Shown one piece after another: positions 1 to 64,000 of a stretch of DNA of 64,000 bases (position 1 is its first letter; each line of letters opens with the position of its first letter). Source of the stretch: Lepisosteus oculatus (taxonomy: Eukaryota > Chordata > Actinopteri > Semionotiformes > Lepisosteidae); the NCBI RefSeq assembly GCF_040954835.1, contig NC_090697.1, positions 43,398,788-43,462,787 on the forward strand, in the 5' to 3' direction. Made by a program: the position numbers and the translations under genes. The notes under the pieces are model-generated. The model searched no databases, had not been told where the DNA came from, and was given only the letters and a program-made list of their open reading frames with translations.

Positions 1-119
1 ACAGTCAGAAATGTGCAGCCAGAAAACTCTTCCTCCTCTTCGTGAGGAAGAGGGGATCTATGACAAAGAAAGAAACAAAGAGTCAAAAACCTTCCCCTCA
101 AACAAAACTAGGATCCTTT

Positions 120-165
120 CTTATATAGCTTACCCAATACCTAAATCAAAGTGCTGTCCAATCAG
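120..165 (-). promoter_or_regulatory. Second promoter-like module (CCAAT plus TATATAAG) in the array unit
   Basis: TATATAAG on the minus strand at 127-120, with a perfect CCAAT box sequence (CCAATCAG) at 158-165 about 30 bp upstream of it. The module recurs in all five units (for example 3380-3425). Transcription from it would run into the region ahead of the TATA promoter of the next gene to the left. No long coding start follows. It may drive an alternative first exon or a non-coding transcript. Confidence 0.3.
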
Positions 166-566
166 CTATTAAAATCTGTAGCAGCAATGTGTAAGTAACT
201 GACAGGATCTCTGAAGGCCAGAGGTAATTATATGACCGTTGAACCCAAATGAAAAAAAGGAATTGTGTTTTTTGTGTTATTGGTTATAAACATGATTATC
301 CAAGAATACACAAGCCCTGTCTGTGGATTTTGTCAAATACGCCTGCTGTGTTACAGAGGTATTACAGAATGTTTTCGCCATCATCAGGGAACACTTGGAG
401 ATGAAGAGCCAAATGTGTCCCTGTATGAAATGACTTGATCCTCAGTAGCTTGAAGATGCTCTCAGTCAACAATAAACGCATAAATAACAGCGTGAATACA
501 CAGTTACAGAGAGATGTTTCATCATGAAAAAAAAAAAAACTGAATACACATTTAGTTTGAGATTCT

Positions 567-572
567 TTTATT
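567..572 (-). terminator. Poly(A) signal AATAAA, copy 1
   Basis: AATAAA on the minus strand starts 28 bases past the stop codon that ends at 600. It is repeated at the same place in every unit. Confidence 0.6.
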
Positions 573-599
573 AAATGGTTTCAAGGCACGTGTTTTCTT

Positions 600-2613
600 T
601 CACAGCTCTGTTTCTTCTGAGCCGACCTCAGCCCACAGGATGTATGAGCCCTCCTCAGAGGAGTCCGTGCTGCTGAAAGACTCCTGGGAGACATGCAGCT
701 CATCTTCCTCGCCATCCTCTTGCCAGGAGGAGGGGGAAGGAATAGGCACTCCTGGAAGCTGCCAGTCTATCTGCAAAGTGACCAGGAAGACAAGAGAAGA
801 CATTGTAATAGGTTTATTCCATGCTGAAAAAAAGAAGAAAGAGAACACAACGTTTCGGCCGTGGAGCCTTCTTCAGGTGCCACCAAGAGAAGACATTGCT
901 TGACAGGGGAATGTCAATAGGAAACCTGCTTTCTTCCACATCCTTTTTTACATGGCAATTTCAACAGCCCGCTCTCTTCCAAGAGAACCCTATGGCATCG
1001 ACAGCTTTAATAAAGGGGCTTACTTTAGCAGAGGGTCCTGTGTCCTGTAGTTGAAGAGGCTCGGATTTTGGTCTGTTTCCGTTCCTCAACACTGAGAGGC
1101 CAATCAGTCCTGGGGCTGGGATGTCATTACCAACTAGAGGCAACGGTTGTGTTGGTAACATTTTAAATGGTTCAATTGTCTGTAATAAAATAAAATTCAC
1201 ATATGTAAAAAAGCACACAGACTCTCTGGCAGAGACAGTAACGATACACAGACTTGCAGTAGCAGGGAGTCCCGGCAGCACTGTGACTCTCTCACTCACT
1301 GGAGGGGGTGCAGTAACTGGCCTGATGGGCTTCTTGACAGAAACATCAGCCCACTTCGTGGTCGGGGGTCTGTCATTAGCCCGTGGAGCCTCTGGTGACA
1401 CTGGCCTTGGAAACTGTTCAACTGGCTGTGGGTTTAGGAAAGAAGGCCAATGGGTAAGGTGTTCATCTCATAGATATATATAGTATAGGCATGTTTTTTA
1501 TTTATTCTCTAGCTGTTCATACGAACCCTTGTTTTTTCAAGAGCTTCAAGTGTTGAAGACAAAGTTTGTCCTTTTCATAGCTAATTTCTTAAAGAATTTG
1601 AAATAGTATAGGACATCACTGGTATTGACCTCATTGGGGCAGCTATTGCCAGTTTTCTACCTTTCAGTATGACCACTGACTTAGAAAATCTGAAGCAATT
1701 TTGGCTCTGGAGTAAAAAGCATTAAGGGACATATTAAGAACATTGCAGATGTTGCAAGCACTAGGAGCCTGTTAGGCCTGCCTTGGTGATTTGGAAACCT
1801 ACGGTATATTCTAAGTGAATGTAAAATGTATTTTTTCTATTTCTAGAAAACTATTAGTTTCTAATTGTTACCCTTTTTCTACCTGTTAGTTTCTCAGGGT
1901 ACTTGGATCACACCCGCAATGTTCACACAGTGCCCATGTGACTCACAGTTGTGTGTCCTTTTTCAGGGTCTTTATGTCCTGCAGAGACAGGGTCTGTCAC
2001 TGGAGTGGGGCCGCTGGAGTTGTTAGGCTGAATCCCAGTCGGTTCCGCTTGCTTGTTCGAGACTGATAGGGGGCTGGGGGGTGTCTTCACATCAGAGTCT
2101 GTAATTCAGATGACCATCAAGAAACAGACTGGAAATATTCAGATAAATTCCTGTGAGGTGCTTCACACCCGGCTCGTCTCCTGAACCCCACTTTTCAGAA
2201 TGTAAACGGGTTGATGCAGATGACACACTAAGTCACATTTTATTTTCTGTTACCCATGGGTAAACATATCAAAGTCAGATCTGTTATCAGCAGTCTTGTA
2301 AAAGGACTGTTGTCTTTCAGGCTAATAGAAAAAGCTCCTTACCAGTAGAACATGAGGTGGCAGGAGTAGCCGTGGTCTTCTCTTTGCGGTTGCGGGTTTT
2401 GGAATTGGGCCCGGGGGTGACTCCACCGCAGCAGACACACAGGGCCATGATGTGAAGAAAAAAAGAAGCGAAACAGTTTTTCTTCTTGTTTCCTGGACGC
2501 CTTCTCTTTTTCCTTTTTTTCCAGGCACATTCATGGTCACCTGGGGGGGTAACTGGAGGGCCTCTGGCCTTCCAGGCCTGTGGCCCCCTTGGGTCACTCT
2601 GACATTGACCCAT
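600..2613 (-). CDS. Novel five-exon proline-rich protein, array copy 1
   Basis: Spliced model read by hand: 2613-2343, 2098-1947, 1425-1258, 1179-1024 and 770-600 (stop), giving 305 codons. Every acceptor is AG after a pyrimidine-rich or AT-rich tract. Donors are GTAAGG, GTGAGT, GCAAGT and GTAAGC. Phases agree throughout (1,0,0,0). Residues 1-6 are MGQCQS, a PROSITE-type N-myristoylation motif. A lysine/arginine tract lies near residues 32-46, then a short hydrophobic cysteine-rich stretch near 47-64. Exons 2-4 are rich in Pro, Ser and Thr and look disordered. The last exon is acidic, has the only tyrosine (SYILW) and ends ETEL, a class I PDZ-ligand form. A TATA box lies about 108 bp upstream of the ATG and AATAAA follows the stop. 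I recognise no family. Membrane-edge location is inference from the motifs. The third intron (1180-1257, GC-AG, 78 nt) is in frame and open, so a 331-aa form is possible. Confidence 0.62.
806..880 (-). mobile_element. Penelope-like fragment with hammerhead-like core, copy 1 intron
   Basis: This 75-bp block sits in the last intron of the array gene. It recurs at 20230-20304 and, scrambled, at 62651-62730, so it is dispersed and not part of the gene. On the minus strand it reads CTGAAGA (876-870), a GGC/GCC stem, GAAAC (856-852), then G-T-T-GTG. This is the layout of the hammerhead core known in Penelope-like retroelements. Assignment to that family is from the motif only. Confidence 0.5.
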
Positions 2614-2720
2614 AGAGCAAAGAAGCTAACGAAAGACCTACTTTGTAATCCAAAAGAAGGTAAGTGCAGGGCTGTCCACAATTAAATGTGACCAATCCTC
2701 ACATGTAAGAGGGTGACCCC

Positions 2721-2811
2721 CTTTTATAGGCTTGTGATAGTGTAAGAATTCCGCTGTCACCTGGAATAACATTCTGATGCGTTCATGTTGCCAAGCATTA
2801 GTGTGATGTCA
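2721..2811 (-). promoter_or_regulatory. TATA promoter with CRE-like site, copy 1
   Basis: On the minus strand TATAAAAG lies at 2728-2721 and TGACATCA, one base from the palindromic CRE, at 2811-2804. A start site about 30 nt below the TATA (near 2697) would make the ATG at 2613 the first or second ATG in the message. The position just ahead of the coding exon supports the gene model. Confidence 0.55.
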
Positions 2812-3826
2812 TAACTCACCTCATAAAGCTGTTTATATCACTGTTCACTGTTTGCAGCATCCCTTTCAGTATTAAATATTCAAAAGCCTTTTAATTACTT
2901 CGATTTGTGCTTAACACTGTTAACTGAGCGATAATATTCGACTCCTTGTTGTGGTGATTCCACCGCAAACATCATCTCCTGTGTCAAGGCATCATTGCCT
3001 TTTCTTCTGCCAGCGGAATCCCCTGAAATACAAACTACAATTTCAAAGATAATTATTTCAGTAGTTCTTATAATTCAGCTTCATTGTTATGTGCTTGTAC
3101 AGTTGCTGTAGGATATTCCTGGATCTGTAAGAATGGTGAAAACAACCTCCAGTTATAATGTCTACTTATATACAGTATATATACTAAAGATAACCTCCCC
3201 TGAAGCTTACATGTGGATTCTTCTGCTTGGTACAATGTTCTAGAAACAAAAATAAGAAATACAGTCAGAAATGTGCAGCCAGAAAACTCTTCCTCCTCTT
3301 CGTGAGGAAGAGGGGATCTATGACAAAGAAAGAAACAAAGAGTCAAAAACCTTCCCCTCAAACAAAACTAGGATCCTTTCTTATATAGCTTACCCAATAC
3401 CTAAATCAAAGTGCTGTCCAATCAGCTATTAAAATCTGTAGCAGCAATGTGTAAGTAACTGACAGGATCTCTGAAGGCCAGAGGTAATTATATGACCGTT
3501 GAACCCAAATGAAAAAAAGGAATTGTGTTTTTTGTGTTATTGGTTATAAACATGATTATCCAAGAATACACAAGCCCTGTCTGTGGATTTTGTCAAATAC
3601 GCCTGCTGTGTTACAGAGGTATTACAGAATGTTTTCGCCATCATCAGGGAACACTTGGAGATGAAGAGCCAAATGTGTCCCTGTATGAAATGACTTGATC
3701 CTCAGTAGCTTGAAGATGCTCTCAGTCAACAATAAACGCATAAATAACAGCGTGAATACACAGTTACAGAGAGATGTTTCATCATGAAAAAAAAAAAAAC
3801 TGAATACACATTTAGTTTGAGATTCT

Positions 3827-3832
3827 TTTATT
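3827..3832 (-). terminator. Poly(A) signal AATAAA, copy 2
   Basis: Minus-strand AATAAA just past the stop codon at 3860. Confidence 0.6.
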
Positions 3833-3859
3833 AAATGGTTTCAAGGCACGTGTTTTCTT

Positions 3860-5873
3860 TCACAGCTCTGTTTCTTCTGAGCCGACCTCAGCCCACAGGA
3901 TGTATGAGCCCTCCTCAGAGGAGTCCGTGCTGCTGAAAGACTCCTGGGAGACATGCAGCTCATCTTCCTCGCCATCCTCTTGCCAGGAGGAGGGGGAAGG
4001 AATAGGCACTCCTGGAAGCTGCCAGTCTATCTGCAAAGTGACCAGGAAGACAAGAGAAGACATTGTAATAGGTTTATTCCATGCTGAAAAAAAGAAGAAA
4101 GAGAACACAACGTTTCGGCCGTGGAGCCTTCTTCAGGTGCCACCAAGAGAAGACATTGCTTGACAGGGGAATGTCAATAGGAAACCTGCTTTCTTCCACA
4201 TCCTTTTTTACATGGCAATTTCAACAGCCCGCTCTCTTCCAAGAGAACCCTATGGCATCGACAGCTTTAATAAAGGGGCTTACTTTAGCAGAGGGTCCTG
4301 TGTCCTGTAGTTGAAGAGGCTCGGATTTTGGTCTGTTTCCGTTCCTCAACACTGAGAGGCCAATCAGTCCTGGGGCTGGGATGTCATTACCAACTAGAGG
4401 CAACGGTTGTGTTGGTAACATTTTAAATGGTTCAATTGTCTGTAATAAAATAAAATTCACATATGTAAAAAAGCACACAGACTCTCTGGCAGAGACAGTA
4501 ACGATACACAGACTTGCAGTAGCAGGGAGTCCCGGCAGCACTGTGACTCTCTCACTCACTGGAGGGGGTGCAGTAACTGGCCTGATGGGCTTCTTGACAG
4601 AAACATCAGCCCACTTCGTGGTCGGGGGTCTGTCATTAGCCCGTGGAGCCTCTGGTGACACTGGCCTTGGAAACTGTTCAACTGGCTGTGGGTTTAGGAA
4701 AGAAGGCCAATGGGTAAGGTGTTCATCTCATAGATATATATAGTATAGGCATGTTTTTTATTTATTCTCTAGCTGTTCATACGAACCCTTGTTTTTTCAA
4801 GAGCTTCAAGTGTTGAAGACAAAGTTTGTCCTTTTCATAGCTAATTTCTTAAAGAATTTGAAATAGTATAGGACATCACTGGTATTGACCTCATTGGGGC
4901 AGCTATTGCCAGTTTTCTACCTTTCAGTATGACCACTGACTTAGAAAATCTGAAGCAATTTTGGCTCTGGAGTAAAAAGCATTAAGGGACATATTAAGAA
5001 CATTGCAGATGTTGCAAGCACTAGGAGCCTGTTAGGCCTGCCTTGGTGATTTGGAAACCTACGGTATATTCTAAGTGAATGTAAAATGTATTTTTTCTAT
5101 TTCTAGAAAACTATTAGTTTCTAATTGTTACCCTTTTTCTACCTGTTAGTTTCTCAGGGTACTTGGATCACACCCGCAATGTTCACACAGTGCCCATGTG
5201 ACTCACAGTTGTGTGTCCTTTTTCAGGGTCTTTATGTCCTGCAGAGACAGGGTCTGTCACTGGAGTGGGGCCGCTGGAGTTGTTAGGCTGAATCCCAGTC
5301 GGTTCCGCTTGCTTGTTCGAGACTGATAGGGGGCTGGGGGGTGTCTTCACATCAGAGTCTGTAATTCAGATGACCATCAAGAAACAGACTGGAAATATTC
5401 AGATAAATTCCTGTGAGGTGCTTCACACCCGGCTCGTCTCCTGAACCCCACTTTTCAGAATGTAAACGGGTTGATGCAGATGACACACTAAGTCACATTT
5501 TATTTTCTGTTACCCCTGGGTAAACATATCAAAGTCAGATCTGTTATCAGCAGTCTTGTAAAAGGACTGTTGTCTTTCAGGCTAATAGAAAAAGCTCCTT
5601 ACCAGTAGAATATGAGGTGGCAGGAGTAGCCGTGGTCTTCTCTTTGCGGTTGCGGGTTTTGGAATTTGGCCCGGGGGTGACTCCACCGCAGCAGACACAC
5701 AGGGCCATGATGTGAAGAAAAAAAGAAGCGAAACAGTTTTTCTTCTTGTTTCCTGGACGCCTTCTCTTTTTCCTTTTTTTCCAGGCACATTCATGGTCAC
5801 CTGGGGGGGTAACTGGTGGGCCTCTGGCCTTCCAGGCCTGTGGCCCCCTTGGGTCACTCTGACATTGACCCAT
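3860..5873 (-). CDS. Novel five-exon proline-rich protein, array copy 2
   Basis: Exons 5873-5603, 5358-5207, 4685-4518, 4439-4284 and 4030-3860, with the same splice sites and phases as copy 1. The predicted 305-aa product differs from copy 1 only by Tyr for Cys at residue 88. Two further exon 1 changes, both in proline codons, are silent, which favours this reading frame over the overlapping 119-codon frame, where they change amino acids. Function unknown. Confidence 0.62.
4066..4140 (-). mobile_element. Penelope-like fragment, copy 2 intron
   Basis: Same 75-bp block with the hammerhead-like core as in unit 1. It was copied with the unit rather than inserted again. Confidence 0.5.
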
Positions 5874-5980
5874 AGAGCAAAGAAGCTAATAAAAGACCTA
5901 CTTTGTAATCCAAAAGAAGGTAAGTGCAGGGCTGTCCACAATTAAATGTGACCAATCCTCACATGTAAGAGGGTGACCCC

Positions 5981-6071
5981 CTTTTATAGGCTTGTGATAG
6001 TGTAAGAATTCCGCTGTCACCTGGAATAACATTCTGATGCGTTCATGTTGCCAAGCATTAGTGTGATGTCA
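5981..6071 (-). promoter_or_regulatory. TATA promoter with CRE-like site, copy 2
   Basis: TATAAAAG at 5988-5981 and TGACATCA at 6071-6064 on the minus strand, identical to copy 1. Confidence 0.55.
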
Positions 6072-7084
6072 TAACTCACCTCATAAAGCTGTTTATATCA
6101 CTGTTCACTGTTTGCAGCATCCCTTTCAGTATTAAATATTCAAAAGCCTTTTAATTACTTCGATTTGTGCTTAACACTGTTAACTGAGCGATAATATTCG
6201 ACTCCTTGTTGTGGTGATTCCACCGCAAACATCATCTCCTGTGTCAAGGCATCATTGCCTTTTCTTTTGCCAGCGGAATCCCCTGAAATACAAACTACAA
6301 TTTCAAAGATAATTATTTCAGTAGTTCTTATAATTCAGCTTCATTGTTATGTGCTTGTACAGTTGCTGTAGGATATTCCTGGATCTGTAAGAATGGTGAA
6401 AACAACCTCCAGTTATAATGTCTACTTATATACAGTATATATACTAAAGATAAACTCCCCTGAAGCTTACATGTGGATTCTTCTGCTTGGTACAATGTTC
6501 TAGAAACAAAAATAAGAAATACAGTCAGAAATGTGCAGCCAGAAAACTCTTCCTCCTCTTCGTGAGGAAGAGGGGATCTATGACAAAGAAAGAAACAAAG
6601 AGTCAAAAACCTTCCCCTCAAACAAAACTAGGATCCTTTCTTATATAGCTTACCCAATACCTAAATCAAAGTGCTGTCCAATCAGCTATTAAAATCTGTA
6701 GCAGCAATGTGTAAGTAACTGACAGGATCTCTGAAGGCCAGAGGTAATTATATGACCGTTGAACCCAAATGAAAAAAAGGAATTGTGTTTTTTGTGTTAT
6801 TGGTTATAAACATGATTATCCAAGAATACACAAGCCCTGTCTGTGGATTTTGTCAAATACGCCTGCTGTGTTACAGAGGTATTACAGAATGTTTTCGCCA
6901 TCATCAGGGAACACTTGGAGATGAAGAGCCAAATGTGTCCCTGTATGAAATGACTTGATCCTCAGTAGCTTGAAGATGCTCTCAGTCAACAATAAACGCA
7001 TAAATAACAGCGTGAATACACAGTTACAGAGAGATGTTTCATAATGAAAAAAAAAAACTGAATACACATTTAGTTTGAGATTCT

Positions 7085-7090
7085 TTTATT
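7085..7090 (-). terminator. Poly(A) signal AATAAA, copy 3
   Basis: Minus-strand AATAAA just past the stop codon at 7118. Confidence 0.6.
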
Positions 7091-7117
7091 AAATGGTTTC
7101 AAGGCACGTGTTTTCTT

Positions 7118-9131
7118 TCACAGCTCTGTTTCTTCTGAGCCGACCTCAGCCCACAGGATGTATGAGCCCTCCTCAGAGGAGTCCGTGCTGCTGAAAAACT
7201 CCTGGGAGACATGCAGCTCATCTTCCTCGCCATCCTCTTGCCAGGAGGAGGGGGAAGGAATAGGCACTCCTGGAAGCTGCCAGTCTATCTGCAAAGTGAC
7301 CAGGAAGACAAGAGAAGACATTGTAATAGGTTTATTCCATGCTGAAAAAAAGAAGAAAGAGAACACAACGTTTCGGCCGTGGAGCCTTCTTCAGGTGCCA
7401 CCAAGAGAAGACATTGCTTGACAGGGGAATGTCAATAGGAAACCTGCTTTCTTCCACATCCTTTTTTACATGGCAATTTCAACAGCCCGCTCTCTTCCAA
7501 GAGAACCCTATGGCATCGACAGCTTTAATAAAGGGGCTTACTTTAGCAGAGGGTCCTGTGTCCTGTAGTTGAAGAGGCTCGGATTTTGGTCTGTTTCCGT
7601 TCCTCAACACTGAGAGGCCAATCAGTCCTGGGGCTGGGATGTCATTACCAACTAGAGGCAACGGTTGTGTTGGTAACATTTTAAATGGTTCAATTGTCTG
7701 TAATAAAATAAAATTCACATATGTAAAAAAGCACACAGACTCTCTGGCAGAGACAGTAACGATACACAGACTTGCAGTAGCAGGGAGTCCCGGCAGCACT
7801 GTGACTCTCTCACTCACTGGAGGGGGTGCAGTAACTGGCCTGATGGGCTTCTTGACAGAAACATCAGCCCACTTCGTGGTCGGGGGTCTGTCATTAGCCC
7901 GTGGAGCCTCTGGTGACACTGGCCTTGGAAACTGTTCAACTGGCTGTGGGTTTAGGAAAGAAGGCCAATGGGTAAGGTGTTCATCTCATAGATATATATA
8001 GTATAGGCATGTTTTTTATTTATTCTCTAGCTGTTCATACGAACCCTTGTTTTTTCAAGAGCTTCAAGTGTTGAAGACAAAGTTTGTCCTTTTCATAGCT
8101 AATTTCTTAAAGAATTTGAAATAGTATAGGACATCACTGGTATTGACCTCATTGGGGCAGCTATTGCCAGTTTTCTACCTTTCAGTACGACCACTGACTT
8201 AGAAAATCTGAAGCAATTTTGGCTCTGGAGTAAAAAGCATTAAGGGACATATTAAGAACATTGCAGATGTTGCAAGCACTAGGAGCCTGTTAGGCCTGCC
8301 TTGGTGATTTGGAAACCTACGGTATATTCTAAGTGAATGTAAAATGTATTTTTTCTATTTCTAGAAAACTATTAGTTTCTAATTGTTACCCTTTTTCTAC
8401 CTGTTAGTTTCTCAGGGTACTTGGATCACACCCGCAATGTTCACACAGTGCCCATGTGACTCACAGTTGTGTGTCCTTTTTCAGGGTCTTTATGTCCTGC
8501 AGAGACAGGGTCTGTCACTGGAGTGGGGCCGCTGGAGTTGTTAGGCTGAATCCCAGTCGGTTCCGCTTGCTTGTTCGAGACTGATAGGGGGCTGGGGGGT
8601 GTCTTCACATCAGAGTCTGTAATTCAGATGACCATCAAGAAACAGACTGGAAATATTCAGATAAATTCCTGTGAGGTGCTTCACACCCGGCTCGTCTCCT
8701 GAACCCCACTTTTCAGAATGTAAACGGGTTGATGCAGATGACACACTAAGTCACATTTTATTTTCTGTTACCCCTGGGTAAACATATCAAAGTCAGATCT
8801 GTTATCAGCAGTCTTGTAAAAGGACTGTTGTCTTTCAGGCTAATAGAAAAAGCTCCTTACCAGTAGAATATGAGGTGGCAGGAGTAGCCGTGGTCTTCTC
8901 TTTGCGGTTGCGGGTTTTGGAATTTGGCCCGGGGGTGACTCCACCGCAGCAGACACACAGGGCCATGATGTGAAGAAAAAAAGAAGCGAAACAGTTTTTC
9001 TTCTTGTTTCCTGGACGCCTTCTCTTTTTCCTTTTTTTCCAGGCACATTCATGGTCACCTGGGGGGGTAACTGGTGGGCCTCTGGCCTTCCAGGCCTGTG
9101 GCCCCCTTGGGTCACTCTGACATTGACCCAT
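7118..9131 (-). CDS. Novel five-exon proline-rich protein, array copy 3
   Basis: Exons 9131-8861, 8616-8465, 7943-7776, 7697-7542 and 7288-7118, with splice sites as in copy 1. It carries Tyr at residue 88 (as copy 2) and Phe for Ser in the last exon, giving QEFFSS (as copy 4). Otherwise the predicted protein matches copy 1. All exons are open and phases agree. Function unknown. Confidence 0.62.
7324..7398 (-). mobile_element. Penelope-like fragment, copy 3 intron
   Basis: Same block and core motif as in unit 1, carried inside the last intron. Confidence 0.5.
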
Positions 9132-9238
9132 AGAGCAAAGAAGCTAATAAAAGACCTACTTTGTAATCCAAAAGAAGGTAAGTGCAGGGCTGTCCACAAT
9201 TAAATGTGACCAATCCTCACATGTAAGAGGGTGACCCC

Positions 9239-9329
9239 CTTTTATAGGCTTGTGATAGTGTAAGAATTCCGCTGTCACCTGGAATAACATTCTGATGCGT
9301 TCATGTTGCCAAGCATTAGTGTGATGTCA
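9239..9329 (-). promoter_or_regulatory. TATA promoter with CRE-like site, copy 3
   Basis: TATAAAAG at 9246-9239 and TGACATCA at 9329-9322 on the minus strand. Confidence 0.55.
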
Positions 9330-10344
9330 TAACTCACCTCATAAAGCTGTTTATATCACTGTTCACTGTTTGCAGCATCCCTTTCAGTATTAAATATTCA
9401 AAAGCCTTTTAATTACTTCGATTTGTGCTTAACACTGTTAACTGAGCGATAATATTCGACTCCTTGTTGTGGTGATTCCACCGCAAACATCATCTCCTGT
9501 GTCAAGGCATCATTGCCTTTTCTTCTGCCAGCGGAATCCCCTGAAATACAAACTACAATTTCAAAGATAATTATTTCAGTAGTTCTTATAATTCAGCTTC
9601 ATTGTTATGTGCTTGTACAGTTGCTGTAGGATATTCCTGGATCTGTAAGAATGGTGAAAACAACCTCCAGTTATAATGTCTACTTATATACAGTATATAT
9701 ACTAAAGATAACCTCCCCTGAAGCTTACATGTGGATTCTTCTGCTTGGTACAATGTTCTAGAAACAAAAATAAGAAATACAGTCAGAAATGTGCAGCCAG
9801 AAAACTCTTCCTCCTCTTCGTGAGGAAGAGGGGATCTATGACAAAGAAAGAAACAAAGAGTCAAAAACCTTCCCCTCAAACAAAACTAGGATCCTTTCTT
9901 ATATAGCTTACCCAATACCTAAATCAAAGTGCTGTCCAATCAGCTATTAAAATCTGTAGCAGCAATGTGTAAGTAACTGACAGGATCTCTGAAGGCCAGA
10001 GGTAATTATATGACCGTTGAACCCAAATGAAAAAAAGGAATTGTGTTTTTTGTGTTATTGGTTATAAACATGATTATCCAAGAATACACAAGCCCTGTCT
10101 GTGGATTTTGTCAAATACGCCTGCTGTGTTACAGAGGTATTACAGAATGTTTTCGCCATCATCAGGGAACACTTGGAGATGAAGAGCCAAATGTGTCCCT
10201 GTATGAAATGACTTGATCCTCAGTAGCTTGAAGATGCTCTCAGTCAACAATAAACGCATAAATAACAGCGTGAATACACAGTTACAGAGAGATGTTTCAT
10301 CATGAAAAAAAAAAAAACTGAATACACATTTAGTTTGAGATTCT

Positions 10345-10350
10345 TTTATT
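10345..10350 (-). terminator. Poly(A) signal AATAAA, copy 4
   Basis: Minus-strand AATAAA just past the stop codon at 10378. Confidence 0.6.
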
Positions 10351-10377
10351 AAATGGTTTCAAGGCACGTGTTTTCTT

Positions 10378-12391
10378 TCACAGCTCTGTTTCTTCTGAGC
10401 CGACCTCAGCCCACAGGATGTATGAGCCCTCCTCAGAGGAGTCCGTGCTGCTGAAAAACTCCTGGGAGACATGCAGCTCATCTTCCTCGCCATCCTCTTG
10501 CCAGGAGGAGGGGGAAGGAATAGGCACTCCTGGAAGCTGCCAGTCTATCTGCAAAGTGACCAGGAAGACAAGAGAAGACATTGTAATAGGTTTATTCCAT
10601 GCTGAAAAAAAGAAGAAAGAGAACACAACGTTTCGGCCGTGGAGCCTTCTTCAGGTGCCACCAAGAGAAGACATTGCTTGACAGGGGAATGTCAATAGGA
10701 AACCTGCTTTCTTCCACATCCTTTTTTACATGGCAATTTCAACAGCCCGCTCTCTTCCAAGAGAACCCTATGGCATCGACAGCTTTAATAAAGGGGCTTA
10801 CTTTAGCAGAGGGTCCTGTGTCCTGTAGTTGAAGAGGCTCGGATTTTGGTCTGTTTCCGTTCCTCAACACTGAGAGGCCAATCAGTCCTGGGGCTGGGAT
10901 GTCATTACCAACTAGAGGCAACGGTTGTGTTGGTAACATTTTAAATGGTTCAATTGTCTGTAATAAAATAAAATTCACATATGTAAAAAAGCACACAGAC
11001 TCTCTGGCAGAGACAGTAACGATACACAGACTTGCAGTAGCAGGGAGTCCCGGCAGCACTGTGACTCTCTCACTCACTGGAGGGGGTGCAGTAACTGGCC
11101 TGATGGGCTTCTTGACAGAAACATCAGCCCACTTCGTGGTCGGGGGTCTGTCATTAGCCCGTGGAGCCTCTGGTGACACTGGCCTTGGAAACTGTTCAAC
11201 TGGCTGTGGGTTTAGGAAAGAAGGCCAATGGGTAAGGTGTTCATCTCATAGATATATATAGTATAGGCATGTTTTTTATTTATTCTCTAGCTGTTCATAC
11301 GAACCCTTGTTTTTTCAAGAGCTTCAAGTGTTGAAGACAAAGTTTGTCCTTTTCATAGCTAATTTCTTAAAGAATTTGAAATAGTATAGGACATCACTGG
11401 TATTGACCTCATTGGGGCAGCTATTGCCAGTTTTCTACCTTTCAGTATGACCACTGACTTAGAAAATCTGAAGCAATTTTGGCTCTGGAGTAAAAAGCAT
11501 TAAGGGACATATTAAGAACATTGCAGATGTTGCAAGCACTAGGAGCCTGTTAGGCCTGCCTTGGTGATTTGGAAACCTACGGTATATTCTAAGTGAATGT
11601 AAAATGTATTTTTTCTATTTCTAGAAAACTATTAGTTTCTAATTGTTACCCTTTTTCTACCTGTTAGTTTCTCAGGGTACTTGGATCACACCCGCAATGT
11701 TCACACAGTGCCCATGTGACTCACAGTTGTGTGTCCTTTTTCAGGGTCTTTATGTCCTGCAGAGACAGGGTCTGTCACTGGAGTGGGGCCGCTGGAGTTG
11801 TTAGGCTGAATCCCAGTCGGTTCCGCTTGCTTGTTCGAGACTGATAGGGGGCTGGGGGGTGTCTTCACATCAGAGTCTGTAATTCAGATGACCATCAAGA
11901 AACAGACTGGAAATATTCAGATAAATTCCTGTGAGGTGCTTCACACCCGGCTCGTCTCCTGAACCCCACTTTTCAGAATGTAAACGGGTTGATGCAGATG
12001 ACACACTAAGTCACATTTTATTTTCTGTTACCCCTGGGTAAACATATCAAAGTCAGATCTGTTATCAGCAGTCTTGTAAAAGGACTGTTGTCTTTCAGGC
12101 TAATAGAAAAAGCTCCTTACCAGTAGAACATGAGGTGGCAGGAGTAGCCGTGGTCTTCTCTTTGCGGTTGCGGGTTTTGGAATTAGGCCCGGGGGTGACT
12201 CCACCGCAGCAGACACACAGGGCCATGATGTGAAGAAAAAAAGAAGCGAAACAGTTTTTCTTCTTGTTTCCTGGACGCCTTCTCTTTTTCCTTTTTTTCC
12301 AGGCACATTCATGGTCACCTGGGGGGGTAACTGGTGGGCCTCTGGCCTTCCAGGCCTGTGGCCCCCTTGGGTCACTCTGACATTGACCCAT
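10378..12391 (-). CDS. Novel five-exon proline-rich protein, array copy 4
   Basis: Exons 12391-12121, 11876-11725, 11203-11036, 10957-10802 and 10548-10378, with splice sites as in copy 1. Residue 88 is Cys as in copy 1; the last exon has QEFFSS as in copy 3. A proline codon in exon 1 is CCT here, CCC in copy 1 and CCA in copies 2 and 3: three silent variants at one codon. Function unknown. Confidence 0.62.
10584..10658 (-). mobile_element. Penelope-like fragment, copy 4 intron
   Basis: Same block and core motif as in unit 1. Confidence 0.5.
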
Positions 12392-12498
12392 AGAGCAAAG
12401 AATCTAACGAAAGACCTACTTTGTAATCCAAAAGAAGGTAAGTGCAGGGCTGTCCACAATTAAATGTGACCAATCCTCACATGTAAGAGGGTGACCCC

Positions 12499-12589
12499 CT
12501 TTTATAGGCTTGTGATAGTGTAAGAATTCCGCTGTCACCTGGAATAACATTCTGATGCGTTCATGTTGCCAAGCATTAGTGTGATGTCA
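12499..12589 (-). promoter_or_regulatory. TATA promoter with CRE-like site, copy 4
   Basis: TATAAAAG at 12506-12499 and TGACATCA at 12589-12582 on the minus strand. Confidence 0.55.
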
Positions 12590-13601
12590 TAACTCACCTC
12601 ATAAAGCTGTTTATATCACTGTTCACTGTTTGCAGCATCCCTTTCAGTATTAAATATTCAAAAGCCTTTTAATTACTTCGATTTGTGCTTAACACTGTTA
12701 ACTGAGCGATAATATTCGACTCCTTGTTGTGGTGATTCCACCGCAAACATCATCTCCTGTGTCAAGGCATCATTGCCTTTTCTTCTGCCAGCGGAATCCC
12801 CTGAAATACAAACTACAATTTCAAAGATAATTATTTCAGTAGTTCTTATAATTCAGCTTCATTGTTATGTGCTTGTACAGTTGCTGTAGGATATTCCTGG
12901 ATCTGTAAGAATGGTGAAAACAACCTCCAGTTATAATGTCTACTTATATACAGTATATATACTAAAGATAACCTCCCCTGAAGCTTACATGTGGATTCTT
13001 CTGCTTGGTACAATGTTCTAGAAACAAAAATAAGAAATACAGTCAGAAATGTGCAGCCAGAAAACTCTTCCTCCTCTTCGTGAGGAAGAGGGGATCTATG
13101 ACAAAGAAAGAAACAAAGAGTCAAAAACCTTCCCCTCAAACAAAACTAGGATCCTTTCTTATATAGCTTACCCAATACCTAAATCAAAGTGCTGTCCAAT
13201 CAGCTATTAAAATCTGTAGCAGCAATGTGTAAGTAACTGACAGGATCTCTGAAGGCCAGAGGTAATTATATGACCGTTGAACCCAAATGAAAAAAAGGAA
13301 TTGTGTTTTTTGTGTTATTGGTTATAAACATGATTATCCAAGAATACACAAGCCCTGTCTGTGGATTTTGTCAAATACGCCTGCTGTGTTACAGAGGTAT
13401 TACAGAATGTTTTCGCCATCATCAGGGAACACTTGGAGATGAAGAGCCAAATGTGTCCCTGTATGAAATGACTTGATCCTCAGTAGCTTGAAGATGCTCT
13501 CAGTCAACAATAAACGCATAAATAACAGCGTGAATACACAGTTACAGAGAGATGTTTCATAATGAAAAAAAAAACTGAATACACATTTAGTTTGAGATTC
13601 T

Positions 13602-13607
13602 TTTATT
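13602..13607 (-). terminator. Poly(A) signal AATAAA, copy 5
   Basis: Minus-strand AATAAA just past the stop codon at 13635. Confidence 0.55.
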
Positions 13608-13634
13608 AAATGGTTTCAAGGCACGTGTTTTCTT

Positions 13635-15642
13635 TCACAGCTCTGTTTCTTCTGAGCCGACCTCAGCCCACAGGATGTATGAGCCCTCCTCAGAGGAGTC
13701 TGTGCTGCTGAAAGACTCCTGGGAGACATGCAGCTCATCTTCCTCGCCATCCTCTTGCCAGGAGGAGGGGGAAGGAATAGGCACTCCTGGAAGCTGCCAG
13801 TCTATCTGCAAAGTGACCAAGAAGACAAGAGAAGACATTGTAATAGGTTTATTCCATGCTTTAAAAAAGAAGAAAGAGAACATAACGTTTCGGCCGTGGA
13901 GCCTTCTTCAGGTGCCACCAAGAGAAGACATTGCTTGACAGGGGAATGTCAATAGGAAACCTGCTTTCTTCCACATCCTTTTTTACATGGCAATTTCAAC
14001 AGCCCGCTCTCTTCCAAAAGAACCCTATGGCATCGACGGCTTTAATAAAGGGGCTTACTTTAGCAGAGGGTCCTGTGTCCTGTAGTTGAAGAGGCTCGGA
14101 TTTTGGTCTGTTTCCGTTCCTCAACACTGAGAGGCCAATCAGTCCTGCGGCTGGGATGTCATTACCAACAAGAGGCAACGGTTGTGTTGGTAACATTTTA
14201 AATGGTTCAATTGTCTGTAATAAAATACAAATCACATATGTAAAGAAGCACACAGACTCTTTGGCAGAGACAGTAACGATACACAGACTTGCAGTAGCAG
14301 GGAGTCCCGGCAGCACTGTGACTCTCTCACTCACTGGAGGAGGTGCAGTAACTGGCCTGATGGGCTTCTTGACAGGAATATCAGCCCACTTCGTGGTCGG
14401 GGGTCTGTCATTAGCCCGTGGAGCCTCTGGTGACACTGGCCTTGGAAACTGTTCAACTGGCTGTGGGTTTAGGAAAGAAGGCCAATGGCTAAGGTGTTCA
14501 TCTCATAGATATATATAGTATAGGCATGTTTGTTATTTATTCTCTAGCTGTTCATACGAACCCTTGTTTTTTCAAGAGCTTCAAGTGTTGAAGACAAAGT
14601 TTGTCCTTTTCATAGCTAATTTCTTAAAGAATTTGAAATAATATAGGACATCACTGTTATTGACCTCTTTGGGGCAGCTATTGCCAGTTTTCTACCTTTC
14701 AGTTTGACCACTGACTTAGAAAATCTGAAGCAATTTTGGCTCTGGAGTAAAAAGCATTAATATTAAGAACATTGCAGATGTTGCAAGCACTAGGAGCCTG
14801 TTAGGCCTGCCTTGGTGGTTTGGAAACCTACGGTATATTCTAAGTGAATGTAAAATGTATTTTTTCTATTTCTAGAAAACTATTAGTTTCTAATTGTTAC
14901 CCTTTTTCTACCTGTTAGTTTCTGAGGGTACTTGGATCACACCCGCAATGTTCACACAGTGCCCATGTGACTCAAAGTTGTGTGTCCTTTTTCAGGGTCT
15001 TTATGTCCTGCAGAGACAGGGTCTGTCACTGGAGTGGGGCCGCTGGAGTTGTTAGGCTGAATCCCAGTCGGTTCCGCTTGCTTGTTCGAGACTGATAGGG
15101 GGCTGGGGGGTGTCTTCACATCAGAGTCTGTAATTCAGATGACCATCAAGAAACAGACTGGAAATATTCAGATAAATTCCTGTGAGGTGCTTCACACCCG
15201 GCTCGTCTCCTGAACCCCACTTTTCAGAATGTAAACGGGTTGATGCAGATGACACAGTAAGTCACATTTTATTTTCTGTTACCCCTGGGTAAACATATCA
15301 AAGTTAGATCTGTTATCAGCAGTCTTGTAAAAGGACTGTTGCCTTTCAGGCTAATAGAAAAAGCTCCTTACCAGTAGAACATGAGGTGGCAGGAGTAGCC
15401 GTGGTCTTCTCTTTGCGGTTGCGGGTTTTGGAATTAGGTCCGGGGGTGACTCCACCGCAGCAGACACACAGGGCCATGATGTGAAGAAAAAAAGAAGCGA
15501 AACAGTTTTTCTTCTTGTTTCCTGGACGCCTTCTCTTTTTCCTTTTTTTCCAGGCACATTCATGGTCACCTGGGGGGGTAACTGGTGGGCCTCTGGCCTT
15601 CCAGGCCTGTGGCCCCCTTGGGTCACTCTGACATTGACCCAT
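13635..15642 (-). pseudogene. Array copy 5 of the proline-rich gene, exon 2 splice donor lost
   Basis: Equivalent exons are 15642-15372, 15127-14976, 14460-14293, 14214-14059 and 13805-13635. All five frames are open. The donor after exon 2 is GT in copies 1-4 but TT here, through one change at 14975. Reading on would add seven residues after residue 141 and stop, giving about 148 aa. Skipping exon 2 would shift the frame. Substitutions I count against copy 1 in the exons: six silent and three replacement (Val to Ile, Ser to Pro, Pro to Ala). The gene was therefore under constraint until recently. It could still work through a cryptic donor, and a sequencing error is possible. Confidence 0.55.
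13841..13915 (-). mobile_element. Penelope-like fragment, copy 5 intron
   Basis: Same block as in the other units, with a few substitutions. The CTGAAGA and GAAAC core boxes are unchanged. Confidence 0.5.
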
Positions 15643-15749
15643 AGAGCAAAGAAGCTAACGAAAGACCTACTTTGTAATCCAAAAGAAGGTAAGTGCAGGG
15701 CTGTCCACAATTAAATGTGACCAATCCTCACATGTAAGAGGGTGACCCC

Positions 15750-15840
15750 CTTTTATAGGCTTGTGATAGTGTAAGAATTCCGCTGTCACCTGGAATAACA
15801 TTCTGATGCGTTCATGTTGCCAAGCATTAGTGTGATGTCA
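15750..15840 (-). promoter_or_regulatory. TATA promoter with CRE-like site, copy 5
   Basis: TATAAAAG at 15757-15750 and TGACATCA at 15840-15833 remain intact, although the unit is cut off about 150 bp further upstream. Confidence 0.5.
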
Positions 15841-15989
15841 TAACTCACCTCATAAAGCTGTTTATATCACTGTTCACTGTTTGCAGCAACCCTTTCAGTA
15901 TTAAATATTCAAAAGCCTTTCAATTACTTCGATTTGTGCTTTAAACTGTTAACTGAGCGAGAATATTTGACTCCTTGTTGTGGTGATTC

Positions 15990-17873
15990 ATGCACTGTCA
16001 GACACAATGCCTGTGTTTGGCATGGAACACACTTGGTGTAGAGTTTGCATGTTCTGCATGGGTTAATGGCTGTCTCTGAATTCCTGCTCCACGTTTTTCT
16101 GTGTGCTCTACACTGAACAGCTGATTATACTGTAGCCCTGTTTGTGTTGTCAGACCACTATATGATAAGGTGACGATATAAATATGGAAGCTTGATTTAT
16201 ATTTCACATATTGATATTGTACAATGAAATACAATTTTATTAAGTATTGGATGCAGGGCAGTAATAATATAGCTGACCACTTATTACTGTAGCATGATCA
16301 TCGTATTGTAACTGTATCCAGTTTATTGTAATAGTGCTCCAATTTCCTCCTGCAGTTCAAAGATACTGGTAAGTTAATTGGCTTCTAGGAATGTTGATCA
16401 TGTGTTTGTATCTGTATGTTTGTATCTGTATGCTTTGCAATGAATGTCTTTTCCAATATGTCCAGTGTGTATCCTGCCTTGCGCCTGTTGCTTGTTGGAT
16501 AGGCTCTGGCTCTACCTGAATGGAAAGAAGCTGTTAGAAATTGTATGGACATAATATACAAATTCAAAGTTAAAGAGTACAAATACAAAACATATCTATA
16601 CATTTACACTTAAGCTGGTAAATATTGAAAATAATAGATGTTTTATCTCATTAAGTAGAATTTGAAATTGTTGGTATTGAGCTTTGGAAACTTTTGCCAG
16701 GAATTATAATGGCATCAACAGTGCATATCTCGAAGCAGATTCGATTTACACATATAGGTAGGAAGAATGTGTTCAAATGTATATGTTTATAATGCTACTA
16801 TAACGTTGATGCCTAACAGCTCTTGGGTCCTTGGTTCAATTCTGTATTGAGTGCTAGCGCCCTCCTGTGGAGTTTGAATGCTCTCCTTGTGGTCACTTGG
16901 GTTTAAGCCTTGGATTCTCCCACACCCCAAGATACACACACTCACCATATGTGACAGAGCAGTCGCTGATACACTTGCAGCAGTAAATGCTTTGTGACTT
17001 GCCTTTGCACAGCTAGCAGTCCAGTGTTTTTTGGTGTTGCAAAGACCTTGTAAAAGAAGGACCAACACTAGAGGCCATTATAGGTCTGCAAGCCTGGACA
17101 GAAGAAAACACCATTTGTAATTTTTGATCTGATAAATGCCTATAATGAATTGTACTACTCTCTTGTAGTGTTAGTGTATGCATGTCATTTACGCTCTCTG
17201 CATATATGGATGTGGTTTGTTTCATGTATTGTGTTATTTGTATGTTTTATTGTCTGTTTGTTTTAGAACCAGGGCATATGAAAGACATGCTGAGAAGCAG
17301 AGCAAAGGGGCATTTTGAGAGCATTTGACTGACAGTTTGCTGTGCAATATAGGAGGAACAGTGGTGGTAACCCACATTGGTTTATTATTTTGTTTTTTTT
17401 TTGTTACCCAGTCTTTTGTTATTTGTATTTTGCTGACCCTTGTTTTATGAATTTAATTTTTGTTGTTGTTTTTTTTGTTCCTGTTTACTGTGACTGAAAG
17501 ACACCTTGAAGTTGCTGAGGTCCTATCAAGAGCCACAATCTTAAAAAAATCTATCCTTTCTTGTCCTGGAACCTTAGATTTTTTAATCTTTTGATTCTGG
17601 TCTGACTCAGTGAAGAAAAACACATCCTGGTCTACACTACCCACACAGAAAAGCTTATTTGACGGTATGACTAAGCATTGAACTTAGATATTTCCATATG
17701 AGTGCAAATTGAACCTCAGTTTCATTTTAAAATTTAACCTTGGAAAAAAAACCTAGGTAATCTTAGTTTTATACTGGTTTATATAATATTTAAGTGTAGT
17801 AAAGGTAAAACAGTTGTGAGTTAAAAGAGACAAAATGGGGTACTTTCAGTAAACAAGCCCATTTTCATTACAT
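15990..17873 (+). repeat. Degenerate tRNA-type SINE pieces after the array
   Basis: Blocks at about 16040-16110, 16335-16540 and 16805-16935 carry the SINE core recurring in this window: a GTTTGCATGTTCT-like box, a GGTAAGTTAATTGGC-like box and a TATCCTGCCTTG box. The pieces may be one older element broken by insertions. I see no gene between them. Confidence 0.45.
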
Positions 17874-18153
17874 AAAGATAAGATAAGATTACTTTATTAG
17901 CCATATACAATTTCTTGTATTAGGAATTTGTCTTTTCACATACCCCAGCTTGCTCTCCATGAGACACACAGACAGGGATCAAGCTTGGGGTTAGAGTGCA
18001 GGGTCAGCCATTTATACGGCACCCCTGGAGCAGTTGGGGTTAAGGGCCTTGCTCAAGGGCACAACGGAATAGGATTCTTTTGCCAGCTGCAGGATTTGAA
18101 CTGGCAACCTTCCAATCACAGGCACACCTTAGCCACAGAGCCACTGGCCCAAC
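17874..18153 (-). mobile_element. tRNA-derived SINE with AAGATAAGATAAG tail, antisense
   Basis: The right end reads on the minus strand as a tRNA-like head: A-box-like GTGGCTCTGTGGCTAAG and B-box-like CCAGTTCAAATCC. The left end is the GATAAGATAAGATT tail. A second, truncated copy with the same body lies at 49487-49610. The spurious plus-strand ORF inside it is not a gene. Confidence 0.65.
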
Positions 18154-18299
18154 GATTATATTATGTTTTGCACTAAATCAAAAGGGAACTAGATACAACA
18201 AGTATATAATGCACACTAAATGAGAATGGTACGTAGAAGAATATAAGGGTGTTTCCTGTGTACTCAGGTCATTAATGCCAGAACAGTAGTAAGAAGAGG

Positions 18300-18640
18300 T
18301 TTCATCCAAAACATTTTAAAATTTTGATGAGGCCATAAGCAGAATGAGACCTGTAATCATCTTGGTCTCCGTGCCATTGAAACGAGGTTGAAAAAAAAGC
18401 CTGAGAAATCCAGGGACATAACATCAACATTGTTGCTCTGAGTGGCACCTGTTAAGCTGCAGAAGGGAAGGTGGAGATAACCATAGTTTATTCTGGAAGA
18501 GCAAATCAGAAGAAAAACATCAAATTCTAGAATTTGGGATTGCTAACAAGAATGAAACCATCAACCACCTTCATGAGTTCAAAGGTGGAATCAAACAGCA
18601 TCTTATAAATCCTCTCAAATTAGCATGGAATTGATATACA
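18300..18640 (+). mobile_element. Decayed LINE endonuclease fragment
   Basis: With one in-frame stop, positions near 18420-18530 translate to NINIVALSGTC and then TIVYSGRANQKK. This resembles the endonuclease domain of RTE-type LINEs often mis-annotated as craniofacial development protein 2-like. Downstream the similarity continues weakly (NHLHEFKGG). No intact frame remains. Confidence 0.5.
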
Positions 18641-20229
18641 GTACCTATGTTTTTCTTGATTTTTGTCTAGATTCACATGACAAAACAAATGAAGAGCAAA
18701 CTGACCTGTAGGGGGACAGGTCTATTCTATTTGGCAATTCAGAAATGGAACAGATACCAAAAACTATCCACACACAATCACCTTTCACAAATTGAAAGGA
18801 AGAAGCTGGAAATGTCAACTTCAACAGCATTTTCCTGCTTATCAAATGTTCAGAGCATTGTACCAAATGTTTGCATCCAAATGACTATATCATTGTATGT
18901 GACTGAAATCACCAGATCAATGCCAGGACCTCATTGTTATTGGACTAATTATTTCCATTCATTTCTGTCTTACAAACTTAATCCCAGTACGTTGCCTTTG
19001 AAAAATCAATGTCACAGAACTGAAGAATCCTTCCAAAAGATAATTCACTGAAGAATGCATTGGAGTAAGGCTCTCAAGACTCAACCATGAACAAATGAAA
19101 ATACTTCATTCTACTTGTGATCACCTCAAAATAAGTATCCTCAATACCTAAAAAGAGAAACTTGGATTAGTTTGATCAACATATGTTTAATACTATTTAG
19201 TGGAAAGGTATCCAGAACCTTATATAAGGAAGGGTATATTGGAAGGAGCATTATGAAAATATATTCATAATACATTTCTAGTATTCACTATCTCAATATA
19301 TTCAATTCCATCATAGAATACCTAATTAAATCTGATCTTGGAACTCTTAACAATGTCATAATAGCCATCATGCAGATGAAGGGCAACAAAACAGCAGGAG
19401 GCGAAATAATTCCTGCTATAAGTTTTAGGCATAGTGAACAGGAAATAACATAGCTGTACATCCCCATGCCCCACCTTACACATTTGGAATGAAGGGGTGA
19501 TTTGGCAATTTGGCACTGCGAGCAGAGTACTCCAACAACACGAGACTTTCCCACCCAGCACCCGAGACGGCATTCTGTGCACAAAGTCAGAGGTAAGGAC
19601 TCCTCTTTCCAAAAGTCCCGACTCTCTTGTGCTGTGGTGGGGAGGCTCCCTTGTCCAGGGAGTACAGCCTAAATGTAAGTTTGCCGAGCCAGCAGGAGTT
19701 CCCTGGCCCAAGGGAGGCACTGGTGCAGTTGTGGGTAAGTGCTGTAAGGCTCAATTCTGTCCCGGGCAGGCATTTTCTGTTTGGTGCTGTAAATTCCAGT
19801 TCTCTCCTGTCAAGCGTCCGTGTTATTTGTTGGAAAGCCCAGTAGCACTTCGGTGTTTTATTGTTTCATTACTGTTTTATTGTTTCATTGTTGTTATATT
19901 GTTGTTTTCAGAATGGATAAAAAGTGGATAAAAAGTGGTGTGATGAGATGATAGTACAGCTATCAGATTATGTGAGTAAGAAAAAAAGGGCGAAGGAAAC
20001 TGAAGAAAAATTGAAGAAAAAATTAGGTCTGCCAGAGGGTGTGTGGGATGTTGCAGCTTGTGGAAAGGTGTTTGAATACGGCTGTTAAATTAGATACATG
20101 TAAAGGCAAAACAAAATATAACACGTTATAATTAAATTAGAACTAAAATGTTCACGAAGTATAAAACCTCATCTAAGACCTTAAGGATGTAATGCGGAAA
20201 AAAATATTCTTAATGTGTAAAGGAACAAG

Positions 20230-20304
20230 TAATAGGTTTATTCCATGCTGAAAGAAAGAAGAAAGAGAACACAACGTTTCGGCTGTGGAGCCTTCTTCAG
20301 GTGT
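20230..20304 (-). mobile_element. Penelope-like fragment inside the ERV
   Basis: Nearly identical to the block in the array introns (806-880), including the CTGAAGA and GAAAC boxes on the minus strand. This shows the block is a dispersed element. Confidence 0.5.
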
Positions 20305-20380
20305 GAGAGGTGTTCTTCAGGTGTATTCTTAATGTGTATGTGTGTCTTATGAACTTGTATGTTGGCATATTTACATACAA

Positions 20381-20403
20381 CGTGTGTGTGTGCATGTGAG
20401 CGC

Positions 20404-20442
<39 letters not shown>
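20381..20442. repeat. GT microsatellite
   Basis: About 62 bp of GT with a short CGCGCG interruption near 20401. Confidence 0.9.
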
Positions 20443-20444
<2 letters not shown>

Positions 20445-21203
20445 AAAGACCTCAACGTGTAACTGTGAAGTTTTGGTATAGTAACTGACGGTGCGAGTGT
20501 GTCTACCCAGCCGGACTGGCTAGAGACTTAACTAAAGAGACTTGACTAAAGGAAATGAAAAAGCAACTTAAGTGACTAGAAAATATAAAAGCATCTAAAA
20601 CATATAAGTACAACTACCAGCACAGTACAGGTGGACCTAAATGAGTTATCTAAACATGTTATTTGTATAAAATTAATTGAAACAAAGTTGAAATATATGG
20701 TGAGAGTACAGACCTGCAGTGGTGAGCATTTGTGCTTTATATTGCTTAGCTTTAAGTTTAATTAAGGGGGTAATTCCCCATTGGTAATTAAGCAAATTTA
20801 TTTAATAGGTTGAAACCAGATATTGCTAACATGCTGTAGATTCAGAATCATGACTGGTGGATAGCACCACTGTGAAATTTGCAGAACTGGTTAAACTCTG
20901 CCGACAGATGGAGAGATATGTGTACACTAAGGTGGGAGCAGTTCACATGGGGTGTATTCCACAGAAATTGGATGAATCTCAGAAAATAAATAAGACCAGG
21001 GAGATCTCTGGTTCACAATTATTGTAAAAAATACAGGTCATTTTAAGAGAAACTGCAGAAAGCATATGCAGGATGAAGAAAAGCAGAGACCTGTCCTGGG
21101 GTTCATCTGACAGGGAAGAACAGAAAAAAAGTGTCTCCCCACTATAACAATAAATTTGTCTTGGGAGGATAAACAGTCTTTTGAGAGATCTGTTTACCTA
21201 AAG

Positions 21204-21950
21204 TAATAATAATAATAATAATAATAATAAACTTTATTTTATATAGCGCCTTTAAAGGTGGCTTCTCAAAGCGCTTTACAGGATGACAATAACAATAAAT
21301 AAGAAGACTACAACAATAAATAAGAAAATTTCACAAGACAGGACACAATTATAATTACAACAATACAACAATAACAATAGAGGAGACCGTGGAAGATGGT
21401 ATTAAGAAGAGCAGAGGGGTGAAGAATGGAACCAGTTAAGTAAAGGCTTTTCTGAAAAGGAGGGTTTTGAGTCTGGATTTGAAGGAGTTTAGAGAAGGTG
21501 ACTCTCTAATATCCTTGGGCAAGGAGTTCCAGAGCTTGGGGGCATAGCAGGAGAAGGCCCTGTCGCCCATACAATGTAGACGGGCTTGGGGGACAGTAAG
21601 GAGGGCAGAATTTGAAGAGCGGAGGTTGCGAGGTGGGGAGTAGGGCGATAAAAGTTCAGACAGGTATTGAGGTGCCAAGCCATGTAAAGCCTTGTAGGTG
21701 AGCATGAGGATTTTAAAGTCTACGCGGAATTTGACCGGAAGCCAGTGCAAGGACTCCAGGATAGGAGTAATGTGAACACTTGCACTAGATCTGGTCAGGA
21801 TTCTGGCTGCTGAATTTTGGACATACTGCAGCTTGTTCAGAGTAGATTTAGATACCCCAGGGAGCAGAGCATTGCAGTAGTCAATTCGAGAGAATACAAA
21901 TATGTTGATCAGCTTTTCAGCCACAGTTAATGATAGCATAGTGATAGCAT
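21204..21950 (-). mobile_element. 5'-truncated L2-type LINE with open C-terminal ORF2
   Basis: A (TAA)n tail at 21204-21230 marks the 3' end on the minus strand. An open frame at 21939-21436 (167 aa) carries the typical C-terminal part of L2/CR1-clade reverse transcriptase proteins: DYCNALL, QNSAARILT, LHWLPVKFR, KALHGLAP and KLWNSLP. The catalytic part is missing, so this is a dead 5'-truncated copy. The lack of stops suggests it is young. It lies within the retrovirus. Confidence 0.8.
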
Positions 21951-22616
21951 AGTGTTCCCTTGTAGCCTCCCTAAGTCTGTCCTAGTCCATTGAGCAAAAT
22001 GTAAAAACTAAAACTAAAATGTACTACTATGAGATGTCTGTTTCTCCATTATGGGATACTGTCATGCTTGTCTTATTTTACTGCTCAACAGTGTGGTATA
22101 GAGTATGTGGGTAGACGGCAGGAGGCCACAGGATTTGGGGACAGTGAGTTGTACTTGCTGAGTACAAACTCTGATGGCTTCCCCTGATGAGGAAACCCAC
22201 AAGTCTGAGCTGCTTCAGGTTTTAGTGTTTGTAGTTAAAAAAGTACATAAAGCTAGATATGATAAGGCCCAAGTGTGTCTAGAATTGTGTCATTTTAACA
22301 GGGCCTGGGTGGACTCTTTTTCAGAGTGAGCACAAACAGATCTGCTTAAGGGGGTAGTGCAGCCCAAGGACAAGATTGCCTTGTTTCCGGCAGCAGAAAC
22401 CACCTTTAGTGAGTTGAAAAAAAAGCTCTTTTACAGGTGCTGAGACTGGGGTTTCCTCAGATGGAGGACCACTCTTTTGTATGTAACTGTGGAAAGTAGG
22501 TTCTGGGCAGCTGTTCTGACGCAGGAGCATGGAGGTAGGCACCATCCTTGGGATACTATTAGGGACCATTAGATACTGTAGCCAAAGGGTGGGGGAACCG
22601 TGAAGATTTAAAACTG

Positions 22617-23045
22617 TTTACTGATGGGTCCTCTCTAGTGCATGAGGGGAGAATGGAGAGCAGGCTGGGCTGTTACAACATAATTTGATGTGTTAACAGC
22701 TGGAAAGACGCCCCCACTGCCTCAGCACAGTAAGCCGAGTTGAGAGCAATGATTGAAAGGAATGCTAAAGGAAAAACAGTAACAATTTAAACCTACTGTA
22801 TACTGTACAGTATATGTATTTGGGGTGTGCAACGATTTTGGATGGCTGTGGAGGAATAGAGATTTCCTCACCAAGGCAGGGACTCCAGTTAAGAATACTG
22901 AACTGTTAGAAACTTTGCAGCTGCTGAATGAAGTAGCTGTGATAAAGTGTAAATTATATAATAAAGAAACATCTCCAGTAACTCGGGAGAATGACCATGC
23001 AGATGTGGCTGCCAGGCAAGCAGCCCTGGGAATGCAGGTCTGAGA
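22617..23045 (+). pseudogene. ERV RNase H remnant
   Basis: The region opens with the RNase H-type motif FTDGSS at 22617 and then loses frame. An open stretch at 22825-23043 looks like the C-terminal part of the RNase H and connecting region. It is broken and lies directly ahead of the integrase remnant. Confidence 0.55.
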
Positions 23046-23852
23046 CCACTGTTGGTGGGAAAAAATGTGTCACTGCAGGATGATGAGGTGTGGCGCTGCC
23101 AGCAGACCGAATCCCCTGCATGCCCTCACTGCCTAATGCCTTTTGTTGCCTGAAATTGGAGACCTGGGTGTGAGTCAAATGGTGTGCCGGTTTTCCCAAC
23201 GGGTGGGGACTGCCCTGCCGCTTGGATTCTAATCAAACTACACACGTCACTAGAAAGGTGTCAGGCGATTGCCTCACCGTGAGTGATGTGGGATCTACAC
23301 TGCCCCCATCATCCTCAGTCTTCAGGGAAAGTGGAGAGGGTTAATCAAACCCTCAAGAAGAGACTCACTAAGTAGTCTGTGTGAGGGGTCTCCTGGGTGA
23401 ACTCCCTCCTCGCGGAGCTGAGTAGTTTGAGAGCTGGGACCAACCGGACCACAGGACTAAACCCTATTTGAAGTTGTCACAGGGAGGCCAATGCATCTCA
23501 CTGATACTTTTGTTGCCCACCAGCATGATCTGAGACAACTAATTCTGTGTTGCAGTATTGTCATTTGCTTTCACAGACCAATGCCCTCACCATCCACCAA
23601 GTGAAGGCGGCCTGGGTAAAGACCATTCCTGGAGGCCACGACCTACAGCTGGGAGAGTGGGTGTGGATTAAAAAGATACAATCCCAGAAGCTTCAGGCTG
23701 AGTGGGAGGGGCCGTACCAAATGCTGCTGATGACAGACTGTGAAAGTCCAAAGGAAGGACCAGTGGATTCATGCCTCCTTCTGTCGACATGCACAACCTC
23801 TGGTGGAATCCACAACATAAAGACTATTTTTTTGTTTTGTTTTGAGGAGTAG
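23046..23852 (+). pseudogene. ERV integrase remnant
   Basis: Around 23320-23370 the translation matches the end of a retroviral integrase core ([10 protein letters not shown]). The open frame at 23547-23852 carries a GEWVWIKK motif and WEGPYQ, typical of the integrase C-terminal domain. The segment is interrupted by stops and frameshifts. Confidence 0.6.
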
Positions 23853-24029
23853 TGTTGTTTGTATGTATAATTGTTATAATCACATGTATTAAGAGTATGA
23901 TCACTGCTTTATGTCACCGCATCACCACCAATACAAATGTTAGGACAGTACACAAGTATGAAGTAAAGTTAGAAGACTCCGCATTTTTGTTGAAAAATGA
24001 AGCTATGTTCCTATTTTCCAAGGGGGGAT

Positions 24030-24395
24030 TGATGGAGCCTTCTAATGGCTTTTACATGATGAACATCACACCTGCTTGATCACAGAGGCTCTGTAACCGT
24101 CAAGCCTGCTTGATCACCGAGGCTTTCTCCCCCTGTACTTACCCCCATATGGTGAATGTTTACACTAAACTCCTGATGACAAAGGAAGGTTTCTATTTCC
24201 TTCGGTTACATCAAAGACAGGAGGGAGGAGGAGGGGGGGGGAAACGTGTATATATAAGTTCTGTAGGACCATATCCACTTTGAGCTACAATAGGTACTAT
24301 AACTATTATAGTGCTTATTGTGGTTCCGTGTATGCATACAATAAAGCTTTGCTGGACGAACGAACACTTCAGGCTTGAATTTTTTGGTTTCTACA
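24030..24395 (+). repeat. ERV 3' LTR
   Basis: Begins TGATGG right after the polypurine tract CCAAGGGGGGAT and ends TTTCTACA. It contains TATATAAG at 24251-24258 and AATAAA at 24350-24355 in the right order for U3-R-U5. No paired 5' LTR was found in the window. Confidence 0.6.
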
Positions 24396-27300
24396 GGGGT
24401 GATCCTGAATGATTTCAGGGATGTCGTGAATGTCATAATCTTCAAGAGAAGAGAAAAATCCAGCTATTGAAATTGAGGGCTCTCTCTGCTGTCCGTGGGG
24501 GAGGGGGGGGCAAGATCGTTACAAGTTAATCATCGTTAATCGCCTGACCTGTCTCTTTTCTCTTGCTGGTGAGCTTCTCCCCGAATCCCAGTATGAACTG
24601 AGTTCATCAAAAGATCCAGTTGATGTGTTTCTTTTTACAGTCCAGATTTAGGAAATGACAGCAACCTCACCAAGGCATACTTTGACTCTGATCTTTCTGA
24701 AGCATGGATTTACATCCAAATTCATTAGTACCCCTAATTAGTGCAGCATATGTCCCCAGTAACGAATCCATTATAGAGCCATATAAAGTCTAGATGGGAG
24801 TCAAACAAAGGTGTGACATCACCCCAATTCTATTATTTTATATTTCTGAGCGCCATTCTTCATTTGATCAAATAGTTTACTCTCCAACAACTCCAGTCGA
24901 AAACTAAAAGCAAAACCTTCAGGACTCCAATATGCTGACAAAGACAAAGAGAAACGCCCAACTCTACCGTTTGAGAGAGACTTGTAGCATTTCCAAATAA
25001 AGTTTAGAGATGCTTTGATGCCTCGAAATGCATTACAAATTAAAATCATGATGTGGTTCAGACCATTTAAAACTAGAAAAGCAAAATGGGATGTAATCAA
25101 GCTCTCAGTCAGGGAAAGACTTCCCTACAGGTTACTATTTTCTCCAAATCTAGCAGTACATTACTGGCAAAAAGCAAGAAAATTGTCAAAGAAAAAGGAA
25201 TTTAAAAAGTGTCCAAAAGATTTTCAGCACTACAGGGTACTTAAAAGCCAGGTTTTGTCAAGTCAATCATTGGCATTGAAACCCTTCATGCTAAATTGAA
25301 TCTGGCAGAGCTTATTCTGTTTGCCATGGCTATTGTCCATTTCTCTCAGCAGACATGTGATAGTTGTTAGAAGTTTAAGCTCTGAAGCATCAGTCTGTGA
25401 GTCTTCAACACGTGTGGACAAATGACCAGTAATTGACTACAGATGATCAATTTGCACCACAATCTTTACACCTATTAATATGTAATAATAAAAAAAATAG
25501 AAAATAAATTTTGTTGCCAAGCCAGCAAACCACTTAATTGTTAATTACATGTCAATACATGCTTTAGAATAAAAAAGAAAGTCGTAAATAGTGTATTAAC
25601 CCCAAACGTCCTCTGGTAACTTCAATACAATTTCTTCTCAAAAGTAAACTTGCAATAAGTGCTGAACTGTTTTATTTATAGAGGATATCTTTCACCTATA
25701 GTATATCATATACTTATTAGTTGTAATATTATAATGTTGGAATGATATTGTCTTTGTGTCTGTAGGATCGAAACTCATGAAAAAAAACACTTCTAAACGT
25801 CTTTAAAAAACACCTAATTTACTTCATTGGAATATAGCAAGTACTGTACAAAGGAAATCTGGCCAGATGGTAACCCTTCATAGATGTCCTTTCAGTTTTG
25901 CTTTTTTTCACGTTTCATTATACAGTACTTTATTTGCTCCTTATCACAGGTGGGCAATAACACATTTGATTATTCAACAAAATAAAATGTGATATCCCAG
26001 ATATCCCAAACTACTATGAGAGCATTACTAAAACATTGCTGTGCAGCTCTAATATTACTCATTTATTTATATACAATAAATCAGTTATTTTAGGATATAG
26101 TTTTAATGAAAATACCAGCAGTGAAAATTACATAAAATTACTCAATGGCTGTTTACACAATTAATATTGTAGAATGAGAATTGGATCAGCATGTACTGTG
26201 TATCATATAGTACAGTACATCATGAATGGCTTTTTTACTGGTTTCTCCTTTGTAGTGGTTGCAAGTTTAAATAGACATGTATGTACTTACATATTTTTGT
26301 TAATATTTGGAAAAAAAACAACAAAACTTCTTTATGATCAGTGACATAATACAAATTTAGAAAAGCCTAAAGATATTATTAATAATTAAGATGAAACACC
26401 ATGATAAAGGTGAATGGGGAAGAAGAAAATTGGAATGTCAGTAATTTCAGTAAGTCAGGAACTTTAACATCCCAGTGGTTAATCAGCACGTTTAGCATTT
26501 TCACTGGAGGAGTGGGACATCTTTCAGCACAGTCCAAGAATTAATTTAGGAGAACTAATCATGTACGAGTGGAGAATAAAACTGAAATATACGTACACTT
26601 TTGTACTTCATAAAAATCAAATATATGAATGCTGTATTTAAATGGAGGAATTATTTGAGGAAAAATGTGGCCCATCTGGCTCCATCCATTCAGAAGTGCT
26701 TATCTCCATTTAACAGATGGGCTTTGCTTCTTCTTCAAAGTAAAACACAACAAAAGCAAAAATATTCTGTGCAGCAGGGTTAATGTTCCTTTTCTGGCAG
26801 ACTCTTGGAATCTTTCCTTCTGCCACCCTAAACCAAAAATGAGGTCCGAGCCTTAGAATTGAATTATTGTGTCCTGATAAATAACTTTTTTTCCCTCCGA
26901 AATGCCAGAGGGCAAAGGCAAAGAGTGAGAGAAAGTAGTACGTGCTGTCACGGAAGGAGTGAGAGAAGGAATTCAGTGGTGCCTCTTTAGAAGGATGGAT
27001 GAAAGGAGAAATGCCTGACTGCGGAAAATGATTGATGTGCACATATAACTCTAGGGCTATGGAGTGTGCATTAGAAAATTGGTAGCTGCAAGCTAAGTAA
27101 ACAGAATTTTCAGAAGACTACACTTAAAAGAAAGAAGCATTGCTTGTTGTTAAACCTACTGTCAGAATTCCGTACCAGCCTGGGAGAGGTGAAGACAAGA
27201 TACTCGCACACACCCTGAGACCACGTCTCTGCCAGGACTTTCACTTTTGTTTCTTCCTGTAATCAACTTTTTTACCTTGAAGAAAACTTATTGTGCTATC

Positions 27301-28641
27301 CGGGATATGATCAAAGCTTATTCATAAGGCAGAGTCTTACAGGTTAGCCCGTAAAAGCATTTGCAAGTCTGTGATAAGTTTATCCTGAAGCTGAGCACCT
27401 GCTCTGTACCCGTATGCCCAGCTTCCAGCTATATTTCATAGGACTTAGGAATCACTTTAGGATAACTCCAAGCTAAAAATGAGAAAGAAGAAATGTACTG
27501 GGCAGCAAGACAGGAAGAATACTAGCTGAACTTTTCTAGGAGCATGTCAGAGCAGTGAGGAGCAAAGACAAAAAAAAGGCTTCTCTGGAAGTATAGTTTT
27601 ATATGGATTTCAGAAATCCTACTCCAGAAAAAACATCAGAACCCTGGATCATCCTCAAACTTGGATCACACCTATCCCCTTTCAGTTGCAAACATATTTC
27701 TTTTTAGATCCTTTCCATTGAATTACAGATTAAAGCTCTTCACATCCCTCTCCCAAATCTCCTTTCATTTGGACACTCTTTCTCTGTTCTGTTCCCATTC
27801 ACACCGACTCTGACCTTCGTTCTCCAATGCTTTGTTTCCTGGCTGCCTTCCTTTCTCTCGTTCTGCCCAGAAAAAGGCTCAACAGTTTTTTCTTTCTACA
27901 TTTCAACATGGAATTACCCTTCTTTTTTCCCCTTTGCAGCTGACGCACAGTGATGCAGCTCCCGTCTCAAACTTCTTCCATCTGCACCCCATGATTAAAA
28001 GCTTTTGAACTTTTAATACTTTTATCATTGTATGATACAACTTCTAAGTGGTAGTAGACCGGTCAAACATGACAAAACCTGTTAAAGTGTATTCCTACCA
28101 TGTCATATGTTCCTGAAACCAATGTTTGAGTCTACATGTTATCCTGTTTATCTGCTAAAGGTTTCCACAGATTCTGCATGGATTCTGCTTGACAATATAA
28201 TATAGAGCTGGTACATTTTGGGTTTTGTTAGGGATTTAAGGATGGATATACAGTAGTATACATACAGTAGAACACCCAAACATCTTACATTCAAAGTTCA
28301 GAATGCAGTACAGTACATTTTACTGTATACTTTATGAGTATGTTATGAGCTTTAAAATGGACTTTTAGGTTTTAGGTTCCACTGCTATTTTGAATTATTA
28401 TAAAAACATTGTTATTAATACAACAAAGTCTGGGTGAGAAGCAACAAAACTTGTCATTTAACAATCTTTGATCACATTGCTTAGAATCTTAAAAAATCTG
28501 TTCAGAACAACGTAAAATAAACCACATATGAACAACCAGTGTGAAATGTTGCTGTTGTTCATCCATTACATGTACCAGTCAAATCTAACTGAGCAAAAAA
28601 GAACAACAATTTGAATGGTCTAAGACTTATGTAGTGTTGTA
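24396..28641. other. Intergenic or intronic, no gene seen
   Basis: AT-rich sequence with short open frames that look random. A minus-strand frame near 24819-25100 faintly resembles a LINE ORF2 but is too weak to call. No splice-consistent gene was found. Confidence 0.5.
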
Positions 28642-29345
28642 TACAGTGCCTTGAAAAGCATTCAGACCCTTGCAGCACTGTTAACATTTTGTTGCTTTAA
28701 ACTGTTCAGTTATAACACATTAAACTAGCACTTAATATTTGTTATATACAGTATGTAACTTACACCACACACAGTAAATACAAAAGAAGTATATATCAAA
28801 TTAATATTAAAGAAAAATGGAAAAAGTGTCATGAGAATTCAATTGTTGCCATGATAAACTTTAATTTAGGTACACAAATTAATTTAATTTAACACAATTA
28901 GTAGCTAGCCTCTTTCTGTGCGCACCAATAGTAGTTTATATGTTTTTATGATAAATTCACCTGTCTCTGTAAGGTCCCTCAATTAGGATGTTTATTTCAA
29001 ACACAGATTGAACCATGAAGACCGAGGAACTTCCAAAACAGTTCAGGAATGAAGTCGAATAAAGGCACAGATCAGGAAAAGGGTTAAAACATTTCAAAGG
29101 TCCTTAATATCGCTTGAAGAAGAGCATGAGGAAGTCAATCAATAACACTACCTAGATCTGTGTCTGAGCAAGGAAGAGAGTGGTTTAAGGATGCCACTGT
29201 GAAGTCAATGGTTTCTTTGAAAGAGAGACAGAGTTCTGTGGCAAAGGGAAAGACAATGTCCAAGGGTCTACAATATTTTGGTCACTGTACAAAGTGGTTT
29301 GGATGGAACTAAAAAAGAATGCGTAGGGGTTTGCAACAAAGCAGC
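28642..29345 (+). mobile_element. Tc1/mariner-like remnant 1
   Basis: Starts with TACAGTGCCTTGAAAAGCA, the terminal form common in fish Tc1-like elements. An ACCATGAAGACCGAGGAAC-type stretch and a decayed helix-turn-helix region follow. The same series of motifs occurs at 34619-35106. No intact transposase frame. Confidence 0.6.
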
Positions 29346-31340
29346 CAAGTGGTGCTCATTATTCCTAATGTCAAGCACAAGTGTTGGCAGCGTTTTGTTA
29401 TACAGTAGTTCTGCTTCTAATTTGCAGAGCTTGTCAAGACTGATGGGATCATAGATGGTGCAATGGTCTGGCAAATCATAGAGGAAAACCTGTTTCAGAA
29501 CTAAAACTGGGAATAAGAAAGTAATAAGGAATAGGTAACTGGGAATATGAAAATGAATGTCCTTGAGCAGCCCAGTCTTGAATCATATTGAGACTAAGGA
29601 AAGACCTAAAAACTGCTTTCTGTAAGCAATCCTCAAGGAGCTGGAGAGAGCTTGAATAAATCTGCCTTCATACAAATCTTGCTCTCAATGAATAGACTTC
29701 TTTATGTTTGTGAGATATTTTTATTTTTGGTTTTGGAGCTAATAGGCAGTATTAAGTTGCCTGCATTTTTTCAGTTGCCAGTATTTACTTGTCTGCATTC
29801 GGTCATATAAATGTAGGCTACTGAATACTGCTTATTTAAATTGTCAGTGAACTGCAGCATAAAATATTGTTGAACATGCATTGTGGGTTTTATCTTCCAA
29901 GCCAATAAAAAACTCTCTGACAGAGATCATGCGAGGTTGAGTAAAGTGGCTTATATAAGTGAATGTGTGTGGGGCTGCAACTGTACTGAAACTCACAAAA
30001 TATTCAAGCTGTTCACCTGCAGGTTTTAAGAACAAAATAAATGGAGACAAACCAGACGTTGGATGCATTTAATTTTGAGAAATCTGTTTAATATTTTCTA
30101 ATTCAAAGTCTACAGAAAGTGCTTTGAAAATACATGTATGAACATGGATGTGGATGACATACTACATACTAATGTGACTGTCTTGGAAAATAAAAAGACA
30201 GCATAACTTCCAATCCAGAAGAACAGTTGTATACAAAAAGAGTGGCATATTAAAGATATTAAAGAATATTTGTTTCCTGTTTTGAAATGCAAAGCATCTT
30301 TTGTAAATTCAACAATAATTTGATCAATGATAATTCAATAATCTTATTATTATTTTTCTTCAGAATTTCAGTTTTAAGGTTATGTAATAAGACCTTGCTT
30401 GAGGACCTATAATTGATCATATAATTGTCTGGTACTTCATAAGAAATGGAATAATCCAACAATATGTACTGTAACCACACACGTTTGTTTTGTGGTTACA
30501 GTACATATTTGTTTGTTAAATCCCACTTTCAGATTTAACAAAGGGAATTCATTTTCTTTTCAATAAAATTCATTGCCATTGTGAAGATAGTTATGAAGGG
30601 CTGCCCATATGGAATGAATATCATTAATTGCAAAAACACAGCTAAATAAAACAATGACACATTATATGTTATCTAGTTATAATTAAATCTAGTTAAGTTA
30701 ACTTAATCAAGTTCTTATTTTCCATTAGTTATACAGTACTGTGTAAATTATATACTGTATATTAATCTTTCTGACTAGCAGTGAAGATAAAATGCTGTTT
30801 CTAATAATATTTTAGTGCGTTTTAGAATATCAAATATTACTGTTGCACAGCACTGCAGCTGACTTGTTTTTTACAGTTGAATGCATTGTAAGTTCTCTGT
30901 ATTAAAATATATTAAGCTCCATGCTCCACATTCAAATGTATTCCTGAATGGACTATCCCACTTTTTTTTAATAGTCTGAAAAAAATAAAGACTACAAAAA
31001 TGAACTACATACAAAAAACAAACATTGCTTTTCTGGAGTCTATCCAAATAGAGCAAGAGCAAAGACTTATTGTATTGTTTGCATCTTAATGATCATACTC
31101 TGTATACCTGTAAGGCACAAATAGACAACCTAATATACTGTACTGTACTGTAAGAAACAATATTATAACAGAATATTTTATTAGCATAGCTCTAAAAAAT
31201 CATCATTTACAACATGGAGCAGATCTCGGAGATAAGTTTTCATCTTGCACAAGTTTCACATTAAGTTTTACTTGAAATAAGTACAGCATACAGGAGAAAG
31301 GGGGTCACAATGAGACCTGTCTGTTAACACCATCAGTTCT
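29346..31340. other. AT-rich stretch, no gene; contains a perfect hairpin
   Basis: No coding evidence. A 19-bp perfect inverted repeat lies at 30461-30509. Confidence 0.5.
30461..30509. repeat. 19-bp perfect inverted repeat, 11-nt loop
   Basis: The left arm at 30461-30479 begins AATATGTACTG. The right arm at 30491-30509 is its exact reverse complement. It may be a miniature transposon end or a short hairpin. Confidence 0.85.
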
Positions 31341-31344
31341 TTTT

Positions 31345-31435
31345 TCTAACTGCTTTATCTAATGCAGGGTTACAAAGGAGTTGGAGCCTATCCCTTCAAG
31401 CAACAGGTGCAAGCCAGGATACACTTTTGGGGATA
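31345..31435 (-). mobile_element. SINE fragment, antisense
   Basis: Short degenerate match to the antisense SINE body seen at 32755-33060 (GGAGCCTATCCC, AGCAACAGGTGCAAGCCAGGA). Confidence 0.4.
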
Positions 31436-32754
31436 TTTCTAACATCATTATCTTCATCTTTCAATACAACTAACAGACTGCTACCATTAGTTCTATTCCG
31501 TACATTCATCATTGTTTTAAAACAACTTTTGAATCTGTAGTCATTGACTTCCACACAGCATCTGAACAGTCACATGAGCCTCATGCAGTAGTGTTGTCTT
31601 TTAGCTGAGCACGCACAGGCCAGCAATCCTAGCCCTAGATAAATCACCCACTCACACCGCCTGCAGAACGTACTGCCTTTCCACAATGATAAGGAAGGTG
31701 ATGCTGAGACTAAGTACTAATTCACACCTTTTTATCGATCAAACGTTAAGCAGTGCAATACATCAAAAAGAAATGGTGCAGCAGAGCAGCAGTGGTGCTG
31801 CATATTGCTTTTACTCTTTTTTTTTTGTTTAAAAACCCTGGCTTGAATCTTGACATGTCTTTTGCCTTGATGGAAGACTTCTTAAATCTGCAATGCCATT
31901 CTTACAAAGATGTTGAAATCAAAATAACACCAAGAATACACTCCTTCATAAGTTCTCATTTGCATTGTAGACAGAGGGTGTGAAGGACGTTTCGATTGTG
32001 ATGATTTTTACATTCAATAATAACATGTTTAGAAAATAGGTCAAGTGCTGAAATAAAGAATATTGTTAAATAAAAAACTGTTAAATTGAAAGTAATTCCT
32101 AACTGTATATCCTGTATATGATGCTCATGTTAAATGTTTGTCTTTTTCTCTTTTCTGTACTTTACCTTTCCTGCCCTTTGCGTTATTTTATTGATAGCAG
32201 AATTTTTATTGTGCAATACATATTTAATTATACTAATTGTATTCCCCATTAGGGAAGTGTCTACTGGTGACAATAGTACAAGTGATTTTGCAGACAATGT
32301 TAAAAAAGCCCAGGGCTTCAATTAGGTGAGGTGTAAATAGCTGTCCTGATCTTTAACTTTTCTAAAATTGTATCAGCTAAAGAAACAATAGACACACAGC
32401 AGACAAACACAGAAGAAGCAATTAATGTGCTAGGGAATACAAAGTCTGTTTACAAACAAAGAACCTGAGATCACAATAAGCTATTTGACCTGTCTTCCTC
32501 GTTTGGTAGTTAAGTGGGACCTAAAATTTCATCTACAGTAGCTGACACCTGAAAGAGCCACAGTACATGCATTAGTGTTATTAGCTGTCCTTGTTAATAG
32601 TATGAATAATTCCAGAAGTAAAGACCATCTTTTTCTAAATACATTTGTCTTGACTCATTCCTGTCCTACAGTAGTTTCAGTTTTGTTCCTCCTTTTAGGA
32701 ATTGGTGTTACATTTACAATTCCCAATATGTGGTGAATACAGCTAAGGGTCTAT
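31436..32754. other. No feature seen
   Basis: AT-rich. The open frames at 31753-31983 and 32130-32325 have no recognisable content. Confidence 0.4.
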
Positions 32755-33060
32755 GAATCCATCCATCCACTGTCAAACTGCTTTGTCCAATAAAGGATCA
32801 CAGGCTTATCCCAGCAAGCAACTGGCAAAAGACAGGATCCACTCTTGACTGGACTGCAGCCCATTGCAGGGCACACACAGACACAAACGTACATACCTAC
32901 ACCAGAGCCAATTGTCACAGAAGCTAATTAACCTACCAGTATCTTTGGACTGAGATAGGAAATCGAAGCACCCAGAGGAAACCTGTGGAAACAAGAGTAG
33001 AACACACTGTAGAAACTCATCTACATGCCAACCATTGCTCCACTGTGCTAATCTTGTATC
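32755..33060 (-). mobile_element. tRNA-type SINE, antisense
   Basis: Reads CCATCCATCCACT, GGGCACACACAGACAC, then AATTAACCTACCAGTAT. This is the reverse of the SINE core at 54930-55205 and 56820-57110. Confidence 0.55.
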
Positions 33061-33573
33061 TATTAATAATACCAGAGTCCTTGTGTTTCCTGATGGAAAA
33101 ATATGACCAGTCCTTGGGCATTCATTAATTTAAAGCAGCCCCTTGCTTACATAACCTCCTAAAATGCCATAGAATCTCAGTGTCTGTTGTACTGAAATTT
33201 TCTAGTTTCATCCATTAAATAGAACATGTTATTGATAAGATCCATACTAAAAACCTGTGAAATATTATTTCAGTGTTTAATGTGTTCTTTTAGTAAGCTC
33301 TTATTACTAATCTTCTATTATACTTGAAAACTTCTTCTGCTCTTACTGTTTTTTACTATTGTTAGTACTGAAAAAATGCTGGATCATTTTTGCCTCAGTT
33401 GAAATATAATTTTCTGTCTGTTTCTTGGTGGATATGTTTTTCAGCTGTGTCTATATACTTTTACTTTCTGAATCTGTTACATTCTAAAGAAAGCTCTCTT
33501 CCATTTGTTTGTCCCCTGATTTTGAATTTAAATATTAAAGCCAGATTTTTCCAAAACTTGTTCTGTTTTTTTT

Positions 33574-33690
33574 CCAGGTGGATGCTGCACATTGGTGGTG
33601 GTGGAGGGGAGTCTCTGATTCCTGTAAAGCGCTTTGAGTGGAGTGTCCAGAAAAGCACTATATAAGTGTAAGCAATTCATATTATTATTA
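33574..33690 (+). mobile_element. Detached 3' tail of a 5S-type SINE
   Basis: GTGGATGCTGCACATTGGTG to TATAAGTGTAAGCAATTC matches the 3' end of the full element at 33978-34520, only about 290 bp away. It is probably a separate 5'-truncated insertion. Confidence 0.6.
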
Positions 33691-33977
33691 GTGTTGTTCA
33701 ATTAAGAAAATAATTTGCTTTGAGCTTCCTGAGATATAATCATCAATTATCTACTGTTTCAGAATCCATCTGTTTCCAGTTCACTTCTTGTTCTCATTGC
33801 TTTCCTGAAATCATAAAGTTTAGATTCACAATTTAGAGTTGTTGATGTTAAGTATGCTGTGTCTTGCAAACGTACTGTAATCAGACACTTGCAGAGCTTT
33901 CACAATTTGTGGCTTTAAAGCTTGCAGTCATGAAACTTTGACATAACAATTAATTGTTGTCACATACACAACCTACT

Positions 33978-34520
33978 TCACACAGCCATATCACTCTGCA
34001 ACTCACTGAAGCTAAGCAGGTGTGAGCCTGGTCAGTACCTGGATGGGAGACCTCCTGGGAAAAACTAAGGTTGCTGCTGGAAGAGGTGTTAGTGGGGCCA
34101 GCAGGGGGCACTCACCCTGTGGTTCATGCGGGTCCTAATGCCCCAGTAGAGTGATGGGGACACTATACTTTAAACAGGTGCTGTCCTTTGGATGAGATCC
34201 CAGAAAAATCCCAGGGAGTTTCTTGAAAAGTGTAGGGGTGTAACCCTGATGTCCTGGCCATATTTCCCATTGGCCCTTACCAATCATGGCCTCCGAATAA
34301 TTCCCATCTATGAATTGGCTTCATTACTCTGCTCTCCTCCCCACTGATAGCTGATGTGTGGTGAGCGTTCTGGTGCACTATGGCTGCTGTCGCATCATCC
34401 AGGTGGATGCTGCACATTGGTGGTGGTGGAGGGGAGTCCCCATTACCTGTAAAGTGCTTTGAGTGGAGTGTCCATATATAAGTGCTACATAAGTGTAAGC
34501 AATCATTATTATTATAATTA
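33978..34520 (+). mobile_element. 5S rRNA-derived SINE
   Basis: The head resembles 5S rRNA internal-promoter sequence (GAAGCTAAGCAGG, GGTCAGTACCTGGATGGGAG). A central body follows, then a LINE-like 3' tail (GCTTTGAGTGGAGTGTCC) and ATT repeats. Such 5S SINEs (SINE3 class) are known in fish. It is a mobile element, not a 5S gene. Confidence 0.75.
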
Positions 34521-34618
34521 TTTTGAAAAGAAATTGAATGATAAGTAAAGGTAAGTATGATCCGGAAAACCTAAAATCATTTACTGTAAGTGCTCAAAGT
34601 TACCACAATGATTCCCAC

Positions 34619-35106
34619 AATTAGTTGCGAGGCCTCTGTCTGTGATTGATAATAGAGGTTCACATGATTTCGGAATAAGTACACTTATTCCTGAAAGATC
34701 CCCTTAGTCAGGTAGTGAATTTCAAACAAAGATTCAGCCATGAAAGAACTTTAAAAAAAGAATAAAATTGTAGAAATGTACAGATTAGGAGAAGGATATA
34801 AAACCTCGAAAAGCCTTCATATCTCTTCGAGAATAATGAAGTAACTCATCAAGAAATGGAAGGCACGCAGATGTTTCCTAGATCAAGCTGTACCTCCTGA
34901 TTCAGCAGCCAGCTAAGGAATTAACATTTTAGGGATGCCAATGTGAGGCCAACTGTAACAGAATTCAATGGCTGAGATGGGAGAAAATGTCCAGGGTCAA
35001 CGATATCCTGGTCTCTGCACAAAGGGGGCTTGTATGGAACTGAAACCCATTTGGTTTGCAACTAAATACCTGAGTGATATTGCACACTTGGAAAAAGGCC
35101 AGAAAA
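34619..35106 (+). mobile_element. Tc1/mariner-like remnant 2
   Basis: Parallel to remnant 1: GGCCTCTGTCTGTG, TTCAAACAAAGATTCAGCCATGAA, CAGATTAGGAGAAGGATATA and ATCAAGAAATGGAAGG. Frames are broken by stops. Confidence 0.6.
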
Positions 35107-38100
35107 AAACAAATTTGAGAAGTTTTTTGTTTGAATGCCATGTTTTCCAGCTAATTCAAATCCAACATAGTGCATCGCTTTCGGTAGATGACATACCACT
35201 TAATGGTCTGCCTTGTCCCTTCTCCAGCACTCCAAATTCAATTAAAGCGTGATGACCTTGGTCACCTGACCAATGTTTTCCTCCAATTGGTCAAGTGACA
35301 AAAGGCAGCAGATTATTCCCGATAACTTTCTGGGGAACAGTTGTTCAGATGAGATCCACCATTTTATCTGAATCATCCACTCTTTAACAATGACATTATG
35401 TATTCATCATTTAAAATGAGATAATTTTACTGGAATTACTTTATACCTAAATAAATTACTTTCAATGTATGAATGCCAAACCTCATTCCATATGTGTTCC
35501 TGTGTTTTGTTCAGTTGACCGATTTTAATTATGAAAAATGTGGAGTAGGTAAAAACAAATCTCTGGAAAATGACTCGATGTAAGCCACAGTGCACATGTA
35601 AAAGAGTGTTTTTGATATTTAATCCTTTCAAAAAATCCCAAAGCATCTTCTGAAGCTGATGATTGTTACAAAAATTTACTTTATGAGTGATGAGAGAATC
35701 AGAAACTTAAAATTTTATGGTCTGTCAGTTTTTAGTGCTGACTCGAGTGTTTTACCTTCAAAGGAGATTAATGTATATTTCTGAGTCTGGTCCTTAGGCT
35801 TTGTGAGATTTGGCTGCATGGTTTGAGATCTTCATTTTACTTGGATTATTGTTAAAAAACAGACAAACATTTTTATTTTTCAGACTGCTGCAGATGCACA
35901 TTTTTTAACAAATAATTATAATAACGATCTCAAATAAATGGTGTAAGTGTCTTGTATCATATATAGCAGGTAATCTCATGAGAGGTAATTCAGGTGTATT
36001 TCACTAAACATATAATCTACTGCAGTATTAGTCCAAGAGAAACAAAAGTTTGGAGTCAAATATATTTTGAAGAACAGCAGAAGCACTAATAATTATATGT
36101 CAGAAATTCATAATGTGTTCAGGAACACATGATAAGTCCACATTACATGTGTAAAGATAAAAAAATACTGTATATCTTGTCGAATGCTGGCAGCACAGAT
36201 CCATCGCAACAATGGTTTTGTTGTACATTCCTGAAAGTGTGTAAAATAATTGGTACTGTATACGTATTGTGACATGCCACATATTAAGCTATTTTTAGCG
36301 ATAGAAATTGTGAATTAAAAGAAATTGAAAGTTCCGTTAAAGTCCACAGCCATTAAAGCTGAGATATCAAAGTAATAAGCCTCCCCTTTAATGCAAATAT
36401 TAGCATTAAATAATGACCTGTCACTGTTAGACCATTGAGTCTCCAACTATTTGACTTCCTAAAACACACTGACATTTTTGAGGACTAGATTTTGAGGACA
36501 AGTGTCACAGATTTCCACAGTGACATAAACAGTACATGTGCTCATGGTAACAAGAAAGGTAAAATATTCATAATTTCAGTATTTGACTTTCTGTGTTCTA
36601 AACATATCAATATTATTATTATTATTTTTAGTGTAGTACTTGTTGTTGTTAACATTATTATCTGAAATTGTGTAGTCTAATTAATCGCTAATTAGGAAGG
36701 AGAAATAATGTAAATAATGATCTTTCTTGGGGTAACCCGACTGCCCATGAGGAGAACAACAACCCATCTATTAGGGCAGGCTGTCTGAACCCCCTCCTTT
36801 AATGTGGGGTGTGGAAAAGGATTGTGATTAAGCAGGAATATGAATGCGCATGCAGTGTGTTGGCGGTGGGTGAGATTAGGGTTTGACCTTCTCCTGAAGT
36901 TTTGCTTTAGTTCCCATGTACTGTATCGAAAACTGTGATGGAATGACTGGTTCCAGGTTCACATCGAACTTGAAAACTAATACTTTTTTACAAAACTAGA
37001 GAAAATGTCCATATTTTTCCTTAAAATGTCGCTCACTGTTTGATCTTAGGGAATTTTCAAAAGCTTATAATTTCAGTTATACAACATGCAAGAGGCACTT
37101 ACGGTAAGTAGAAACAACATACTGTATCGGTGCTTGTATCAGGGTGAAATGATTTAGAAATGCCAGATTTTATTCTTGTGCAAATAATCTTGACATTGAT
37201 TCTGACATCTTTATTCATGGAGAATTTTACATTTCAGAAAACATGCATAATACTCCCTTTTCTCTGAAAGCAGTCATTGGTGTGAATTTTGTTGATGCAG
37301 AGCACAGGCTAACAGTCATTCCACAAGCAAACTGCCAGGCACTACCCTTGAGATTTCCCATCTAAATTCAAACAGGGCTCTTTTTCCCTTAGCTGTCAGT
37401 TTCAGACAAATTCAGTCCATTGTTAGCCTGTACTAACACTAGGTGACCTCATGTGGTACTTAAATCTATTGATATTGAAATTTAAATTACAAGGTTAAAT
37501 CACAAGATATTTAAATGTCTTCACTTATTCAAGATTATGTAAAAAAATCTGTTCTTTGTGTAGAAATTCACAATAGGTAAAGAATTGATATTCGTCAGTG
37601 AAAGTAGATGGCTTATCAATTTAAGCTAGACTTTTGCATTTCATAAAAAAAATGTTTAGTCCTTCCTGTCTTAATTTATAACATACATTCTTTCTGTCCA
37701 AATGCAATGTAACATTTTGGCTATCTGAACTAAAATTAACAAAACTAAAACGTTCATGTCTGTACTTCCAGTCAATTCAGGATTCGAAAGAATAGAGACT
37801 TAATTACTATGTATTATCATCTTCATCCATGGAGTAAAATCTAAAAATGTCATATCACAGAATGTATCCATTACTAGTATTGGTTTGTTCAGATAAAACT
37901 GCTGTTGCTTGATCACCATACATCCCAGTGTAATCCTCAAGCAATACAAGGAAAATGAGGGAGCCACTTTGTCTTTTGATAGAGAACAGAAAAGAATAAG
38001 CCTCTCAGTCTGGATATTAGCAGATCTAGGAACAAACACCTCACACTGCTTGTCCATGTGTTTGATTATGTTGGTATCTTTGGAGCTCTATACATAAACA

Positions 38101-41100
38101 AAACCAAGAAGAGCTACAAAGCCATATGTAGCAGCATAACACACACTTGTTAAAACTGCAGGGGTGTTGTTTCTTCTTTAAGGCATCAAACACAATAGGG
38201 TTTTAATGAAAACAAATACATTGTTTTACTAAATATCCTGGGTATCTTCTTTATCTAGATAGTTTTTTTTAATTTTCTGCTAGTGTCCCTCTTGGCATGA
38301 GTACAGCATATTCAGTCTGCAGACTGCAGGAGTTGACAAATAAGGAGTCAATCCTCAAATTGGTGTCCATATGCTATGTCTAGATTTATTTTTTGTCTGT
38401 TGCCGTAACTAGGTTGTTGGCCATTTAGCATTGTAAAGGCACTCTGAACTTACATCAAGTATTTTATTGTTTCTACTGTAATGGATACAATTTATCAAAT
38501 TTTCTAGATTTTAATAGATGCATATTCTGTGTGATTACAAAATATGTTAATTATACCATATAAAAAAAAACCAATGCCTCTCCGGGATCTACATTCTACA
38601 GACCCAGGAATGCAGAATGCTGTCCTGTAACCTGAAACCCTAAACCCCTTGACAGGCCAATAATAGAGAGAAAACCTGCAATCCAAATGAAGAATATTAC
38701 CTACTGTACCACTTAATCTCCCTATCACAAAATAGATGCAATAGATGCCCAAATTCCAATGGGAATCTATCTCTATTCTAAGAATACTTCATCAGCTAGG
38801 AGAGAAGGTTTTTAGAAAACAGTTTTTACCATTTCAGGACTGAGTGCTACAATGTTTTGAACTCAGACTGTTGAACCAATATCCTCACTATGTTACAGTA
38901 TGAATACAATAATTTGGTCAAATTCAAATAACAAAGTAAGCTAATGAATAAGAAGGGATAATGTACTTAAAACATTGGCTTTAACTTGTCTGGCTGAGGA
39001 AACCACAACGCTCAGGGATCTGTGCTGTCATTTCCCGCCTTTCTTCATACGAACCACAAAGTCATTCTACCCAAAATGTTGTTCTCTGTTCTGCGTAAAC
39101 ACCATCACCATGTGTTCCAGCAGCCTTTTTAAATGTCTGTAAATGTGAATAAGCTTCTGTGAAAGGGTTACATTTGCCCTTGATGGCTTCTTTATGCTTA
39201 AAGATCTACTTAGCTCAGAACATGACTTTGGTTTTGATGTTTTTTCAGCATTGTTGAATCTAAAACTGAGCCAGGTCTCTGTTTAGTAGAGTTACCTCTT
39301 TCCTGGTAGTGCAGATCTCACTCTCTCAATTAGATTCACTCCCTACCCTTTTATTATTACACAGAAATGAAAAATATACACCAGCTCTTGCTCTCACATA
39401 TTATGATTTTAAAGAAAAATCTAAAATGAAAAAGCTTCAACAACAAAAACATGTTTCTTCTTTCCACTCTTCAGTGTGGCATTAGCTTACTTGCTCCTTT
39501 GGAGCTAAAACATCTCTCTACTCAAAATGATTCAACCATTACATTTTGCTGTTATCTCACAAATTAATATCTGTATTTTAAATAACATACTTTTATTTAT
39601 TCAGTGTGGAAGATACATCAGTAATTATAAAACCATAGTGTTAAATAATGGTGGAAATCAATTTTAGGATTAAAAAAAACATTGAAAATAATGATCAATA
39701 ATGTAACATACCCTACCCTACTAGAAACCAAATCTCACAAAGACAGTAAAATATACAGTCCAGGAGACTTGATTTTATGCATATACAGTAGCAGCAAACA
39801 CAAAAACAGATTCTGATAAGTCAGTCAACAACACTAACACTGGGTATGCTCTTTTTTAGAGCAATCAAAAGCTTAACTGCACCTGTGCATAAATGAGCAT
39901 TCCTTTAACCAATCACCTAATAATTAATCCCTTCTGTGGCTATTTCCGAGAAATATAGGGACCGTGTACTTCTAGCAACAGGTAATCTGCAAAACATCCC
40001 TTTCTACAGCTGTCCTGCCACAGATATGAAAGTATTAATAGAATGACATAAATGTAATAATAACTATACTTTACTGAAGATTAAGCAGTACATTGTGGGA
40101 CTGCAACACAAACCAGGATGGTACTCTTATTGACAGGTGCCAGCCAGAAGCATCTTTGTCTCTACCTGATGATGGCACCACAGAGCTTATTTTCTCTCCT
40201 CGACTCCCTTAATTGAAATAAGGCTATCTGACAAAAAGCCATTTGACTACGACCATTGCTGTCTGAGTCTCAGAACGCTTCACCAAGATGCCAGATTGGG
40301 AGTAAACAGCTGTCCAAAGTTGTCTCTCTGCACAATGAACCCTTGCGAGTACTCACCAAGTCATGATTTTGCTTGATCACTGGAATTAAAATGGTTGAAT
40401 GTTAATCAACACCACTGAATTCCCGCATTAAAGAGGTAGCAGCTGCTGCCAGGAGCAAATTGTTTGTCCCCACTCATCTGATTCAATTGAACCTAAGTCC
40501 AACTTTATGCATGAAGTGTAAAAAACCTAGTTAGTTCAGTGCAGTGCTAACAAAGAAATCCTTCAAGAAGTCTGTCTGTCAGAACTTTCTCATTCAGTAC
40601 CTCAGTCATTGAATTTAGGAGCAACGTCTCTAGAACCACTTTTTATGTATATAAAGTAGAGGATAAGAAATGTAAATGAAAATGAAATTATTTTCTTAAT
40701 TAAATGGCTCCACGTTTTGATAAATTGTTCCTATTTTCCTAAAACAGACTCTTGCTGGAAACTTAAAATTGGGATTTGAAATATGACGGATTTGGATACA
40801 TTTCTGTATTCTGGATTTCATTTTTTCAGGAAAGATTTACCTCTGCGTTGAGAGCAAAGGAAAGCAGCACATCACCATCATACTTCACATTTGTGACTTT
40901 AAGATAAAAAATGATGTAATGCCATTAGTGTGTGTTTTCAGGAACAAATTATTTTCCATTTGTTTTTGCTTTAACTTAATTCCCTACAGAATAATTATCA
41001 CATCAGTTGAGATGACTTCATTGAGGCACATTAGAGTCTAAGTAAACTTTGATTCCAAAGACTCCATTACACAGCTTGCTTTGTGACTATGATGTATCAA

Positions 41101-43401
41101 AGCAGTAATTTCCCCCCCGGTGCAGTTGTGTGAGTGTTTCCTTACTGAATCGCAGATATTGCAATGGCTCATTGAGCAGCTGAGCCAGAAAATCTCAAAC
41201 CTCAAAACTACGCAACTGGAATGTCAAAACAAATATAGATCTACCCAGTCAAAATAAACCAAGTTTTCCCAGGTTTTTGCTTACTTATATTAGCTGTTTG
41301 AGATGTATTTGCTAATGCTATACTGTTGTAAGTCGTCTTTGTAAGATGCAATTATTTTCAGTTCTTCATGACTGCACATTGCATATCAGAAAATTATATG
41401 AAATAAACACATAAGCAAATTTAACATTTTGCAGTCTAATAACGTTTCCATTCCTGTAGGATATTTTTTTTTCAAAGTCCACACGCAGTCAAAAGCTGAA
41501 TGTGTCATATGCTTGTTTTTGTCCTCATCATGGTATCATTAAAAGCAATTTTCTAAAAAGAACCAAGATTGATAAATATTGGTACTGTTAACATTCTATA
41601 TAGAAGAACAGAATTAACTATTTCCAATGCAAAATTATACAGGGTGTTCTGTAGTTAGTATACACAGATGTGCGTGTACACCTGTTAAATGGACAGAACT
41701 GAAATCATAACATTTTTTTACAAAAAGCATACCTTTAATGTGTTTATAGCTATACAAACACTTTAAACTTTATGACTTATCTTTGAAAATAAAAAGCTAA
41801 CATTTGAGTTAAATTAACATAATCTCTTTGCCATGTAGGAGCATTTCTTAATATTCTAGATTGGTAATATTTTAAATTATGACATTTGTACGTTTTTTAT
41901 GAATGGAAATGATTAAGTAGATATTAAGTGAATGACAAAATGTGACAATACTCAACCACTACTATAAATTAATTACGTTAGTAAAACAATAACTTGACTG
42001 TAAACTGAAACAAACAACTAATGGCTTATACCTAACTTAGGGTTAATTTGCAAAAGGATCCTGTAATTTTTGATTAACAATTGTCTTATCATCCATTTAT
42101 AATGTGGAATTTTGCAACCGCTTAACTAAAACTTTTTAAATAAATTAGTCAATAGACTGAATGGGGTGATCTGAAAATGGTTATGATTTTAGTAAAAGCT
42201 TAATATGACTGCTTTATTCAGAATTAATAAAGTATGAACCTGGTAAGGTTATGTTGTATGTTTCAAAAGAGTTTCAACCAACCAAACCATTCAGGACGTG
42301 CAGCTAAATTAGCTCAATGATGTATTTAAAACTAAGGGAAAACTGCACACATCAGCAGCCAGACTAAAAGTTTTTTTTTGTCTCTTCATTCACATCACGT
42401 GATAGACAGATTTTTCTAAACAATGGAATTGTACTTTCATCAGAGGTGAAATATCTTTCTACTGAAGGTAATGCTCTACTAAAATGTCCAGTTATATAGT
42501 AAAGTATTACAGGTTATGGAACAGATTTGGCTTTAAGTATACTGAGTATAAATTGCATATTTGGAACAATGTAATCTGTTCCCCATATGAAACTCTTTGA
42601 TTACCACTTGCAATATTATTCTGCTATTTTTTAGCTTAAGGGATTATATTTAAAAAGTTGTATTTTACATACAGTATCTGAAATGTGTCAAATGAAAATG
42701 CCACATGTGAGTACAATTCTTACATGAAGCACATTGATATTGTAATCCATCACATTCTGGGGTACAGTTAAAGGGACGAGTGATTTGTTTTAATAGAATG
42801 TTTTCAAAGTTTCTTACTCTCTGAAAATGCTTTAATTATCTGATTAAATGATCCCATGAACCATTGTGTTATTTCAGTTTGATTTATTATTACTTCTGGC
42901 TTCTTTCATAGTCTCCAGTGAAAATTAATTTACAACAATACATAAGAAAACATGTGGCTTTGAGAATTTACGCCAAGAAAACTTTGCAATTAGGAGCAGT
43001 CTTTCAAACAGGGCTGTTCAGACCTGGTCTGGGAAAGCTTGTGGGTGTATGTTTTCATTGTACTAAGCTCGTATTCAGAGCTAAACCAGTTGGTAAGAGT
43101 CTTACTTAGACAAAGTGAACATCTTCTCCAGGGTCAATATCTGCAATATCGGCTGCTCTAAACAGAATTTAAAAAGATGCATATACACCTCCAGAATCTG
43201 GAATTGATTTACTGTACATGCTTTAAAGGCACAGTTGTGATGTAATAAAGTGTTCATAATACCACAAGTAAGGATGACCAACCTGAAAACAAAAGGAATC
43301 GTTGAGTAATTGCATACGTAATTTAATCATGTTTGAGCAGGTAGCCACAGCAGTGAACATTAACTGCAAAGAAACAAGTAAGAAGTAAGTCATAAGCTAA
43401 G
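35107..43401. other. Long AT-rich stretch without recognised genes or repeats
   Basis: Over 8 kb with only short random-looking frames. Two sub-regions, about 40090-40500 and 40970-41190, are less AT-rich and show no repeat similarity I can see. They could be conserved non-coding sequence. Confidence 0.5.
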
Positions 43402-43952
43402 TGTCACGATCGTCATCCCTCCTCTAGAGGGCGCTCAGACCCTTTTTGTGTTTAGTTCATTATCATGTTCACCTGCCCCCTTGTTCAGTTCTTTATTTAA
43501 ACCCGGCGCTCTGGAACCTGGGGGCTGAGCATTGGAAGACGGACGCCTGGAGGCCCACCTAGCATCAAGTTGCCCCACGTCCGCAGCTTGAAGGCATAGG
43601 TTTCCGAATGGCGTCCGGACCAAGCTGAGTCCGGGGCTCTGAGCGCCTGGCCTTGTTACTCTATTTTTAACTCCTTGTTCCTGGTTCCATGTCTCCGTTA
43701 TTTGTTTTTATTATTGTCTTCATCTTGGATGGAGCTCCTGGCTTTGGATTATAGACTGCGCCCCGGTTTCCCTTTTGGACTTCCTTGGACTTGTTTGCCA
43801 GTGTTCCCCCTTGCACCTGGACTCCCTGTCGGCAACTCCCCCTGTTCATTATCCCTTCCATTCCTCTCCTTACCGTGCTTTTCCCGTAGCCCCTTTTCCA
43901 GTCACTTCCGTCTATACCGTCTGCACTGGGTCCTAAACTACGCTTCGTTACA
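43402..43952 (+). repeat. Solo LTR, GC-rich
   Basis: Begins TGTCACGATCG and ends TTCGTTACA, so TG...CA ends. It is flanked by CTAAG (43397-43401) and CCAAG (43953-43957), a 4-of-5 target duplication. A TATTTAA box lies near 43493. Base composition is clearly more GC-rich than the flanks. No internal retroelement sequence adjoins it. The 118-codon frame inside is spurious. Confidence 0.6.
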
Positions 43953-44659
43953 CCAAGCACCTCTGAAAACATGTCAGGGATTCAATCATGGTTACTCGCA
44001 GGATGAGAGCAACCACAGCACCACTCCCTAGACAGCAGCGAAATCCAGGTCTTATTCTGCAGGAGAATTGGTCATTGCTGAGGTTTCAAGGAGGTGATGT
44101 CACTGAGTGCCACTGAGCCCTGCTATGCAAAGACACAATATTTACTCTTGGCATGTATGTGAAAGTCTGTTTTGTCACAGAATCAAGGCAGGCTAAAGTG
44201 GAATAAAAGATTTAATGAATAACAGTGATATGTCTTTCCCCAGAAGACCATCATGCAGGATTGAATCATCTCCAGTATCTCCAGTATTTGTGAAAGAATA
44301 CACCAGCCATTGAAAGATTTCAACACATCCGAAGGTTTTCACATTGTGAATATGGCCAATTTGATTATATATTTTTTTGTCCATACATCAGATGAAATTT
44401 GTTCCAGAAATATCTCATATTATTTACATTCAATGAATAAAATTCAATAAATATCCTAGAATATTTAAATATATAGGTAGTGGAGAAACAAATCAAAATA
44501 TCTGGGTAAATGAGGGATACCAAATATAGTGAGAGCAAGGGCTACCACAAAAGTGTGTCTCGTGTGTTAGACAATAACATTCCAGCATGCTTAGGACCAT
44601 GTAAAAAATGCTGGACAAGGCTACCCAATAGGACATAACTATCGGTTTTCTATGCTAAG

Positions 44660-45560
44660 ACAGCTATAACTGAAGACACCAGTGACTTTGAAATATGGGT
44701 GATAACTGGAGCATATTTGGCAGCTTCATTAACAAAGACAGCTCAGTTTGCTAAAGTTTCATGAGCAATGGTGTCTAAGGTGATATCAACAAGGAAATCC
44801 ACTGGAAAAACATCAACAGCTAAGGACAAGAGAAGATGGAAGGATACACTTCAGGATCATGATACTATATCTGTGCATAAATTTGAAGGTCTTGGCAAAA
44901 CAGGCAAGCAACAGATCATATGACTGCAATTTTCGAGCTGTAGTGCGAGCAGCAAGTTTAAACAAAGATGTTCTGCTGAGAACTCAAAAGAGCAGGATAC
45001 TGTAGTTGGGTTTCAATGGACAAACCACTCCTCACACCTGGTAATGCAAGTTAGTGAATACAGTGGAACAGGGTGTACAGGCAATTGACTATTCAGTAGT
45101 GGAGAAATGTGATATGGTCACAATGCATAGATGAGTGCACATCTATGTGCACCAACCAAGCAAACTCTATGGCCCAGAGTACTTGATTCCAACAATGAGG
45201 AGTGGAGGTGGTTCTGTAATGTTGTGGAGAACATTTTTCTGACATGTTTTGATGCACTCATTACCTTAAAAAGCAAGGTCAATGTTAATCTCTACTGAAT
45301 GGAACTAAGCGATGATAATTTTTACTTGTGTTGTGGCTTTTCATTCCTGCTAAGAGGGATGTCTTTCAGTTTGACAATGCCTCCATCCACAGAGCATTTG
45401 TGGTTGCCCAGTGGTTTGATGAGTATGACACTGATATTATCCATATGTCATTGCCTTTCCACTCACCAGATCTGAGCTCAATCAAGTATTTATATTATGG
45501 GATATTCTGAGAGAGCTTTTTCCATCTGCATCAACCAGGCGTGCATTTTTATGCAGACAG
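44660..45560 (+). pseudogene. Tc1-like transposase remnant 3
   Basis: Stretches match Tc1 family transposase: TTTCATGAGCAATGGTGTCT with helix-turn-helix context near 44755, then FQFDNASIH near 45365 and SPDLSSIK near 45466, the DDE-domain part. The frame is broken. It is a different subfamily from remnants 1 and 2. Confidence 0.65.
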
Positions 45561-48500
45561 CAGCTGCAGTCATTCAACTGTGGTTTATTTTTTTTTCAGG
45601 CTACAGCAGTCTGAAAATCATTATGCAGATGAAGTAGAAAGATGCAATGGTAGTGGATTGACATGGTTACTTTTTACTTTCACAGTCTTGGCCTATCTAG
45701 CACGGAGCTTCTTTCCTGGTGTGTCTGGACTATTGTGCGGATTGTTGAAATAGAACTTCTCAATCTCTGGGATGCATGTTTCTCAATAGCCTGATAATCT
45801 TCATTTCTCAACTATATTGTTCTTTCATTATTTTGGAGTAATGTGTTTTAAATAGCCTTTTTATCTTTCTAATTCTTAATCATATTTAAATGCTTTTTAC
45901 ATTCATAAATTAAATAATATAAATGTATTAAAATGTAACTAATATTATGTATGTATCATGCTAAACGAACAACTGAGGTAAAATGCAGACCTTAGCATCC
46001 ATTGTATAAACACTGTAACAAATGTAGTGGGTAGGAAATAATCCAGCGTTATGGAAAATGTGCATCTTTTTATTCTCTGACACAGCTCTAATAATAAAGT
46101 AATAAATCAGGCTCAAACTTCACAAGACAAACATTTATTAAAAAAATGGATATTATCCAGGATTAAATCTCCCTACCACAACAGATGGATGCCCACAAGT
46201 GAATGGAAAACAATTTCCCTTTTCTAACAATCCATCACTCACTAATGTCATGATGTATCATTTTTTTTGCCTCAGGACCCCACGACATAGGAAATCAGAA
46301 TTTCCCAAAATAAATAAGACTGCAAGCTCTCTCACAATAATGCTCAGGGTACCTAGCCAGAATCTGGTCCCCAGGACTAAACAGGACAAGGATTTCTTGC
46401 ATGAATCAAGCTGTGGGGGAAAGGGAGCTTAATAGCATCACTTGGAAAAGCCAATCACAGACAATCATTATTTTTCATTATGGTTGTCCTAATGATTTAC
46501 TGATGAGTTAATTCAGAGTAAATCATAAAGAACAACCAGTGATCATCTGGGCCTTATCCTGTGTTTACTTACCTCTTAGCCCACAGACAGACAAACACCT
46601 CTGAACAATATCCTCTGCTGTAATATCAAATATCCTCTGCTGTAATATCAAATATCATAACCCCAGATGACATTAATCTCTGATACTATATGTACTATAA
46701 GAAAGTCTAGAAGCTTTTCAAATTAACATATTATCCAAAGTATAACTGGAAATAATATTCCCTTGAAATGACATAATTATCTAAATAAATGACGTTCCTT
46801 AGTTGGTGGGATTGATATGTATCTCACATCTTACAGGCACATAGTTAATGAAGGCAAAATACAAATGTTATGTACTATATTGTCAAAGTCGGGTAATATA
46901 CTGTAGTATACAGTATTTTATAGATTTTATACATCATTATCTTTCTTGTATTTGAAGTCATTTAAAATATTGCCTGTTAAAGCATAGTTCAACGCACGAT
47001 TTGACTGAGTGATTTAATAATTTAGAAATTCCGATGTGGACAATATAATTTCTAAATTATATTCTTTCACTTTTCTTCTGATGCCACTTAAAATCAGGTT
47101 CATTTAGGTTTGTTTATTGAACCATCTGCTATTGTTGTCCTTCTGTTTCTTCTGTGTCAGCCTATTTACTCTTTTTTGATTTCCTAAAGTTTATGAAACA
47201 TCTTCATCCAGTAGAAAAACTCTATTACATACTGTTCCTTAGGACTAGGTATAACAGCCTTTCTGTGCAACAAAAAGCCAAGATGTCCTAGCTCATGGGG
47301 ATGTGTTCTAAGACAGTGGGACAATTGCTAGAGCTGAGATTTCAAACTGCTTACCTTAAAAGTGTGTTAAGACTAGCTGTTAGCATCTCATCAAGCTATG
47401 ATTCCTTCCATGCTCTGTAGAGAGAATACCAATTGCTGTCTTCAAAACAGACATCCCAGAGCCCACCCCTCAATGCAGATGTAACAAAATCAGGAATTCC
47501 TTTATCCAACAATCAATAAAACTACTCAATAAATGTGTAAATAATAAAGTGTTGGTTTATGGACAAGTGCAATTAGTGGTTATGTGCAAAAAAGAAGGAA
47601 TAATGTGCAATTATAGGGGCTTAGGGTGATTGTGGATTCTGGTTACTGTGTGATTTTGGTAACCTGTGTGAATTCATGTAATGCTACTGTTTGTATGTTT
47701 TTGTAAGTCTCTGTGCGTAAAACATATCTGCTTGGATGCAAAACAAATTTCTGAAAAATCAGACAATAAAGTGTTATTGCATTGTATTGTAAAATGAATG
47801 TTAACAATGACAATTACTTGTGTAGCATGGTTACTGTACGAATAAAGGCAAAACATTTATCTACATTGAATTCCAACTTCAAATTCAGCTTCACGTTAAG
47901 ATCTTTCACAGGTTCAACACCTGCAATCTATGGTGCTTAGTAATGCTCTGCGTTTCAGATATTTCTGATCTACTTAATGATTCCAATGAACGATTAATTA
48001 CAATATGTTATGTTCACAGCCATTTTAATGAGAAGCTATACTTGAGATTGCATTTAGGAATGGAGCTCTATCTTGTCAGAAATGTAAAAGAACGAGAGGA
48101 AACAAGTAAAAAGTAAAAAGTAAAAAATAAAAATATTTGATATAATACCTTTATATTTAAAAAACTGATTAGCCAACAGGAACATTTCTTACATTCCCAA
48201 TCTACAGAGGCTTGAGGGTTTAAAACATGCTTAGGGTGGGAATTACAGTAGATAGTGCATGTCCTCATTCTTTAGCATGAACACATCAGCCTTAATTCTA
48301 AACATCTGATTTATTCAAGCCATAAGGGGAGCACTGCTTAATGTGTTGAAAGTATCATATTTTCTGTGTCTTTTCAAAATGTACCCATGCATATGAGTAA
48401 AAAGGAATGTTACAAGAGAACTAGATTGTTGACTGCCTTTATGAACTACATCAGTCTGGTATGCTGTTCAGTGTTTATTGTCTGATGTCATGTCTAACTC

Positions 48501-49257
48501 CTAGGCTTGAGAAAGGAAAAAAGAAAGTGTCTTTGGACTGAAGGAATTTGTTTTTAGGGATTTCACCCTATGGGACTTTAAACATGTGAAATGTTAAATT
48601 ATTTACATCTGCATCTTCAGATTTTTTCTGTGTGATTAGCTGCTTGTTGTCCAGTATTTACAGTATAGAACATACTATAGCAGTGGATTCAGTTTGTTTG
48701 TTGTTATGGCTTGCTGATAACAATTTCAGCCATTACAGTCTTGGTTATGTAAACCATATTAGGTGAAGCCTTTGAAGTATAAAGCACTCATCCGTATACC
48801 AACCTTAACATTTTATACTAGGTGAAATGTTAGTTTGAAATATCATTGTATCGGTGTACAGAATGGGTCTTGTACTACAAAGCTGCAATTCCAGGAATAG
48901 CTTAACTCTCTATCATAGCACCTTCCATGTGTTTTTTTACATTTAAATGCCTGTTTCAACAACTGCTCATAAGTGGAAATGACTTCTAAAGATATGCTAA
49001 ACATTAATTTTAGCACCACATACTGAATGGTTTGAACTCTGAATGTGTAAAAAGTGATGAACAGGCTGAACATAGTGTCGAGCAATTCCAGGGTCCTGGA
49101 TTGTATTTCAGCAAGGGATGTGATCAGGGTTTATTAATTAATTGACTTCTTATTGTTGGTGCTATTGTGTTTTATTAATGTTCAACACAAAATCCTCTTT
49201 TGTATGTAAACAGCACATGGACTTATACTTTACCTGCTCCATCCCATAGCTGATGTA
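45561..49257. other. AT-rich stretch, no gene seen
   Basis: No coding evidence. It holds a 25-bp direct duplication near 46607-46656 and a 14-bp perfect inverted repeat at 47017-47060. Confidence 0.45.
47017..47060. repeat. 14-bp perfect inverted repeat, 16-nt loop
   Basis: Arms ATAATTTAGAAATT (47017-47030) and AATTTCTAAATTAT (47047-47060). Confidence 0.85.
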
Positions 49258-49455
49258 ATCAATAATCATAATAATTTTTATTCCTCACACTTATATAGCA
49301 CTTTTTCGGGACACTCCACTCAAAGTGCTTTGCAGATAATAGGGACTCCCCTCCACCACCACTAATGTGTAGCCCCACTTGGATGATGCGACGGCAGCCA
49401 TAGTGCACCAGTACACTCACCACACACCAGCTATCAGTGGGGGAGGAGAACAAAG
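49258..49455 (-). mobile_element. 3' part of a 5S-type SINE, antisense
   Basis: Reverse complement of the 3' half of the element at 33978-34520: GGACACTCCACTCAAAGTGC, CTCCCCTCCACCACCA and the GATGATGCGACGGCAGCCAT region. Confidence 0.65.
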
Positions 49456-49486
49456 TGATTAAGCTAATTAAAAGATATGGATTATT

Positions 49487-49610
49487 AAGATAAGATAAGA
49501 TTACTTTTTTAGCATTAGGAATTCGTCTTTTTTGCATACCCCAGCTTGCTCTCCATGAGACGCACAGACAGGGAGAGAGAAGCTTGGGGTCAGAGCGCAG
49601 GATTAGCCAT
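49487..49610 (-). mobile_element. Truncated tRNA-derived SINE, antisense
   Basis: GATAAGATAAGATTACTTTT to GAGCGCAGGATTAGCCAT matches the tail side of the SINE at 17874-18153. The tRNA head is missing. It lies 31 bp after a 5S-type SINE fragment in the same orientation. Confidence 0.65.
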
Positions 49611-50497
49611 GATTGGTACCATGAACCATCAAAGATGAAGTAAAATGTATGTAGGCCAACAGTGTTAATCGTAGATGATAAAAGAGAAATGGCTGATGTA
49701 CTAAAAGGGTACTTCACTCATTCATGAGTAATTCACTAAGGAAACAGTCCCATAGGTAGTGAAAGGACAAAGTTCTGTGTTGCAAGAGTGTAAGTACAAT
49801 TATCACAGTGATATGAAATTTGTCATTTTTACCGTATATTAATGAAATTTGTATTTCAGATGAAAATCTTCATATGGGACAAAAGTATAGACTTTCATGT
49901 ATTGTTTCTGGGTATTATTTTGTATACATGTTTAGCCATGTTAGAACAATGTTATTAATTATTTTCACTCCCCCTATTTTAGGTGAATGATAGAAAAAAC
50001 TCAAATTCCATGCCATGCCAGGCAGAAAATGAAACACAACATAGCTTTCGGTAAAATAACAGATTCAAGGACATTTGTATGTGACTATGATTAATTAGAT
50101 AAACAAGCTCAAGTTTAAGTAATACCATAACACTCTGGATTTCTCTTTTTCTCAGCACGGAGCCATTAATGTAAAAAAAATATTCTCTCTCACTTTCGAT
50201 TACTAGAAGCTTACTGACTAAAATGCATTTAGCAGGCTTGATAATATTCCCAGGGCAAATACAAACAGAAAGACCTTTTGTAAGTAAAAGAATCCCCTTT
50301 TCCTTCATATACAGTATTTTACATCAGTGGTGTTGGATATGATTCCTGAGGAATTTTCAGAGCAGTGATTTCTGGCATTTAGTTTGATTTTACTTTTTAA
50401 AAATATTTTATTTGGCCATTATTTAACATATATTAATGTAAAAATAATATTAAATATTCAATTTGGATAATATAAGCCTCACACTTCAAATAATCTA
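49611..50497. other. No feature seen
   Basis: AT-rich. The open frame at 49979-50308 on the minus strand has no recognisable content. Confidence 0.4.
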
Positions 50498-51670
50498 ACC
50501 CCATAGTACTACTGCCCTTGTAGAGCCCTGGCCTCTTCCACACGTCTCGGTCCTGAGCCAGTCTTCACCATCCTCTCACTCTCAACTTTCTGAGGCCTCC
50601 TTCAAAATTGTCCATCCATCTCTTGCAGGGACGCCCTTGAAGCCGCCTTCCTTCCGGCTTTTGACAGAAGACTCTCCGTACCCCTCTGGTATCGTCTTTC
50701 TGCTCTAGATGTCCAAGCCAGCGTAGCCGTGCTGCTCATTGTGGGATCCTCATACAGCTTGTAAAGCTCGACGTCGGTTCTTATTCGCCGCTCTCCTCCT
50801 TCCTGGACTGGCCTGTAGATCTTTCGGAGGATCTTTCACTCCCACGTGTTAAGGAGTTCTGCATCTCGCTTTATCAGCACCCATGTCTCCGCTGCGTAGG
50901 TTACCACAGGGCGGATAATGGTCCGATATATCTTTACCCTCCTCGACAAAAGTCTGGTCTTCATCAGGTCCTGCACACTAAAGTAGCATCTATTTCCTGC
51001 ATTGATTCTCCTTCTAATTTCCAGACTGATTTAATTTTTCTCAGAGATCAGCGAACCCAGGTATTTAAAAGTACTGACTTTCTCGAACTGGTAGCCCTGG
51101 ATTTCGAGCATCGCCGGTGATGGTGCCCTTCCTGGTCATCACCATGTATTTGGTCTTCGCCATATTGATGGTCAGTCCAGCCCTTGTTGATGCTTCTTTC
51201 AGCTGACGTCCCTACGCAACAAATAGACATCATCCGCATAGGCTAAGTACTGCCCCAATCTATTCAGTAATGATCCTCCTCTGTAGATATTGTAACGCAT
51301 ACAGCCGACATTACAGGTTGTGCGAGCCGGCTTACCAGTGCGGTGACGTCACTGCCCTTCCCTGTGAATATCAGGGACCGCAGCTGTCGGGCTGACTGGA
51401 GATTTCCCTTTAGCTCAAGTGATGCTGGAGGCCCTGCTTAGAGTCCCCAGCGGTGGGGGTCCGACCTGAGGCAGCAGCCGAGTACCCACATGAACCTGAG
51501 AGCGCTACAATATCGATGATCCGTATCACTGATTCTAGAACCAAGATGAATAGTGAACACAAGAGCGCATCTCCATTGTCTAAGGTCTTGTCTCATCTGA
51601 AACTTGAGCGATACCTGGTTCTGCACCCTCACCTTACCACTTGTTTTGGTCATGGTCATCTTTACTAGAC
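50498..51670 (-). pseudogene. LINE reverse-transcriptase remnant
   Basis: The minus strand carries a YADD catalytic motif at 51240-51229 in the context LAYADDVYLL. Upstream there is a VKMTMT...GKVRVQ stretch (near 51660-51620). Downstream come typical post-RT remnants with stops. Order and motifs suit an RTE-like or related non-LTR element. A block between about 51290 and 51530 does not fit RT sequence and may be an insertion or rearranged DNA. Confidence 0.6.
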
Positions 51671-51773
51671 TGATTAACTTCCACGCTACTCCTAGCTGTC
51701 TAGCTTCTGTTACATTTTGAATAGCACAACATTTAACCTGTGCACACTATAGTCAACATTGTATGGACACTGA

Positions 51774-51845
51774 TGCGTTGGCCAGAAATCAAGCCCAGGT
51801 CAACTGTTTGGAAGGCAGCTATGCTCACCACTATACCACCAATAC
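51774..51845 (-). tRNA. tRNA-Gly(TCC)-like pseudogene
   Basis: The minus strand gives a 72-nt cloverleaf-like sequence close to vertebrate tRNA-Gly-TCC. It has the A box TGGTATAGTGG, anticodon loop CTTCCAA in the context CTGCCTTCCAAACAG, and 3' end GGCCAACGCA. The T loop is altered (CTTGATT) and the acceptor stem has a mismatch and a G-U pair. It is probably a pseudogene or SINE head. Confidence 0.6.
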
Positions 51846-51894
51846 GACACCTACTAATCTTTCTGAAATACAAACATTTAGCATTACCTTGAAG

Positions 51895-52085
51895 GTGGGA
51901 TGGTAGTGCAGTGGTTAATATTGCTGCCTCAAGGTACTGGGGCTCTGGCTCCAATTCTGGACCTGAAGTGCTATCTATGTGCAGTGTTGTATGTTCTCCT
52001 CCTATTACCATGGGTTTCCTCTTGGTGCTCTGGTTTGCTCCCATAGTCTAGTATGAGAGTAGAAGTACTGTAAGCTGTTGTTGGA
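51895..52085 (+). mobile_element. tRNA-type SINE, 5' part
   Basis: Head GTAGTGCAGTGGTTAATATTG, then TTGTATGTTCTCC and GGGTTTCCTC boxes in the usual SINE order. Confidence 0.55.
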
Positions 52086-52814
52086 GCTGTGACCTCTCAG
52101 CTGTGAATTTTGAATGTTTTTAGGGGTGTTCTGGGGGTGATAAGTTGGAAAGCTGGGGGAATATGTGTAATAGTATTGTTTATGTCTACATCAGAATTTA
52201 TTGTAAATTTTCTTATTTTTTATTTTACAGTGCAGTGCAGTAAGGTAGTTGTGTGGAAGACTTTTTTTTGGCACTATGATTGTTCTTGTTTTTTGGGAAA
52301 AGGAGGTGGTTGGTGTGAACATGTGTAATCTAGAATAGTGTAGTTAGATTTTTTTTGTCTTCTTCCTATTTTTCCCCACAACCCTCGTGTAGTGCCCACT
52401 ATGTATAAGCCTTAATGCTGTTTAAGAGTGTGTCAATGTAACTTTATACTGCAGTTATGGTTTTATGACTCTTGTAATTACTATTTCTGTCATTATATTT
52501 TGTATTAAGATTCAGTTTTCATATTCCCCTAAACATAGCCATTGTGGGGATGTAACACATGTGGGGCATACAGTTGTCTATGTTTATTGTTGTTGGGTTT
52601 TTGTTATATATATATATGCAATTGGAGGAACTGGTTGCTTGTGGATGTTTATCACTTCATTGTTCTTTTATGTGTACACTGATTTTAAAAGTTATTGATG
52701 AAACAGAGAAAGTTCTAGTAAAGATGCACTACCACTATCTGTCTCTTTTTTAATGTACTGTAGTTATGTAAATGAACAAACAGAACAATTGTCTCTGTGT
52801 GTTCTATGGTGGAA
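52086..52814. other. No gene seen
   Basis: T-rich sequence between two SINE pieces. It may be an insertion splitting one SINE. No coding evidence. Confidence 0.35.
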
Positions 52815-52930
52815 AGACAGGATGCCCGGGGTGAGCCCTGCCTTGTGCCATTGCTTCCTGAGATAGGCTAGGACTCCCCTGTGTCCCTGAATTACTAGAA
52901 GCTGTTAGAAAACAGATGGATAGATGGACA
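52815..52930 (+). mobile_element. SINE, 3' part
   Basis: CCCTGCCTTGTGCCATTGCT and GATAGGCTAGGACTCCCCTG, ending in GATGGATAGATGG. This matches the 3' half of the SINE family in this window. Confidence 0.55.
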
Positions 52931-54069
52931 GCATTACTTCATGATCTATATTTAACCTTCTTTATTGAAAAATGAAACCCAAAATATAGTTGAGTGAGAT
53001 TGACATGACAATTTTTTCTGATCATTAACCTTTTGCACTTAAGGCTGTTCAGTGTTTATCCCTTAGTTAAATTAATTATTGATAGAATTTGCCTTATTAT
53101 TTTAACAAAATTATACTTCCATACAAGCAAGGATCCATTCAAGCACTTCATTGTGGTCTTTGATGTACTATTTGCATTTGCAAAGATGATCAGCCTAATA
53201 AGAAAAAACCGATCCACCAAGTTGATAAACACTCCTTAATTTAAAAAAGTCTTAGTGCCTTATGTTCACTCCATAATAATTTATAGCTTTCACAAAACAT
53301 GATGCAGTTTATTATCTTCAAGAGGACATCTTTATTCTTTTGCGCCGGCTTATTGTGTCCCTGACCTGAAAGATAATAACTTTCATTAATCTATGGGGCA
53401 GTATTAGCATTTCCCATCATTTTCAGTTTAACTGCACTACTTTAAATGACTGATTCTATTTTTGGTCCAGGCTGTGTTTGCTCCAAAATAAAAAACAGTA
53501 TAGTTTCACACACCTTCCTGTCAGGCAAGAATACACATAAACTTTGATTTTATCTTGAGCTTCTGTATCTTGACGGATTTTGAGACTTTGTTGCCCAAGT
53601 CTTGAGGCGCTAATCTTTTAACTTGCAACATCTCTTCTATTGACAGGAAAATTACAATTTGAGTAAATTGTTGATCTGACTCATTGACCATTGAATAGTA
53701 GTTTGATCAGGTAATTCCAGTACAAAGTGCTATGAATTTGGGGTGTTGGAGATTAGTCCTGTCCAGTATGTGTCAGGCTATGCACAAACCATATAAGAGA
53801 CCGTATATACCAATGCAGACAGTATTAACAAGAAAAACATATTGTGAGCCATACAAAGACAAGGGCTAACAATGTTTAGCCCTTTCTTTGATGATTGTGA
53901 CATATACCCATTTTATCTCACTGCACAATGATGGCATTTTTGTCATTTACTCTTGTATTAACCAGAGGAGAGAATAAAGAAAACATAAAAGATTAAATTA
54001 TAATTAGAAGACTCTGGTTAGGACTGTTTATCAATATTACACAAGGGTGACATGGAGGGCATTCTGTTT
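52931..54069. other. No feature seen
   Basis: AT-rich, no coding or repeat evidence. Confidence 0.4.
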
Positions 54070-54190
54070 TTCAATTCAAAATTCAATTCAATTCAATCCA
54101 AAACACTTTATTCATTCCCAGGGGGGCACAATTTAAGCAGCAAGCAATGCAGCATAAAAAACAAGACAAAACAAAACAAAAATAAAACAT
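54070..54190 (-). repeat. Possible LINE or SINE 3' tail, antisense
   Basis: AATTCAATTCAATTCAATCC followed by ACTTTATTCATTCCCAGGGG resembles an antisense retroposon tail with a short TTGAA-type repeat. Family not identified. Confidence 0.3.
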
Positions 54191-54929
54191 TGCTAAGAAA
54201 AATATTTGTGGAGGAGGGGTTGCTCTGTCCAATAGACAATATGTTAAGACTTCTTTACAGCCATAATTTGCCTCTAGAATGAAGCTAAATGTACTTTTAT
54301 TAGTTCACATTTTGTAACCTGCATTTTATTATTAATTACATAATTTACAGTGTTACTCTTAAGGAGCCAGCTTGTAACTTGCATCAATACTGACATCTGT
54401 GACATCTATAGTTTGTCAACAGTCCAACATACTTTTTTTTCACGTAACTCTAGACACTCTTTAAGTTGCTGAGAGATATGCTTTTTCTGAACATGTACAT
54501 AGCTTATGTGCCATGTGGAATTTGCTTATCCTGTATAAGCTAAGACATTCAAAAACATACATGACTGCTAAATTGTATTTATTTTTTATTTTTATTTTAA
54601 TTTAGTTAAATGAATGACATAAATAAGTGATGGAATGTTTAAGTGAAATTAGAATCCCCTCTGCAGTTTTTTAGTCAGCCTTACAAATGGTAGGTACAGT
54701 TGGCGGTGAACCAGTCAAGAAAACACTGTTACTTTGATTAAGCAGCTAATTTGCATGCTAGACAAGACTGATTCCAAGGAAATAGCAGCCAAATCATTTA
54801 AGTGTACTAGAATGTAATAAAGCCAAACTCTTGCAGGCATTATATTAAAAATAGTTATATTACCAAAATGGAAATACTTTACAATAAAATGAAATTAGTA
54901 CAATAAATTAGTTATATAAAGATCTTAAC

Positions 54930-55205
54930 TGGTTCTAAACTGGTGTGAGACAATGCTTAAAGTGCTGGGACCCTGGGTTCAATTCCTGGGGTGCTATCTC
55001 TGTGGAATTTGTATGTGCTTCTCATGTTCATGTTGGTTTCCTTCAGGTGCTCTGAATTCCTCTGACAATCCAAAGACATACTGGTAGGTTATTTGGCTTC
55101 TGGGAAAACTGGCTCTTGTGTGCATTTTGTGTCTGTATGTGCCCCTCTCATCTAGGGTGTACCCTGCCTTGTGCCTGTTGTTTGCCAGGATAGTCTCCAA
55201 AATTC
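54930..55205 (+). mobile_element. tRNA-type SINE, near full length
   Basis: In order: GGGTTCAATTCCTGGG (B-box-like), TGGAATTTGTATGTGCTTCT, CCAAAGACATACTGGTAGGT, and GGTGTACCCTGCCTTGTGCC. This is the best-preserved sense copy in the window. Confidence 0.65.
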
Positions 55206-56819
55206 ACTCATTGTTTCATCTGCTACAATATCACCAAATGAATGTTAGATGTTAAAGTTAAATGAGTGAGTGAAGAAAATATAATCACTATAATAAGGGG
55301 TTAAGGCACCACTATGCCACCTCCTTTAACATTAAGATCCAGATAAGTTTTGTGGAGTTTTTCATTCTTTCTTATCTCAAAGCACTTCACACATAGGATA
55401 GGACTTGCTGCATCCACCTCTGTAGTTCAGCACTCAATGGGTAACATGCAGTTAGAAGACATCAAGCACCAGAATCACCATTGTACAGATAGAAAAATAA
55501 GAAATTGCTTCACTAATTGATTCAAATCGGAAATTTAAGCCAGACTGTGCAAAATGAAAATAGAATTTAATGAGGAAGTTGTGTTTAACACCATTAACTT
55601 TTCAATAGGTCTTTATAGAATAATATGTTAGACTGTTTAATTTACTGTAGCAATAGACTGGTTTCCATTAGCTATTACATAAATCAGGCCCACAATGTAA
55701 AAACATCTTTTTCCAACAGTTTCAGGACTAGTTTTCCTACTTTGCTTAGATTACCTTTTAAGAGATGAGCTATAAGTGGTTATTTAATAATATGTACAGT
55801 ATTCTTGGGTTATGAATTGAGGAGCTCAAGACAAGGTGCAATTAATTTGCCCTGATAAGTCAGCTTTATTTTATTTTCCAGAGCTGTGCTTACATTTTCT
55901 AATTCCTATTGCTGGCTTACGTCCAAATTCTACAGCTTGCCCAATTTTGATAAACTTTAACATGCAGACTAATTTAACTTACTCTTTTTACCCTTCATCT
56001 TCTATTCATTAGCCACCAAAATTAATATTCTTAGAGCATGAGATTACCTGATTAAAGTATTTAATTTAGCCACATTTTGGGCTGAATTAATTTTGGCTTG
56101 AAAGGTCACATTTAATTATCCTCTTTGATTACTGAGCAAACACACACCATCACTGCCTGTCAAGAACCAGCACAGGTCAAAGAGAGAACAGTCTTAAGAT
56201 CTTATTTTGGCCTTTTTTGGCTCAAAAAGCTAAAAAAAACTTTTTTTTACATTTGGTGGTCAAAGGCACCTGAATGGGAATATTTTCTTTAAAATGTTGT
56301 CAATGAAGCAACTCATACCATATTATAATTTTATTAGTAGTAGTAGTAATGATCCTGCCAGTTTGTAACAACAGTTCCTAGGCATCAAGATATTTACTGG
56401 TTATTAAGTAATTATCCAAATAATTTAATAAATTAAATTTAAACTATTTATGCATATAAGTGTAATTAATTTTTAGATCAATACAAATCAGTATTAATGT
56501 TTTTTTTTACATGATAGTTTTTGAAACTCCCCTGTTATTGCTAGGAAATGATATATGACAGACATCTGTTTATTCTATTTTCAGTCTTGTTTTCCAAATG
56601 ATTGTTGTTGCTTAATTACCCTTTTGTAAAGAAAACAAAATGTATCCAATATATTTTCCTTCGTTACTTGTTTTTATTTACAATGGCCATATTATAAGTC
56701 TATAGCATCAGCCAAGGCTCCTTGTTACAGAAGTCTAAATCGGCCAATAAATAACTGAACACAATATCGATCTGTAATTTGAATACTCAGACATAGAAAC
56801 AATTTTTTTCATATATAAT
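55206..56819. other. No gene seen; possible conserved non-coding block
   Basis: AT-rich. Positions 56030-56170 carry several TAAT-type homeodomain sites and no repeat signature. Confidence 0.4.
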
Positions 56820-57110
56820 ATCCATCAATCCATCTATTAATTTTCTAACCTCTCCTTCCAATTCAGGGTGGGGGGAGCCAGAACCTATACCTGCAAGTAA
56901 TGGACACAGGGCAGGATACACCCTGGGAAGGACACCAGTCTATCGCAGGGCACACACACAGACACAGACATGCACACTCACACAATGGCCTCTTTTCCAG
57001 AAGCCAATTAACCTACCAGTATGTTTTTAGACTGTGGGAGAAAACCCACATGAACACGGGGTGAACATGCAGATTCCGTGTAAATAGCACCCCAGGTTGT
57101 AATTGTCAGG
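56820..57110 (-). mobile_element. tRNA-type SINE, antisense, near full length
   Basis: CCATCAATCCATCTATT, CAGGGCAGGATACACCCTGG, CAGTCTATCGCAGGGCACAC, AATTAACCTACCAGTATG and GAACATGCAGATTCCG, in reverse SINE order. Confidence 0.65.
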
Positions 57111-57839
57111 CATTTTAAACAGCTGGCGGTGAAAATCTATCCTATCTTCAATACTTAAGTACTAACTTTGATACTTTAGTCCTGTAAAGTCTAAATCCAT
57201 TTTAACAGAAGAATGCAACTCTCTAATTCTTTCTAAGGCCATAAATCTGTTATCAAAACAAATATATTACCTTACATTGAATTATAAAGCTCACTGATTT
57301 GATTAAGTGATTAACAATATTTAGATTTTATTTCTTGTATTCATAGAATAATCTTTCAAAACAATTTTCTATTGCGCATCTAAAAATCCTGATAGACAAT
57401 TGATCCATTTTAATTTAACACGTTATATATGGTATTTGATGGTCCAGAATCACTTTCTGTTGTACAGTATATTACTGATTCCCCTGAATAGTACTTTGTA
57501 GTTGCGGGAAGCAATGGGCAAATGTTTTTCATCGGTGTGGGATCATACCTTTTACAAAATGATGTTTGCAACACTACCAACAATTCTTAAGGAAAATGTT
57601 TTAGCAATAATACAGAAATTGTGTGGCTGCTGCTGAAAGAATCATTGTTTATTATTGATTTAGTTGTTTCAGGTTCCCATTAGAGGCTACAATTGGAAGG
57701 ATAGGCTTTTGATTCATAAATTGAATAACAAATATGATACTAAAGTGTCGAATATTGATTCATACAGAATGGAGAATGCCTTTTTCAGACCGCTTTCCAC
57801 AGTGAATGTAGTCACTGCAGTCTTAATACAAATGGTATG
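57111..57839. other. No feature seen
   Basis: AT-rich, no coding evidence. Confidence 0.4.
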
Positions 57840-58110
57840 ATTTCATTGCTACAGTTGTAGCTTCTCTGTATTGGCTCCCATAAGTATTAAGAATAGATTT
57901 TTTTTCTCTTAAAAATCTACTGGCCAGGACATAATTACATGTGTTAACTCTTTTACAATACATTCTGTGCATGACGTGCAGCCTTCAAACCCCTGGTTGT
58001 GGACAAAAACTTTGCTCCTACAGCGTCTAGACTGTGGAATGTTCTGAAGGGACAATAAAAAGGAAAATCCTTTTAAATCTAAATTGTTTTATACCTTGTT
58101 TTTGTGTCTG
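57840..58110 (+). pseudogene. Decayed L2-type LINE 3' coding remnant
   Basis: Translations such as LYWLP near 57870 and SRLWNVLKGQ near 58030 match the C-terminal motifs HWLP and LWNSLP of the L2 copy at 21436-21939. Stops and frameshifts show it is much older. Confidence 0.45.
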
Positions 58111-59689
58111 ATGTGTTGCTATTATTGTTCGCATTTACTGTAAGTATATGTATCTAACATCATTGTTTTGATTGTTGTTTTATTTGATTTTTTTCTGGTA
58201 CAATGTTGTGAGATACTGAATACAAAAGGTACATTACACATAATTTCATCAAAGAGCAAAATCTCTCCTGAGCTAATGTTTGATGAACCCAAAGGATATT
58301 GTAATGTTAAGGCTAAGGGCATTCAATAGTAATTCAATTTTCAAGCAAAATAGCTTTTAGCTTGAAGGTTTTACTGTAAAACGAACAGCTTAGCTCCCAG
58401 TAGCATGGAAACAGAGGGTGCAAAATCACATAAACACTCTAGAGAGAAAAGAAAATGAAAGCAGTGAGTTCCAGACTGGTAGGTAGACACCTCAGACACA
58501 CACACTCTCATTCCTATGGCCTTTCCATGGGAGAGATGACTACAGAATATGCACTCCTTACAAAATGTAAATTATGGTGAGTTACATATACATTATGGTT
58601 ATAATGTTATTATTTTGAAGCATTCAAGCATTTAACAAATGACAGATTCAACATATTCCTGTGTGCTAACAATTTATGTTTCTCTAGGTTCTAGGATCAG
58701 GCACTGTATGCAGCAACTCAGGCCTGGAACTGACCTTCCCTGCTGTCTCCCTGGTATTCCATGTTACTAATTGCTAACTGACACTAGAGCTGCACCTGAG
58801 GTGTCTGATGCATTTCTATCAAGGAGCTTCAGCAAGTTCCTGTAGGTTCAGTGATCAGGGTAGGTTTCACAAGGCCAAAGCAACTGAATGCATTATTCAG
58901 CATCAATTATATAATATTTCCCATGCAAAGCTTAACTTGTTATCCTTGCGGTTATGGAGGTGGATCCAGTTGATTTCCAGTGGCATTGGAGGGCGTATTT
59001 CTTTAAAGTTTTGCTTTCAAAATCTGTATGTATGTGTCCTCGCTTCTGAAAACATTCCTGTAATGCATGACCGATGTGTGTTTGAAATAAATTTTTCCAA
59101 TTTCAAATCTGAAAATCTGAATTCTCTTGATCTGGTGATTTCATTTGTAGAAAAGATACGGTTTTACAAATATTCATGCTGAATGTCTACTTTAATGCCT
59201 CTACTTAATAATTGAATATATTAAATAATATATTTAAAGCAAACCTCTTTTAGAAATCCTGACTTTTCCTCCCATTAATCTGTGAATATAATAAGCACAC
59301 TCTGTCAAACCTGAAGGGGTGCAGCAGTCTGGGGCAGGTGATGGATTCTAGTGGAGGACGAGAGCTGTGCACGAGAGAGATAATCAGCAGGCAGGAGTGG
59401 TGCATGCAGCAGATCGAGGGCACAGGCATGTAGACTACCACGCGGCAAACGGAGGCGGGCAGCCATAGAGAGCTGAGCTAAGGTGAAACAAGAATATGCA
59501 CCAGAGGAACATCCAAAAAACATAGTCAAGCAGACAAAGGGGTTGTAACGCTCAAAAGAATTCAACAAAGGTTGACAGAAAGATGAACAAAACACAAGAG
59601 GTTTCCAATAACTTTGTCGAGCAAAGAGTCACACCCTTATATTTTATACAAGGCTTTACTCATTAATTAAAAGACTGATAACTTATTTG
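58111..59689. other. No gene seen
   Basis: The open frame at 58808-59182 has no recognisable domain and no supporting signals. The region 59310-59480 is more GC-rich but not identified. Confidence 0.4.
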
Positions 59690-59945
59690 TGGTGCGGTGG
59701 TTAGGATTATTGCCTTGCAGTGCTGGGGCCCAGGGTTACGCTCCTGGGTTTGCTTTCTGTGTGGAGTTTGAACAGTCTCCTGGTGTTTGTGTGGGTTTTC
59801 TCCAGGTGTTATGGTTTCCTTCCACAGTCCAAAGACTGGACTTGTGCTGGTAAGTCCCCTGTGTTAGACTGCTGCCCTATACAATTCAACCGTGGGCCAA
59901 ATGCTTCACCAGATAGTCTCTGGCCATTGTGCTCCTGAATGGGAT
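59690..59945 (+). mobile_element. tRNA-type SINE
   Basis: GTGGTGCGGTGGTTAGGATT head, TGTGTGGAGTTTGAACAGTC, and CCACAGTCCAAAGACTGGAC in SINE order. The 3' half is degenerate. Confidence 0.6.
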
Positions 59946-62650
59946 ATGCAGCTATTGAAAATGATGTTATGTTTTAATGTTAAAAATAATAATATTCAGT
60001 ACTAAAAAGATACACAGACCTTATAGTATTTTATACATGCAGTACAGTATTTTATTGGACATACTGTATAGTAATTTCAGGCTGTTACAAATTGAATTGC
60101 ATATACCATACAGTAAGCTCTAGCATAACAACATTAGATAATAGGTTAAACACCTTTTTTTTTAAATGCAGATTAAATTTTAACCATATTCTGCAGCACT
60201 ATTGACAGAATCCTTTTAACTACAGTCTTGAGTAAGTAATTGTATTTGAAGGGTTAGATGTGCTCAGTAAATGCTAGGCCTTGATTCATTGTAAATATAC
60301 TGTACAGTTCAGCTTTATTTAACAAAAACATGACCTAAAGAGGGCGCTAATCCACTTCACTTGTTCACTTAATTGTGCCTGGCAAAAGGCCATCTATAAT
60401 TTGGAAACATGGCTCAAGAAAGACAAGTAACTCTTTTTTTTGTTTAGCCTAATGATGATAATAGAATTCAGTGTAAAACATAGCCAAATATAATACTGAT
60501 AAATTTACATCGGCATTTCCCAAACAGACTGGTGTTTTTATCAGAATACTCACCTGATAATTGACTGGCCTGTCTACACAGAAACAAAAGACCACAGAGA
60601 CCTTGTAGCAGACAGTAAATTGGTGAAAGACATTTTGGGTCTTTAGGGCATTTACTTGGTGTTTTTGAAACAGAGCTGACCCTGATTGTGTAATATCACA
60701 CTCACACATATGTGAATTTACATTTTGCACCTGCTCCTACACTGCCATACAATTTCAAAGATCTTAGAGCCTTGAGTCTGCAACAATAAACAGCAAGATT
60801 TTTAATAATTTTGAAAAACATTTGAAAACCAGAAAGGGTTAACTTTTTTAAAGCTCCTAACTCCCCCCCCCAATCTAGGGCTGTAATACAGGTTCTCAGA
60901 CAAGTGACCTTTAAGTTGCTAATCTGCCTAGCAGAATGAGAAGTTTACCAGAAACAGGAAGACATTCACTTCCTTTATACAGTATATAGGACTATTGAAA
61001 GAAGTTAAACCATTTTTTCTCTTTCACCTCTCTCTCATACAAATAAAAGAAAACACTTTCTTGCTGAAAGAGGAAATGTAATTACATTTGAGATTACAGC
61101 TGTTGTAATATAATTCCAACTATAGGGTTAAAAAGCAACTTATTGGGACAGCATGTTATAAAAAACATAGATGTTTTTACTGTATTTCTATATTTGCTAG
61201 GGTTGACTATTCACTCTCATTCTATTTCTGTTTATCTACCCTTCTGCGACAGATCCCCCTAGGGGGAAACTAAACACATTAACCTCCGATTAACCAGAAT
61301 TAAAACAGTTTCCAACTTACTTGTTGCATTTAACCTTTGTAGTTTTGCATCTTTGGTCTGTTTATTGCATGCCCTTTTCTCCTTTTTTTTTACCTTGAAA
61401 TGAGCAGCAGTGGAAATTTTTCTGAACCTCATCGGTTACATTTGTCCTCTCTCTTCCTATCTTCTCATTACCTGTAAACCGACATGGAAACAACCAGGGC
61501 TGCTACTCTTTTCCATGCTCTCAATAACCGTTTAACCATTAACCATTTAATCTGGAGGCCTTTTGCTCTTAACCAATTATCTCTACCCTGAAACTCCAAA
61601 CGAATGTCACCTCCCATCAGCAGATCTTCAACAGGAGTGTTACTGTGAGACTCTGTCACTTGCTCAAACCTGAGTCATCCTTCCTATCAAAGTTTCTTTC
61701 TCTCCCTAAGATCAGGATGTCTGTAGAAACCTATAGTCGCCTCTGGAGTTGCTGCTGGAATCATCCCCCTTCTGAGGTTGATCTTTCAGTGCCAGGCTGT
61801 TTCCTGTCTGTTATGCCTGACGTCAAGCTTCTGACTCCCCTGCTCCACCCAGGACTGTTCACTCTCTAAACCTTATATATGTAGGGAAACCTGGCTTCAC
61901 ACAGGTGCTGCCAATCCCCTAAAATGTTTTATTATTTCTTACTATGGGCTTAATGCATATCTCGCACTCCAGATTGTCCTGCCTTATTACACCATCCTAA
62001 CTCCACAAAGGGTTGAAATAGAACCCCTCAAAGCATATTTTTAAATCTAAGTTTAAAAGAAGAAGTCATTCAGTTTACATTTTTACATTTGCATTTTGGG
62101 CTTATTGCCTATATTGCCTGATTGTAAGGAGTTACTGTGTTATCGGGACATTTTTTCACATTTTGTCTATGAAGTGAGTAAAACAAATATCAGCACAAAC
62201 AGATAAGTCAAACACTTATGTGTTTAAAGTAAAGTCATAATGCTAAATTATTGAATGATACTTTTGGGAAAATAGGAGATATCTCAAAAATGTGTTTTCT
62301 TCCTAAAATACTGAGCAGTGCTGTACTTATAGCATGTCACAAAATGCAGTGAAGTGGACACTAAAGAACTGAAACACGATGATTATTACTCCTTTTTGTG
62401 TGCTTGGAAAAAAGAGAGTTAATGCTTTTGATTAACTTATGTGAATTTAGATATGACACATTGACCATGAACACATCACTGCATGTGTGTACAATATACA
62501 GTAGATTTAGAAAAAAAAATAATTTTCTATTTTGATTAAATGCTTTCAGCATGATTGTGATTCATTAATCATTCACTACTCAACTTATCCTCTCAAATAG
62601 TTCAAGTAGGGAGCTGCATCAGCCTGCGTAGGCTGCAAAGGAACAAGAAA
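59946..62650. other. No gene seen
   Basis: AT-rich. Frames at 61468-61659 and 61645-61869 overlap on opposite strands and look random. Confidence 0.4.
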
Positions 62651-62730
62651 AGGTTTAATCCATGCTGAAAGAAGGCTCCACAGTTGAAATGTTGTGTTTC
62701 CTTTCTTCTCTTTTCAGCTGGAATAATCCT
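62651..62730. mobile_element. Penelope-like fragment with inverted ends
   Basis: The left arm (62651-62670) and right arm (62711-62730) are imperfect reverse complements of each other and of the CAGCATGGAATAAACCT end seen at 806-823. The centre has a decayed GGCTCCACAGTTGAAATG core. Confidence 0.45.
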
Positions 62731-64000
62731 CACAAATGATTGTATTTATGGTGATGATTGTTGTTGTTTTTGAAAGAGTTGATAGCAATGAGGTGTGATG
62801 AGGTGATTTAACTCGCTGAATGTCAGGTCTGGTGAAAATCAAGAAATTGAAACAAAGAAAGGACCTTGGAAGAAGGAAGGAGAACTAAATTGCCTCAGGT
62901 GGACTCGCAAGCTGTGGAGCTAATTTCACTAGAGTGGACTTTTGAATGATACAAAAGCTAAGATTGTTGCAGAACCCAACCTGTAGTGATGAATGGCAAC
63001 CTGAATGCGTAGTGTTATATCACCATCCTGCAAGCTCTCCCCGAATTTATCATCAACACACACATATTTTGTGGCAGATGAGAAGGTGGCAGTTATATTG
63101 AGGAGTTGGACACGTAACAGGCCTGTCTGAGAGAAAGGGGATGAAAATAGGCATCACACATGTATAGTGTATATTGTTTTCAGCCCTGTTGATGACAAAT
63201 GTTAATTAGCATAATAAATGTACCTTTTTCATGTCAGTTTAATAAAATGTCAGTGATCATTATGAAAGAAAGCAATTTTTTGGTGCTCAAAACAGTGTAA
63301 GTAGAATATTCTTAATTACCCTAAGAATCTTTACTAAGATCCTTTCTAAAGACTAGATTCTATAGAAAATATGCTATAGAACCTTAAATAATAGTACATT
63401 ATTTATGAATGTATGATAAAACCACTATTTATATAAAGCATACTCTAAATTTCTCACAAGAGGGGGGAAATTGAGTTTCCATTCCATGACTGGAAGCAAA
63501 TATCCTTCATTGGAAAAATCCTCTCTGTAAAGCAAATAGTAACATTCATGATTTTGTGGCTTCAGTTCAAGGTTACAGTTACATCTTCTCTCACAGACCC
63601 CCTAGAGTGTCTGGTTCTGCTTTTTAGATTTAGACATATTTGAATTTAAGCCCTTAACTAGAAATACATTTTAAAATCACATTGGGATTTGTGACAAGTG
63701 AATTATTGCTATTACTTGAACTGTTGGTAGAGTTTAATTTAACATTGCAGATTAGAATTTCTGAGCCTAAATGTGTTATACAGTATCTCAAAATGTTTCA
63801 AATGTCAGTATATGTGGAAAGTCTAGAGTAAGGTGAAGGGATCAAATCTCCTTGTTTCCTTCCTTTTCATTGGATTTGGTATAGTAGCGAGGGACATTCA
63901 CAGTTTTGGACCTGGGCTGCTTGAATTGTATTCTAATAAGTGGAAAACATTTTATTGGAATTTCTATTTAGAAAATAGCAAAATGAATATCAGCTGCAGA
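62731..64000. other. No feature seen
   Basis: AT-rich sequence to the end of the window with no coding or repeat evidence. Confidence 0.4.

Follow-up and report, generated by a model that had tools for sequence, protein, structure and literature searches.

Results and discussion

A tandem array of five-exon genes

The window, by which we mean the whole 64,000-nucleotide stretch of spotted gar (Lepisosteus oculatus) DNA analysed here, opens with five head-to-tail units (U1 to U5) of 3260, 3260, 3258, 3260 and 2951 bp, which an initial annotation had described as ~3.26 kb each and which self-BLAST bore out. The array aligns to itself over 12.7 kb at 99.4% identity, and so is not attributable to chance. 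A search of the 1.2-Gb spotted gar assembly placed the window at G000:C2:43398788-43462787 and the sequence fetched to its left holds two more units near-identical to those of the window (G000:C2:43392276-43398787), giving an array of seven units in this assembly, five inside the window and two outside, just as had been expected of an array that ran past the left edge with a copy number above five. The features of the array are as follows.

1..3260, minus strand: U1, near-identical unit, gene intact
2804..2811, minus strand: TGACATCA element of U1, 198 bp upstream of the start codon
2722..2728, minus strand: TATAAAA box of U1
2343..2613, minus strand: U1 exon 1 (coding part), starting with MGQ and ending in phase 1
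1947..2098, minus strand: U1 exon 2
1300..1425, minus strand: U1 exon 3
1024..1179, minus strand: U1 exon 4, without a separate counterpart in the C5 and C13b genes (see below)
600..770, minus strand: U1 exon 5 and stop codon, with a DWQLPGVP motif, an acidic tail and the C-terminus ETEL
567..572, minus strand: U1 polyadenylation signal AATAAA
3261..6520, minus strand: U2, gene intact
5603..5873, 5207..5358, 4560..4685, 4284..4439 and 3860..4030, minus strand: U2 exons 1 to 5
6521..9778, minus strand: U3, gene intact
8861..9131, 8465..8616, 7818..7943, 7542..7697 and 7118..7288, minus strand: U3 exons 1 to 5
9779..13038, minus strand: U4, gene intact
12121..12391, 11725..11876, 11078..11203, 10802..10957 and 10378..10548, minus strand: U4 exons 1 to 5
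13039..15989, minus strand: U5, the array's most 5' copy, ~1.3% diverged, exon-2 donor changed from GT to TT
15372..15642, 14976..15127, 14335..14460, 14059..14214 and 13635..13805, minus strand: U5 exons 1 to 5, exon 2 being 152 bases long
15990..16291, minus strand: native 5' flank of U5, alignable to older copies, ends approximate

Structurally, the gene of the C2 units lies on the minus strand and consists of a TATA box, five exons, a stop codon and an AATAAA signal 27 bases past that stop, with coding exons of 271, 152, 126, 156 and 171 bases and AG/GT introns (the exon-2 donor of U5 excepted) in phases 1, 0, 0 and 0. The spliced product is identical across 291 residues to NCBI protein P0001, which carries the name "proteoglycan 4-like", and the 305 residues given previously must be revised to the 291 on which the spliced model and P0001 agree. 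Exon 1 of U1 encodes a basic stretch and then a hydrophobic segment that runs into the residues VCCGG. Translation from an internal methionine (MALC) was rejected, since that methionine is absent from the related C5 and C13b genes, both of which keep the MGQ start as well as the reading frame as far as VCCGG.

Reading frames are open in all seven C2 copies; the exon-2 donor of U5, the rightmost unit, is TT and not GT, so that six of the seven genes are intact, and the earlier description of a complete minus-strand gene in every unit holds for U1 to U4 and fails for U5. Nor is U5 cut inside its gene, as had been thought: the duplication breakpoint lies ~300 bp into the unit, within the 5' flank of the gene, and U5 retains a native, older 5' flank whose alignment to other family copies ends at approximately 16291 (against neighbour A), 16317 (against neighbour B) and 16241 (against the relic C13a), while the leftmost C2 copy retains part of the 3' flank. 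As to the origin of the unit, for which a mobile element was also considered, a segmental duplication would fit, because homology between copies reaches into the flanks past the gene on both sides. U1 to U4 are 99.70-99.90% identical to one another (unit positions 301-3260) and 98.6-98.7% identical to U5, and pairwise identity among the seven ~3.26-kb units reaches 99.97%. Among the six near-identical copies 12 substitution sites vary, and in 7 of the 15 pairs formed by six two-state sites chosen from these, all four allele combinations occur, which reflects exchange between the C2 copies or repeated mutation and agrees with the recent expansion or homogenisation originally proposed.

Older neighbours on C2

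Two older copies of the gene lie near the array on the same contig.

C2:43374.3-43377.8 kb: paralog A, corresponding to NCBI proteins P0002 and P0003
C2:43384.9-43387.6 kb: paralog B, a pseudogene with its promoter region lost and stops present

P0003, isoform X2 of paralog A, lacks exon 4; the NCBI start of paralog A is not MGQ and is set in the stretch upstream, and the promoter carries TGACCTCA in place of TGACATCA. The existence of two isoforms, together with what is generally known of NCBI's pipeline, suggests that transcript reads lie behind them.

Evolutionarily, U1 and A differ by indels of 39, 24 and 48 bp in exons 2 and 5, by indels of 7, 15, 4 and 1 bp in exon 1, which are ambiguous, and by nine intron indels, six of which are not multiples of three. 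The dN/dS ratio is 0.82 for U1 and A, 0.49 for U1 and B and 0.95 for A and B; between U1 and U5 it is 0.2, from 3 nonsynonymous and 5 synonymous differences (one-sided binomial P 0.027). Exons 1 and 4 differ more between U1 and A than introns 1 and 4 do. We do not claim positive selection on these exons, because dS is raised there too and patchy gene conversion would explain the divergence equally well.

Family members beyond C2: the C5 array, the C13 gene and relics

When the genome was searched with the C-terminal portion of protein A, C5 yielded 69 matches to exon 5 at intervals of 3391-3506 bp with no gap, that is, an array of ~3.5-kb units, and the stretches fetched from it are mostly 98-99.6% alike, falling to 96.8% nearing the right edge. 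Exon 1 is free of stops in 68 of these 69 units, the exception being an edge unit at 34070-34072 kb. Whole genes were read in 15 TATA-bearing copies, of which 14 belong to the 69-unit array and one is an older, decayed copy upstream of it (34077.0 kb). The C5 gene has four exons with intron phases 1, 0 and 0, and in 11 of the 14 array copies fetched whole it is intact and encodes a protein of 292 or 296 residues; two others have an exon 2 one base longer, which shifts the frame, and the edge copy at 34071.9 kb has a frameshift in exon 1. Across ten C5 copies the variable codons comprise five nonsynonymous and one synonymous, and one of the 11 intact copies ends in ETEI. As the C5 proteins were not among the matches of our protein searches, these copies may be unannotated and overlooked by standard annotation.

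A third intact gene stands alone on C13.

C13:1899.9-1901.2 kb: C13b gene, intact, 299 aa, with TATA box, four exons in phases 1, 0 and 0, and AATAAA

Across the genome its exon 1 is matched at full identity by itself alone, the next matches reaching at most 52%, and ~4.5 kb upstream of the gene lies a gene that, from translated pieces judged by eye, we take to resemble prohibitin-2 (phb2-like). Relics with stops or lost exons occur on C7, C9, C13 and C18, among them a C13 relic at 3.28 Mb that adjoins a receptor exon (V2R-like by eye) and two on C18, one in a repeat of >3 kb and another at a separate site (20.19 Mb). Copies of the family thus span six chromosomes or large contigs (C2, C5, C7, C9, C13 and C18), the broken isolated ones being B, C13a and those on C7, C9 and C18. 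The tandem array described in the window is real, and it is the minor component of a wider family that takes in C5, C13 and the relics.

Features common to the three intact lineages

The genome holds three intact lineages, namely the C2 array with its neighbour A, the C5 array and C13b, whose aligned proteins are 36-45% identical, at a dS of 1.3-1.7 and a dN of 0.48-0.68. The dN/dS ratios between them are 0.36, 0.39 and 0.40, which are rough values given the high synonymous divergence and the protein-guided alignment, and a ratio near 0.4 supports real coding and points to long-term coding constraint on the family. Short-term constraint is weak, with the five-to-one excess of nonsynonymous codons on C5 and the ratios of 0.82 (U1 and A) and 0.95 (A and B). 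We gave no weight to a codon-position test, since protein-guided alignment biases it towards coding-like results.

All three lineages place the first intron in phase 1 and later introns in phase 0, and all share the MGQ start, the hydrophobic segment into VCCGG and an acidic tail. The start fits the N-myristoylation consensus, a short pattern, in each of them. For C2, C5 and C13b respectively, the N-terminus has a net charge of +11, +5 and +6, and the last 70 residues one of -16, -11 and -11; each protein has one hydrophobic 17-mer of mean hydropathy 1.9-2.1 (starting at residue 47, 52 and 50 in the three lineages), 12.5-19% proline, three to seven S-x-E sites and a single tyrosine. The C-termini are ETEL (C2), ETEV (C5) and EGKL (C13b), the first two of which, in two of the three lineages, match the class I PDZ-ligand consensus, likewise a short motif. 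A promoter of TATA and TGACATCA is present in C2, C5 and C13b, and TGACATCA also in C13a, a relic whose TATA box is degraded; a block of ATGACATCACACTA, CAGAATG, CCAGGTGACA and TATA is kept between C2, C13a and C5; in introns 1 and 2, by contrast, C2 aligns with C5 over no more than the 46 bp that follow exon 2.

Homology searches

The proteins P0001, P0002 and P0003 and those of C5 and C13b gave no Pfam match at E up to 10, and a PDB profile search with A1 as query gave none. In a set of 5.8 billion proteins, searched with queries that excluded the C5 and C13b proteins and in one search with scoring confined to the 8000 candidates that had the most words in common with the query, three gar proteins (P0001, P0002 and P0003) were the only matches. 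Searching the spliced product by protein and profile, as had been advised, thus returned gar proteins and no Pfam family, in keeping with the statement that the product belongs to no nameable family; the gene is unrecognised in that sense, although an NCBI model of it does exist under a misleading name. Among the searches run, the family appears so far in spotted gar only, and a literature search, not in depth, found no publication on it.

Two candidates suggested by short motifs were dropped for lack of any match. A viral or retroviral (Gag-like) origin, prompted by MGQ, found no relative in a scan of IMG/VR, where 39 stretches fitted a pattern and none was confirmed, and no Pfam match. Transmembrane adaptors of the LAT/NTAL type, prompted by ALCVCC beside the hydrophobic stretch, have a family profile match and several tyrosine motifs, whereas the gar proteins have no Pfam match and one tyrosine each.

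What the protein may do

Taken together, these loci make up a family of protein-coding genes in spotted gar that has built coding macrosatellites, each unit of 3.26 or 3.5 kb bringing its own TATA promoter and exons. Functionally, we posit, with a probability of roughly 0.45, that the product is a membrane-tethered and probably disordered adaptor whose copy number serves dosage in the germline or early embryo. Transcription would follow from the NCBI isoforms and the conserved promoters, with TATA and the CRE-like TGACATCA driving a protein of ~290-300 aa. An N-myristoylated start, the basic stretch and the short hydrophobic segment into VCCGG would tether it to a membrane; the remainder, rich in proline, serine and threonine, is probably disordered and ends in the acidic tail, and the proteins of both arrays could bind PDZ domains through their class I termini (ETEL and ETEV). 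Such a protein would be needed in large amounts within a narrow window of time, for which the germline or early embryo is our best guess (germline expression itself being a guess), and copy number would supply the dosage while exchange between copies would keep the units alike.

Other readings of the same features were weighed. Gar carries many genes for SCPP (secretory calcium-binding phosphoprotein) mineralisation proteins, which are low-complexity and acidic or proline-rich. A secreted matrix protein of this or a mucin-like kind, in which the VCCGG segment would be a signal sequence behind a long n-region whose cleavage sets free an acidic phosphoprotein rich in Pro, Ser and Thr, would account for a hydrophobic 17-mer after net positive charge in all three lineages, for the acidic C-termini and for the S-x-E sites. 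However, 46-51 residues before the segment, which is not at the very N-terminus, would make an unusually long lead for a signal peptide, the first intron lies in phase 1 throughout whereas SCPP introns are, to our knowledge, all in phase 0, and Pfam offers no match, so we hold this reading to be unlikely.

Less probable still is a selfish or conflict gene, such as a meiotic driver, whose spread, amplification and death would stem from an arms race and not from a need for dosage. The scatter of copies, many of them dead, over six chromosomes or large contigs, the two separate amplifications and the restriction of matches to gar proteins in the searches run would all suit such a gene, against which stands C13b, intact yet not amplified. 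The compound proposal that a gar-only family with two coding macrosatellites and deaths elsewhere reflects germline conflict or drive, and that the C5 array encodes an apparently unannotated, myristoylated membrane protein with a class I PDZ ligand, seems to us equally doubtful.

That the arrays are non-coding or decaying macrosatellites, persisting as structural or selfish repeats with frames that are mere relics, would be consistent with the broken state of U5, of 3 of 14 C5 copies and of B, C13a and the copies on C7, C9 and C18, and with short-term variation on C5 that looks unconstrained. This is difficult to reconcile with intact genes in 6 of 7 C2 and 11 of 14 C5 copies, an inter-lineage dN/dS near 0.4, conserved intron phases and promoter, and exon-2 and exon-5 indels that preserve the frame, and we consider it highly improbable. 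Finally, a true relative of proteoglycan 4 (lubricin), a protein of somatomedin-B and hemopexin domains, is scarcely credible despite the NCBI name on P0001-P0003, as none of the five family sequences scanned drew a Pfam hit at E up to 10; the label may have arisen from low complexity rich in Pro and Thr.

Comparison with known macrosatellites

Near-identical units of several kb arranged head to tail, with a reading frame per unit, characterise a gene-bearing macrosatellite, and that is what we found: a pair of coding macrosatellites in a non-teleost ray-finned fish, both made from one gene family that is not otherwise known. The genome also keeps an intact single-copy member and relics that have diverged to differing degrees, so that the birth, homogenisation and death of an array can be read side by side, and the question is raised of why a protein without known relatives needs up to ~75 gene copies. 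The best-studied coding macrosatellites are human (D4Z4/DUX4, RS447/USP17, TAF11-Like and PRR20). Gene-bearing macrosatellites typically differ in copy number from one individual to another, the counts given here being those of a single assembly, and germline- or testis-biased expression is frequent but not universal among them.

The human TAF11-Like array (MSR5p) has ~3.4-kb tandem units of high identity with a reading frame, in 10-98 copies, and its testis expression was measured (PMC3018141, PMC3599962); to that extent it is like the gar arrays in tandem unit size, identity and reading frame. It is, however, named after a known protein. Human PRR20 (FLJ40296) encodes a proline-rich protein in 6.6-kb units of 5-20 copies in tandem (PMC3018141, PMC3599962), and so do the gar arrays encode a proline-rich protein, a likeness of description. 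The gene-bearing units of D4Z4 (DUX4), RS447 (USP17) and CT47, given there as 3.3, 4.7 and 4.8 kb (PMC3018141 / PMC3599962), yield a homeobox factor, a deubiquitinase and a cancer/testis antigen, whereas Pfam assigns the gar proteins to none of its families. The protein family is new, and its arrangement as a coding macrosatellite is of a known kind.

Small repeats and RNA-like matches

Inside intron 4 of the array copies lies an interspersed element of about 78 bp (window ~805-884 in U1, the leftmost unit within the window; a further position, outside the array, is ~20228-20303), bordered by what, judged by eye, appears to be a 15-bp target-site duplication. The element was not seen at the corresponding place in the older paralogs A and B, to the left of the array on C2. 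The gar genome holds about 60 more matches to this element, with identity of up to 100%, several of them arranged as inverted pairs. The RNA-like matches in the window were as follows, with no tRNA found by ARAGORN:

33978-34082, plus strand, resembling 5S rRNA (45.3 bits against Rfam RF00001)
51774-51845, minus strand, borderline tRNA-like match

Mobile-element-like sequences and the P0002 start

By eye, a translated piece at window ~23500-23850, in decayed surroundings, resembles a retroelement integrase tail, and a 350-codon open stretch adjoining paralog A (L010, G000:C2:43372359-43373408) resembles a Tc1-type transposase. Tc1-like sequence, again judged by eye, also occupies the place expected for exons 1-4 in the C13 relic C13a (L013 ~3600-4650), with the conserved promoter on one side and conserved exon 5 on the other. 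Residues 1-25 of P0002, the start of the NCBI model matched by A, fall in an upstream stretch that is also present near U5 (window 15974-16057), the pseudogene B, C13a and C5; this model start may be an annotation artefact.

A repeat on C18 carrying a dead family member

A dead member of the array gene family sits within a long repeat on C18 (5.8-18.9 Mb; L027, L028), whose copies reach 3.6 kb or more and are 95-98% identical. Among the 40 of 3868 candidates scored, at least 11 long copies were counted, including the query, all in a single strand orientation and exclusively on C18; on other chromosomes, only a 330-bp stretch of the repeat was found among these. Two pairs of copies share a 36.9-kb spacing, which suggests large duplicated blocks.
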